Source of the DNA: Spinacia oleracea
Taxonomy: Eukaryota > Streptophyta > Magnoliopsida > Caryophyllales > Amaranthaceae
Direction of reading: 5' to 3'
DNA length: 64,000 nt
Assembly (NCBI RefSeq): GCF_020520425.1
Contig: NC_079491.1
Coordinates: 1,426,001 to 1,490,000 of the forward strand
In this document: in pieces, positions 1-64,000 of the stretch
Layout: the number at the start of each line of letters is the position of its first letter
Numbering within the stretch: the first letter of the stretch is position 1
Translations under genes and position numbers: made by a program
Notes under the pieces: generated by a model
Databases searched by the model: none
Told to the model about the DNA's origin: nothing
What the model saw: only the letters and a program-made list of their open reading frames with translations

Positions 1-112
1 TCATGTTTCAGAGTTTGAAACGGCTACCCATCTCCATTGCATTTTCTTGTGACCCGTAACTAATTTGGTCCTCGCCTGAAAATATATCCATCATTTCTCA
101 TTCCCTCGTATT

Positions 113-292
113 CAGTGGCGGATGTTAGTTGTGCTTAGGGTGGGCCCAATTCCTAGACTGAAACTTTTGTAGTGTATTTTTAGTTAAGCGTACCCCTAAA
201 ATTTGTGTATAATTGTATAAATTACATACTACTACATATTGCTTAATTTTTCTACTGATCTCCCTCGTAAAACGGTTTAAGATCCGTCACTG
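113..292. repeat. hAT-like MITE, same family as the BBE intron 1 element
   Basis: Short terminal inverted repeats are visible: CAGTGGCGGAT on the left and, read inwards from the right, CAGTGACGGATC. The interior (GGGTGGGCC, GTAGTGTA, then ATAATTGTATAAATTACATA) matches the outer element at 48919-49296 base for base over long runs. The flanking octamers are only partly alike (5 of 8), so the target duplication has decayed or the ends are slightly misplaced. A related end, CAGTGGTGGATCTAG, lies at 20681 in an ERdj3B intron. Confidence 0.75.
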
Positions 293-799
293 TGCATATT
301 GCCCGCAATGCTTAAGGAGTCGAATAATATATGGTCCATATTAACCTACATGGCTATATGGATGAAAATTGGATCCAAATAACATGAGAAAATCATGTGA
401 AATAGGAAAAGGGATAAGAGACACATCGTTGCTGCATCAACTTCTTTTGTTGGATAGTAGGGCATTTGATTTGTGAGTCAAAGTTTATCTTTGTATTTTA
501 ACTCTTTAGCTTGAACCCCAGCTAAGCTTTTTGGGGTACAATTTTGGATTTGGATGTTCTAATGGGACAAACAACATGTCTCTAACTAGTGTCAAGAGCT
601 TGGAGTTGGCTTTGAATTATTCATAGTCATAGGCTCATAGCTCGTACATTACAAAAAGTACCCGTTACGTGGAAAGTCCCTGTTACGGGACATCAATATG
701 TGTTCTAGGTGCACGTAAGAGTAATATCTTTAATGATCTTTAGATCCTGGTTGAAAATGATAAGAGATTAAATGATGTAATGAGGCAACTAATATCAAG

Positions 800-1004
800 T
801 AGACAATCATTAGCCCGATCCGTTGGTCTGGCCCGACTCGGCCCGAAAACAACGGGTTTTGGCAGAAAATTTAGGCCCGAATGTTTAATATTTTGGTGGG
901 TTTTGGATAACACAAAATTACAATTTTAGTTATAAATTTGGCTCGACCCGACCTAGCGGCAGAATTTTTAAGTTGTGGCCCAACCCTTAATTTGATTAGC
1001 TCTA
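800..1004. repeat. hAT-type MITE with perfect 8-bp target duplication
   Basis: A 205-bp element flanked on both sides by ATATCAAG (792-799 and 1005-1012). Its ends start with TAGA on the left and TAGAGCTAATCA read inwards on the right, and the interior is rich in GGCCCGACC-type words. An 8-bp duplication with TAGA-type ends points to the hAT superfamily. Confidence 0.82.
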
Positions 1005-1507
1005 ATATCAAGCTTCATAATTAAACCTTATTATTCGATCTTCAGAATGTAATTAAAATCCACGTAGTAAATTAGAGAGGTTTGAAATTATATGGTCTTA
1101 GTATGACGATTGTCTACAAAGTGACAAAACTTGTATACGTGCTACATATGTGACTAGTCTGATTATAACACGTAAAACTATTCTCTTTTTTCATTGATCA
1201 GACCAAAGACACCTAAATCATCACGAAATAGCTAATTAAAAACAAACTCTCACAAGGAAAGATCAAAATTTGTCAAATGTATAACATGTTTGACCAAACA
1301 TGATAAGTATTTAAGAATGTTCTTCTTCCAAAATGCACCTGAAATTATGAGCAAGTTGGAAATACAGAACACCCAGAATTGTGAAGCATGCCACGCTGTA
1401 ATGTTTTATGGATAAGGTTAATAGAAATACATGTAAATAAACAGCCCAAAATACAGTTTGAAAAACACAACTGTTTTTTGTCTCTCACCACACAAATTCT
1501 TATTTAC

Positions 1508-1805
1508 ATGGGGTGTACGATAAATATCGTACACCGAAGTTAAAGTTGACGTAAAATGGTTAAAAGTCACCCTTATATAGGTAAAAGTTATCTACTTTTT
1601 AGTAATAAAAAATTTCATTTTAATAAAAAAATATTTCTTCAAAATCATAATAATGTATAAAATTAATCATTTAACACTTTAAAATGTTTATCTATTAACT
1701 TTTTTTTAATAATATAAAAGTTAGAAAAAACTGAGTAAAAGTTAGAGAAAACTGGATTAAAGTTATGTTGGTGCACAATAAATTTATTGTACAACTTGTG
1801 CACGC
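1508..1805. repeat. dispersed repeat with palindromic ends
   Basis: It begins with a 24-bp palindrome at 1512-1535 (GGTGTACGATA arms around AAT) and ends with an imperfect palindrome containing GCACAATAAATTTATTGT. A truncated second copy of the left part lies at 13071-13206 with the same AAGTTAAAGTTGACGTAAAA core. The superfamily is unknown. Confidence 0.6.
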
Positions 1806-2015
1806 AAGACCTTTTGCTCTCACCAAATTAAAACCTTAGTTTTGGTCTCAGATTCTCTGAATTCGAGAAGTTGTCTTGTTGTCCATCCTCCTTTTTCTGA
1901 CGTGGAATTCTTGTTATTATTATTTTAATTAATCTCAATCTGACTCATGAATATTCATTCATTATCTTTAGTTTCACATCAAAGAATATTTCATGGCCAC
2001 AACAATTTTCTACTC

Positions 2016-2019
2016 CTAT

Positions 2020-2050
<31 letters not shown>

Positions 2051-2054
2051 TTTT
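2016..2054. repeat. (TATT)n microsatellite
   Basis: About nine consecutive TATT units followed by a T-rich tail. A simple repeat with no visible function. Confidence 0.9.
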
Positions 2055-3739
2055 ATTGTTGTGTACAAATTATTATAAAAATTGCATGACGGTTCATATA
2101 TTCTCAGTTTTCAACTAGCGTAGTATACTGTTAAGCACGATTTGACAATTAACTACAAGTAAGTAACTAGCAATCTGATGGGAAAACGTGCTAGTTTCCT
2201 ATTAAACCGTCTCTGTTCAGTATAGTATCAGCATGCCGGCTAGGTTGGAGATGGATCTTGTGACATGTTTGAGCATTTGCAATTTATAATTGACAGCAGG
2301 TTTTTTATAAGAATTTATATTAACTACTTTATTTTTTATTTAAAAAAAATGATGGATGGATAATTTGGATGGAAGGAATAAGATGTAAAAGTGATATGAA
2401 AGAGAAAATTAGCCATTAAAAGGAATTCAAGTAGCATAAGAACACACAATTGCTTGTTTCACTTAACTACTATTTGAAGAACTTGATTGCATGAAGCTCC
2501 AAATAACTGAATAAGGTGTAAATTTAGCAAATAAGACAAATTAAAAATCAATGTAGCTTGCAAAAATATCAAACCCAAAGATGGACAATTCTATTATTAT
2601 TATTATTATTGGTGTAGAGGTCACTTTCATTATTAAATCATAAACAAGGTGAAAACAATTTTGAATATACGTTAATGGGACCTAAACCTAATTGACAATA
2701 GTTTATCACGACAACTCTAAATATTTGAAAAAGGTGTTTTTTCACATTGAGAAATAAAAATGTATTGTGTTACCTAAATATCTACGGAGCATATAATTAA
2801 GAAAGTTCTTTAAAATTAATATTGTTCCACGTGTATTGAATATATGAGTTTGACTATGCATTCTCCCCGTTCGTACCCAAGCAAATCAATCGATTAAGGT
2901 TGTAAAATAAAGATAACTAAATTGAGGATAACATACAAGTACATGATAATTTGATTCAAACTTAATATTTGATAATAGGGATATTATCCCTATAATTTAA
3001 AATTGAAACTTTTTTCGAAGCCTAAATAATCGAAATTATCTCTTCAGGTACATATACAGGAAAACAACATTTCCCGTTTTTCATTTCGTAATAATAGGAT
3101 TTGGTACGTGCATTAGAAAATTAAAAAGACGTTATATGTCAACGTATAAAATAGTTATAAGTTAAATAAAAACTTTTTGTTAGAACAAAAATCCTTCAAA
3201 TAAAATCTCAATGAAGATTCATGATTAAAATGGAAAGCGTGATAATTGAAAGAATTAATTCATGATTGTGATCTTACTACAAGGACAGTTCATCCAAGAC
3301 TAGCCATTCAAATTCAATATAATTTCCAAAATATCTGCACAATTTGAGTCCTACATTAATAAAAACCACAACATAAATAAATTCGTATTTTTGTATAAAT
3401 ACGGTGTATCATACAGTAATTTCAAATTCGTGTACGGAGTATATGAATATGACATCTAACTTGTACAATGTATTTAGCTACAATTACCATATGTTTACAA
3501 TAAAGAGAAGAAAATAAAATAAACTACAAATAATGTCTCTTTTTTTTTACTGACATTTTAATTTCTTTTTCTAAGGACAAATAATTGCCTACTGCTCTTC
3601 ACGTATGAAAAATTATGCAGAGCTTCTAAATCTCAAATGAATAAAGAATAATCCCAACAAATTTGGGAAGCCATTTTCTGTACATTTTTTTTCATCTGCA
3701 TCATCCCAAACCAATAATTAATCACACACGTAATCGTGA

Positions 3740-6700
3740 TTAACTGTAATTAATCACGCTGTAAGCGCCAATTAGCAGCATTCTAGCAGGAAACAAGAGC
3801 ACAACAAGCAAATGCATATGCTGTGATGCAACAAGCCTACTAAAACGTTTCAAAGACTCCTTCCCGGTCTTGACCAACCCGGCAAACTTGATTTTCGCCT
3901 GGCCCACGTTCACCGGGCCCAATGTGGACCCCACAACGATGCTTCTAGCGGCGACACGTGGCATCACGAGAGGCCACCAGACCTTACGGCGCCTCTCCCT
4001 CTCGGCCCTCCTTACGCGGCTGAGTTCTTGGCGGATCACTCCCCTCACGCACTTGAGGTAGGAGTTCATGTCGTGGTCTCGTTGGATGGTCCCGCCGTTT
4101 CCGTAGGCGGCGCGGTCACTTAAGATCTCGAGCGGGTGGGGTATGTTTAAGAACGCGCTCTTCGCAGCTCGGAGTTTCTTTTCTCCCTCACCGACGTCGC
4201 CACCGACCTTGTAGGTTAGGAGGTATAGACCGCTTCCGGAAGGTAGTAGGTCGTGTTGTGGAGAGAACTTTTCGTCCGGCTGTAAAACCAACATCTCTCC
4301 CATAGGTGCATAGAGTAGCTTCTGCAATGGAAAATGGTCATATATGTCAACAAGGATACATCTAAATGCTGAAGTATACTCTTCTATGTAAGATGGTTGT
4401 ATGTCTGATCGGGCTTCGGACCACACCCATGGGCCGTGGGCCTAAACGGGGCCGCCCAAATCAAGTCCAATCTGCATCGTGTCGGGATGAAAAGTTCAAA
4501 ACAAGGCCCGGATCATCATGCCTAAGCTTAATTTTACTAAATTTAGTGTGCTTTGTCGTGCGGGTGTGGCTCAGGCCCGGCCTAGGGCCCACGACTTTGT
4601 GCTCGTGCTGGGCAATGCTTTTTTAAAAATTTTAAAAACATTACTCATAAGAAGGTTTTATGACAAACCCTGTATAACCCATTACAACATATCCAATTAC
4701 TTTCAGATGGTGAAATTACCTGGTTATTCAGGCAAGGAAGGTTCCGGAAGCTTCCATTGACGGCCTTGAGTAACTGTGCAGCAGCCCTAGGGTAATTACA
4801 AGAGAAAGCTCGGGGTACAATATCACGGTGCATCACAATAGCCTGAATATGATTCTTAGGCAACCCGAGCTTGCGCAGCAGCTTATCCCCTCCACACATT
4901 ACACCAGGAGACCCGAAAGTGATGACAGGAAGAAGCGAGGCATACGGGACCTCACCTCGAATGAGCAGCATGAGGTTAATAAGCAACGATAAGCTTCCAC
5001 CAAGCGAATGTCCCGTGAACCGGAATTTGGCACGGGTACCGTGAGTTTTCATAAAGGCGAGAACCTCGGGTAACATTTGTTGATACATGCCCTTTGCAGC
5101 TTCGTATATGCCTCTATGCACCAGCACGTCTAGACCCTGTGTGAAGGAAAAGGGCATGATACTTTATAACGGATTCTTTTGCAAGGGTAGATTTATCATA
5201 TAAATAGTACAAGTTTTACCAAATACATCAAGCTATCAAATGAAAATAGATAACGTATGGAAAACAAGAATAGGGGAAAAAGAACAATTACCTCAAATTG
5301 AACGGGTTCAAAGAGTAGATTGGCCTGCCAAGAAGCTAGAGTCTCAGATCCCTGCACAAAAATTGTTTTAAAGCAATCATTAGATAGGCAGTCGATTAAG
5401 GCTCTGTTCTGTTCACCTTAGTTCCACTTATTTCAAGTTCAGATAAATCCAGATAAGACAAGTTCATGAAATAAGGGTTGACCGGTTGACCAAGTACAAT
5501 TTATAACTAAAAGAAGTTTTGATAATATCCAACAATTTCAGTTAAGTTCAGAAAAAATAAGTGAAAATCACCCTGAATCATGTGATGCATGAACGGGCTC
5601 AGTAAGATACAGTCGAATGTGTGATTTTTTCTAGGTTTTGTTTATTACTAATTTGAATAGTATTGAAACTGACTCCAAAAAAAGTGAATACCTGAATGAC
5701 GAAAAATCTAGTAGCACTCTTATCATCATCACAAATGTACCACTCACACGGTGCAGATCTTATTGAATTCAGATCATCAGCAACAGCCTGTTTCACTTCC
5801 TCCTTTGCAGCAACAACAGCGGTTACTGAATCTGTGGTTGCCATTAAAGAAGCCATCTCTGAATCTGTGTGGTGATCCGCATTGTCTTTCGAGGATCGAG
5901 GGGAAAGGAAATTTCTAGTCCGAGAATGCAAAAAAGAAGCTGCAGAAGCAGCAACTTGAAAAGCAGCCAATTCTCTAACTCGAGATTCTTCGTTCTTATT
6001 TAGATCATCACTTTGTGCCGACTCTACTTGAATGTTGTTTTCTTTGCTTTTAAATTCACCAGATTGTTGTTGTTCGGGTTCAGAATTAGCTAACTGTTCT
6101 TTCTTTTCAGCCTCAGCTAACAATTCCCTCTTTTCGATTGAAGAGGTTACATAACGAAGACCATATCGTTTTAGAAGATTTCTCGGCTACATTCAGAACG
6201 GATTCAAGTCAATTTCCAATATAAACAATAAATAGAAAATGGTAGTTTCTAGAAGCTACATAATTCATAAAACATTGCTCCATAATTCATGCACACAAGG
6301 CTACAAGTCATCATGAATTAAAATATTCTTAAGCCTTGGATTTATATTTTTTGTATTTGTTTTGAAACCAACTTTGTTTATTCAAACATCTGGGGAAAAA
6401 AATACTACTTGCTTACAGGCTTTTGGAATTTATTTCACAAAGTATTGTCATTTAAACAATACTTGGAAAAACCATAAAAAAAATTCTCGTTTAAACAACC
6501 CAATCAATAAGGAATAATACTTAATATTACTCGCGCCAAATTCAGGACTTTGCTAGACAATTTACAACACTTATAGCACTTCCCAATTTAACTCATCATC
6601 AATCAATCTTTCTCTCAATGCATAACCCGCACTACATGCTTTAAATGCGATTCAACAATATATAAACCTCATCGATCTTGAAACCAACTTATTGATCAAT

Positions 6701-8215
6701 TATATTCCAATCACATAAATCATACTAAATACCATTATTTGAGGAAAATAAATCCACACTTTTTCTTGGACCACACCACCAAACTCTTTGAAGCTCGAGA
6801 GTATGCTAAATTAGCTGACCTCAAAGTTCAAACTACTTCCAAAGTTCAAGTTAATGTCAAATAATTGAAATTGTTCATAACTTGATTCTCATTCCTAAAA
6901 AGTAACTTCTAGTTGCATACAAATAGTAGTACTACGTACGATTGAATCACGGCGTATTTGTTAAAGTGTCGAACACAGTTCGAATTACTGATTTGCCCTT
7001 GACTTTTTTCCTAATTTACCAGACAAACCTAACAAATTGCAAGCAGTTGCAACTTGCAATCTACCAGATATTCCAGTTTCCTTTTCCTAACTTTTCAAAC
7101 AGACATAACAAATTGCAAACAGCTGCAACTTGCAATTAGCCAAGTATTACAGATCAGAACAGCTTTTAGCTAAAACTTCCATCATAAAAAACAGCTCAAC
7201 AAACATCTAATACAATATAAAAGCTTAGATTAATAACTTAAACAGCTGAATTAGCAAAAAGCTCAATAAAATAGTACTACTAGATAATTCAACCTGAATT
7301 TGCATAAAGTCTAAATCCTCTTTTTCAGTTTCAATCAAAAAATATCGGAAGACTTTACCAACTAAGCTAACTGACATCTAATGTTCAATCACATAATAAT
7401 TGTGTATAAAACAATAATGTACTACCATTACCATTCAAAAAAATCACCAAAAATACCTAAAATGATCATACTAATAACTAAATAATTAATTAATTTAATC
7501 AAATTCACATGAAAAAAAGAATTAAAGATCATACCTTGATGCTAGGTATACAATAGGCCAAGCTCCCCAAATAAGACATTTGAGCATATAATTTAGCTTC
7601 ACCTAAAGAAACCTTCTTTAACATCTTAGAAAATGAATTTCTATCAAATTCTACACTTTTTTCATCATCATCATTATCACATACTTCACACCCATCATCT
7701 TCCCCACATGAAGAAGATGAACAAGAAGTGGAATTCCCATTCTGCCCTTGCCCCTCATTTTCTCTCTCCTCCACCTCACCACCCTTCCCTTGCTGTTGCT
7801 TCTCTGGGGAAGAAGACCAAAGAGACCTAACATGGAGGATCTTCAAAACCCAATTCTCATTTTGCCCATTTTGCCCCTCTGGTTCACTGGGCCCCACACT
7901 GGTACTAATATCGTCTTCCTCCATCAAAACGGCGTCGTCCAAGGCTACACCTTTGGAATTGGACCTCTGCTTTCTATCTCCCCCGAAAAACAGAGATCTA
8001 AATGGGTAATTAAAAGCTGATAACTTTGTCAACGAAGAAGATGAAGATGATGAACACGACGCCGTTCTATCAACTGAGATTGCATTAGTCGCCGGCGCCG
8101 GCGACCTTCCGACAGAAGAGAGAGATGGGCTGGGCCGGAATAAATCAAGCCCATTATTCCCTGTGATTGTTGAGCCCAAACCATGTAGCCCAGATCTCAC
8201 ACAAAGACTATCCAT
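3740..8215 (-). CDS. PLIP2: plastid phospholipase/galactolipase, PLIP2/3-like, class 3 lipase
   Basis: Five exons on the minus strand: 8215-7535, 6186-5692, 5351-5292, 5136-4720 and 4321-3740, all phase 0, giving 744 residues; from memory Arabidopsis PLIP2 is about 710. PLIP enzymes are chloroplast A1-type acyl hydrolases that release fatty acids from thylakoid lipids, feeding seed oil or oxylipin synthesis. The Ser-rich N-terminus (about 60 residues) suits a transit peptide. An acidic low-complexity stretch, a first conserved block ending LAYCIPSIK and the alpha/beta-hydrolase core follow. The nucleophile motif GHSLGG is in exon 4, then HRDIVPRAF (probable acid) and RDHDMNSYL (probable His region) in exon 5. 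The C-terminus is hydrophobic. I start at MDSLC because it matches the family start; an in-frame ATG at 8341 would add 42 residues. PLIP2 and PLIP3 cannot be told apart here. Confidence 0.92.
4388..4632 (+). repeat. GGCCCG-rich MITE inside PLIP intron 4
   Basis: It lies in the last PLIP intron (4719-4322). Its interior matches the inner element of the BBE intron (48953-49151): CCTAAGCYTAATTTTACTAAATT, CTTTGTCGTG, then GCCCACGACTTTGTGCTC. A left end TAAGATGG resembles the TAAAGATGG end there. The right end is blurred by an A/T run, so the borders are approximate. Confidence 0.65.
5402..5575. repeat. inverted-repeat MITE (GTTCAGATAAG family) in PLIP intron 2
   Basis: Left end TGTTCACCTTAGTTCCACTT pairs loosely with a right end that reads inwards TTCAGGGTGATTTTCACTT. 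The inside is made of short AAGTTCAGATAA-like words in both orientations. Relatives lie at 12541-12735, 34206-34425, 39681-39880 and 45506-45780. Confidence 0.6.
7022..7141. repeat. short direct duplication in PLIP intron 1
   Basis: The block CTAACAAATTGCAAGCAG plus TTGCAACTTGCAAT recurs about 74 bp further on as ATAACAAATTGCAAACAG plus CTGCAACTTGCAAT. It sits in the 1.35-kb first intron (7534-6187), which otherwise shows nothing notable. Confidence 0.7.
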
Positions 8216-8872
8216 TACTACTCGTATTTTTTTCCTGGACTTTTCTGAACTTTTCTGGGTTTTTTCTGGGTTGGTTTTTTCAGTTTTTTCTGAGATTTTC
8301 TGGGGTTTTAAATTAGTGATTGTTTCTGTTGAGAAATACAAGTATTATGAATAAATAAATAGCTCAACTTTTTTGATTTGTTGATTAATTTATAGGAAGA
8401 AGATGAAGAAAGAGGAGAATTGGGGGAAACGCGAAAAAGGCAGGTGGCTGAATTTGCTGCAAATACGTGTATTTCAATCTTTGTGTGTGTGTTTGTTTGT
8501 GAAACGATGAGAGAGAAAGAGGAGGAGAAGAAGAAGTTATTGTGTTAATGTGGGTTACCAAACTAAATACAAACCCTCGCCTATCTAATTGGAAAGTTTC
8601 GAAATTTTGGGAAATGCCGTTTTGTGCAATTTTTATTTATTTATTTAGTTATTTATTTATAAAAATTGGTAAATTGAAACAAAATTGGCAAAAAAGAGTC
8701 CAAGTTCAACAAAAAGGTATGTTTGTGATATTTTTTTGTTGGGTTATGCATTTGTAACATGATTCGTGTATTTGTGAAATTCTTCATAATAATAGTTTAT
8801 CCATATTTGATATTTCAAAATTGTTTTTTTATATCAAATTATAATGTTTATATACAATATGATATTTTGTGA

Positions 8873-9087
8873 TATGTACGACATTGCCACGTCGGTGTCA
8901 AAATATTGTCAAGTGCATGTTATAAATAAGCTTAATATTAATTCTATTTATACCCGTCACGTTTAATTCTTAAACATTTAACATTATTTTTTTTTCTTTT
9001 AGGAGGTATGTACGGCGTGTCGACGTTGCCACGTTAGTGTCAAAATATTGTCAAGTGTATGTTATAAATAAGCTTAATATTAATTCT
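8873..9087. repeat. direct duplication, about 75 bp units
   Basis: Two copies of a block containing TTGCCACGT, GTGTCAAAATATTGTCAAGT and GTTATAAATAAGCTTAATAT, at about 8873-8946 and 9003-9087. The spacer is about 57 bp. The origin is unknown. Confidence 0.8.
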
Positions 9088-10048
9088 ACGTTTAAAACAT
9101 TATTCATGCTATCACTGCATCATCAAAGAAGAGATTGAACACATATAAGCCCAACAAGGTTTTATCCTAAAACAAATGTCGTTTTTCATTGAGAGAAAAT
9201 TAGTCTCAACTCACAAGTGTGAGAGATAGGTGTTAAGAGTACTCCATATGTGAGTGTTGACTTGAGACTAATTGTCTCACATGGAAGAAATAAAAGGAGA
9301 TTAACTAACCTATAAAACTGATTGGTATCTGATGGACTATTTCACCTAATATCAATAACTATGACAGACCTTAACAAAGTTGTATGTAATCAGATCACCT
9401 ATATCGTGAGAACTATGAGAAGAATATATACTTCGTAGGTGATAAGGAAATTGACTAGCGTATAAAATTAGAGTGTTACTATCAACAAAATACTGAGACT
9501 TATGAATTTTTTAAACATTTGAAAAAATGTAGCGTTCTTTCGTTCAATCAAACACTATTCGACCCGACCGACCAGTTTAACAAGTACGAGGCAAGAACGT
9601 GTGTACTTAGTTTGAATTAGCCGAGTCATGGTATGAGTTGTGTGGACTTGTGGTGCAAGTTGCTGAGTGTCATACTTTTGGGACACGAATTGAACTCTGC
9701 TTAAAGGCCTTAAACTCGTCATTGCACAGATATTTCCCATAATTTGGCCATTTCTTCCCTCAAAAGTTTTGGGGGCAGCTACACAAATTGCCACGTCATA
9801 ATTTTGCAGAAGATCTGACTAAATTAATAAAATATCCCATATATACTCTCTTTGGCAAGAAAATAAAACAATTTTCTCTGTTTTGTGTAAGCAATATGTG
9901 AAGTTTCGAGCCCCAATTTTCTAAATAAGATATTAATTCATATATAGATGATAAATCTCCCATTTGCATTGTGAGATAAGTAATGATATGTATTGAGAGA
10001 TCACTGTCATAATTTCTGTCGTATCTTTCTTTTTTCTAAAAAACAATA

Positions 10049-10376
10049 CTCCTTCCGTCCCGAAATATTTGACTTGTTTTCCTTATCGGGCCGTCCCTTA
10101 ATACTTGACCTGTTTCTAAAAATGGAAATATTCTAACAATATTAAATCATTTCTCACTCCACCCCTATTAACCCACATACCCCCTACTCCACACAAAAAA
10201 TAATTAAAAATTCAACTCCTTCTCTCCCCCAACCCCACCTCTTAACCCACCTCCCACTAACTACATTAAAATAATACCCCACTATCAACTACTACCTATT
10301 AAATTAAATAAGTCAATTCAAGTCCCTTAAACTCTGTGCCGGTCAAACCGGGTCGAGTATTCCGGGACGGAGGGAG
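10049..10376. repeat. Stowaway-type MITE
   Basis: The inverted ends CTCCTTCCGTCCCG and CTCCCTCCGTCCCG (read inwards) are flanked by TA on both sides (10047-10048 and 10377-10378). The TA duplication and CTCCCTCCGT ends fit Tc1/mariner Stowaway elements. Confidence 0.85.
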
Positions 10377-10875
10377 TAAATAAATAAGAAGTGCGTCTTT
10401 AGTACTGCACTTGGTGTCTATGGTACAGGTAAACTGTTTCTATTGGTTGTTTAATTGTTTTAGTTAACTAAGGAGTAATTATACAACGAAATTTACTTGT
10501 AGTAATGCGGGTTCTTATTAGGTTGTCTTTTGTAAGATTGTTTGATATTTACTTAAATATCTAACCATGCTCAATAATTCACCAGGTAGGTATTAACTAT
10601 TAAATGAGATTTCTTTTCTTTACAAGAATTTGTATTTTTATTAGAAAATAACTAAAGTTATGCATTACCAAACGATTAACTCATAGATGATGCAATTTTA
10701 AAAAACTGGAGGAGTATTTTGTAAAATAAGTGATCAAAGTATCCCAAAATCTAGTTTTGTAACAAAGATAATCTAAATTTCTAATCATTTTTTTCTATTT
10801 TGGCTAAAAAATTGGCTTTTAAGCTTACTATGTTAATCACTTGATTTTCGCTCATTATTTTTCATTGAATCTATC

Positions 10876-11123
10876 GGTTTTGGATCCTCTAGAGTTCTAA
10901 AATAACTCTACGCGGTAGAGTTTGAGCAATATCAACCATTGAATGGAAAATCAATGGCTCATATATTTTCTTTCCAAAATCTAGTGATCTCTCTTATTTG
11001 TTCTCACCAATATCCACTTCCTAATTTCCCCTTCCCATTAATACGAGCCATTAATTTTAAAATATATGATTTAGATACAACTCTATTTTGTAGAATTTTA
11101 TTAAAACTCTAGAAGATCCGGAC
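10876..11123. repeat. MULE-type MITE with 11-bp target duplication
   Basis: A 248-bp element whose ends share GGATCYTCTAGAGTT in inverted orientation. It is flanked by a perfect direct repeat TTGAATCTATC (10865-10875 and 11124-11134). A 9-11 bp duplication is typical of Mutator-like elements. Confidence 0.78.
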
Positions 11124-11599
11124 TTGAATCTATCATACTTTCCGTAAATTTAGACTTTTGTTGTATGCAATTTGTAAGATCTCATTCACATTTGATCACA
11201 ACATTAAAAACGAATAATTGACAATGAAAATAAAATGACAATACATTTCTTGTTGAGTGGAAGATGAATTATTAAAATTTGACCACATTTTCAGGGCTAA
11301 AACTAAAAGGCGAGTGAAGTGCTTGGAGATCTTTTGACTCGGTAAAGTTTGCATGTGCCCAAAGTAGTTGGAGAGTAGGTGGGACCATTTTGCACTTTTG
11401 CAGCATTCTTGTACGAAATTCATTCATCAAATCAAATTCATTCATCAAATCAAATTCATTTGATAGTTTGGGTGAGTAATTAAATACTTCAGATGAGTAG
11501 TTGGGAATAAGTTATTGGCGGCAAAGTTAGTTGGTAAGATTTTCTCTATAAGAAATTTGGAATCAAATACGTATTTATGTTAGTATGTTACAGATTATA

Positions 11600-11861
11600 C
11601 TCCCTCTGTCCCTTAATACTCGCACCGTTTTGACTTTTCGTACTATTCACATAATTCACTTTGATCATATTTTATTTCTAGTATATGAAAACAAATGTTA
11701 GTATATATAATATATTGTTGGCTTCATCTTAATATATATTTTTAAAATATTAATATTTTTACAAGTTTTTATAATATGTAGTTAAAGATATTGGTGGTCA
11801 AAGTTGTGGATTGACAAGCGTGTCAAGTAGAAACGGTGCGAGTATTAAGGGACGGAGGGAG
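11600..11861. repeat. Stowaway-type MITE
   Basis: Ends CTCCCTCTGTCCCTTAATAC and CTCCCTCCGTCCCTTAATAC (read inwards) with TA on both sides. It is the same subfamily as 40230-40489 and the host of the Helitron at 32216-33463; all three share TCGCACCGTTT near the end. Confidence 0.88.
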
Positions 11862-11945
11862 TAGTTTAGTACCAAATATAGTTTACTACGTACTATATAT
11901 ATGACTATGGTGATTCAAATAATTCTTGAAGATAAAACCAAACTA

Positions 11946-12228
11946 TTTCTTCCGTTCCAGATTAATTGTTACACTTACTTTTGCACAAAGTTTTAGGTGA
12001 TAAGTGCTTGTTTGGTTATCAATTGTTATTTTATTGAAAAAGTAGATGCGATAGGAGTTAGTGGGTATTTTTTTAATTGAATGAGATGGGGTGTTGGGAC
12101 AAAAAAAATTTAGTGGGAAGAGAGAGACAATATAATAATTGTGGGGTCATTCCTAATTTAGAAATGTAACAACTAATTTGGAACGGACGAAAAAGAAAAG
12201 TGCAACAACTAATCTGGGACGGAGAGAG
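11946..12228. repeat. Stowaway-type MITE, second subfamily
   Basis: Inverted ends TTTCTTCCGTTCCAGATTA and CTCTCTCCGTCCCAGATTA (read inwards), flanked by TA. The interior differs from the CGCACCGTTT subfamily. Confidence 0.8.
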
Positions 12229-12540
12229 TAATCTTTTAAGGAAGTAATTCTAGGAAGTACATATCCTAATTATCTTTTTGAAAATATCGACACACATCAC
12301 GTGCATAGAATACTAGTCTTATACAGGTGAAACAATCATAAAATGAAGTGAAATTCTAAGATAGGGAAATAAATCAGATAATTACTAGTCTACCATACAC
12401 AAGATCAACACACTTTTTACAACAATGTGGAGTAATTCATAGAACGGCAACTAGCCTACTATTTAAGGTTGAAATTTGGAATATGAGAAGGGAATCGGAA
12501 TTACCTACACTTCATGCTTACAGTTTTTTGCAAGCATAAA

Positions 12541-12735
12541 AAATGGTTCGTTCTATTTTACCCAAGTATTATAACTTACTTTCACCTTGGATATTCCTCT
12601 ACTTTTCCTAAACTTATTTTTCTTAAACTTAACTTATTTATACTTAATATAGTACTTGTAACTCTTATCTAAACTTATAAACCTATATTTGAACTTATTT
12701 TGTCTTAAACTAAGTGTAAAATGAAGTAAACATCA
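12541..12735. repeat. degenerate member of the AACTTAT-rich MITE family
   Basis: The sequence is built of AACTTATTT and CTTATCTAAACTTAT words like the elements at 5402 and 34206. The ends are degraded, so the borders are approximate. Confidence 0.45.
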
Positions 12736-13070
12736 CGAAACCTAAACAAGATTCGACCAAGATCTTTCACTGAAGTTCGTTTATGGGTTACCATACTTAC
12801 CATACTGAGTTAAGGTTGTTCATTCTTTTTCTGAAAAGGTAGGTCCGTACTCCTTATGTGTAAAGACGACTAACCAATGTGAAATGACTTAAAAGGAGCA
12901 TGTCCTGTTCTGATGTTACCTCTTCGTTTGTGGTCATGTATGTGTCCCAGAAAATTAATGCCACAAATATTGTGGTTGAGAGTATCTTTTAACAAGACAA
13001 GCCCAAGGGATTTGAGTTTACCGAACTGTAAAGAAAAAAAGTACTGAGTAGGTTCCCTTGGTTCAGAATT

Positions 13071-13206
13071 ACATGGGTTGTACGATAAATATTGTACACA
13101 GAGGTTAAAGTTGACGTAAAATACTTAAAAGTTACCCTTATATACGTAAAAGTTGTCTATTTTTTACTGATAAAATTTTTCATTTAATTTTAATAAAAAA
13201 AAAATC
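13071..13206. repeat. truncated copy of the 1508-1805 repeat
   Basis: It shares GGTTGTACGATAAATATTGT, then GTTAAAGTTGACGTAAAATA and TTACCCTTATATACGTAAAA with the repeat near the left edge, and lacks its right half. Confidence 0.75.
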
Positions 13207-13794
13207 TATATAATGCTTGAAAATCAGTCTTGAGAATAAGGCATAGTTTATATACAAACTTTCATATAAGGCGGTCTATAAAAAAGACTTCATAAGAAGG
13301 CATAGTTTATATACAAACTTTTATATAAGGCGGTCTTATAAAAAACGGTTTTTTCATGAAATACCCCTGAGGTTTGCAAAAACGCACCAAATACCCTCGC
13401 GTCTTTTGAATCACATAATATGCCCCTATTTTTTCCCAAGTTTGCACCATATACCCCTAAACCGACCTTCCGTTAGTCCTCCGTTAAGTCGTGTTTATAA
13501 TTCACAGAAGACCCCTATGTGTAAACTTATTGCACAATATACACCTATTTTGAAACTAAGTTGCACCAAATACTCAAACTGCTTTTAAACTTCAGAATTT
13601 GATTTCCACTAATCGTTCACCTAATTAATCAACCTAAAAGTTAAACCTAAAACAAAAATAGAAGTAATAATCAAAGAAAATTGAAATGCTCAAACAACAA
13701 ATCCAATAAGAAATTGATTGAATTGAATTATACTGTTGGTATACATATCAATCAGTGCATTAGTCAATGCAGTATTACATCTAAATCAAGTAGC

Positions 13795-14140
13795 CACCTG
13801 ATTCTTAGTATCCCTAACTATGACCAGCTCTTGCTTGATTCTTTGAAGCTCTTCATTAGCTGTTAGAAGAGAAGTCATATCTAAGGCATGTTGGCTCCTC
13901 ACAGTTTCTAACTCTTTTTTCCATTCTGCTTGTTTCATCCTGCTTGCTCGAATTCAACAGCTCGAAAATTTTCAATCTCTGAAGTATCTTCAGCTCTCTT
14001 TTGAGCCACCAAAGACTCCTGAAGTTTCTCATTAGCCTCATCTGCTTATTTCTTTGCCTCTTTCAACTCATTGAGTGCATGATTCTTCTCTTTCAACTCA
14101 TTAGCCTCATACGCGGTAGTGGCTTCTGAATGATCAAAAA
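13795..14140 (-). pseudogene. captured coiled-coil exon of a WEB-family gene
   Basis: Read on the minus strand this begins after an acceptor-like TTTTTGATCATTCAG. It encodes EANELKEKNHALNELKEAKK, a TAA where the family has Glu, then [20 protein letters not shown] and [16 protein letters not shown]. After a short frame break it resumes as EWKKELETVRSQHALDM and NEELQRIKQELVIVRDTKNQ. This heptad-rich pattern is that of the WEB family (At3g02930/At5g16730 type), recalled from memory. The stop and the frameshift mark it as a non-functional copy inside the Pack-MULE. Confidence 0.8.
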
Positions 14141-14719
14141 CAGAAAACTGACATTAGATAATAACAAAATAGACCAATTCATATCAAAGCACATTACATT
14201 CCTACAAATCCCATTTAATTGCGAGTAGTCTGAAACTACTATTCCCACATTATAACACTTCCAGGACCCACAACAACCACTTTCCCAGAGTTCAGCTGCA
14301 TCAAATTAACCATTTTAGGCAAAACTTATCTTTTTAATTTTCAATTAACACTAAAAATTAATCAAGAACACCCTCCAAAAGTTACAATTAGGGCATTTGC
14401 AACCAACTATGAACAACATTCTTTCAGATAGATTAGAACAAAGATGCAGCAAAAATGCAATTAACCTAGCTATATCAATAGGAATTAGATCAAAAGCAAC
14501 AAAATTTACGCAAAAATGCAACAACCCCAGATTAGATTTACTCTTATATCACTGAAATCACGATGTGGGTGCAATAGAGATAAACGAAGCAATTTAGAAA
14601 CAAAATCAATGATAAAACAACTTATAAATTTGATTGAAAAGAAAAGAATGGGGGTTTAATTGGACCTTGTTAGAAGACTCTGGAAGCCATCAGCAACCAC
14701 CAACCTACTGTCGCAGCCA

Positions 14720-14935
14720 TCAGCAACCCCCTCCCAGCCAACGCACCGCCGCGAAACTTCCGCGCCACCGGAGAATCGATAACCTTCCCAACGCGGCCAC
14801 CGGAGAACGACCACCCTCCGCGAAGCCAAGTCGACCACCATCAGCATCTGATTTAAGTGATCTTGCCTTACCTAATTTGGCTACTCTTGGCATAGGTGAA
14901 GCAGGCTTGCTACTGGGAGTATCAGATCTGCCCAT
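14720..14935 (-). pseudogene. captured N-terminal exon of a WEB-family gene
   Basis: The minus-strand frame reads GRSDTPSSKPASPMPRVAKL, then GKARSLKSDADG. It resembles the Ser/Pro-rich start of WEB-family proteins (SDTPSSK...TPRVSKLGR...KSD, from memory). It lies upstream, in transcript sense, of the coiled-coil fragment, so gene order is kept. The frame after SDADG loses resemblance. The plus-strand frame over the same bases (14634-15128) is its antisense shadow. Confidence 0.7.
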
Positions 14936-15324
14936 AGTTCATAATGTGATCATTACACAATTGCAATTGCAGATCAATTTACCAAAACAGAATTGGGCAA
15001 GCCACTCTGATCGATATCTAAATCAAGCGGCAACTAGAGAGAAGGAGGAAGAACATCTGAGAGGAGAGAGAAAGAGAAAGAGGTTAGAGTTTTTTTTTTT
15101 TGAATTTATGTCGAAAAACATGTATTAAGGGTAAAATAGTAAAATACTACTAACGACAGACTAACGTCTGTTAACTGAAGGTGCATCTCATGAACAGTAC
15201 TAAAAAATAGGGGCATATTATGTGATTCAAAAGACGCGAGGGTATTTGGTGCGTTTTTGCAAACCTCATGGGCATTTCATGAAAAAACCGTATAAAAAAG
15301 CTTTCATTGGAGTATAAGTTAAGT

Positions 15325-15455
15325 AATGGAATCAATTAGTCAAACACTATAACTAATTAGTATAGCACTACAACCAATTAGTTAAACAATGAAACTAATT
15401 AGTTACACACTGAAACTAATTAGTTAAGCAATGAAATCAATTAGTTAAACAGTGA
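15325..15455. repeat. AACTAATTAGT minisatellite
   Basis: About five imperfect units of roughly 24 bp, each containing AATTAGTTAAACAATGAAA or a close variant. They lie between the Pack-MULE and the older element end at 15473. Confidence 0.75.
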
Positions 15456-15797
15456 AAGTGGTCTTTCCGGTAAGGCGGTCTTACACAAAAGTTGTCGTAG
15501 TTTATAATGTCCATCAAAGTCCAAAAAAATATAATGCTATATTAATCATGTAATAATCCTAAATTATCCCAATAATGGTGCTTTTTTGTAACCTCAGCAG
15601 AAGCCCCTTACAAATACAGGACATTTGCAAATGCAATACAAAGAAAACCCTAAATCTAGTTCATATTTTTTTTTTAAAGACCGAGAAGGAAAATTTTAAG
15701 AAGAATAAGGTAAAGCACATGAAATCTAAGGTAAGAAGGTTCATGTTACAGTGGACACATTAGAACGTCTTTTGACAGAACAAAAAATTCCAACAAT

Positions 15798-18700
15798 CTA
15801 ACCAAGAATTTCTTTGACTTTGATCTTCTGTTCTTCTGTTAATGAAGTTGGAAACAAGACTTCGAATGTGACATAGAGATCCCCTTTCTTGTTGCTCAAA
15901 TGTAATGGCATTCCTTCTCCTTTAAACTTCCTCACTTCCTTGGGTTTAGTAATACTCTGAACATCATTGAGATTTTGCCAGATTAGAGCATGTTATCGAA
16001 CACCAACTTTTGGTGTTCAAGAGAGAAAATTGAATAAAAAACAATAAAATAGGTAGATAGAAAGGAAGAGAGAGAGAGAGAGTGAAACCATTTAAAAATT
16101 GGTGTTCATGAACATCAAATGGAAAACCAATTCCATGTATGGAAGACTTGACATCTGGCATATTAGGGGACCAAACAATATTGTTTTTTTTTGGTCAAAA
16201 AATGCAAAGTGACATGTTAGAGATGGTGTTTTAATTGCAAAGTGACATTTTGGAGATGGTGTTTGATAAATATTGTCAAATATTGTTGGTCTTGGGTTTG
16301 GTGTTTGGGAGAGAGAAATATAAAAGATTATATTTTATTCGGTTGAAGTCCAACTCTTGATGTTTGATAAATATGATCTTAGTATTTCTACAATTTATTG
16401 TCATTTGGTTTGCAACAAGTTATTTCTTCAGTTCTAAGATTAATAAGTATTTGTATTATGAGTATGATTTGTGAGGAAGTATGAAGAACTAAATTCCTCA
16501 AATGTGCTATTTAAGACTAGCAAGGTGAAGTATAATCTTGGAGAATATAACAGGTTTTTTGAATTTGTGTTAGAAAATTATGAAATTATAAGCTTGATAA
16601 ACAAAATTAGTACGGAGTATTTCTACAATCTTGAGCTTCATTTGGTTTGCAACAAGTTATTTCTTCAGTTCTAAGATTAGTAAGTATTTGTATTATGAGT
16701 ATGATGTGTGGGGAATTATGAAGAACTAAATTCCTCAAATGTGCTATTTAAAGTAGCAAGATGAAGTATAATCTTGGAGAATATAACAGGCTTTTTGAAT
16801 TTGTGTTAGAAAATTATGAAATTATAAGCTTGATAAACAAAATTAGTATTTCTACAATCCTGAGCTTCATTTGGTTTGCAACAAGTTATTTGTTCAGTTC
16901 TAAGATTAATAAGTATTTGTAATTTGAGTATGATTTGTGGGGAAGTATGAAGAACTAAATTTCTTAAATGTGCAATTTTAGACTAGCAAGATGAAGTATA
17001 ATCTTGGAGAATATAACAGGTTTTATCTATTTGGGTAGAAAATATGAAATTATAAGCTTGATAAACAAAATTAGTAGTAATGCACATGAATCATTGTTGC
17101 AATAACCAAGTGATTGAACTCTCACCTTTGAGCTGATGTCGACCAAGTGTTCATCAAGGTGTTTAATTGTCTTCTCAAATCCAACAAGAGCTTGAACCTG
17201 AAAGCACAAAGTTCAATCATGAAATTTAAATAATATGAGACGGCAGGGATTAAAAGATGCATCCCTAATTTCAAGCAATAACATCTGTCTAAATTGGCCA
17301 AAGCATGATAGGCATAAAAAGTATGGGCATAAAATTACTGGAAACTGTTTCCCCCCTTCAAAATTAATCCCCTAATAAATACTCTCACACCAGGCGAGCC
17401 CTAATATAGGCATAAAAAAGTATTAGTGATGACTCCTTAATTGTTATATGAACAATAACACAAATTTTTCTGTCTCCTTGCTAGATAACAATCTATATTA
17501 TTTACCGAGTGTACTTAATTTGAGAGCAAAACACTTCAGATCCTAAGACTGGTCAAGTACAAACTAACAGCTAGCAAAGATGTGGCAATAAATCAGCTTA
17601 AACAGAATGCCTAGCTAATTCCTTATCTTTGTTATGGGGTAAAATTATATGAACAGAAGAATGTTACTCTGGAGTAACATCATAAAAATCATAGCATGAT
17701 TTGCTATGATTTTGGCCTTTACCGGTTATAAGTCAAATAAATTTGGTTATCCTGTGGCACATAAAAGCATGCCCATGAAACTGAATAAAAACACCAATAA
17801 AGAGCTACTAGAGCAACTGAGCAACTTACAATACTTGGATACATATATATTCAAAGAATCAAAGGTAATAATTACCAGAGTTATTGTAACAGTTGTACGC
17901 AAGTCATTGCCATCTCTATTGAATACATCATGGGGCGCTGTACGGATACGGAACTGCAGAACAGGAGGTGGTTATTAATATGTACTGTCTTTAAACTACT
18001 TCTCATACAAACATAATACTTCTAAACGGCACAATGTAGGAAGAGCTTATTATCTAGAAACAGAGTATTAACAACATAGAAAGCCTACCTTCAAATCTCC
18101 TGCTTCTCCGTCTATTTTGGGCTCGCCGTCTTCATAGAAAAGAATCTCCTACAAAGTATACAAGGTGCAGCGTGTTAAGAAGGATAATTCAACCTTTAAG
18201 ACAATTTAACAATTAATAGGGGAATGTGGGATAAAAGGAGGTAGAGGGAATTCTCAATTCAATTGGTAGAAGGTACACCCGGTTGTATGTAGATCTACAT
18301 GCAACCGGGTTGTTTTATAATTTTAACCCCTCAAAGAGCACATTTTTATAGTTAAAAGCACATTTTATAGTTAAAAGCACATTTTTACAGAGTAAAATCA
18401 CATTTTTACAGCTTAGAAGAACATATTATCAAAAGGTATGCAATTAACCATTAAGGAAATTTAAAAATATACACTTGAATAAATTGGAGTTCTCAAATTT
18501 GAGCGCAAAGGCTTTGAGAGGATATGTAAATTGTTGTTGCTTGCTCACTTCTTAGATTTAGGTTTTTTCTTAATTGGAAGAAGGCACTCCGTATAACCGT
18601 ATTACAGTATTTGAAAAAACATATCTGCGTGGAAATTGTAAAATGTGCTTTTAATCGTAAAAATGTGTTTTCCAACTAAAATTTGTGCTTCTTGAGGTGT

Positions 18701-21700
18701 TAAAAAATTACAAAACGACCTGGTTGCATGTAGCTCTACATGCAACCGGGTTGTTCCTTTTAATTTGTGACAATTTCATGTCAATTCCAGGTAATGTCAA
18801 CTCCTTTTAATTTGTGACAATTTCATGTCAATTCCAGGTAATGTCAACTCTGAACGGGTCTTGTTGTTGCCGACACTATAGCTTATAATTGCAAACATGA
18901 TCTATCCACCATCTAGCTGTCCACAAGTATTATTTCCTTTACCCTTAACACACCAGGAATGAAGGGTAACACTCCAGCAAGAATATTCACCAGCTTGATT
19001 CTGAATGACTTTGCTGCGACATGTTTAAAGGAGGTGGTCCTTCTAACCTTAATATAGAGATATTTGCATGTATACTCATCCATCTTATTCAATTCTAGCC
19101 CTCAATATAATTTTTATGACTTGGATTCTTATACGGAAAAACTCAAGGTACCCAAGGAGGAAACAGGTGTTTTCCCAAGAGTTCAAAGATAAAAGATGTA
19201 TCAAATTCAAGTACCCGAGAACCTGAAGCCTTATAAATGAGTTATGACTTATGAGTCCAACTATTTTCACTTAGATCTTTGCTTTCCTTTTTCTACGAGT
19301 TTTCCAGGATAGCCTCTAGAGTAGTGTCAATTTGTCAAACCAATAACAGGTACATAGTAAGGGATTCTTGATGTTTATGTACAAAGTGGATTATTGCAGC
19401 ACCATCTATGTAGAACAATTTTAATGTGAGGCTAAATGTTGAAAGCGACTTCAGCTCTGAGAACTGGAATAAGATTTGATTAAAAAACATGAATTCATGA
19501 TTAAATTGCCAAGGGAAATGGTTTAATACGGTCCAGGATGGGCTAGTATTTATCCCAACATTAAAAGACATCATTTGATCAAGGAAGCACGGGATCTAAG
19601 CTTATCAGTCAAAACAGCCTTCCACTATATACATGGGACCCAACCCAACACCCAATAGAACTGTCTTTTACCATTGCATTATCCAGACAAAATACAGTAC
19701 ACAGTACAGTAAGAGTCCCATAGTATGAAGCGAAGACATTTGTTCAAAGACATCAGATGTAAGCCTCTAAAAATAGATAAAACCTTACCTCTCCGTCTTT
19801 CATCCCTTTCTCGATATCTACTGTTAAAGAATAACCTTCGCGTTCATATTTTACATTTGGACACTTGTCGCAAACCTGCAAAACGTAGAATGAAGAGTGT
19901 ATTAGTTAGATAAAATACAATGGCGCCTGTAATAAAGCACATCAAACTTCAAACATGATGGATCATAGTGATTGTTAAGACTGTATGACACCCACCCTCC
20001 CCCCCAACCCCACCCCCGAGACTCTTCAAAAGAAAGGTCAAGCATAAATACATGACAGTCTAACTCTAACCCAGACAGCCGGGTCATAAACGATTACGGA
20101 TAAATTATAGCTATTAGCCTATTACAGATTTACAGCATGACCGGGTGAACAACACACCAACTACTAGCGAAAGTCACAAAACACGGAAAGCATACTATGA
20201 CACTAATAAGCACAATCATACCTGCAGGAAAAAAAGAGGCTTCATGATAGTAGCTTAAAAGCATTTATAAATGCCATACCTGCTCCGTTATCTGCTGGTA
20301 CATTCCTGGACCTATTTGGCGATGATAGACCTCATTACGACAATTGCAGTCTCTTTTTCCTGATGCCGGCTTTATGACATTTTTCTCCCTCCACACCTGG
20401 CATGTACAAGCCAGATAATTTAGGTATAGTGATCATCTCAAAATGAAAAGTTATGTCCAGCTCTCTAGTACAAATTATAAATAACATCCTCTCAAGTCAC
20501 CTGCTGGCATACAACACCGCTAAAGCATGGTCACACTACTTATTCTAAAAATATTTGTAGTGGGTTAGGACATGCTTTCACAGTACATGAGATTAGATAG
20601 CCTTAAAGTAAGAAGGAGCTCTGCTTTCTGTTGGGTTAGGTACACAGAGTAGTACTAAAAGGAAAAAGATCGGCTAGAATCAGTGGTGGATCTAGAAATT
20701 TTTAATTTGGGGTTCAAAAGCAACTTTATAACACACAAAAGTACTTTTTAATTTTTTTGAAGAAAATTCCTAATCCAGCTACAGGCGAGATCCATATTCA
20801 AGAAAACCAAAGTTTTTTTTTTTGTAATACTTGAATGTTCACTAATATGAATGATTCAGTTGAGGAAGGAGGAAGAAAAAAACTACGAGGGGAAATTATT
20901 TTCTAACCTCACGGGAGAGACAACAAAAAAATACAAAAAAAACAATATAAATAGTATTGTACAGGTCACATTCTCACTTATTCTCCTCAGTCTTTGCGTG
21001 CTAAGGAATGAATGAATGATGGCTTGCTTTAGACCTTAGAGTTTGGACAACTGGTAAATTGTACCTTGTCTAGTTGTCTTCTTATGTGCGTTTTGATCTA
21101 AAAGGGGGAACAAAAGTATAGGCTTACTGATCTGAGCCAAGAAGCTGGCCAAATCATTACAAAATGGGGATGTAGATGCTCACAGTCCAGGCCATATGGA
21201 CTCACTACTGCCTAGAACTAAAGAGAAGGGTTATTTTCAAAATAAAAAATCAGTAACTTCAGTCAAGAGAAGGGCAAACTAAACCACAATGGAAGTCAAC
21301 AACAGGGTAATCCAACCTTGAACGAGAAAAAGGAAAGGGAACTACGAAAGAGAGACAAAAACTTATGTTCATCCACTGAACTCAATTTCATAACTTCTGA
21401 CAGTAATCGAGGATTAATAATTTACAGCAAAATTTCAGATGACTAATTGGGTAGAGAAATGCTGCTCCACAACTTATGCATGTTTTTTTTTTTAAATGCA
21501 TAACTCGTGAGACATTTCCTGGTTGTAAAAAATGCAGTCATTCTATATTTTCTTTTTTGTATCGCCTCTACGGTGATGTGATTGGTGTCCTTCTCAATTC
21601 ATGCAGCAAAAAGGTCTCTCTATAATTAAATAGCATTAATTAATTCAGAAAATGATATAAACCTACCTTCATTGTGCCTCCCATGTACAGATCTTCCAAT

Positions 21701-24406
21701 GATGCTTCTAATTCTACAATCACATCATCCCCTTTCAATACTTTCTCTTCCTCTTCCTCCATGCCTCCTCCAAAGAATCTATAAAAACATCAAAATTGTG
21801 AATTAGCTTGCAGATCAGAATGGCCATTTATTAAGCTAACCTAATGCACAAAGAATTAAAAGGCGCATCATCAAGCAAGTAGATTTAGACTTTGTTGACA
21901 ATAACCACAACCCTACGTTACTGTCCTTGGAGCAGGGTCTCAACTCTAAAGTAAAAGAACTTACTAACCAAATTCTATCTGGTTTAAGTTTAACAATTAT
22001 TATATTTACTACCAAACGAGAAAACTCTTACATATCCTTGAGTTCCAAAGCAGAAAAGATAAACAAGGATATTTAACATGTATTCTAAATCATATACATG
22101 AGACAGAAATATCATCAAGACCAACGCACATATGTTTCAAAAAGAGTCCTATGGTTTGGTGCACAATGGATTATTAATTTACTTATCTTTAATTGGGAGT
22201 GGGGGGGGGGGGGGGGAGCAAAATGACCACTTTAAGTTTGTATTTGCAGAAAGGCTAGTTTAAAAACCTTCCTTCTATAAGTCGCAATTAAGAATTACAC
22301 TATGAAATGGTCCAGGCCAATGTATAAAAAAGCTCAAGGAGTCAAGGCGCACCAAGGAGATTTGGAGTTCCCTACGGCGCACCTCATTGAAGTGAAGTGC
22401 ACCTAATGAACTAGAAAATGTGAAAGAAAATGTTGTTGACTCAGGGGGTGCGCCTCAGATTTCTTCGAAATAGTTTTGCCACGACCACAGAAAGCGCATG
22501 GACCCTAACGCTCTGCACCTCAAGCGCACTTTTTTAAACATTTGTTCAAGCTAATAATAAGATGCGCTTTTTGTAAAAAACAATCTTCACAAGGTTCTTT
22601 CTAACCAGAAGAACCAGTCTTCATTTATTTCTTTTTGTCAAAAGAGAACCAATGTTCACAACTTCCTTTTTTATTATAAATTTATAATAAAAAATAGTCT
22701 CCACAAGTTCCTTCTGTTCATTTGACCTTCTGGCACTCTACATGTATAGGCAGAGTTCATTCTAACTACTAAGCCTGATATGATGACAGTTGCACCAGAC
22801 CACCAGTAAATGATTTGAAAATTCACTCCCCGGTTACCCATACACTTATGTCCAACTTGTAAGACCAACAAAATGGTCTAACTCAACTAAATAGTTATCC
22901 TTCTCTTCCTTTTCCTTCAAACATTTCAATGTACAAAATTCCATTTATCAATATGTTTCAGTGAACACTGACATTGTTTTTCTATCAAGGAGGAAATTTT
23001 TAGCAGTAAACTATGTATAAGCATAACCCATATCCCATCCACTATTGGCATGACACTCATAACCCCTATTTCCCTGATTTGTTACCCAATAACCTACTAA
23101 CTATTTCTGAGCTTTAAGTCTATTCTACCCCAAATTGTCCTAATCTCGAAATTAAATGCTCTCGGAAAGAACATTTCAGAGTACCACATTGTCCACATTA
23201 TCCAAGTAAAGGAGAGCGTTTTCTTTCAATGAAGGATTGACAAGAAAACCAACTTCGTTCCAGTAGAAAAACTAAAACATTAACAACATAAAAAATCAGC
23301 TTCACTTTTCCAGAAGTGCCAGTACAAGGGATATATTAACTTACTGGCTGAATACGTCCTGGAACCCACCACCACCACCACCACGGCTTCCGCCACTTGC
23401 GGCATATTGTTTAAGACCCTCCTCTCCGTACCTATCATATACATTCCTCTTCTCACTATCTGTCAAAATTTCATAAGCTGCCAAAAACAAACAAATCTTA
23501 ATAATCAAATCCTAAACCAAAACACCTACCTAATTAACCTCTGACAATTTTAAGAAAATAAAAATATTCCAAAAATAATAATATCAAACCAACATTTGAA
23601 TACAACTACCATATATAATAATATAAAGCACAATTTCAAATTAACTAGTATTTCATAAACTAAAAAATTGCCAGCAGCAAGATTTTCTGACATTGTTGCT
23701 ATGATTTATCTAATTTGAGTGTAAATTGATCACCATTTCGCACTTGTTAACAAAATGGAAATATAATTAGATGTTAAATTAAATCACTATCTATTTAACT
23801 CCAGCAATTTAAAAGTTGCAAATACTCCGTAACTAATACAACAAACTTATACTCTATAGCAATTTAAATAACTACTTTGTAAAACAAAAGTATACAGTTA
23901 CATACTACATTTATTGACATTGTTAATACTTAATATAATTTATCTAATTTGACCCCAAATCTATCACCACTTCGAGCTTGATTAACAAAATGATACTCCG
24001 TACTGTAATTTGATACCAAATTTGATCATAAATTGGAACAGATTTATAAAAAAAGTGAATTACCATTATTAATCTCGGCAAATTTCTTGGTGGCCTCCTC
24101 ATTGCCTTGATTCTTGTCAGGATGATACTTCAACGCGAGTTTCCTGTAAGCTCGTTTGATCTGATCATCTGAAGCTCCTTTCGGCACTTGCAATATGTCA
24201 TAATAACTCTTCCTAGATTATACCCAAACAAATTACACAAAAATCAGCTCTTCGTTCATTCATTCACAATTTCATACATAAAATTGAAAAAAAATATCAA
24301 AAATTAAGAGGAGAGAGAAATGAGCATACGCTGCAATGGAGAAAACGGTGTAAGATAAAATGCAAGCGAGAAACAACAGATTCAACGTTGTTCTCCGAAT
24401 CGCCAT
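15798..24406 (-). CDS. ERDJ3B: ERdj3B, ER-lumenal DnaJ co-chaperone
   Basis: Ten exons on the minus strand: 24406-24330, 24212-24064, 23477-23345, 21778-21667, 20396-20280, 19875-19789, 18148-18089, 17953-17876, 17197-17126 and 15956-15798. Together they encode 347 residues, against about 346 in Arabidopsis from memory. A signal peptide ([20 protein letters not shown], continuing VFSIA) leads into a J domain starting [13 protein letters not shown] with HPD in [11 protein letters not shown] short Gly-rich linker ([10 protein letters not shown]) follows, then the substrate-binding domain with CNC and CDKC cysteines. The end is [13 protein letters not shown] with no HDEL. Known role: it binds BiP with SDF2 in the ER, needed for receptor-kinase folding (EFR) and anther heat tolerance. 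Introns are long and MITE-loaded; the exons are intact. Confidence 0.95.
15986..16378. repeat. PIF/Harbinger-type MITE in ERdj3B intron 9
   Basis: Inverted ends GAGCATGTTATCGAACACC and GATCATATTTATCAAACATC (read inwards), flanked by TTA on both sides (15983-15985 and 16379-16381). The TTA duplication and GAGCAT end fit Tourist/PIF-Harbinger elements. The left border is only 30 bp from the exon 10 acceptor. Confidence 0.82.
16382..17075. repeat. three tandem copies of a ~235-bp intron segment
   Basis: Units begin near 16382, 16617 and 16848. Each carries GTATTTCTACAAT, TTTGGTTTGCAACAAGTTAT, AGTATAATCTTGGAGAATAT and AAATTATAAGCTTGATAAAC. Copies differ by small indels and substitutions. The array lies wholly in ERdj3B intron 9, directly beside the MITE at 15986-16378. 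Confidence 0.88.
18276..18755. repeat. foldback element with palindromic ends in ERdj3B intron 6
   Basis: Each end carries a near-perfect 32-bp palindrome centred on TGTAGATCTACA (left) or TGTAGCTCTACA (right), framed by CCCGGTTG and CAACCGGG. Just inside, ATTTTAACCCCTCAAAGAGC on the left is answered in inverted form on the right. The middle contains repeated AGCACATTTTTATAGTTAAA words. No clear target duplication is seen. Confidence 0.7.
18757..18850. repeat. perfect 47-bp tandem duplication
   Basis: The block CCTTTTAATTTGTGACAATT, continuing TCATGTCAATTCCAGGTAAT, occurs twice head to tail without a mismatch. It lies next to the foldback element in ERdj3B intron 6. The copies contain CAGGTAA, a donor-like word, with no sign of use. 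Confidence 0.9.
22201..22216. repeat. poly(G) tract in ERdj3B intron 3
   Basis: An uninterrupted run of 16 or more G residues in otherwise AT-rich intron sequence. It is the only such run in the window. It may be a true homopolymer or an assembly-sensitive site. Confidence 0.85.
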
Positions 24407-24499
24407 TGATTTGCTCAGGAGAGATTCGTGATCTCTCCACTCCGAATTTCAAATTTCTAGGGTTTCAATTCAGAAAATGTCTGGATATTCTAAACTGAC

Positions 24500-24558
24500 G
24501 ATTGATTGATTGATTGAACAATTGAACAATTGAACAATTGAACAATTGAACAATTGAA
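24500..24558. repeat. GATT/GAACAATT simple repeat in the ERdj3B leader
   Basis: About four GATT units grade into five or six GAACAATT units, 95 to 150 bp upstream of the ERdj3B start codon on the gene's sense. It probably lies in the 5' UTR or core promoter. Copy number is likely to vary between accessions. Confidence 0.85.
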
Positions 24559-24737
24559 ATGCTTCCCTCAATCTCCACAAAACTCGGATTTTCGCTTGCG
24601 CTCTCTTCTTTGAGCAGGAGTGTGAAATTTTTGTTTGTTTTTGCGAAAGAAGAGTGTAAAAAGTACGACTGGGTAATCAAACCGACGTGTTCTTAATCGA
24701 AATCGACCAATCAGAATGCAGTTTTTGTTGGCTGTGT

Positions 24738-24756
24738 CCAATGGGAGAACGCCACG
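24738..24756 (+). promoter_or_regulatory. ER-stress response element (ERSE) upstream of ERdj3B
   Basis: The sequence is CCAAT, nine bases, CCACG: an exact match to the ERSE consensus CCAAT-N9-CCACG. NF-Y and bZIP28-type factors recognise this element in plant ER chaperone promoters. It lies 332 to 350 bp upstream of the start codon, in the opposite orientation to the gene, which the element tolerates. The CCACG half runs into a G-box (CCACGTGG), and another CCAAT lies near 24709. Confidence 0.75.
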
Positions 24757-25022
24757 TGGGATGCTCTCGTTAAAGTTGGGTGTTTGCCGTTTCAGAACGG
24801 CATGGACGATATGAGACATTGGGACTTTTGGGATATGTAAAACTTTGAATTTTCATGTTAAGGACTTGAACGTATTTTTTATATTGACTTATTTTAATAA
24901 AAATAAATTTAATAAACATAAGTTTTTTCGCATCATTAATGAACAAATAAGTTCTTTTCAGTTAAATTAAGTTCAGTTATTTCAAAAAAAAAAAAAATTA
25001 AGTTCAGTTAAATTAAGTTGTA

Positions 25023-25293
25023 CTACCTCCGTTCCTAAAAGTTCTTTACGCTTTCCGTTTTAGTCCGTTCCTGAAAGTTCTTTACACTCCTACTTTATTC
25101 CATTTTTACTCTTATTTGGCCCACCATAACTTACCCACTCACAATACTTTAATATTAGTTTCCACCCACTCACATTGTTGGACAATTTATAGCCACTCAT
25201 TTTCCATTTGTTACCCCACCATCACATGTTCACCAAAATTCCTTAATTACCGTGCAAATAGTAACCGTAAAGATCATTTAGGAACGGAGGTAG
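25023..25293. repeat. Stowaway-type MITE near ERdj3B
   Basis: Perfect inverted ends CTACCTCCGTTCCTAAA, flanked by TA on both sides (25021-25022 and 25294-25295). A third subfamily by sequence, about 600 bp upstream of the ERdj3B start codon. Confidence 0.85.
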
Positions 25294-25933
25294 TATTAAA
25301 CACAAGGTCTAAAGGAACATTTCATTTCAAATACATGTTTGAATTTTGGTCTTTTATTTTGGATTGTGTTTTGTTAGATTTATGGTGTGTTTTCCTCGCC
25401 TTCAAAAAAAAAAAAAGTAAGTCGCAATCATATCATATCGGGTCTATAAGTTACAATCAGGTCTTATAAGTTGACTCTCTCAAGTTGATTATCTTAAGTT
25501 AACTCTCTTGCGATCGAATCTGATCATTCCAATAAGTTCCAATCATGTTTGATCATGTCTTATCGGGTCGATAAATCAACTTTTAAGTTGTTCCAACAAA
25601 TTTAGTTATGTTCGGTTCATGTTTCACAGGGGAATAAAACGCTCCTCTTAAGTTACGATCTTGAAAATTTTATGTAAATACTCTATAAATTAGAAGATGA
25701 TCTCTTAGCTATATGGCTGATAGCCCTTTGGCTACTAGAAAATTAGGCCATATAGTATAAGTTTTGTACAATTTACTCAAAGTTGGGAGAGAGAGGGGAA
25801 GATTAAAAATTCACTAATTAACTAATTTTTGAGGTAAGAGCGACATGACCCCTTTAGGCCATAACAAAAGCGGTGCCAGTGATTAGATCTCTACATATAT
25901 CACGATTGGGATTCAATTTAACAAAAACCTATT

Positions 25934-26437
25934 ACCAGGGCCGGTTCTGGGGCAGCGCGGGGTGAGCGACGGAACAGGGCCCCCAAATTTTAACTTTAAA
26001 TATAGTGTAAATAGTCTCCTAAATAAGCATAAACACTAAATTGGAGCATTGGTTAAGGTAATATGCTAATAAATCAAAAGTATAAAAAGTTATGTTTTTG
26101 CTCGCTTGATTTTGGGACTTTGACTTTTTCTTGGGCTTTTTTTCGGAAATTACAATGATTATTTCCTTCAGTTATGGGAACTGTCGTTCAATTTTCCCCA
26201 ACTTGTTCAAATCATTCAATTAAATTTCATCCATTCTTCCACAAATCTTGTTCAAATTTAATTTTATTCTTCTTCCCCAAATTAAATTTCGTTTAATTTT
26301 TTGACAATTCTTTTGTAAGGGGTGGTTTTTTGTTTAATAAAAATTGAATTTTTGATTAAAATAATGAATTGAGGGCCCCATTTTAAAAATTACACAGGGC
26401 CCGATTGTTATGGAATGATTATAGCCCCGGCACTTAC
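25934..26437. repeat. hAT-like element with GC-rich ends
   Basis: It starts CAGGGCCGGTTCTGGGG and ends in CCCCGGCAC, with GGGCCCCCAAATTTTAA on the left mirrored by GGGCCCCATTTTAAAAA on the right. The interior is AT-rich. Flanks ACCTATTA and ACCTATAC look like a decayed 8-bp duplication. Confidence 0.6.
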
Positions 26438-26749
26438 CTATACATGTCCTGGAAAAATTACCCCTCTTTAAATTGAAGTGAACTTGATTTCATTTAAATG
26501 GACAATAATGACTGAGTCTCGTTAATTTAAAGAATTTGCTTGGAGAGGCTAGACATCAATAACAAACTTGAATGAATTTTCTTCATGCAAGTTCTTTTTT
26601 TTAGAATCTCACAAATGGATATAGGTAAAACTACTTATATTTCTCATTCGGGATTACTTTTACTTGTTTAGTTCTAAATGAGTAAGAAAGCTAGCACCGG
26701 ATACAACATATACTTAGCTTAATAGGCGTACTCAATAACACCTGATATT

Positions 26750-26935
26750 ACCAACATAAGTTGGTGGAGTTGGTGGGGAACTCACCTTGTGACTTGGAGG
26801 TCACAAGTTCGAGCCCCATCAATTGCAAAATGCTTGGGAGTGGCTCAAGCGATGACCTGCGGAAGCTGGGCGGGTTAACCTGTGCTAGATGCTGGTTCAG
26901 TTAGGGTCCCTTCTTCTTACCTATTAAAAAAAAAT
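26750..26935 (+). mobile_element. tRNA-derived SINE with 16-bp target duplication
   Basis: The body starts with a tRNA-like head: an A-box-like GTTGGTGGGGAACTCACC and a B-box-like GGTCACAAGTTCGAGCC. It ends in TTCTTACCTATT plus A's. Perfect flanking repeats AATAACACCTGATATT occur at 26734-26749 and 26936-26951. The host segment recurs at 27025-27200 without the insertion. Confidence 0.88.
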
Positions 26936-27253
26936 AATAACACCTGATATTTTGTTGTGATTTTGGAGTAATTGTTTCCGACTATATTATAGTTAATGAC
27001 TTAATGTTGTCATTTTACTCACACATAGAGATAGGTATTCCAAACTACTTTTGTTGCCTATTCGGGGATAATTTTACTTGTTTGATTCCAAATGACTAAG
27101 AAAGTTAGCAATTAATACATTCATACAGATTTATCTCAACGGGCGTACTCAATAACACCTAAAGTTTGTTGTGACTTTGGAGTAATCGCTTCTCACAAAC
27201 TTCTTGTTTTTAATAAAGAAAAACAATGGTCAAATCTATAATCTAGCTTTATT

Positions 27254-27415
27254 TTGTGTTAAAACCCGGTCCATCCTTAGGGGTAATCCGGATTTAGGGC
27301 GAGTTCTGGGTGGATAGGTTCCAGTCCCCTCCCAATTATTGTTGTAGAGGATCGAACACGGGTCCTATCTACCAAGTTCAGCCTCAATCACCACTAAACC
27401 ACCAAACAATTGATC
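27254..27415 (-). mobile_element. tRNA-derived SINE, reverse orientation, 14-bp duplication
   Basis: Reverse-complemented, it matches the SINEs at 46081 and 46655: TGGTTTAGTGGTGATTGAGG, a B-box-like GTGTTCGATCC, and the tail CCTAAGGATGGACCGGG. It is flanked by AATCTAGCTTTATT on both sides (27240-27253 and 27416-27429). Confidence 0.88.
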
Positions 27416-29068
27416 AATCTAGCTTTATTATCATTGTTCATTTATTACTCCGTATTATTTTTATAATAGTGTCAAATGTTTAGTGTTGAGTGTTGACCTA
27501 TGAGTCTATGACTAAATATGGCCCAACTCACCAATGCTTAGTCTTGAACTCTTGATATTGGACAATAGAACGGACATATAGACCAAAAGGGCCCTTAGTG
27601 ATTTCCAACTTGGAAGATGTAATGAGAAAAGCAGTTCAACACATTGGACAACCCTATGGGCTTTCTTATGGGCCATAATCATGCGTAGTATAGCCCTTAA
27701 TGGTTCTTTGTGTCATTTTATCTCCATCCTCCAATTTATTTAGTTGCAACATGTTTTTTTTTCAATGGAAAGAAAAAAAAACTTATTAAATCAACACTTA
27801 TATCTATTGAGACTTGAGAGTAAGGGGAATGGTAAGAGAATTCTCAATCCCAACCACAAGCAGATAGAGAGGCTCGAACTTAAGTTACATGGTGAGTTTT
27901 CCACCATCTCTCAATCTCCGCCAAACAAGCTTCGTTTGCAACATGTCTATTTTTGTTGCATTCACAAAGTATGCTTTGACTATTTTTCATTTATATTTAA
28001 GAGCGTCGCTTTGGTGAATCACTTGAGTCCTGATACATTTTCGACAAGATCTCCCTCTTTAATAGCGGTATCACTACCAAATACAACAATCCATGCATTC
28101 TCTTTCTCAAGCCAGCAGAGAGGGAGAAAATTACTATGTTTTTGACGGAAAGAGGGAGAAAATTACTAAATATGTCTCAATGTACGTTTTTCAAATATCA
28201 ATGATTTTACAAATTTAGTTATTGATAATTAAATATTATCGGCTGCATTTATGCATTGCCAAGCTCAAAAATAAAAACCGAAATACACTAAAACAAAGCA
28301 TGTGATATATTCACTTTTTCATCATACTAACATATATATAAAGTACCAATGAAGTCTTGACCAGCCTAGTGGTTATGATTGAGGGCATATATACAATAGT
28401 TGTTAAGATCAGTATCTTGAAGAACACAAGTAAACTTTGATTTTCTTGGAGGGTGAAAAACTGTTTAGATAATGACACAATTAAGATGTTAAATCCCTCT
28501 CAAGCAAACAAGCAAGTTAACTCTATGACAAAATGATGTATTCATATGATGCACGATTACAAACTAAACGAAGTTCTAGAAACTATTCGGTGGTCCCAAA
28601 CTTAGGTAAAGCACACGCTAACCATATTATATGACGAGTTTCTACCTTGAAATCAATTGTGAGTACGGTTAAGATGAAAATCAAATCACACTCAATTTAA
28701 CTTGAAACGAATCCAAAGCACTTTCTTTTTTCTTGCAAATCATATGGATGTTGGCAAAATATTTGTCATATTAAATGAATAATTGTAATAAACCAAGTCA
28801 TTTAGAAACAAATTTAAAGTAGATTATATCAAGTCCAATCCACAATATGTTGTCAAAACTACTAGAGATTTTGGACTCTTTTTCCATCTCTTTTTTTGAT
28901 GAAATTATACAAAATGGAATTTAGTATTTTGATATTATATGATTAACCCCACCCCTTAAATATTCGATGTTCAAGATTAGTTAGTTGATTGCCTTGTCCC
29001 CGGTTGTCCAATTCTAAATGCGTGGCTCAATACAATCTACAAGTACTTAAATTATAATCAACTTAACT

Positions 29069-31100
29069 TCTTTTTTTTTTTAAACAGAAAGAAACAATAA
29101 AAGTTAGGATAGTCTTTTCTCAAAACTATATCCTAACTTATCTAAAGATAAAAAATAAGAAAATTTACTATCTATGTATGGGTCAATTTCTTAATGCATT
29201 TGTATGCGATGACCTAATGCGGCAACATAATCTGCAGCGCGATTGGCTTCCCTATAAATGTGGCGAGAATAAATACTATCAAAATTATTCAAAAGTTGTT
29301 TGACATCATTCATCAATACTTGGATAGTTCAAATGATTGACTAAATTATCCACCGACATTGAGTTTTTCACTGCAAAATATTTATGATTAATAAATTATC
29401 ACCCTCAATGAAAACATGTCGTATATTTTTTTCGATGGCTAATAGAAGACTATTACGAAGAGCTGTTGCTTCAGCAAGAATCAGAGAGGATGTTCCAAGA
29501 TTGTAGGTTCGACTAACAATATTATTTTCTAAGTGGTCTCTAATTACTACACCAGCTGTTCCAGAGTTGTTACGAATTGACCCATCAAAATTAATTTTCA
29601 AATACCACGGGTCGGAGGTGTCCAAGCAACTTGCGTGGTACGTGGAGACTTTGAAAGAGAATTATTATTAATGTTCACATCCAATGAATCAAGACGTGTA
29701 TGCATATTCCATTCCGTAAGAATCCTGAAAGCTCTACTGTATATTCCCATCGATGAGACAGGAGATTGTCTAAAAATGTGAGCATTACGTGTTTTCAAAA
29801 TACTTCAAATGGAAGTTATGATCTTTTTAGTCGATAAGGTTACATTATTACGGAGTTCACGGAAGAGAGAAAGAATAGAAGAAGATCGAAGATGAGTACC
29901 AATCCATCGAACTGAGGCGTTTGCATCCCAATATTCTCTAACAACGGGACAATGCAAAAATAAATGGTCTTGCGTTTCTCTAGAAGTAGTACAAAAAGGG
30001 CAATTATTATGAATGTTTATATGACGATAAGATAAATTATCTCGGGTCGGGAGGCTTTTATGCAGTAATTGCCAAACACAAATTTTTAACTTTGGAGCAA
30101 TATCTAGCTTCCATATCCAAGAAAATTCTCACTTAGTGGGGGAACAAAAAGTATGTGCTAGCCATGTAGCAGATTTAACTGTAAAATCACCATTACTATA
30201 AAAACCCCAACAAGGTTCATCTGGTAAGTCACTTACTGGTAAAGGGATTCCTTTGATAGTTTGCACAACATAGAGAGGGAGAATCAACGAGAGGGTAGGA
30301 ATATCCCAAGTTCGATCATCTGTGATAAAATGATCGACTGTAAGATCTAGATTTTGGATTACAGAAATGTCCAAGTTCAAATGATTGACTAAATTGGTAG
30401 AAAAATACCAATTATCGAGGCAAAAAAGGACATTAGATCTCGAGCCTATTTTCCACCCGAGACCCTTGAGAAGAAGGGATCTAATTTGGAGGATTTTTTT
30501 CCAGATCCAATAATCCTTTGCTTGAGGTTTACATTCAAAAAAAGTATTATGTTGCAAATATTTGGCATGGATAGTCTGAACCCACAAATTATTATGATCT
30601 ATCTTCCAACCTAACTTTGCCAAGAAAGCAGAGTTAACAACTTCAGTTTTTCGCAGTCCTAGACCCTCTTGGTTTTTAGGCTGGCAAATTTTATCCCACG
30701 AAATCATGGGAAAATCTTTCTTTTCTGGGGATTGCTTCCAAAAGAAATTACGATTAATTTGATCTAAAGAGTTAGAAATAGTATTTGGAAGACGAGCGGT
30801 CGTCATAGCATAAGAAGGTAGGGCCTTTACGTCACTTTGAATTAGAATTGTTTTCCCTGCTTTTGAAACTAAATTAGAAGACCAATTATTCATTTTTTGT
30901 TCCGCTTTTATGACTTAATGGTTAAAATTCTGTTTGGTAAACGACGTAGTGTTGAAAAGAACGCCTAAGTATCGACCCAAAAAATCTTTAGATGTCATAT
31001 TGAAATAACTTGCTAGATGTTGTTTTCTAGCATTGGTTACCAAGTTGCTTAAGTAGTAACCACACATGCTAACCGGCCTATTGCATGTTACAAGCATTTT
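29069..31100 (-). mobile_element. 5'-truncated L1-type LINE (RT end, zf-RVT, RNase H)
   Basis: On the minus strand, degraded frames give the end of a reverse transcriptase (SKDFLGRYLGV near 30970), the post-RT segment from 30893 (MNNWSSNLVSKAGKTILIQS, then QEGLGLRKTEVVNSAFLAKL), a zinc-knuckle zf-RVT region near 30020-29920 and an RNase H domain (WYLKINFDGSIRNNSGTAGV at about 29606-29547, ALRNSLLLAI). Stops and frame breaks occur near 30900, 30130, 29800 and 29630, so it is dead. A T-run at 29071-29081 on the plus strand is its poly(A) tail. The 5' half, including endonuclease and most of the RT, is missing, as is usual for LINEs. No target duplication was found. Confidence 0.88.
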
Positions 31101-31130
31101 TTGAACGGACTATGGAACAACTATTATATA

Positions 31131-31959
31131 CTCTTTCTGTTTCATAATAACCGATAGGTTTATTGTGTCAGAATAATTGATATACACTTGATCTTTTATA
31201 TTCTCAAATGATTCACTAATATTAAAATGTTTTTACCTTACCTACTACTCCGTAAAAATTACTCTCACCAACGTACCTTCACATATCCCCGATCCGTTTG
31301 TTTCAACGAAAACATTTTCAATAGAATATATTTTTTTCACGGATTTTTTTTTCCAAAGAAAAACACAATGGTAGAATAATTTTTCTTTATTTGTTTCATT
31401 AGAAAAAAAACATTCACTTTTTTTTAAATGCATCACTTGAACGGATATATTTTGACAATGCATCATTTCCCATTAAATATCTCTAATTTTATTTGTGATA
31501 ATTGTAAAAAGTTTATATTATGAAAATATACATTGTCACTAATCCAACACTTTTTTGACTTTTATATATTCACAAAATACATTCAAGTCAAACATAGTAT
31601 ATGAATAGTGTCAAAGTAAGAGTGAAGCAGTTAAAAAACCTTAAAGGAGTAATAGAGAAAAAGAAAATAGAAGTGGAAAGGAGATGGTGGAAGAAGAGAA
31701 CGAAAAATGCAAGGAGTATATGTAGAGGTGTGAGGAAATGTGACATTTTTTCTTTTCAAAAGGAAAGTGTTTTCACCCCTTTTATAAAACAACCAAAAGA
31801 AAAATCATTTTTCAAAAAAAGTGTATGTTTTCCGTCAAAACAAACAGAGCATAAATAGTAAATACCCTTTTATATTATAAAATCTCATCCTTTAATTTAT
31901 TAACTACATGCATGTCTAAAATAGCGTGTAACGAAGTAATTATTTTGAAACAGAGTGAG
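31131..31959. repeat. large Stowaway-like element with a nested inverted-repeat element
   Basis: Ends CTCTTTCTGTTTCATAATAA and CTCACTCTGTTTCAAAATAA (read inwards), with TA on both sides. Inside, at about 31290-31850, a second pair of ends (CCGTTTGTTTCAACGAAAAC and GCTCTGTTTGTTTTGACGGA read inwards) suggests a Tourist-type insertion. The outer borders are well supported; the inner ones are approximate. Confidence 0.65.
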
Positions 31960-32215
31960 TATCTTATATGGCATAAACCCGCATAATCAATTGAATTTCA
32001 ACCTATCACAATCATTTTCGGGTTTCCTATTAAAAAAAATGTTTAGATTTCCATTTCCCCACCAAATAATTGAATTTCCGATATTTTCCAAGGGTTGTGA
32101 AAGGATGCACCCACTAACATGATACAAATATTTATATATCTTTTAAAAAATAAAAATACTCTTTCCAAATAGCCATTCTCTATCGGTTTTTGCTATTAAT
32201 AGAATAAAAATAATA

Positions 32216-33463
32216 ATCCATCTGTCCCTTTGTATTCGCACCGTTTTGACTTTTTGCACTATTCACACAATTCACTTTGACCCTATTTTATTTATAACTA
32301 GATTTTTGCCCGTGCGATGCACGGTTTCTATTAATTTGTTACGTTAAAATAAAACTCCTATGTATATCAACTGCTATATTTTATATATTAGATTAGATTG
32401 GGTTTTTTTTATTTTGGATTGAATTTCATTTTCGATTTAATTTTTAATTATTATAGTGTTTGATTTTGGATGAAATTGTATATAAGAAATATTAATAATT
32501 AATTAATAAAAATATCTACGTGGCACCTAACTATTTATCTACGTGGCATTCGACTTTTTAATTCAAAAATGATTTTGAAATCTTATTTTTCATTGGCCGA
32601 AACCATTAGATTTCCTACGTGGCGCTCTAATATTGGATTAATGTTTATTTTGGATTGAATTTTATTTTAGATTTTAGCCCGTGCGACGCACGGTTTCTAT
32701 TAATTTGTTACGTTAAAATTAAACTCCTATATATATCAACTGCTATATTCTATATATTAGATTAGATTAGTTTTTTTTATTTTGAATTGAATTTTATTTT
32801 AGATTTATTTTTTAATTATTATAGTGTTTATTTTGGATGAAATTGTATATAAGAAATATTAATAATTAATTAATAAAAATATCTACGTGGCACCTAACTA
32901 TTTATCTACGTGGCATTCGACTTTTTAATTCAAACTTAAATTTGAAGTCTTATTTTTAATTGGCCGAAACCATTAGATTTCCTATGTGGCGCTCTAATAT
33001 TTGATTAATGTTTGATTTTGGATTGAATTTTATTTTAGATTAGTGTTTGATTTTGGATGAATTTTATTTTAGATTTATTTTTTAATTATTAGAGCGTTTG
33101 ATTTTGGATGGAATTGTATATATTAGTATTTAATTAATTAATTTAAATATCTACGTGGCACCTAATTAATTATCTACGTGGCATTCGATTTTTTTAATTC
33201 AAAAATAAATTATAAATCTTATTTTCCATTGGCCGAAACCATTAGTAATCCTAGGTGGCGCTCTAATATTTCAGCAAATATGCCTCCTTTATATATATAT
33301 ATTAGATATATAATACATTGTTAGCTTCATCTTAATATATATTTTCAAAATATTAATATTTTATAAGTTTTTATAATATGTAATTAAAGATATTAATGGT
33401 CAAAATTGTGCATTAAAAAGCGTGTCCAGTCAAAACGGTACGAGTATTAAGGGACGGAGAGAG
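32216..33463. repeat. Stowaway-type MITE split by a Helitron
   Basis: The outer parts match the MITEs at 11600 and 40230: the left end ATCCATCTGTCCCTTTG runs into TCGCACCGTTTTGACTTTTT, and the right end reads inwards CTCTCTCCGTCCCTTAATAC. TA lies on both sides. About 1 kb of Helitron sequence interrupts it. Confidence 0.85.
32298..33306 (-). mobile_element. non-autonomous Helitron with tandem internal copies
   Basis: On the minus strand it starts TCTAATATATATATATAAAG and ends with a hairpin (CCGTGCATCGCACGG) followed by GCAAAAATCTAG, sitting between host A and T. TC start, 3' hairpin, CTAG end and A/T insertion are the Helitron marks. Inside, a second hairpin end (CCGTGCGTCGCACGGGC, near 32673-32689) and repeated TCTACGTGGCACCTAACTA blocks show two to three head-to-tail copies of about 365 bp. 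There is no helicase. Confidence 0.85.
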
Positions 33464-33785
33464 TACGAGATTATCGTAAAAACTTAAATATATTGTCATA
33501 AATCGAAGAAGATTGAAACTTGAAAGTGTATTAAAAAACGACAAAAGTAAAGGGTGTAAGTTAGCAATTAGCAATTAATGATGATGGTAACAATTAGTAC
33601 TGTTTTGCAGCACTACTAGTGTCATATGATGAACCACAAGCCATTCATAAACAATTGGATCAATTACTTCCACGCTACATGTTTTACGTACAACTTTGAA
33701 TGCTCGAGACTTTGGTGAGAATTGTGTAATTGTGTCACCACTTTGAACCATTTATATCATTCTACATATGCATATTCCTCGAATT

Positions 33786-34142
33786 TAATTATTACATATA
33801 TAATTAGTTTGAGTTTAAGTTTATCTACTAAGTAAGAATACAATATATCTACCTAGTTATTAGCTAAATAGATGTCGAGATGAAAGGAACGTGCAAGTGT
33901 ACATGTAGCTTTACAGCGCGTCTCATGTGTGACCAGCCACACTATCAATTTGATGGTGTGACGCACGTAGCTAATATGGACAAAGTTATAGACTGGTATT
34001 ACTTGATTTAATTATTACATATATCATTAGTTTGAGTTTAAGTTTATCTAGTAAGTAAGAATACAATAATATCTACCTAGTTATTAGCTAATTAAATAGA
34101 TGTCGAGATGAAAGGAACTTGCAAGTGTATGTAGCTTTAAGA
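33786..34142. repeat. direct duplication of ~130 bp
   Basis: The block TTAATTATTACATATAT through TAGATGTCGAGATGAAAGGA occurs at 33786-33915 and 34008-34142, separated by about 90 bp. The copies differ by small indels. Confidence 0.85.
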
Positions 34143-34205
34143 TGTCGTCATATTAAACTAAGAATTAATGAGTTTATCTCTAGTATGTAGGAGATTCGGG
34201 AAGGA

Positions 34206-34425
34206 AGTAACGTTGTTTTATATTCACCTGATTTTCACTTAATTTTTCTGAATTTACCTTATCTGAACTTATTAAAACTTATCAAAATTTACTTTAGTTA
34301 TAAATTGTACTTGACCAACCCTAATTTTTTTCGAACTTATCTTATCTGAACTTATCTAAACTTAACTAAACTTATCTAAACTTATTTTTCTGAAATAAGT
34401 GGAAATAAGGTAAACAAAACTGGGC
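34206..34425. repeat. inverted-repeat MITE of the AACTTATCTGAACTT family
   Basis: Left end ATTCACCTGATTTTCACTTA pairs with a right end reading inwards GTTTACCTTATTTCCACTTA. The middle has many AACTTATCTGAACTTAT words. It is related to 5402-5575. Confidence 0.65.
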
Positions 34426-37315
34426 TTTAGACTCTTGGATAATGTGTTAAAAGAACTGAGTTTGGAAATCCAAGACTCACTAAAGGACTTCATTCTTAAT
34501 TTCCAACCAAATCAAATTATGTCACATCATCACAATTTATCTTACTTAATTAACTTTATTAGGAGTTTAGGTGAGATAGAGGTCAGTCTGGGGACTGAGG
34601 ATAATGTGTAAAAATAGGGAGAGTCTAAATAAAAAAATAAAAAAAATGTAAAGATTAATGGAAAGCTAATGTGGCAGAGTATGAAAAATTGGGGTAAAAT
34701 CTAAGGGATAAGCTCACCCTAATAAATATACTCGTAAGTCGTAAGTAACTCTTTTCATTTCATATTATCCGTCAATTGCAATATTCTTCAAATTTGTATG
34801 AGGAGGTCAGTAGAAAATTAAGCAATTTATAGAATGTAATTTCTACAATAAAAACAAATTCTTAGGAGACCGTAACTAAAAATACACTATGAAATTTCCA
34901 TTTTTTGGGCCGGACCCACCCGAGCCATATGGAACATTCGCCACTACATATTAGTAGTCAGAATTTTATACGAGATCGTGTGCTTTACGTTATTATGTGA
35001 TGTGTACCAGGAAGAAACAAAAAACTTGAGTGTAATTATTGATCTTAATATCGACGTAATGTACGTAAAAGGCAATGTGCCAAAATCAGTTTTCCGAAAA
35101 AAGTGGTTTCGATTATTAGAAGAGACATACGATGTGATGGAGAATCACTATTGTTGGTACGTTCTTCCTATTTTTTTTCTTGTACAAAACTGGTTTTGAC
35201 TTTTTAGGACGTTAGAAAATGGGTTACCCTTTATAGTATTACATTAGGGGAAAATATAAATATCTTTACTTATTTCTTCAACTAATAAAAGTTTTGAGTT
35301 TGGGAAAAATCTTTATTTCTAAAAATAGGTTAAAATAAGTCCATTATGAATATCCAAATGGGAAAGGGCACCACGTCACCACCCCTAAGAAGAAAGATAC
35401 GTACTTCATACATCATACATGAGGCAAATATTTTAGTCAAGGGATGATAGTGAAAATTTGTAATTAAATAATATTGAACCATGTTGACTTTTACGTTTTC
35501 TAACAAATAAAATTGACATGTAATACCTTAAATTATGCATAAGTAATATTATAAAATTGATATTAGAAAGTATTTATCGAAACGAAACTACCAAGATCCT
35601 ACATGATTACATTTTTTCTTACGTGCTACTTATAAGTTACCAAAGATAGATTGTCAAGGGTATAGTGTAAAAGTCAAAATGGTGCGATATTTAGGGAAAA
35701 AAAGAAAATATATATAACTATACGATGACAAAGTCTAACTACTTGACCAGATAGTGTAATTATTTGATTAATTACAATGCTTGACTTAACTATTTGATAA
35801 GAAAGTACACCACGTTATTTTCCATGTAATATCATATGTTTCAAAAGTACAAGTGAAATATTGCTAGAATATATAGTAAATAAATTATCTAAATTAAATA
35901 ATTGTGCTCACTCTAAATTTATCAAAACAAAAATAAAATACTACGTATAAATTAAAGTTGTTTTTTTCCCCCATAGGTATATTATTTGTCCTTCGATAAA
36001 CCCTAGCTAGATGTCTCATCACAACAAAAACCTAGATTTTTTTTTATTCCTCCATAGTATAAATAATCTTTTTTTTTTTTAGGAAAATAGTATAAATAAT
36101 CTTCCAAGTAGTAACATGGAATATTCTCAAGTTTCCCCAAATGGGAGATTCGAAAAACATAATTTTTTTTAAAAAAACAAGAAGATTATAATTTATAAAG
36201 AAGTGTGTGGAGAGAAATAGAATGTTGTTGTGAAGAAATTAAGACAGTGGACCTAAAAAGAGCAAAGTTACAAGGGGTGCATTATTTCTGAAGGTTGTTG
36301 GATACATTATTTCTTCCAAGTAGGACAATAATAGTACCTTAATAACTCCTATAAAAAGACAATAATATTACATTGCTTATTCATTTTCTTAAATTCCTTA
36401 ATTTGATCGATCAAATAGCCACCCTTATATGATCATTATTTTACACCCTAGTAATGATTTCAGATCGATAAGATTAATTCAGAATTATGAGTTCAGATAA
36501 TGCACGATAGAAATGAATACTTCGTACAAAGTAAGAGATGAAATTCTAATAAAGAGAATAATGAGTGGAATTAGGGGGCAGGCGGGGACGGTGGACCCCC
36601 TATGATATGTTTAAAAAATTAATAGCATTATGAACTCATGTTAATATAACTTTAGTGATAATTTTACCTTAGAAGTTGTTGGAGGTACAAGATTCAAATC
36701 TTACCCCCTTACTTTTATACTTGCTTTTTATTACTGGGATATTTTGTGGTGTAAATATATTTATATTTAAAGGTTGACTTATAGAAAAAGTTTTTGGCTT
36801 GTAAAACATTTTACCAAAATATACAAAGAGAACTGTCTCTCTCTAAATTCTTTTCTTCTCTCTCCTTACCCATAACTGGTTCTTCAGTTCTTCTGAGAAT
36901 CATCAACATTTGATGATTTAATATTTATTTTCTTATTTTTTTTTATTTTTCTTTCTGTTTTGCATTGTTATAAAATTCTTGTAAGTTAGTTTTGGCCCTT
37001 TTTAGTTTTGGCCCTTTATGTATAATTTTTGGTTCCGCCAATAAAGAGAACGCTATGTCATTGGACGAGCCTTTTAACCGCTTGCACGGTGTCTGAATTA
37101 CCGAGGCTTTATCCAGACCAGCCTACCTCATATACACAACAAGCAATGAACATACGCAACAATAGTAGATCGAGGAAATAGCATGTAAGGATACTATCTA
37201 GCTATAACGTAACATGCAACAAGATACAAATACATCAGTAAAGGACACGTCTTTATGAATGCACGTGCGCCCTTAGTATCGAAAAAATGTCAACACATTA
37301 CAACTAGCTAGCTTA

Positions 37316-37544
37316 AAGTCCCGTTCAGTATCGTTTTTTGTTTCCGGTTTTCTGAATTTTATAAAACTAAAAACCAAAATATGAAAACAAAAAAAAACAA
37401 TTTCCAGTTTTTTGTTATCAGTTTTCAAAATCAACATGATTACTATAACTATAAGTATGACTACTTTTTACTTACTGATTCAATTAATATCATAGGACTT
37501 TCAAAACCAAAAACTGAAAACCTACAGTAATACCGAACGAGCCC
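37316..37544. repeat. Tourist-type MITE
   Basis: Left GTCCCGTTCAGTATCG and right (read inwards) GGGCTCGTTCGGTATT, with TTA on each side (37313-37315 and 37545-37547). It lies 700 to 940 bp upstream of the MYB start codon. Confidence 0.7.
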
Positions 37545-37845
37545 TTAGCTATCAAATCCGCTGCTCGATTTTCCTTACTTTCAATAGAGATGATTACTTT
37601 ATTATTACAAATAGTTGATAACCCAAATCTTAGTCATTAAAGTACAAATTTGTCCTAGCAATGAATCCAACGATTGTAGTTAAACTAGAAGTTTGTATCA
37701 GAAAATACTCAAAGACCAAAATAATATTTTTAATTAACAAAAAGAAGAATCTAGAGAGAGAAACTAGAGAGAGAAACAAGTACTCCCTAGTAGAGATCAA
37801 CGTGGGGGATGGAAAGCCCCGTCACGAGGCGTCCGACCCTTAAAA

Positions 37846-37997
37846 TGCCACGTCTCCAATATTCATGTCCTTGTCGACGTGGCCCAATCCACAGCCGTTA
37901 ATACTAATACTGGCCCCACATAAACCTCCACTCTGTCATAAACTTTTTTTCACTTTTTTTTTTATATTTTTGTGAGGCGTTATATATATTTATATGG
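37846..37997 (+). promoter_or_regulatory. MYB promoter: ACGT cores and TATA region
   Basis: Two ACGT cores (GCCACGTCTCC near 37847 and TCGACGTGGCCC near 37874) precede a TATA-like TTATATATATTTATATGG at 37980-37997, about 255 bp before the start codon. HY5-type bZIPs bind ACGT elements and are known to act on flavonol MYB promoters in Arabidopsis. Use here is inferred. Confidence 0.45.
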
Positions 37998-38251
37998 TGT
38001 CACACTTTATAGTAAGTAGTACTATAGTACATACACTCCCCCCATGCAATTTACCACTACACACTTATAACACTCAACAAAAAAAATCTTTCCCTCTAAC
38101 AAACTTTCCTTTCTCATCAAATCCAAATCTCGATCTCATTTTCTCACTTTCTTCTTTTGTCACATTACCACTTTCGACTACTCGTAACTGACTTCGAAAA
38201 CAAGTTAAGCTCAGCTCAAATCAGATCGAGACCGAACACGAAAGAAGAACG

Positions 38252-41200
38252 ATGGGGAGAGCGCCGTGTTGCGAGAAGGTGGGGATGAAGCGAGGGAGGT
38301 GGACCGAAGAAGAAGATGATAAGTTGATGAAGTACATTCAAGAAAATGGGGAAGGATCTTGGAGGGCAATGCCCAAGAATGCAGGTTTTTAATTAATTAC
38401 TTCATTTTTTGTTTGTTAATTAGTCTCCATTTTAGGTATTACATACACAACTTTAGTAAACGATATTAGGTAATTTCATAAATGTAGCATGGAGTAGTAT
38501 TTAATAATGAACCTCTTTTTTCAAAGATGAATTAAAGAACAAATAATTATTCTTTTTGTTCCTAAACACATTTATTTTTATAAATCATTTTTTATTACTA
38601 TCAATTCTACGAAGTATGATTATAGTTAAATAAAGAAATAAATAAATCTTGAGGAATTTGGTCCCACTTTCCTTTGGTTTATACGAAATACTAAGTTGTG
38701 TCATCGGTTAATTAGTCAACTTTAATTCCAAAAAGGAAAATAATTGATTTAATTCTCTAGGAAAAACATTAAATGAGATGATTATACCTACTAATAATGA
38801 TTGAATGGTATTTTTTTTTCCCTACAAAATCATGCATGTTAATTCTAATGTATGGTACTACTTTAATTTACTTGCTCCATTTGCTAAAAAAATTCTCATA
38901 TATTTTAGTCAAATGGAGCAATTAAAATGAGACAAAAGATTATTTAATATGTTTTAGTCAAATGGAGTAATTAAAATGAGACGAAAGATTATTTAATAGC
39001 AAGAAACTTTGCTGGAGTTGGTCCTAAAATATGATTAGGTGGTGAAATTATATGCATATCACCTTCAATTTGGTTGGCAATCTTTTAATTTCCAAAAATA
39101 ATTAAATTCGTGGAACCCATAAATTGATAAAAAAAAACAATTGTTTGATTAATGAAAGGACAAGTTTTAATTAAATATTTCTGTATCCAAGTGAGTAAAT
39201 GCCCGGCCTACAACTCTACAAAGTTTTTCCCTAGCCGACTTGATGAGAATCGGACTCACATAAATGAAAAATTTAAATTTGGATTTTTATTTTTTATTTT
39301 TAATGGTTTGGCTATTTTTGGAAATACCAAACTAATTTTGGTACTTTGTTTAAATTGCTTAAAATGTAGGGTTATTAAGGTGTGGAAAGAGTTGCAGATT
39401 AAGGTGGATTAATTACTTAAGATCTGATTTAAAGAGAGGAAATATCACACCGGAAGAAGAAGAGACCATTATTAAACTCCGTTCGACAATGGGTAATAGG
39501 TCAGTTCTTTTCTGTTGCAACACTTTATTTTTCGAGAAACTTTAAAATAGTTGCTAACATTTTTGTAATTTGACATTTTTGTCTATGGAAAATGACTGTT
39601 TTCCCCTTAATAAAGTATATTTGATTATTTTCAATACTATGCCCTTGATAGAGGGTCAAACGATTGTCCATAATTTAGGATGCGTTTTATTCATCTGATT
39701 TTCACTTATTTTTTCTGAACTTATCTTATGTGAACTTATCTGAAATTAGCTGAACTTATTAGAACTTATCAAAACTTGTTTTTAGTTATAAATTGTATTT
39801 AGTCAACTTTTATTTATATTGAACATATTTTTTCCTGAAATAAATGAAAATAAGCTGAACAGAACAAAACATAAATCTTAACGGGGTGATAGAAAAATGG
39901 ACCAAAAGTAAGCATATTTCAATACAAGACTACATATAACGTACGTATAAAATAAAATGGTGTGCCAAAATGAGTTTTCGTTACGCAGTTTTATCAGTCA
40001 GTTTAATTTACCGAGTAATGTATATAGTGGGAAATAGACTATTTATGTCTTATGATGTCTTGAACTAAATGGTGTTAGTTGAAATACGAGTACATTTAAA
40101 GCCCCTGGTCTTACGGGACTACTAATTAAAGTGGCCGAAATCAAGAAGTGTGGCTTGTTTGCTTGCACGTAGTAGAAAAATCAGAAAAATACTGAAAAAT
40201 ATGCAATGTGTAGTCAATTTTACCAATTACTCCCTCCGTCCCTTAATACTCGCACCGTTTCTACTTGACACGTTTGCCAATGCACAACTTTGACCACCAA
40301 TATCTTTAATTACATATTATAAAAACTTGTAAAAATATTAATATTTTGAAAATATATATTAAGATGAATCTAACAATATATTATATATTAACATTTGTTT
40401 TCATATACTAGAAATAAAATAGGGTCAAAATGAATTATGTGAATAGTGCAAAAAGTCAAAACGATGCGAGTATTAAGGGATAAAGAGAGTATATAGTTGT
40501 AGTACTTTCTTATGTAACGTAGTTGAGTTTTTAATATGATCGATCTTTGAAGGGTGTAATAAAATTGATATTGCATGCATGGTCCATATCGTCATAAATT
40601 AATGAGGTAACCTTATTCAATTCCTACACAATGATCGTACCTTGTTGGGTGCATGTCATACAAACACGCGGCAACTATATAATACACAGATGACAGATCT
40701 AAGAACTTATGAAATACGAAGTACAAAGTACTACGTATGAATTAAATTAGATCGTGAACATACGGAGTATAAGCTTTTACTACGAAGTTGTATGTTGTTT
40801 TTTATGAAATATCTTGAAATAAACTTTTGAAACTTGGTCTATAAAAAACAGTCTTTTCAAACTCGTATTTTCTAGTTATTTCTAAAAGCTTTAGAAAAGA
40901 AAAAGATAGTTAACATCCACGTGACATATTCTTTTAACAAAAATGTTCTCTTTAGAACTTTGAAAAAGACACTCTTTAGTAAAATTGTAGACGTACTCGT
41001 ACGTACGTGATGTATGCATGATCGATTATCCTTAACTAATAACTCGGGGGATTTATACGATAAATAAATTAATAAGTGCTACTTATTTCAAAATGCTTAG
41101 TTATATGCATGTATATATCAATGTACGTATGTACTTTCATGCATGATACAGTATATGTACAGTATATATTATCGTCAAAATAGTCTAAAAAAATCAATTG

Positions 41201-43310
41201 TACAAAGGAACAACATTCGTTGATCCATCAAAATAAAATGAATACATAGATTCCTAAAATTCATTTGGTTTGTGCGAAAGTAGTACACGTCAAGGGCCAT
41301 GCATGCATGGCCACTTCACTAAATAAGAGCGCTTTCATTTAATAAATTCCGGGCCCGGCCCGTGGGGACTATTATGGGAACTTCTAGGCTTCTAGCAATT
41401 GAATTAGAAATCGTATACGTATACGACCGTATACGTACTACATCCGTTGATGACCGTTAAAATCATATACGCGGTATTGCACAACAAGACTTGACATAGT
41501 GGTAAATATTTGACCTCATAATTAAACTCAATGTTATGAAATCAAACAGAATTATTGTTAAATTGAGAATTATGATGAAATCACGTGTTATCAAATGATC
41601 GATTATAATTTTGATTTTTGACAAAACTCACTGAATGTGTATTCCGTTCACCTGATTTTCACTTGTTAAGATCTCATGAATCAAACCAATACAATTAATG
41701 GGAAATTGGAGTCTAATAATAAGTGACCTTATTTTTGGTGTGCAAGTTGTTCATCTTTGGTCCCTATTCTTGATTCTTCATTAATGTTTTGTTTTCCTGA
41801 CATGTTTGCCCTTTATTTGAAAATGACTTGGATTGTGGTCACCCCCTAGTAGCATGGAGAGTGAAGAGAGAAAAACCCTACCATGAGACGACTTTCGATC
41901 CCATGTCAGTAATATGCACACCGAAACACTAATAAATAATAATTATAAAGTTTATTTCAGTAAAAGTAAGTTAAAATTACTCATGGTCAACTATAGCCAG
42001 ATCAAATGACCGGCCCGACCCAAAAACAGTGCAGTTTAAGCCCTATCCCGACCCAGAAACAATTTTTATGAATCTGGGCTTGAGCGTTTGTGTTGAGGGA
42101 TGACCCAATGCTACCCGACCCGGCCCGTGTTTTGATCACCTTCTAACATAAATAGATGGCCCGGGAGACAGGGTATGCATGATATTGATATTTTGACAAG
42201 GAAAAGAAACTACTCCATAGTCCGTACTTTAGTCCAACCACATGTCATATCTCATACTTTTAATTTGTTTCGTAACGACCTGTCTGATTTTGTTGTTATT
42301 TCTTTTGGTAGTACAAATTAAATAGACCAACAAACTAATGTTGCATGTGAATTATTTACATTTGTTCCTAACTCATGAGTTTATATTATAAGTTTATAAC
42401 GTAACATTTATATTGTTTCAGGTGGTCCATGATTGCTGGGCAACTACCAGGAAGAACCGACAATGAGATTAAAAACTATTGGAACTCTCATTTGAGCAGG
42501 AAAATCCACACTTTTCGGAGGCCTAATTGCGACCCTAGTAGTGGTGGCAAAATCGTAATTAACATGAGCAACGCCGCCGCGCCACCTAAGCGCCGCGGCG
42601 GCCGAACTAGCCGAGCCGCTATGCAAAGGAATAGAAACAACAAATCCCTCAACACCACCACCGCCACCGCCGCCACCACCACCAACAACAAGATTACCAA
42701 TATTAACAACAATGTTTTAGTAACAATGGGTCCCACCCATGAGATTAGTAATATTAATAATAATGATAGTAATAAAGAAGAGATGGGAAATGAGAATTTA
42801 ATGTTTAGTGATGTCCAAGAATCAGAGTTGTTGGGTATTGAAGACATAATGGGCCTTGATGGGCTTTTAGCAACCACAAATGAGGACAGTGGACTTGAAA
42901 GTGATGGTGGTGTGGGCCCCAGTGAGAGTAATGGGCCTATGGGAATGAGCCCATTTGCAGCAGCAGATCATCAAGATCATCAAGATCATCATCATAATCA
43001 GAATAATATTAATGTGAGCTCATCTACAGGATCTAACGGTGGAGGATCAGGATCAACGGCTTCATCATCATCAAACTTTGATCATCAAGATCATGGAGGG
43101 TTTGATTGGGATTGGGAAATAGGGACCGTTGATTATGTGGGACCAGAGTTTAAGCTGTGGGATGAGAAGGAGCAGTTCATTTCTTGGTTATGTGAAAATG
43201 ATGATCATATAATACAACAAGCTGATCATCAACCTGTTTTTTCTGATCTTAATTCTGCTGATTTAGATGCTGAGAAAGAACAAGCTATGTTTGCTTGGCT
43301 TCTTTCTTAA
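38252..43310 (+). CDS. MYB12: R2R3-MYB subgroup 7, flavonol-pathway activator type
   Basis: Three exons: 38252-38384, 39370-39499 and 42422-43310, coding 383 residues, with the usual R2R3-MYB intron positions. R2 opens [20 protein letters not shown] and R3 ends [20 protein letters not shown]. The linker and R3 start ([16 protein letters not shown]) are the subgroup 7 form. Two family marks confirm it: [10 protein letters not shown] just after the MYB domain (SG7 motif 1) and a C-terminal WLLS (SG7 motif 2). Subgroup 7 (MYB11/12/111) activates CHS, CHI, F3H and FLS in the nucleus. The bHLH contact pattern is not kept in R3 (Thr in ETIIKLRST replaces both Leu positions), as expected for bHLH-independent activators. 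Low-complexity Asn, Ser and His/Asp stretches fill the middle. MYB11, MYB12 and MYB111 cannot be told apart here. Confidence 0.93.
38902..38998. repeat. two ~50-bp tandem units in MYB intron 1
   Basis: TTTTAGTCAAATGGAG(C/T)A, then ATTAAAATGAGAC and AAAGATTATTTAATA, occurs twice head to tail. It lies mid-intron, away from the splice sites. Confidence 0.85.
39681..39880. repeat. AACTTATCTGAACTT-family MITE in MYB intron 2
   Basis: Left TTCATCTGATTTTCACTTAT and right (read inwards) TGTTCAGCTTATTTTCATTT. The body matches the element at 34206-34425. Confidence 0.6.
40230..40489. repeat. Stowaway-type MITE in MYB intron 2
   Basis: Ends CTCCCTCCGTCCCTTAATAC and CTCTCTTTATCCCTTAATAC (read inwards), with TA on both sides. 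It is the same subfamily as 11600-11861, in opposite orientation. Confidence 0.88.
41990..42148. repeat. GGCCCGACCC-rich hAT-like MITE in MYB intron 2
   Basis: Left TAGCCAGATCAAATGACCGG and right (read inwards) TTAGAAGGTGATCAAAACAC. The interior is rich in CCCGACCC words, like 58200-58429. No matching flanking octamers are seen. Confidence 0.6.
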
Positions 43311-43474
43311 ATATATAAAATAATAAATAAAAAAAAAAAGAAAAAAAAAGTTGTGACTTTTTGTAAGTTGTGTGTATGTCTCTTTATTTGGTGTTTTTGA
43401 TGTTGACTTTGGTTTCGTATCTCAATATTGTCCCTCTTTTTTGGTTGGTGTAGTTATTATGTTATTGATACCTT

Positions 43475-44690
43475 AGTGAAAGTGAACGTTTTGTCTGTTT
43501 TCTGCTTTCTGCCCTAAGACCGTCTCTCTTTTCCTATCGCGAGAAAATAATTGAAGAGGACTTGAAATTTACATATAAACTCGTTACCGTTGATTCTGTT
43601 TATTACCACGTACCTAATGTTATTGATACCTGTAGTGAAAGGGAAAGTTTTCTCTGTTTTCTGCTTTCTGTCCTAAGACCATCTCTCTTTCCCTATCGCG
43701 TGAAAATGATTGAAGAGGACTTGAAAATTACATATAAAAGTGTTACCACTGATTATGTTTATTACCACCTAATGTTATAGATATACTTGTAGTAAAAGAG
43801 AACATTTTGTCTGTTTTCTACTTTCTGCCACAAGGCCGTCTCTCTTTTCCTATTCCAAGAAAATGATTGAAGATGACTTGAAAATTACATATAAACTCGT
43901 TACCGTTGATTCTGTTTATTACCACCTAATGTTATTGATACTGTATTGAAAGTGAACGTTTTGTCAATTTTATGCTTTCTGCCCCAAGACCGCCCCTTTA
44001 CCTATTGCGAGAAAATGATTGAAGAGGACTTGAATTATATATAAACTCGTTACCACTGATTCTGTTTATTACCACCTAATGTTATTGATACCTGTATTAA
44101 AAGCAAACGTACTTTGTCTGTTTTCTGCTTTCGGCCCCAATGTCGTCTCTCTTTTCCTATTGCGAGAAAATGATCGAAGTGGACGTGAAAAGTATGTATA
44201 AACTCGTTGCCGCTGATTCTGTTTATTACCACCTAATGTTATCGATATATGTAGTGAAAGAGAACATTTTGTCTATTTTTTGCTTTCGGCCCCAAGACCG
44301 TCTCTCTTTTCCTATTGCACGCGAGATCGAAGAGGACGTGAAAAGTACATATAAACTCGTTACCTTTGATTTTGTTTGTTACCACCTAATGTTATTGATA
44401 CCTGTAGTAAAAGAGAACGTTTTGTCTCTTTTCTGCTTTCTACCCCAAGGCTGTCTCTCTTTTCCTATAGCGAGAAAATGATTGAAGAGGTATTGAAAAT
44501 TATATATAAACTCGTTACCACTGATTCTGCTTATTAACACCTAATGTTATTGATACATACAGTAAAAGGGAAAATTTTACCTGTTTTCGGTCCCAGAACC
44601 GTCTCTCTTTTACAATTGCGAGAAACTAATCAAATAGGACATGAGAAGTACATATAAACCCGTTACCATTGATTCTGTTTATTACCGCCT
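43475..44690. repeat. tandem array, eight units of ~154 bp
   Basis: Each unit carries TTTTGTCTGTTTTCTGCTTT, CCGTCTCTCTTTTCCTAT, GAGAAAATGATTGAAGAGGA and ACTCGTTACC, then ATTCTGTTTATTACCACCTA. The marker GTCTCTCTTTT or its variant falls near 43522, 43681, 43838, 43991, 44143, 44299, 44452 and 44600, so spacing is 148 to 160 bp. The array starts about 165 bp after the MYB stop. Unit length is not a multiple of three, which argues against coding. Confidence 0.92.
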
Positions 44691-45004
44691 AACAACTGCG
44701 ACGTAAAGTAGTACTAAGCACATTGATTTGTTCAGATCTCTTCATGTGCAATAATGTTAGCAAATGGCTATGTGTACGATGCTTAATTAGTACTACGTAC
44801 TAATAAGTACATTTTTTTTTTGTCAATTTGTGAATTGCCGTAGCAATGTGGTAGTATGACTAGTAGTATCATAGATTCATATCCTTCTTCAAAGTCTATG
44901 TTTGACTTTTCTTTCTTTCTTTGAGTCAACTTAACAATATGAAGCGTAATATGATTATATGAAATGGTACTTAAGTTAATTAATTCATACATGCATGTCA
45001 ACAA

Positions 45005-45240
45005 AGATGACACTGACTCAACACGGAAAAAGCACGGTCTAATACAAGCACGGAATTTGGGCCGTGGGCTGCATTTCTTTTCTGAAAAAATACGACAAAA
45101 CACGTTAAATTGAGTAAAATAGATGTAGACACGACAACTTGATTCGGCCCCACATGAAGGCACGTGGGTTTAGGCCGTGTCTGGGCCACATTTTTGAAAA
45201 TTTCAGCACGATTCGGCTCAATACTTTACAAGTGGGCTTG
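45005..45240 (-). repeat. GGCCCG-family MITE, reverse orientation
   Basis: Reverse-complemented, it shares the AATTTAACGTGTTTTGTCGT block, the GCAGCCCACGGCCC words and GTGCCGAAT-like words with the elements at 4388-4632 and 48953-49151. The ends are diffuse. Confidence 0.55.
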
Positions 45241-45505
45241 ACATGCCCCACAAATGTTAGCTTCATCTTATACCCGAGTAATTATTTTATCGTGTAGTGA
45301 CTAGTGTCAAGTCGAAAAACCAAAATTCAACCATGTAGCTCAATCTAGTTAGATGACATTATTATCCCATTACACTTGTGTGTGTGACCTATATATTATT
45401 CACAAATCGAGTCCATGCATTATATTCATTATTCAGAAGATATTACTATGTGCTACGTTAGTTTGGATTCATTTCATAATACTATATATACTTGGTATAA
45501 ATTTA

Positions 45506-45780
45506 AGCTCCGTTCTTTTCCACTTATTTTGTTTGAACTGTATGAACCGAGGCCTCGTTCCATTCGATTTATTGTTTCTAAATTCATATTATCTTAATTT
45601 ATTCGAACTTATTATATCTGGAAAAAAACTTATATATGTGTGAAAATGTCAAAAAAAACTTATTCTTCTGAACTTATATTATTTGAATTTAACCACACTT
45701 ATCTAAATTAATTTGAATTTAGCTGAACTTGTTTAAACTTATTTTATATGATATAAGTCAAAATAAGTCGATAAGGACAC
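45506..45780. repeat. AACTTAT-family MITE
   Basis: Left GCTCCGTTCTTTTCCACTTA and an interior of GAACTTATT, TTTGAATTTA and CTGAACTTG words. The right end contains ATAAGTCAAAATAAGTCGAT. It is a degenerate member of the family at 5402. Confidence 0.5.
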
Positions 45781-46080
45781 AATCTTAATAAGTTAGGGAG
45801 CGCGCGGTCGGCTAGTTGGAGGAATGGACCACGAGATCTTGCTCATAAACAATAAAGGATCGGATCCAATTTCCATAGCTAGCTATAAATTAAGCTTGGT
45901 TGTGAAGAAGGTGATAGCATTTAATTTAGTAGAGGAAAAATAAAAAGATTGGCATGTGGCTCGTGAGAAGACTCAACATGTTGGGTACAAAATGGATTTT
46001 ATGCCATTTGTACCCCAAAAGTTACGAGGAACAATTGGGTATTACATTCATTACATAACAACGAAAGCTCATGCAGCTAT

Positions 46081-46260
46081 AGTGCTATACCAATCGTTTG
46101 TTGGTTCAGTGGTGATTGAGGCTGAACTTGGTCGGGAGGATCCGTGTTCGATCCCCCGCAACAATAATTGAGAGGGGACGTACTACAACGTATCCACCCA
46201 AAACTCGCCCCGATTCCGGATTAGCCCTAAGGGTGAGCCGGGTGCTAACAACAACAAAAA
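46081..46260 (+). mobile_element. tRNA-derived SINE with 17-bp target duplication
   Basis: A-box-like TGGTTCAGTGGTGATTGAGG, B-box-like GTGTTCGATCC, then GGTGAGCCGGGTGCTAACAA and an A-rich tail. Flanks AAAGCTCATGCAGCTAT (46064-46080) and AAAGCTCATGCACCTAT (46261-46277) differ at one base. It belongs to the same family as 27254-27415 and 46655-46822. Confidence 0.9.
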
Positions 46261-46654
46261 AAAGCTCATGCACCTATGCATTATCTACACGTCGTTGTTT
46301 TATTTAATTCATTTTTGGCTCGACCTCGATCTAGGATTGGGTGGATATAATGAAATATGGATAAATTAAGAGAAATTGAGTGAAGAATTATAAACGCTGT
46401 GGGGGTACGAAGGGTAAGATAATATAGAACCGCTAAGAGGTCCAAACGGTTTGTACTTGAGTCGCCTGAAAAAAGATATACAATCTTGGCAAGAACGACG
46501 TTCAGTAGAATATATGACTCATGCTCCTTTAGATTCTTTAAATTCTGTGGGCGGGGTGGCTACGTACCGAGATTAATGCAGTCAATTGTGTCTCTCCAAG
46601 AAGTTGGTTATCTAATGTTCATGTCCAAAAATAACATGAAACACAAAGTAAGAA

Positions 46655-46822
46655 CAATTGCTTGTTGGTTCAGTGGTGATTGAGGCTGATTTTGGTAGGG
46701 AAAACCCGTGTTCGATCCCCGCAACAACAATTGGAAGGGGACTGGAACCAATCCACCTAGAATTCACCCTGAACCCGGAGTAGCCCTAAGGGTGAACCGA
46801 TTGCTAACACCAAAAAAAAAAA
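46655..46822 (+). mobile_element. second copy of the same SINE
   Basis: TTGTTGGTTCAGTGGTGATT, then GTGTTCGATCCCCGCAACAA, GCCCTAAGGGTGAACCG and a run of A's. It is close to the SINE at 46081-46260, 400 bp away in the same orientation. No clear target duplication was found. Confidence 0.85.
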
Positions 46823-47417
46823 TGAAGCAGATCGAATAAAACAGAAAGTGTAAATATCATTTAGAAACGTAGGTGGTACTAAGCATACAAGTCCAAAAGA
46901 TTCAAAGATTATAGACGACCGAGTATAGAGCTGGTAGTGTTTGACACGATAACACGACCAAAACCGGCGCAACACGAACATGGATTTTATGCCATTTGTA
47001 CCTCAAACATGCAAATTATTGTTAGGCTGCAAAATGGATTTCATGCCATTTGTACCTCAAAAAGTTACGAGGAACAATTGGGTATTACATTGATTACATA
47101 ACAACGAAAGCTCATGCAACTATGCATTTTCTACACGTCGTCGTTTTGTTTAATTCAATTCTTGTGCTTCTTGTCTATTAATTTGGTCCAGGTTAAATTA
47201 TTTATGTGCAGTTACGTTACCAGTCGGTGACTTTGACCATGTTTATTTGATCAACAACTTATCGATCGAGTAGAGGTTCGATCTCCACCCGTGTCAACAT
47301 TTATCTGTCCACTCTTGGTGTTCGAACCATAGCTAATTACTACTAAGCATATGAGTACAAAAGGTTTAATGATTAGCGGCGGCCGAGTATTATCAGTATC
47401 GTCATCAGTATGTTGTA

Positions 47418-47709
47418 CTACCACTATTTCATAATGATTTTTACGGTTACATAAATATTAAAATAAAAGTGAAAGGGTGTGTAAAAAATGTGTGAATATA
47501 ATAAAATTTGGATAATGTAAAAACGAGTGCATAAAAAGGTGAGTGATATATAAGATTAAAAAAAAAAGAATTAAAATATAAGTGAAAAGTCATAAACCGA
47601 AAAACACAATTGCAAAATGCGAAAGAATTAACAAAAACCCCAATGTCATTGACAAAAATTTGGGTCGTTAATTTCTCCTTGGCTCTTGACCATTTTGAAA
47701 CGGATGTAG
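47418..47709. repeat. Stowaway-like MITE
   Basis: Ends CTACCACTATTTCATAATGA and CTACATCCGTTTCAAAATGG (read inwards), flanked by TA. The ends resemble those of the element at 31131-31959. Confidence 0.75.
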
Positions 47710-47841
47710 TATTAATGAAATGTAAAGTAAATAAAAGAGTAAATATAAGAAATTATATTGGACTTGAATTGAAATGTTGGAAGATGATCGAATCCAATTG
47801 TTGCATCCATAACGCAGATGAACAATAGCACGATTGTGCAT

Positions 47842-47922
47842 ACGGTCGTGCATCTACACTTCATGCACGACCGTTCGTGCAAGTGAGGTAGCACAATCGT
47901 TCCTGGTTGTGAACGATTGTGC
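47842..47922. other. two adjacent perfect hairpins
   Basis: First: ACGGTCGTGCAT (47842-47853) and its exact inverse (47863-47874) around a 9-base loop. Second: GCACAATCGTTC (47891-47902) and its exact inverse (47911-47922) around an 8-base loop. Related GCACGATTGTGC words lie just upstream at 47829-47840. The role is unknown. Confidence 0.85.
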
Positions 47923-48084
47923 ACCAATATGCTCCGGATTTCTTAGATTCATGTATGCACGACTTGCAAGGGATAGCACAGTAGCGCATAAGACCGTGCC
48001 TCGTGGTATTACTACCATAATTGTATATGTAACACGTGTTGTCTATATATACATGAGAGCCAGACACCGACACGTCTAAGATTT

Positions 48085-48308
48085 TCCCTATGGGGTTGGC
48101 TCAACTGGTGAGCTTTCCCTTCTTCCCTAGCATAGTCTAGGATTCGATTCCTACCCCAAACATTTGCTTGGGATTTAAGTTGGGGAGGGGGAGGGGGAGG
48201 GGGAGGGGGAGGGGGTGTAAGGCTTGTAATGGGCCTCTGGATGGGCCCTGTACGAGGGTAGCCCAAAGAATTTCTTCTTACCTGTAAAAAAAAAAAAAAA
48301 AAAAAAAA
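48085..48308 (+). mobile_element. tRNA-derived SINE with internal G-rich expansion
   Basis: Head TGGGGTTGGCTCAACTGGTG and AGGATTCGATTCCTA (box-A and box-B like), a (GGGGGA)n stretch at about 48182-48214, then GGGTAGCCCAAAGAATTTCT and a 22-base poly(A). It is a different family from the TGGTTCAGTGG SINEs. Confidence 0.78.
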
Positions 48309-48610
48309 TTACACACATGCAAGGCATAAACTACAAGTAGATCACTAACAAAGTACAGCAAACTAGGTATTCAGCCGTACAGCAGGTTCAGAAAAATGTA
48401 GCTCAAACTCTCAAACTTCAGCATTACATTATAAAAATACAACTTTGATCACATCATATATAACTTCTTCGTAAACTATGCTGTCAACTGAACTTGTGTT
48501 CTTATCATATAATACTCAATCCTCAAACATATACATAAACATCTGAATTAACTAGGAGTAGTGTTTCAGATATCTGTCATCCAAATATAAATCAGCAACT
48601 AAAAGATCAG

Positions 48611-51377
48611 ATGAATAACCTTAAGTTTTTTTCATCAACACTGAGATTAACAGTTTTCGTGTTTATGATCTTCTTACTATATATAAAACCAATAATCTCG
48701 AAAGATTTTCTTCAATGCATGTCAACTAAAAACTCTAATAGTGTTGTTTATACAAGAGAATCAGCCTTATACTCCTCCCTGTTGCAAAAATCACAGCAGA
48801 ACCCAAGGTGGTTGAACTCCACCTTAGCCACCAAACCTCTGTACATAGTCACCCCAACTCAGGAACCCGAGATCGGAGTCGCTGTCCTCTGCAGCAGAGC
48901 ACATGGCTTCCAGGTGAGCAATGACGGATCTTCTTGATGGCCGGGGTGGGCCTAAAGATGGCTACGGGCTGGGTCGGGCCCATGTCAAGCCCACTCTGCA
49001 GGCCGTCGTGCCTAAGCCTAATTTTACTAAATTTAGAGTACTTTGTCGTGATTTTTCCAAAAAATGCGGCCCAGACGCGGCCCACGACTTTGTGCTCATG
49101 CCGGGCTTTTTTCGTGCCTGTTCCAGCCCGGTCGGGCCACAACCATCTTTAGGTGGGCCCGGGCCCCCAAATTATTTTCGTAGTGTAGTTTTAGTTCTGC
49201 CCCCCCTAAAGTTTTAATATAATTGTATAAATTACATACTATACTCCTTAATTCTTCTACTGTCCCCCTATCAAAACTGTTCAAGATCCGCCACTGCAGG
49301 TTAGAATTCGGAGTGGAGGACACGACTACGAGGGCCTATCTTACCTGAGCAGGACTCCATTCGTCCTAATCGATCTCGTCCACCTTCGAGAGATCACAAT
49401 CAACATGGAGGATCAATCTGCATGGGTTCAGTCCGGGGCAACACTAGGGGAGCTCTACTACAACATTGCACAGAAAACTAACACCTATGGTTTCCCTGCC
49501 GGTGTTTGCCCTACTGTTGGAGTTGGGGGACATATCAGTGGAGGTGGGTTCGGGCCTCTGACAAGGAAGTACGGTTTGGCAGCAGATCACGTGGTGGATG
49601 CTCGGTTAGTTGACGTGAACGGGCGGGTTTTAGACCGGAAGTTGATGGGTGAGGAACTGTTTTGGGCTATTAGAGGTGGTGGAGGGGCAAGTTTTGGGGT
49701 GATTACTGCATGGAAGATTAAGTTGGTTCCAGTTCCAGTTACCGTAACAGTTTTTACAGTATACAAAACTCTTGAACAAGGAGCTAATAAGCTCATTGAT
49801 CGATGGCAGCGGATTGCAGATAAGTTACCTGAAGATCTGTTCATTAGGGTCATAGTTCAGAATTTGGGTGGTGGAAGTTATGGGGTAAAGAAAACTGTTC
49901 AAGCTTCTTTCAACTCTATGTTTCTTGGGAATATTCAGAGGTATCAGTACTAACATACATTCTACAAGTCTGCTTAGTTCATACACCTGCTTACTTGTGC
50001 ACATAGACTATGGCACTTAGAGCAACATCAGCGCCAAGTCTTAAGACTTGAATTTTGCTGACATAACATATGCCCCACCTAGTCTTAAACATATCAGTTT
50101 GTAGCATTGAAGTGGGTTAGTCTTAACAAACTCTTAAATCGAGGTCTTGAAAACCAAGACTTAACTTAAGACTCAATGTGTGAGTTAAATAAAAAAAAAA
50201 CATAGTATTTGAGATGTTTTAAATGAATTTGAGGGGTGAAGAGCTAAATTTGGATGAGTTTGAAGAACTCTTAACAAAATTTAATTAATTTTAAATATTA
50301 GTGGAAAGCTGACATGACATATGAGAAAAGTCTTAAGACAAGACCCCTTGATATTGCTCTTAGACTCGACTACTAATGTTGTCATTTTCTAAAAATTTTG
50401 AATGCTTTTGATCTAAACTCCTAAAATGTACCACATAACAAGGAGTCAAAGATTTAACACGAGTGATTAAAGTTTAGTAAAAACTAGAAAAACTGATTTT
50501 GGCACATCTTTATGAGAGTAAAGCGCAATTTCCTGTATACTCAAAGTGGGTGTGTCAAAACAACTTCTCTAAAACTAGAAACTATGTAACATTATTGATA
50601 ATTGTAAGTATTAAAAAGAGTGAATAAAGGAGTAATATAGAAGTAAATGCATGTTTCATTCTTCCTATTTCCATAGTGAAACCTAACATTATTCAAATTT
50701 CTCTATCTTGCAAAAACAGCCTAATCCCATTAATGAAGATAAGCTTCCCTGAACTAGGACTAGAAGCAAAAGACTGCAAAGAAATCAGTTGGATTGAGTC
50801 AGTCCTATACTTTGCCGGGCACCCAAGCGGCACGTCAAGGGAAGTTCTCCTAGAAAGAGATCATCAACTTTACAAGAGCTACAAGAGCTACTTCAAGGGC
50901 AAATCAGACTTTGTAAACAAAGTCATACCAAAAACTGTGTTTCAACAAGTTTGGGAGAGGCACTTACAGGTAAACGAGGCGTACATGGTGATGGAACCAC
51001 TTGGCGGGGTAATGAACCGCATACCAGAAACCCAAATAGCTTTCCCTCATAGAAGAGGAAACCTATACAATATACAGTATATAGTGAAGTGGAAGGTGAA
51101 TGAGGTCGAGGAAGCTAAACGGCATATTCAATGGATGAGAAGTCTTCATAAGTTTATGACTCCATATGTTTCTAAATCTCCAAGAACAGCTTATTTTAAT
51201 TATAGAGACCTTGATTTGGGTATTAATGGGATTAATGGAAGTACAAGCTATATGGAAGCTAGGGTTTGGGGTACTAGATACTTTAAGAATAATTTCGAGA
51301 GGTTGGCTAAGGCGAAAAGAGGTGTTGATCCAAGTAATTTCTTCAGAGATGAGCAGAGTATTCCTCCTTTTAGCTAA
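48611..51377 (+). CDS. berberine-bridge-enzyme-like FAD-linked oxidase
   Basis: Three exons: 48611-48913, 49300-49940 and 50720-51377, giving 533 residues, the usual family length. Residues 1-30 form a signal peptide (LTVFVFMIFLLYI core), so the product is secreted or enters the endomembrane system. The FAD domain carries both covalent flavin anchors: His in RSGGHDYEGLSY and Cys in GVCPTVGVGGHISGGGFG. The Cys pair FLQC and VLCSR fits the conserved N-terminal disulfide. The substrate domain includes PELGLEAKDCKEISWIES and the C-terminal BBE motif around YFNYRDLDLG and NNFERLAKAK. Family members oxidise monolignols, oligosaccharides or alkaloids; the substrate here cannot be inferred. Intron 1 is a transposon (see finding), and intron 2 holds a MITE. 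No frameshift or lost anchor residue is seen. Confidence 0.93.
48919..49296. mobile_element. hAT-like MITE forming BBE intron 1
   Basis: Ends CAATGACGGATCTT and CAGTGGCGGATCTTGA (read inwards), flanked by CAGGTGAG (48911-48918) and CAGGTTAG (49297-49304), an 8-bp duplication with one change. The spliced intron (48914-49299, 386 nt) equals the element (378 bp) plus one octamer. The interior matches the element at 113-292. Confidence 0.87.
48953..49151. mobile_element. second hAT-like MITE nested in the first
   Basis: A 199-bp element with inverted ends TAAAGATGG/CCATCTTTA and a perfect 8-bp duplication GGTGGGCC (48945-48952 and 49152-49159). GGCCCG-rich, with relatives at 4388-4632 and 45005-45240 and a possible end near 58600 (TATAAGATGGCTGTGGGC). 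Confidence 0.87.
50020..50359. repeat. PIF/Harbinger-type MITE in BBE intron 2
   Basis: Ends GAGCAACATCA and GAGCAATATCA (read inwards) plus shared GTCTTAAGACTT just inside. The flanks are TTA on both sides (50017-50019 and 50360-50362). Confidence 0.9.
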
Positions 51378-53761
51378 ATGGAGAAAACACAGGAGGACTT
51401 GTGTCAGTTGTGTATCTAATTCCCAGTGCAATAACATGTATATGTGAAATTGTGAATTGATGCCAAAAACTGGAAGTTATCTTTGTAGAACAGAAAATCT
51501 TACCAGAAATAGTGTGTAAACTTAGCTCTGGCACATTAAGAAAACCCTAGGTGTCAAACTCTCAACTCTGGGACGGAGGGAGTAGTAATTAACCCTCAAA
51601 AAGGAAAAAAAAGAAAGAAAGTAACCACCTTATTTTGAGGGGAGCGAGCAATTGACCTAGAGGTGAACACGGTTCGGTTTGGGACAAAATCCAACCCAAA
51701 CCGTAATACGCTTACAATTTGACATTTTTCCAAACCAAACCGGACAGTATTAGTCTCCAAACCGAACCGAATCAAACCAAACCGCATTAATACGGTTTGG
51801 TTTATGCTTTACACTTTTATTGACAAATTTACAATTTATAATTTATAATCGTTGTCCGACTCATCAAAAAGAAAAAACAGGGTAGGAATGATAATACTCA
51901 AACTTGTACTCCTTACTTCCTATTTCACTTCTGGTGCAGATCCATTAAGGTCTAAACTTTTCCCTTACCAGAAGGTTGAACATATATCATGGTGTTTCTA
52001 ATTAAAGCTATAATCCCCTCAGACTGCAGATCTGCTGGTTTCTGATATTTTCCCAGAATTAACTGAACAGCTGAACAAAAGTTTGCTCAAATTGATACAC
52101 AACCTCAACAAACATCAGTGAAGTTGAAAGTAACATGTCCCAAACCATCTATAATCACATTTTTTAAAACGGAACTTCTGCCGTTATGCACATTCATATT
52201 TTTCTTCCATCCCTAATCCAAAACCTGCTCAAGCCATCTTATATCAATCATTAACAAGCTTGAGCACCAAATTCCGTAAACCGCACCTGATTCGCTAGTA
52301 TGAGATTCGACACGGGTACGCATTTCGCTACCTAATTTGCTAAATTAGACAAAAAATGTACCATTTTCATGTTATAATTCGCTTTTTGGGTTCGCGGTTC
52401 GTAGAGGTGATTAGAGAATTAGGTAACACTTGTTCAGCTGCAGTTTCCACTATACACCTAAGTCACTAACTTTTCCTAGCTCAGCTATGTTTTTGCTCAT
52501 TTAGAGAGATCAAAATTAATACATAAGTTATCCAATTGAGCAGAATAAAGCCTAGGTTGTATGTATAGCTAGGTACATATTAGTCTTATATTCAGCTACC
52601 ATCATAAGATACAAAAAGTCAAAGACTGGTAGTGAGTAATATTAGGTAGAAGACAAATTAGGCAGGTGTAGTAGAATGGTTATAAATAAGGGCACATTAG
52701 GTTATGAGAGGCATGTTCAGAAATTAGTTAAGCTTAGGCTTTGGAGAGTGGTGAAACTCAAATCACTAAATCTGGAGATTGGTGGCCTCAAGTCACTACT
52801 TTTGTATCAAATTTTGTATTCGTTCATCAATCAATCAGATTATTACATATTCTGCACAAAAATATCAGTTCTTTACAGAAATAAAACAGAGGGTTTTAAA
52901 GCAAGAAAATTTGCCATAAATGTCAGATAGATGTTCAATATATGTCTTAATGTCTAAGCTGGTGGTGAGAATAACATGTTTTATCAGCATGATAGACAGG
53001 AAAAAGAAAACCGGACATATTATAGCACTGAAGTTCCCAAGTCATCTTTTGCAAGATATAAACCAAAAACAGAACAGAAAACAGAGCAGTAACCAAAGAG
53101 AAGAAATGACAAAATGGGATTGAACTTACAGGATCTTTCAATAGTCAAAATGATGATTCGTATCAGCAACAAACAAGAATAATTCAACTTACGTGTCTGA
53201 GAACTTGAACAAGGAGCGACCTTACAGCTAGATATTTAATTACAATTACACACATACCTAGGTGTTCAGCCGCGTAGATGTAAAGTTGTGGACGTCTCCA
53301 GATCAAACCTTGATGCAATAGATACTAGGCTGTTGTTATAACTCGGATCTAGGGGTGCGGTAACCAACTTGTTCCAGCATTGAGAGTCTCAGATATGTCG
53401 TCAGCTGATAGATATATACACCAACAATCTCATAGTAAATAACTCTGCGCCAACGATCTTAACAATTTCACACATGGCCCGTACATTAGGGGTGGCAGTT
53501 CGGGTCAATGGGTCAGGTTTGGGTTTGGGTTTGGTTTCGGGTCGACTTCGGGTTGTGTGAAAAAATATTAGAAATATTGTAAAACTTAATATTACTACAA
53601 AATATGATAAATGGGTCAAATCGGGTCGATTTCAGGTCATTTGGGTTCGATTCAGGTCGGGTTCGGGTTTCTCTAAGTAACTTCAGGTCGCGTTCGATCC
53701 GGGTTAAAGCAATGCTTCAGACACCTAGCATTGACGTCAATAAAGCAATTTCACATGACAT
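51378..53761. other. intergenic with transposon ends only
   Basis: After the BBE stop there is a lone Stowaway end (GGGACGGAGGGAGTA at 51561-51575), a hAT-like start TAGAGGTGAACACGGTTCGG at 51659 with repeated ACCGAACC words, and another at 53487 (TAGGGGTGGCAGTTCGGGTC) with GGTTTGGGTTTGG repeats. Partner ends are missing or unclear. No gene is recognised. Confidence 0.6.
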
Positions 53762-56700
53762 CTACTCCACAGATCTCTCTCCCTCGCTCATAGTCAATCC
53801 CATTGAATCCTTTCCTTCATCAAATATAGGCTCAGAAGAAGGCATTACAGGACATCCTTCATCATGATCATGGTACACCCGTTCATCATCCAAAGGTTTC
53901 AAGAATGAGCAGGATCGAGTTTCAGATTCAACATTCTGCATTACCTCTTGAGCTGCAGTAAACCCTAGGCCTAGATCAAATGTTGATGAGCACGAAGGCT
54001 GGGATCTCATCTGTACAGATCGTAAAAGTGCCGTTTTTCTTAAGTCACCTGAGTGGCATATATCACTCGGTGAAGAAGGGAATCTTCCTTCGGTATCTGA
54101 ACCTCTCTGTCGAGGTTGAGAAGAACCTGATGAGAAGGTACTGCATCCATTTACAGGTTGTGAGGTGCTAGGAGGAGGACTAGGACAGAACGCACCGACT
54201 GGTTTATATCTATATGGAGAGACAGGACTAGTAGGACGACTTTCAGATTGAGATGAGCAGGCACTCATGGGAGTCTCATAATATCGTGCATCATCTAAGT
54301 CTTCAGACATGGGTGAATACTGTAAGGACATCTCATCTCTGCAATGAAGTTTTATCCAGATGTTAGGAACAAGCATTTCTAGAAAGAACTCAAAACTCGT
54401 GGTATAGCCATACAGATTAGGGTTTCAAGGGAAAGAAAAAATTCACACATACACACACACACACATTCAAATATAGCAACTTCCTAAGAATTTCATTTTG
54501 CTTGTTGACATATCACATTGAGATACAATTTCTAACATCGAAAAACCATGATGCTTCAGTACTCAGCTACAGGACAACAAAATATAGCACAAAAGAATAA
54601 GCTGACACCATTTTGGTACAGGTGTGCTGCCTTCCCCCATAAAAAGAATTAAGACCTTATTAGAAAACAGTGTATTGTAAAATTGATCATGCAGAAGTTG
54701 CACTGCAACGGCTTGAAAAGACCATAATTGAGTTATACAACTGCTGCTGTTTTTCAAATACGAAGTATTAGTTTGTTATCTAATTGTTTTTCCCTGGCCA
54801 TATGTAAGCTGTGCATATAAAGGCAAAAATTGGAATCAAAATTTACTGTGTCTTATTCTGATCATGGTACAAAAAAGGTGGAGCGGTTCTCAAGCTTGCC
54901 ATTGCAAGGCTAATATAACACACCAATCAACATTATAATGCAGGAGGGTGTGCAAAAAACTTGGAACTTTTTTGGTATTTAACAAACCACTAGCTCGCAA
55001 TTTTGACAGGGTAATTTGATGCACTCATGTGCTGCAAATCCAGATGATTTTTGCACTGTTGTAGCATGATTAAATAAAAAATTCAATCATGAACAAATAA
55101 AGATTTCAACATCTAAATTAACTATCATGTTTTACATAAGCAAAGGAATAACCCATTGATCCCTTTGCTGTTTTTGAGAGACTGTATAGAAGAAATTAAA
55201 AAGCTTGTTGAAGGAAGAATTCTTCATTGGAAAGAGATACATGGCCAGGCACTGCCAACTGACTGGGTGGCTCTAAAGGTAAACAGTGAAGTGAAGGAAG
55301 TCCACATTTGGCTGGAAGTGACGGCATTGTAAGGAATACTCAAGGGCTTTTCCATCAGCCATCATTGCTAAATTTAGAGCTTTCAACTCTCCAAAAGACC
55401 AACTTATGGCCCTCTAAAAGGGACTTGACTTGATATGGAAGCTTTGCTTCCACAAAAGGGTAATTAAGATTTATAGTGAGAGAAGTCAAAGAATGCTAAA
55501 AAATGAATATTGATGTTAACTACAGCAAGAGCTTTTAAGAGATCAGAATGGACAGTTTTCCTTGAGCATTGCTATAGAGAGGCAAACAAATTTTATTTTT
55601 TTGATGGGATAGAGAGGCAAACATAATTGTGGACAGGCTAGCAAATAAAGGGTTGAACAAGCCTGTAACGTCATTATTTTGCAAGGGCCTCCTCCGGAGC
55701 TTGATAGGATAATTAATGAGGATGTTTAAGAGGTAGCTTAGCCCTGTTTAATATCCAAGAAATTTCTTTTGGTTTTTATAGGGAGGACTAGAGGAATAAT
55801 TCAAATCTAGTTAGGGTATCCTCGTAAAGTAAGGACAAGAGTTCTTACATTCCTCTCCGCACAACTCGAAGTCTAAGGTTCTGAAAGAAAAACTTTTCTC
55901 ACTCAAAGAGAAAAGACCTAATCGTCTCTTCTCTCAAAAGAGTTATCGCCTACCCCTATTACTACTAGAGACTAGCAGCGGCCGGCCCCTCGTTTGCACC
56001 ATAAAAAATACCTAACTTTGCCTTTAGCTAAAAAAAAATGAAAATTTCACTCCTGATGCAGATGAACATCTACACCACTGATCGAAAGTTCCAGAGGACG
56101 ATATACCAATTCTCCTCAACAAAAAGTCTAAAAAGTACTTAGTACTTTGTACTATACATACTTTCAGGAACACAGCAATTAGTCAGCACCTTGCATTCTT
56201 AAACATTGACAAGTATCAGGATAATGCACATTACAAGCAATATTAATATCCATCCAAAGTTCACATAATTCACAGATATATGTACTGGTACGAGACTCGA
56301 TCAAATTACAAAATAGAAGAACCCTCAAGTGCCCACATTCAAGTCAGAATATCAAATATCTAACATGGATATCCGTTATAAAATGCAGAGTTCAAGTAAT
56401 TTGAAGAGAAGAGAATGGTTATTGATGATACATGAACACACAATATATGAAATCCAACCGAAAAAACAATAAATTGCACCTCACCTTGAATAGAACATGC
56501 TATCAGACCTCGCCGGAGAATCCAACAAATTATCAGGAATTGGGTCTCCCACTGTCAAACAATTCAAGCTTGATGCCATCATCTGAAAATTTTCCACCAT
56601 GTTCAAACCCTCAAAAATCAACAAGAACAAGACAACAAGTACTCCACATTACCAGAAACTATGCAAATAAATCAAAACCCCTTTGCCCCCAACATCATCA

Positions 56701-57386
56701 TCATCATATCAAAGTCTTCAACTTTACTATACAATTTTAAAAGGGAAACTGACACACCTTTCCTTAAGGTAAGGGCTGCTATGTATAATAACATATCGAG
56801 TTACTAACACGTGATTTTGTCATGCATTCCGAAACTATACAATTTTTCATTTGCTACACACTAACATTTTTAATAAAATGTCACACACACTTTTCATCAA
56901 CTACACACAACAATTCAAACAATTCAAGCTTGATGCCATCATCTAAAAAATTTACACCATGTTCAAACCCTTAAATCAAGAAGAACAACAAGCACTGAAC
57001 TCCACACTACCAGAAACTATGCAAATAAATCAAAACCCTTTGTCCCAAACATCATCATCATATCAAAGTCTTCAACTTTACTATGCAATTTTAAAAGGGA
57101 TACTATCATAAATTCCGAAACAATACAATTTTTCATTTGCTACACACAAACATTCTTAATAAAATGTCACACACACACTTTTAATCAACTACACACAATA
57201 CAATAAATACAAAATCAATCAATATCCAAATTAAAATTGCTGGAATATAATAATAAAGGAGCAGAGTGAGACCTCACTGAGATAACGCTTATGAGAATGA
57301 AGATTGTCAATGTAAACTTCATCTTCAGGATCTCTGCTTCTCTTCCCACTTGGGGATGGTGTTGGCGAGTTCGTTTCTGATCCCAT
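53762..57386 (-). CDS. conserved plant protein of unknown function
   Basis: Three exons on the minus strand: 57386-57273, 56582-56485 and 54338-53762, giving 262 residues. Exon joins are in phase and canonical. The start MGSETNSPTPSPSGKRSRDP leads to EDEVYIDNLHSHKRYLSE, a basic/acidic block that could include a nuclear signal. MMASSLNCLTVGDPIPDNLL, then DSPARSDSMFYSRDEM follows, then a Ser/Pro-rich region (TPMSACSSQSESRPTSPVSP, RQRGSDTEGRFPSSPSDICH). The C-terminus is acidic. I see no enzyme domain or membrane segment. The block pattern recalls an uncharacterised angiosperm family, but I cannot name it or its function. Intron 2 (2.1 kb) holds a dead LINE fragment, and intron 1 carries a partial copy of exon 2. 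Confidence 0.8.
55270..55720 (+). pseudogene. LINE RNase H fragment, antisense in an intron
   Basis: Broken plus-strand frames read LNLELSTLQKTNLWPSKRD with KGLDLIWKLCFHKRVIKIYS, then EHCYREAN and IVDRLANKGLNKPVTSLFC across stops and frame breaks. This is the RNase H tail of an L1-type LINE (ALRxGLxLAWxLGF and REANxxADxLA patterns). It lies in intron 2 of the 53762-57386 gene in opposite orientation and differs from the LINE at 29069-31100. Confidence 0.75.
56555..57200. repeat. ~340-bp tandem duplication spanning the exon 2 acceptor
   Basis: Copy 1 is about 56555-56905 and copy 2 about 56910-57200. Both carry CAATTCAAGCTTGATGCCAT, CAGAAACTATGCAAATAAAT, AAAGTCTTCAACTTTACTAT and TACAATTTTTCATTTGCTAC. 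In transcript sense the upstream copy repeats the acceptor and first two dozen bases of exon 2 inside intron 1. Confidence 0.88.
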
Positions 57387-58997
57387 TTTTTTATTCAATA
57401 ATTTTAAATTTTTTAATTTGGGTTTCTGGGAATTGGATGTTTCCTTCCTGTTTTTTTCTTCAACAAAATCCCTCTAATTTGTCTGTTTTCTGATAATTTC
57501 TGGGACTTGTGATTTGTGAATGATGAATAGAATTTTGGAAATATGGTGCGGGAAGTGGGGAACCCTCATGCTTCTTTAACAACAAGGGAAATTCTGGAAA
57601 TATTTGAACTAAATAAAAATAAATAAAAGGCAAAATTGTAAAAAATAGTAAGGTTTTATGGAATTTTTTTTAACCTGCGAATGATTTACAAGTACAGTAT
57701 AAATTACAAATTACACGAAATTAACACTAGATTAAGATCTCACTGATAATTGATTTCTACCGACTTTACGAGTCACACGAGCTAAGACATCGCAAGTAAT
57801 TGATTTTTACCGACTTTGCGAGTTAGTACTTTTTTATTTTATTTATCAATACCTAAATTTGAAAACACATTTAGAAATTATAATCATCAACATCTTCATT
57901 TTTTAATCAAGTTTTGGTATTTGATTCTTTTTCCGGATCACTAAGGAGATTTTCTTTTTAAGAAAATCAACTTGTCCCTCCACTTTATCACATGTCATGA
58001 ACTAATTATGAAGAGGGACATGCTATAGATTTTGGTTTAGATCAAATCTTGATTTAATTTATTTAAATAAAACAATTATTATGAGCAATAAAATTTAAAA
58101 TGAATTAAACCCAAACTTTAATAGTCCAATTAAATTAATCCTAAAATTAAAACAACTCACATTATCATGACGATCTAAATGATCAAAGAATCATATTATT
58201 AGACCTGATCAACTATAGCTCGGCCCGCTGACAAACTTAACCCGTCCCAAAAAAGTGCACGTTTGGGAAACCTCAACATTTTTAGACCCAAACAGAGCCC
58301 AGCCCGAAAAACCCCTTTCAGCCCAAAAAACCCCTTTCAGCCCAAAAAGCTCGTACCAAAGTTATGGGTTTGAACATGAACTTTTGTGTTAAAGCCCGGC
58401 CCGGCCCGGCCAAAATTTGATCACCTCTACACATTATTTGTCATTTTTCTTTAAAATGATCCTCTATCAATTCAAATGTGGAATTAATCTAAGAACATGA
58501 TAATAGTTTGGACTAATCTTTGATTATTGGAGCTAGAAAGGGGTGAAATGATACATACTCCACTTAGGAAGATGTTGCAGCAAGGTGGTTCTATAAGATG
58601 GCTGTGGGCCGGGCCGAGGCCCGACCCGACCCAGCACGAAAAAGGCCCAAGACCTGAACCAGGAGGAAATGACTGAAAGATTGAACACAGATCAAGATGC
58701 ATCACAGATTCATAACAGGATTCTGTGTAAGTATAATTACAAGTAAACTTCAAAATCATTACATACAAATTCGAAAACCCAAAATTGGACACATACCATA
58801 ATGGCATAAATACACAAAACTTCAGAAGATGTATTGTTGTCCTCTTTCCTCCATTAACATTCAGGCATTTAAAGGTTCCATGACAGCAGCTGAACTTTAA
58901 GGAGCACTTCTAATATAAGAATCAACTCAGACTATCAACAGATCTTGAAACTTCCTATCTCTTTTTATCAGGGTAATTCATTTTACTACTCAATTAC
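57387..58997. other. intergenic, promoter side of the unknown gene
   Basis: It holds the hAT MITE at 58200-58429 and a GGCCGGGCCGAGGCCCGACC stretch at about 58590-58670 that may be another family member. Otherwise it is AT-rich with no gene seen. Confidence 0.65.
58200..58429. repeat. hAT-type MITE
   Basis: Ends TAGACCTGATCAA and TAGAGGTGATCAAA (read inwards). The flanking octamers CATATTAT and CACATTAT differ at one base. The interior has GGCCCGGCCCGGCC and AGCCCGAAAAACCCC words. Confidence 0.8.
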
Positions 58998-61900
58998 CTA
59001 GAAAGTCCTCGAGAATTTCCTGATCTCGTGAATAATTAATTGAATGGAGACGAGATCCTTGTTCAATGCAGAACCACCCTGCACCTTCTTTACACACTCG
59101 GACAAGCGTGTGTAGTAAAGCAGCAACTGAGTTAGTGATGTTCTTAAAATCTCCATGCCGCACAAGAAGTTGCTGAAGGATGTAATCACGTCTTTGTGCA
59201 TCAGCTCGATTGTATCCTTCCATCTACTAGCAAAGTCCTTCACGAGTGGCTCAACTTCATTGACTGATATGGCCTTCTCAGAACTCGAACTTGGATCCTC
59301 AGCTAATCGATTATTTACCAAACAAACCAGCATTAATTCAAAATTTTATAATTAGTATCCAGGAAGCAAAGGAGATTAAAAGCAAAGGGTATTTCACACA
59401 AAAATCACCGGTATAAAACTAGAGTTTTCACTTATCCAAATTAAAGGTTAACGGCTTGTTTGGTAGCCGGTAATAAGTGGTCGGAATGGGATTAAATCTA
59501 AGTAATAAGTGGTCGGAATGGGAATAAATCTAAGTGTAATTTGGCAAGAAAATAGCATCATGATGTCCATGGTAATGAAATTTTGTCTCAAACTTGTTTT
59601 ATTTCATAACAAGAAAATAGCATCACTCTTTGTCAATGGTAAGCAAAGGGCATTCACACAAAATCACTGGTATAAATCTAGAGTTTTCACTTTTCAAATT
59701 AAAGGTATACTAAAGGCCTGTTTGGTAGCCGGTAATAAATTGTGGGAATGGAAATAAAGGTAAGTGTAATTTGGCAAGAAAATAGCATCATGATGTCCAT
59801 GGTAATGAAATTTTGTCTCAAACTTGTTGTTTTTCTTCATAAATTTCCATTCCCACCTAATACCACTCCTCAAATGGCAATGGATGGTATAATGGATGGT
59901 AATGAAATTTATAAAGAAAAAGAGATAATTTTGAGGGAACTAGCATTACCATGGGAATGAATATTGATTTTCCTTTACAAATTTACATACAAATTCATTC
60001 TCATTGACACCATTTATGGCCGGCTGCCAAACAATTTACACCCATTGCACTCATATCATAGACCGAAACAAAAAATCAGGTACTCTTACTCCTTCTGTCC
60101 CATATTTTATCTTCTTGTTAGGGTTTTTACTATTATTTAGGATGCAGGAATGCTTAAGCGATAACATATCATAACTTGTAAGCAGTTCTGTTTATTTTAT
60201 TTTATTTTATTTTATTTTATGAAACAGAAGTTTTGTTTAATTTACTGGACGAAGAAAACACGCATCTGCATCTCAAAATACTCACATGCCCTGGTCTTCA
60301 CAAACTTGATCAGATCACTGAAGTGCTCCAGCAGTAGTTCTTCCTGTATAAACAACGTAACAATCAGTGTTCATGCAACCACATCAAACTACAGAGTCAA
60401 AACCACAAACAAAATCAAATAAGTAAAAAATTGAGAGCTAACATGAAAATTCTTAACATCAAAAAAAGTAAAATCCATAGAACTTTATGCTGGCTACTCA
60501 CCACGTATATAGTCGTTTGGCTCTTCAAAACCTCCTCAAAATGGATTTGAATCTTACCACCATCAGGACCAGCTTCCTAAATTTAGACAAAAACAACATA
60601 AATTATGAAATGAGACTCTCAGTTGAAGCAGGTTGTCTATCAACAAAATAACCACTCGCACCTTTAAGACAGCAATCGTCATATCGTAGTTGTTTATAAG
60701 AAACACACTCTGCAGTTTGGATTTAAGAAACTGTGTGGATAGCTTCATAATCAAATCATCAACTGCCATTCTAAGTCTTTCCAAGTTCATCTCCAGCTGA
60801 AAAGAAACAGCAAGCAATTGTTCACACTGCACAGGTTACAGGGGTGAGAATTCTTGGAGCTAGGATTAGAAATTAGCAGACCTGGCCATCTCCATAGTCA
60901 ACATTGAGATGAATGAGGGAAGCGGTAAACTCAGCATAACGCCTCATAACATAGTGAGGACGAACATCATCTTCCCACAACGTTTTCACATTTGCATTAC
61001 GTAGACTGTTGATGTGCATGTCAAATACCATCTTAAAACGGGGCCATAGTGCAATGTTCACCTGGGCACATAAAAAGGTACCAGGAAACAATAAAGTTGT
61101 ACTTGTACTTGAAACAAGGAAGTTCGAAGGCTCAAGTTGCAGAAAAATATTGATGCAAAGCACTTAAAAAGGAGAAATCAACCTTCCAGTTAAAGGAGGT
61201 AGTCTTTTGTACTAACGCTCTGTTTGGTTTGGTGTAAAACGTTTTCAGTGCAAAATGATTTTCCATGGAAAACACAATATCAAACTAATTTTCCTTTGTT
61301 TGGTTGCTTAACAGAAAATGAAAGAAGATGGTGAAGATTGAGGGGAAGAAGGGAGAGGGAGGTAAGGAAGAAAGGTACAAAAGTGGTTTTCCTCCCTTGC
61401 AAATGGAAAAGGTTTTTCCTCCTTTGAGGGAGTTATGGAAAATTGTTTTCCATCCCTTACCAAACCAAACAACGTAAAATGATTGAAAAGGGGAAAACCG
61501 TTTTCCATGGAAACGTTTTACACCCTACCAAACGGAGCCTAAGTGATTTATGGCAATAGAAGTTACTTAAAAGAAATACACACCTTATCCAAGTATGAGT
61601 CCAGGCAAGGAATCCGCCTTCTTGACATGATAAGCTGAAATAAAGATAAGAGTCAATTGATATGATAGCAGTCACAGGTATACAAGAAAATGGTAATTAG
61701 GTGTAATAGATGAGTACCTGGTGCTGATGGGTAAGGCGAATCATGAGCATTAGGCCGATGGCGTCAAAAGAATTTGACAAGATTGCGTTGAAGTGCTCAT
61801 CGATAACTGCAAATGGACCTGCCAGAACGGAGCAATTTTATTAGTGAAAGGGATGATACCTTGCACAGAGTAACTTATTTCGTATCCCTATTTCAATTTT

Positions 61901-63735
61901 CCTTGTTTTTCCCTATTCATACAATACTTTCCCATTGCAAAACTCCAGAATACCCCCCAAGACGCAACTTCTACTCCAATTGAGAGATAACAACTTGATT
62001 AGTTGATTGCTTGAAAAAACAAAAAGTTCAACCTCATTTGTCCCACATAACGGGTCAATGACATACGTGGATAAGACTATTTTATCTCTTAAATCTTTAA
62101 TGTGGCTAATAATGTAGAATGTCTTAAATCTACCAACTAATCCCTGCTAATCCCGATTCACACGATATTTTTTTTTCAGGATATCACCATTACTGGAATT
62201 CTTTAAATAAATGAATAACCTGGATGACTACCTGCAAATATGTCAGAAAACAAGGACTCTTCCCCGAAAAATTCATCGCAGAAAAGATACCTGGAAGGTA
62301 ACAGGTTTGATCAAGCTACGCCATTACAAAAAAACTCAAACAGAAGTAATCGTCATTAAAGTGTAATTATGCAAATTGGCGTTCTGGTGCATACTCAGAA
62401 CTGGCAGTGTCCATCAAGAGCTTATGCAGGCTCCGGAAAAGAACTTCATAAGGATATCTCTGAGAACTTGCTTCTGCTATATGAGGAATCAATGCAGGTT
62501 GATCAATTTCCTGAAGGCGGCATACATTTAAAAGGTTTGGTCAATATCAAGCAAATAACACATTCCAGCATTAAATGATAGAATCGTGACAAAAAGCCAA
62601 CAGAATATAAAGTTTATAAGAGAAGGAGACAAATGCAGTAACAGGAATTCTCTTGCTAAACCTCAATGAACAAAGAGCTAATCTACAAATTAGCTCTCTT
62701 CTGAAAAGATAAATGGTATGCTGTGAGTTTTAATCGTACTATTATGTAATGCATAAATTCATTGAAAATAAGAGTTAGGGGCAAACAACAATAAGAAGAA
62801 CAAAACTGTAAGTCCCATTGCACGTAACATGTAGGGAGGAATAATATACACTGTATCGCTCTTACACCAGAGTAGTAAAGCAACTGCCAACTATTAAACA
62901 GTTGCCTTGCATTATTATATTGAAAGGGAAGTCCGCGTATGAATTCGACAGCTGCAATATTTTGCCCAAAATATTTCTCAAAGTCTAAAACACATAAAAT
63001 AAACTCTTATCAAGATAAGTGCTCGCACTTCAATGGGATGAAACAAGGGAACTTATCAGGCATAAAAGCATCCTTTTAATGCCATAAATATTTCAAAATC
63101 AGCTTTTGCAAATTTTGGTAGAAACTAGGATAAAAATTTTAGTGAAATGAAAAGCAGTGCCTAACTTCAGTGATAAGTGATAACAACTACGTTTGAACCA
63201 TCAAGCAATTCACACTTCTGCCTAAACCACTACAAGTATGAGAAAACAAGTAATGGAGATCTAAACGTACAACAAGCACTCAGGAAAAAAAAATGCACCA
63301 GACAGCAACAAATAATCAAAACACCAAACCGCTAATGAGAAGTAACCATGAAAAAGTCACTATAGAACAAACCTTTAAAATGTGTATTCTATCCCCCAGA
63401 GAAAAAACAGAAGAACGGTTCTTCAAAGGCTCTCTTCTGGTTGAGAAGAGACTGGTGCCTCTGGCTTCAACACCAATCAAATCATTGGACGTTGCTATAT
63501 CAAGCTGCAGTTTCTCCAAGGCTTGTATATAAGCACGGAAATGTGCACTCAAAACCTGTTACATTGGCAAACCTGAGATTTTAATGACCTGTTAAAGGAA
63601 AATATTTACAACTTTTGGGGGCTCAACTAGCTACTGTTTTTGTCAATATTCACCTTGTTCATTGTATCAAGGTAAGCTGCACGGGCTTCTGTATACACCT
63701 CCTTGCCATGTTCTTTAAGAAATGCAATAACGTAC
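58998..63735 (-). CDS. VPS52: VPS52 (GARP/EARP subunit), C-terminal part
   Basis: Eleven exons on the minus strand: 63735-63654, 63555-63373, 62510-62395, 62290-62232, 61818-61718, 61634-61584, 61061-60882, 60796-60662, 60576-60502, 60343-60286 and 59302-58998. They encode the last 447 residues; the 5' exons lie beyond the window. Diagnostic blocks are MNKVLSAHFRAYIQALEKLQ, EIDQPALIPHIAEASSQRYP, FCDEFFGEES, LIMSRRRIPCLDSYLDK, WPRFKMVFDMHINSLRNANV, MRRYAEFTASLIHLNVDYGD and the end ALNKDLVSIQLIIHEIRKFS plus RTF. This is VPS52, called POK in Arabidopsis (about 707 residues from memory), which tethers endosome-derived vesicles at the Golgi and is needed for pollen-tube growth. All phases agree and no lesion is seen. 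The first listed exon starts in mid-codon, so the frame continues upstream. Confidence 0.94.
59375..60035. repeat. tandem duplication and inverted-repeat MITE in the last VPS52 intron
   Basis: Copies at about 59375-59600 and 59642-59830 share AGCAAAGGG, CTAGAGTTTTCACTT, TGTTTGGTAGCCGGTAATAA and TGGCAAGAAAATAGCATCAT. The GTTTGGTAGCCGG word is answered in inverse near 60015-60031 (CCGGCTGCCAAAC). This suggests a Tourist-like element, about 59460-60035, whose left part was duplicated. Confidence 0.75.
61216..61539. repeat. Tourist-type MITE in a VPS52 intron
   Basis: Ends CGCTCTGTTTGG and GGCTCCGTTTGG (read inwards), then GGTGTAAAACGTTTTC-like inverted repeats on both sides. Flanked by TAA (61213-61215 and 61540-61542). 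It fits the PIF/Harbinger Tourist group. Confidence 0.87.
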
Positions 63736-64000
63736 CTGCATGTTAACATTCAAATATCATTCTGCATGAACTTTACTTACATCCCAACAAAATTATTCTA
63801 GGAATACCACTCAAAGCGTAACAAATGATGAAAATATTCACACTATATAACTTAAGATTCAGAATTGTCATTCAAGACAACAAATTAATCAAACACATTA
63901 AGCGAACGTATATTCCATTTTGTGTCACGGATATCAAGTATAAAAAAAACAAGTTATTGCATCATGAATAAGTTAAACAGATCAAACAGATGAAAAGAGA
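63736..64000. other. VPS52 intron running off the right edge
   Basis: AT-rich sequence upstream (in transcript sense) of the first recognised VPS52 exon. I find no further exon before the end of the window; the next upstream exon must end two bases into a codon. Confidence 0.6.

Follow-up and report, generated by a model that had tools for sequence, protein, structure and literature searches.

How does an intron come to interrupt an exon that paralogous genes keep whole? A 64,000-nucleotide window of the Spinacia oleracea genome (C5:1426001-1490000, the whole stretch of DNA analysed here) raises this question through a berberine-bridge-enzyme-like (BBE-like) gene whose predicted first intron is made up of transposon sequence. 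We consider it very probable, with splicing predicted from the DNA, that this intron was born when a transposon duplicated an AGGT-containing target. The genome searched comprised 894,210,420 bases in 242 contigs, and the repeat matches lay on contigs C1 to C6.

Joining the three exons of the gene (Table 1) gives a coding sequence of 1602 nt, corresponding to 533 aa plus a stop. At the first junction HGFQ is fused with VRIRSGGHDYEG; the predicted excision at CAG/GTGAG..CTGCAG/GTTAG (slashes mark splice junctions) removes 386 nt, a length of 2 mod 3, and translation with intron 1 retained meets a stop at residue 109. The FAD_binding_4 and BBE domains were matched by a form of the protein with a single different residue where intron 2 is removed. 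Among solved structures, the top match of the spliced product was 8ate, named as an FAD-binding PCMH-type domain protein (E 7.3e-172), and this alignment is ungapped at the intron 1 junction. The next matches, 4ud8 and 5d79, are named as BBE proteins.

Table 1. Features of the BBE-like gene and of its predicted first intron (window coordinates).
Feature	Position	Strand	Basis
Exon 1, BBE-like gene, MNNLK...HGFQ, 3' end CCAG	48611..48913	+	open frame; joined translation
Left target duplication CAGGTGAG; last 3 exon bases CAG plus predicted 5' splice site GTGAG	48911..48918	+	sequence; U1 duplex
Intron 1 (predicted), 386 nt, GTGAGC...CTGCAG	48914..49299	+	predicted from frame restoration and family alignment
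Outer hAT-type MITE, left part; inner end carries GGTGGGCC	48919..48952	+	matches family copies
Target duplication of nested MITE, left copy GGTGGGCC	48945..48952	+	sequence
Nested second hAT-type MITE, 199 bp, ends TAAAGATGGC and CCATCTTTA	48953..49151	+	separate genomic repeat family; perfect 8-bp duplication
Target duplication of nested MITE, right copy GGTGGGCC	49152..49159	+	sequence
Outer hAT-type MITE, right part; pyrimidine-rich tract, end ...CCGCCACTG	49160..49296	+	matches family copies
Right target duplication CAGGTTAG; CAG, predicted 3' splice site; GTTAG coding (Val-Arg)	49297..49304	+	sequence
Exon 2, VRIRSGGHDYEG...GNIQ	49300..49940	+	open frame; joined translation
Intron 2 (predicted), 779 nt, GTATCAG...AAACAG	49941..50719	+	joined translation, duplication check, paralog comparison
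Exon 3, through stop	50720..51377	+	open frame; joined translation

The second predicted intron is missing in all 11 long single-frame BBE-like paralogs (lengths 492-568 counting the stop; one, L018, ends ~40 residues early). We looked for a target duplication at its ends and saw none, and for this reason set aside the idea that intron 2, too, was made by a transposon. Within it lies a MITE (50020-50359) flanked by TTA duplications at 50017-50019 and 50360-50362, which we take to be Harbinger-like. Upstream, ~300 bp 5' of the start codon, is a SINE-like element (about 48087-48308), in which boxes resembling those of a tRNA promoter occur together with GGGGGA repeats; its poly-A tract stops near 48307.

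The borders of intron 1 coincide with two octamers, CAGGTGAG and CAGGTTAG, which are identical at seven of eight positions and enclose exactly 378 bp. Octamers at least this alike (7/8) flank 0.08% of random 378-bp segments of the window (200,000 draws). Terminal inverted repeats of 15 nt, 87% complementary, are present at 48918-48932 and 49283-49297. The U1 duplex at the donor, CAGGTGAGCA, was calculated at -11.1 kcal/mol, the strongest among the 29 GT sites scored between 48801 and 49299 (the next reached -8.7), compared with -7.1 for the GTTAG version at the same place and -12.3 for the full consensus. On the acceptor side, the outer MITE end ...ACTG and the duplicated CAG together form CTGCAG/GT, which resembles a common plant acceptor, and CTCCTTAATTCTTCTACTGTCCCCC is contained in the last 70 nt of the intron. 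Element and one duplication are thus bounded exactly by GT..AG, and their removal restores the frame. The first-pass annotation had proposed several of these points: the octamers with inverted ends inside them, the loss of exactly the element plus 8 bp if splicing occurs at CAG/GT, a duplication spanning both exon-intron borders and so supplying both junctions, and a donor stronger with GTGAG than with GTTAG, here in terms of duplex energy. All were borne out.

The single difference between the octamers can be given a tentative direction. Three of the 11 long paralogs have Val at the octamer position, all encoded by GTT, and GTT is also the commonest Val codon of the gene itself (21/45). For these reasons we weakly favour GTT as the ancestral state, with the donor perhaps changing later to GTG. 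Intron 1 has a GC content of 0.495 (0.436 without the nested MITE) and the exons have 0.40-0.47; dicot introns are usually AU-rich.

The 378-bp insert had been read as one element with inverted ends. Its transposon origin stands, but the single element does not: a genome search with 48911-49304 as the query (394 bp; 40 of 1410 candidates scored) ruled this out, with query positions 1-44 and 240-394 matching one repeat family and 91-244 another. Given two disjoint families, each with its own duplication, we conclude that there are two nested hAT-type MITEs (171 + 199 + 8 bp). Elements of the hAT superfamily make 8-bp duplications, and both MITEs fit that superfamily as judged from duplication length and inverted ends.

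Without 48953-49159, the outer MITE is 171 bp long and can be aligned with full-length copies of its family. This family is numerous (40 copies scored of 523 first-look candidates), and its copies are small (mostly 167-187 bp), noncoding and bordered by short inverted repeats with CARTGGCGGATCTT-like ends. A scan of 28 loci recognised ends in 25 and found duplications of 7/8 or 8/8 in 16 of the 28. In a set of 45 loci, which overlaps the 28, is a small part of the family and includes at least one chance match in retroelement-like sequence (L080), six lacked recognisable ends and the other 39 yielded 34 distinct left/right pairs. Of these pairs, 11 agreed at 8/8, 13 at 7/8, three at 6/8 and seven at fewer positions, counts that are favoured by an end finder that scored the duplication too. 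Shuffled pairs reached 7-8/8 in 2.3%, a control raised by chance self-pairings among the shuffles. With 24 of 34 pairs at 7/8 or 8/8 and the window copy at 7/8, the family makes 8-bp duplications, and the expectation that MITE ends should coincide with the octamers when many copies are aligned survived the comparison.

The nested MITE has inverted ends and lies between perfect GGTGGGCC octamers. Support from other copies for its 8-bp duplication is moderate: among 11, three matched at 8/8 and one at 7/8, and seven with script-placed ends matched at 3 to 5 of 8. Against a rough 11-copy consensus, the window copy of the nested MITE shows 27 differences in 198 columns. For the outer MITE, the difference from a consensus of 22 copies is 13.5%, and the distance from its own-subfamily consensus is K2P 0.087 (~9%), a value on which the age of this MITE rests and which was obtained with 11 hand-picked, old and diverse copies.

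The first-pass annotation had further supposed that the ancestral exon was uninterrupted, and the paralogs agree. Using tblastn against the same genome, we obtained alignments ungapped at the intron 1 junction for 20 other BBE-like loci, all distinct, and none of these is interrupted (0/20). These derive from 25 rows, five of which were second loci over the same gene, with matches ending short of the junction excluded; the query was misframed after intron 2, which leaves the intron 1 region unaffected. The nearest paralog is 49.6% identical to the window gene. We infer that the ancestor carried the octamer once (CAGGTNAG).

Has the gene remained functional since the insertion? Its 533-aa frame contains no stops, and of the 76 positions at which the 11 paralogs all agree it has changed at two, one of them in the N-terminal Met column, where the alignment is doubtful. 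When each paralog was taken as the target in turn, 0 to 9 changes at invariant positions were counted. In neutral simulations at K 0.087 (n=5000), 37 sequences stayed stop-free and none kept at least 74 of 76 random codons unchanged; both tests were passed by 5/5000 at K 0.05 and 126/5000 at K 0.03, and frameshifts, which the simulations left out, would lower these chances further. Because the insert is ~9% diverged and yet the frame is stop-free with two of 76 invariant positions changed, the gene appears to have stayed under selection since the insertion. Such selection would be hard to explain if the insert were not spliced out, suggesting that it has been removed from the transcript through most of its life. 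This argument is indirect, and it is the chief one for such removal.

Both insertions, their duplications, the restored frame, the absence of the intron from the paralogs and the conservation of the coding sequence are demonstrated above, and the steps joining them may have run as follows. A 171-bp hAT-type MITE would have landed in CAGGT(T/G)AG within an uninterrupted BBE-like exon, and the 8-bp duplication would have put CAG/GT on each side of it. The left octamer could then serve as the 5' splice site and the CAG of the right octamer complete the 3' splice site, so that the spliceosome would remove the outer MITE with one duplication and leave the protein unchanged. A later insertion, that of the nested MITE (199 bp + 8 bp), would have brought the intron from its original 179 nt to 386 nt. 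Since element, duplication and nesting are all legible, the sequence fixes which insertion came first and that the intron began at 179 nt.

Two other BBE-like loci carry transposon-like inserts in exons. In L027 (C6:109422139; 1984-2884), an 885-bp hAT-like insert with the 8-bp duplication GTTAGAGG interrupts a BBE exon, and homology is limited to residues 71-299 of 560 of L011. At L026/L030 (C1:131583257-131584430; insert at about 1975-2231 of L030), the exon insert is presumably a Stowaway-like MITE; here homology to L013 stops at residue 424 of 529, and the L030 paralog is 87% identical to L013. Judged by their sequences, both look like dead genes. Neither duplication contains AGGT; in L027 the right edge cuts through an AGGT, which was therefore not duplicated in full. 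These observations agree with the idea that an AGGT target made the difference between a harmless and a damaging exon insert, but two cases prove nothing. Elsewhere in the family, L021 (about 2152) and L036 (about 1685) apparently have in common an intron near residue 255 (CCAG/GTATAT..ACAG/GAGTG), at a position that differs from those of the window gene's introns.

Several points count against a transposon-born intron: one of the eight duplication letters differs, the GC content of intron 1 is unlike that of usual dicot introns, even the nearest paralog is distant (49.6% identity), and the age of the insert depends on the hand-picked consensus, a true K of 0.03 letting 126 of 5000 neutral simulations through both tests. 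An intron GC-rich for a dicot, together with the two relatives whose exon inserts accompany dead-looking genes, would suit a different history, in which the MITE disrupted the exon, is spliced inefficiently and has left a weak allele or young pseudogene, the splice-like octamers being there by chance. We think this unlikely, given that the frame is open over all three exons, that 74 of the 76 invariant positions are intact, and that the insert is old enough for a dead gene to show stops and changes. It is very improbable that the MITE inserted into an older intron located at this codon. The gene does have another intron missing in the long paralogs, and nothing else was found in favour of this idea; however, the duplication spans both junctions, no remnant of an older intron lies between octamer and element, and none of the 20 other loci has an intron here.

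If intron 1 was born from the outer MITE, as we prefer, the same family might have made introns repeatedly and be a true introner, as the likeness drawn in the first-pass annotation implied. Its abundance and the pyrimidine-rich stretch provided by its right end would fit such a role. However, the exact pattern AGGT-N(0,4)-CARTGRCGGATC occurs at eight genome sites, all inspected, and the window alone has a MITE within what is evidently a coding exon. At L082, L084 and L085 a full MITE lies between AGGT duplications, with no coding frame evident; the duplication of the MITE at L086 agrees at 6/8; L079 holds a different repeat; and L080 and L081 are retroelement-like coding sequence without the MITE. 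A second pattern gave three sites, all within these eight; searches of this kind overlook old copies whose ends have mutated. AGGT is present in two of 28 distinct duplications, and CAGGTNAG followed by the element end occurs once in the genome with up to one mismatch allowed. For the nested family there are five AGGT sites: two have the right octamer within one mismatch and open frames of at most 53 codons across the site, and three have no such octamer in the 900 bases examined. When the flanks of the 45 outer loci were rejoined, eight frames of at least 100 aa crossed the site; a Pfam comparison at 0.01 gave no match for seven of them, and L080, the eighth, a chance end match in retroelement-like sequence, was excluded. 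We rejected other copies as introns: among the AGGT sites inspected for both families, that of the window alone has a MITE interrupting an evident coding exon.

In this partial survey, then, neither MITE family yielded a second intron in the copies and AGGT sites that we looked at, and the search suggested earlier, for the MITE in other coding exons with AGGT duplications, turned up none among the sites inspected. Membership in an introner family is not borne out, and that the outer family is a true introner seems barely credible to us. A broader version, in which hAT-type MITEs here make spliced introns oftener than recognised, as a low-level introner-like process in a land plant, is speculative and improbable. 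Two side observations concern outer-family copies: L084 and L085 (C5:3041865 and 3047886), 6 kb apart, have a common duplication, TAGGTAAC, and common flanks, and are apparently a local duplication. At L089 (C6:146885578) a copy adjoins a frame with GTKGFRAPE, which we take to resemble a protein-kinase motif, and this copy may lie in an intron beside a kinase exon; the 225-aa frame has no Pfam match.

How does this case compare with known transposon-made introns? A maize intron made by Ds, reportedly described by Giroux et al. in 1994, is said to represent a mutant allele that arose where the transposon system was active. There too a hAT-superfamily element, with its 8-bp duplication, is reported to have turned into an intron of a plant gene; the spinach intron, in contrast, is an old insertion in a conserved gene, with both junctions inside the duplication. 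The creation of introns by transposon insertion into AGGT is a published model (PMC3443670, 2012), and a table in that paper gives 35 such cases from Oryza, Drosophila, Oikopleura and Zea. As here, the duplication gives an AG/GT donor and an AG/G acceptor and leaves the coding sequence unchanged; the spinach case differs from those cases in being found in a dicot and in having a second MITE nested inside. Introners, according to a 2022 survey of 835 animal and land-plant genomes (PMC9860276), occur in only two groups, both animals, and some families take both splice sites from the insertion site. They resemble our intron in having inverted ends and a duplication that supplies the splice sites, and they differ in forming many introns per genome, with none reported from land plants, compared with the one intron found here. 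The accessible part of PMC3488318 makes no mention of such a case, and in open-licence literature on MITE- or hAT-made introns and on BBE-like gene structure we recognised nothing as this one. The mechanism of intron birth is already published with grass cases (PMC3443670); what is new is a well-preserved instance with nesting and not the category.

Few intron births are legible in DNA; in this one the sequence still shows the MITE that founded the intron, the octamers made on its insertion and the nested MITE that followed. The locus provides a testable case of a harmless transposon insertion into an exon, and it offers a contrast within one gene family, where the exon inserts of two relatives, lacking an AGGT duplication, accompany dead-looking genes. 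If intron 1 is spliced as predicted, a single transposon-made intron can arise in a land plant, although introner families are unreported there.
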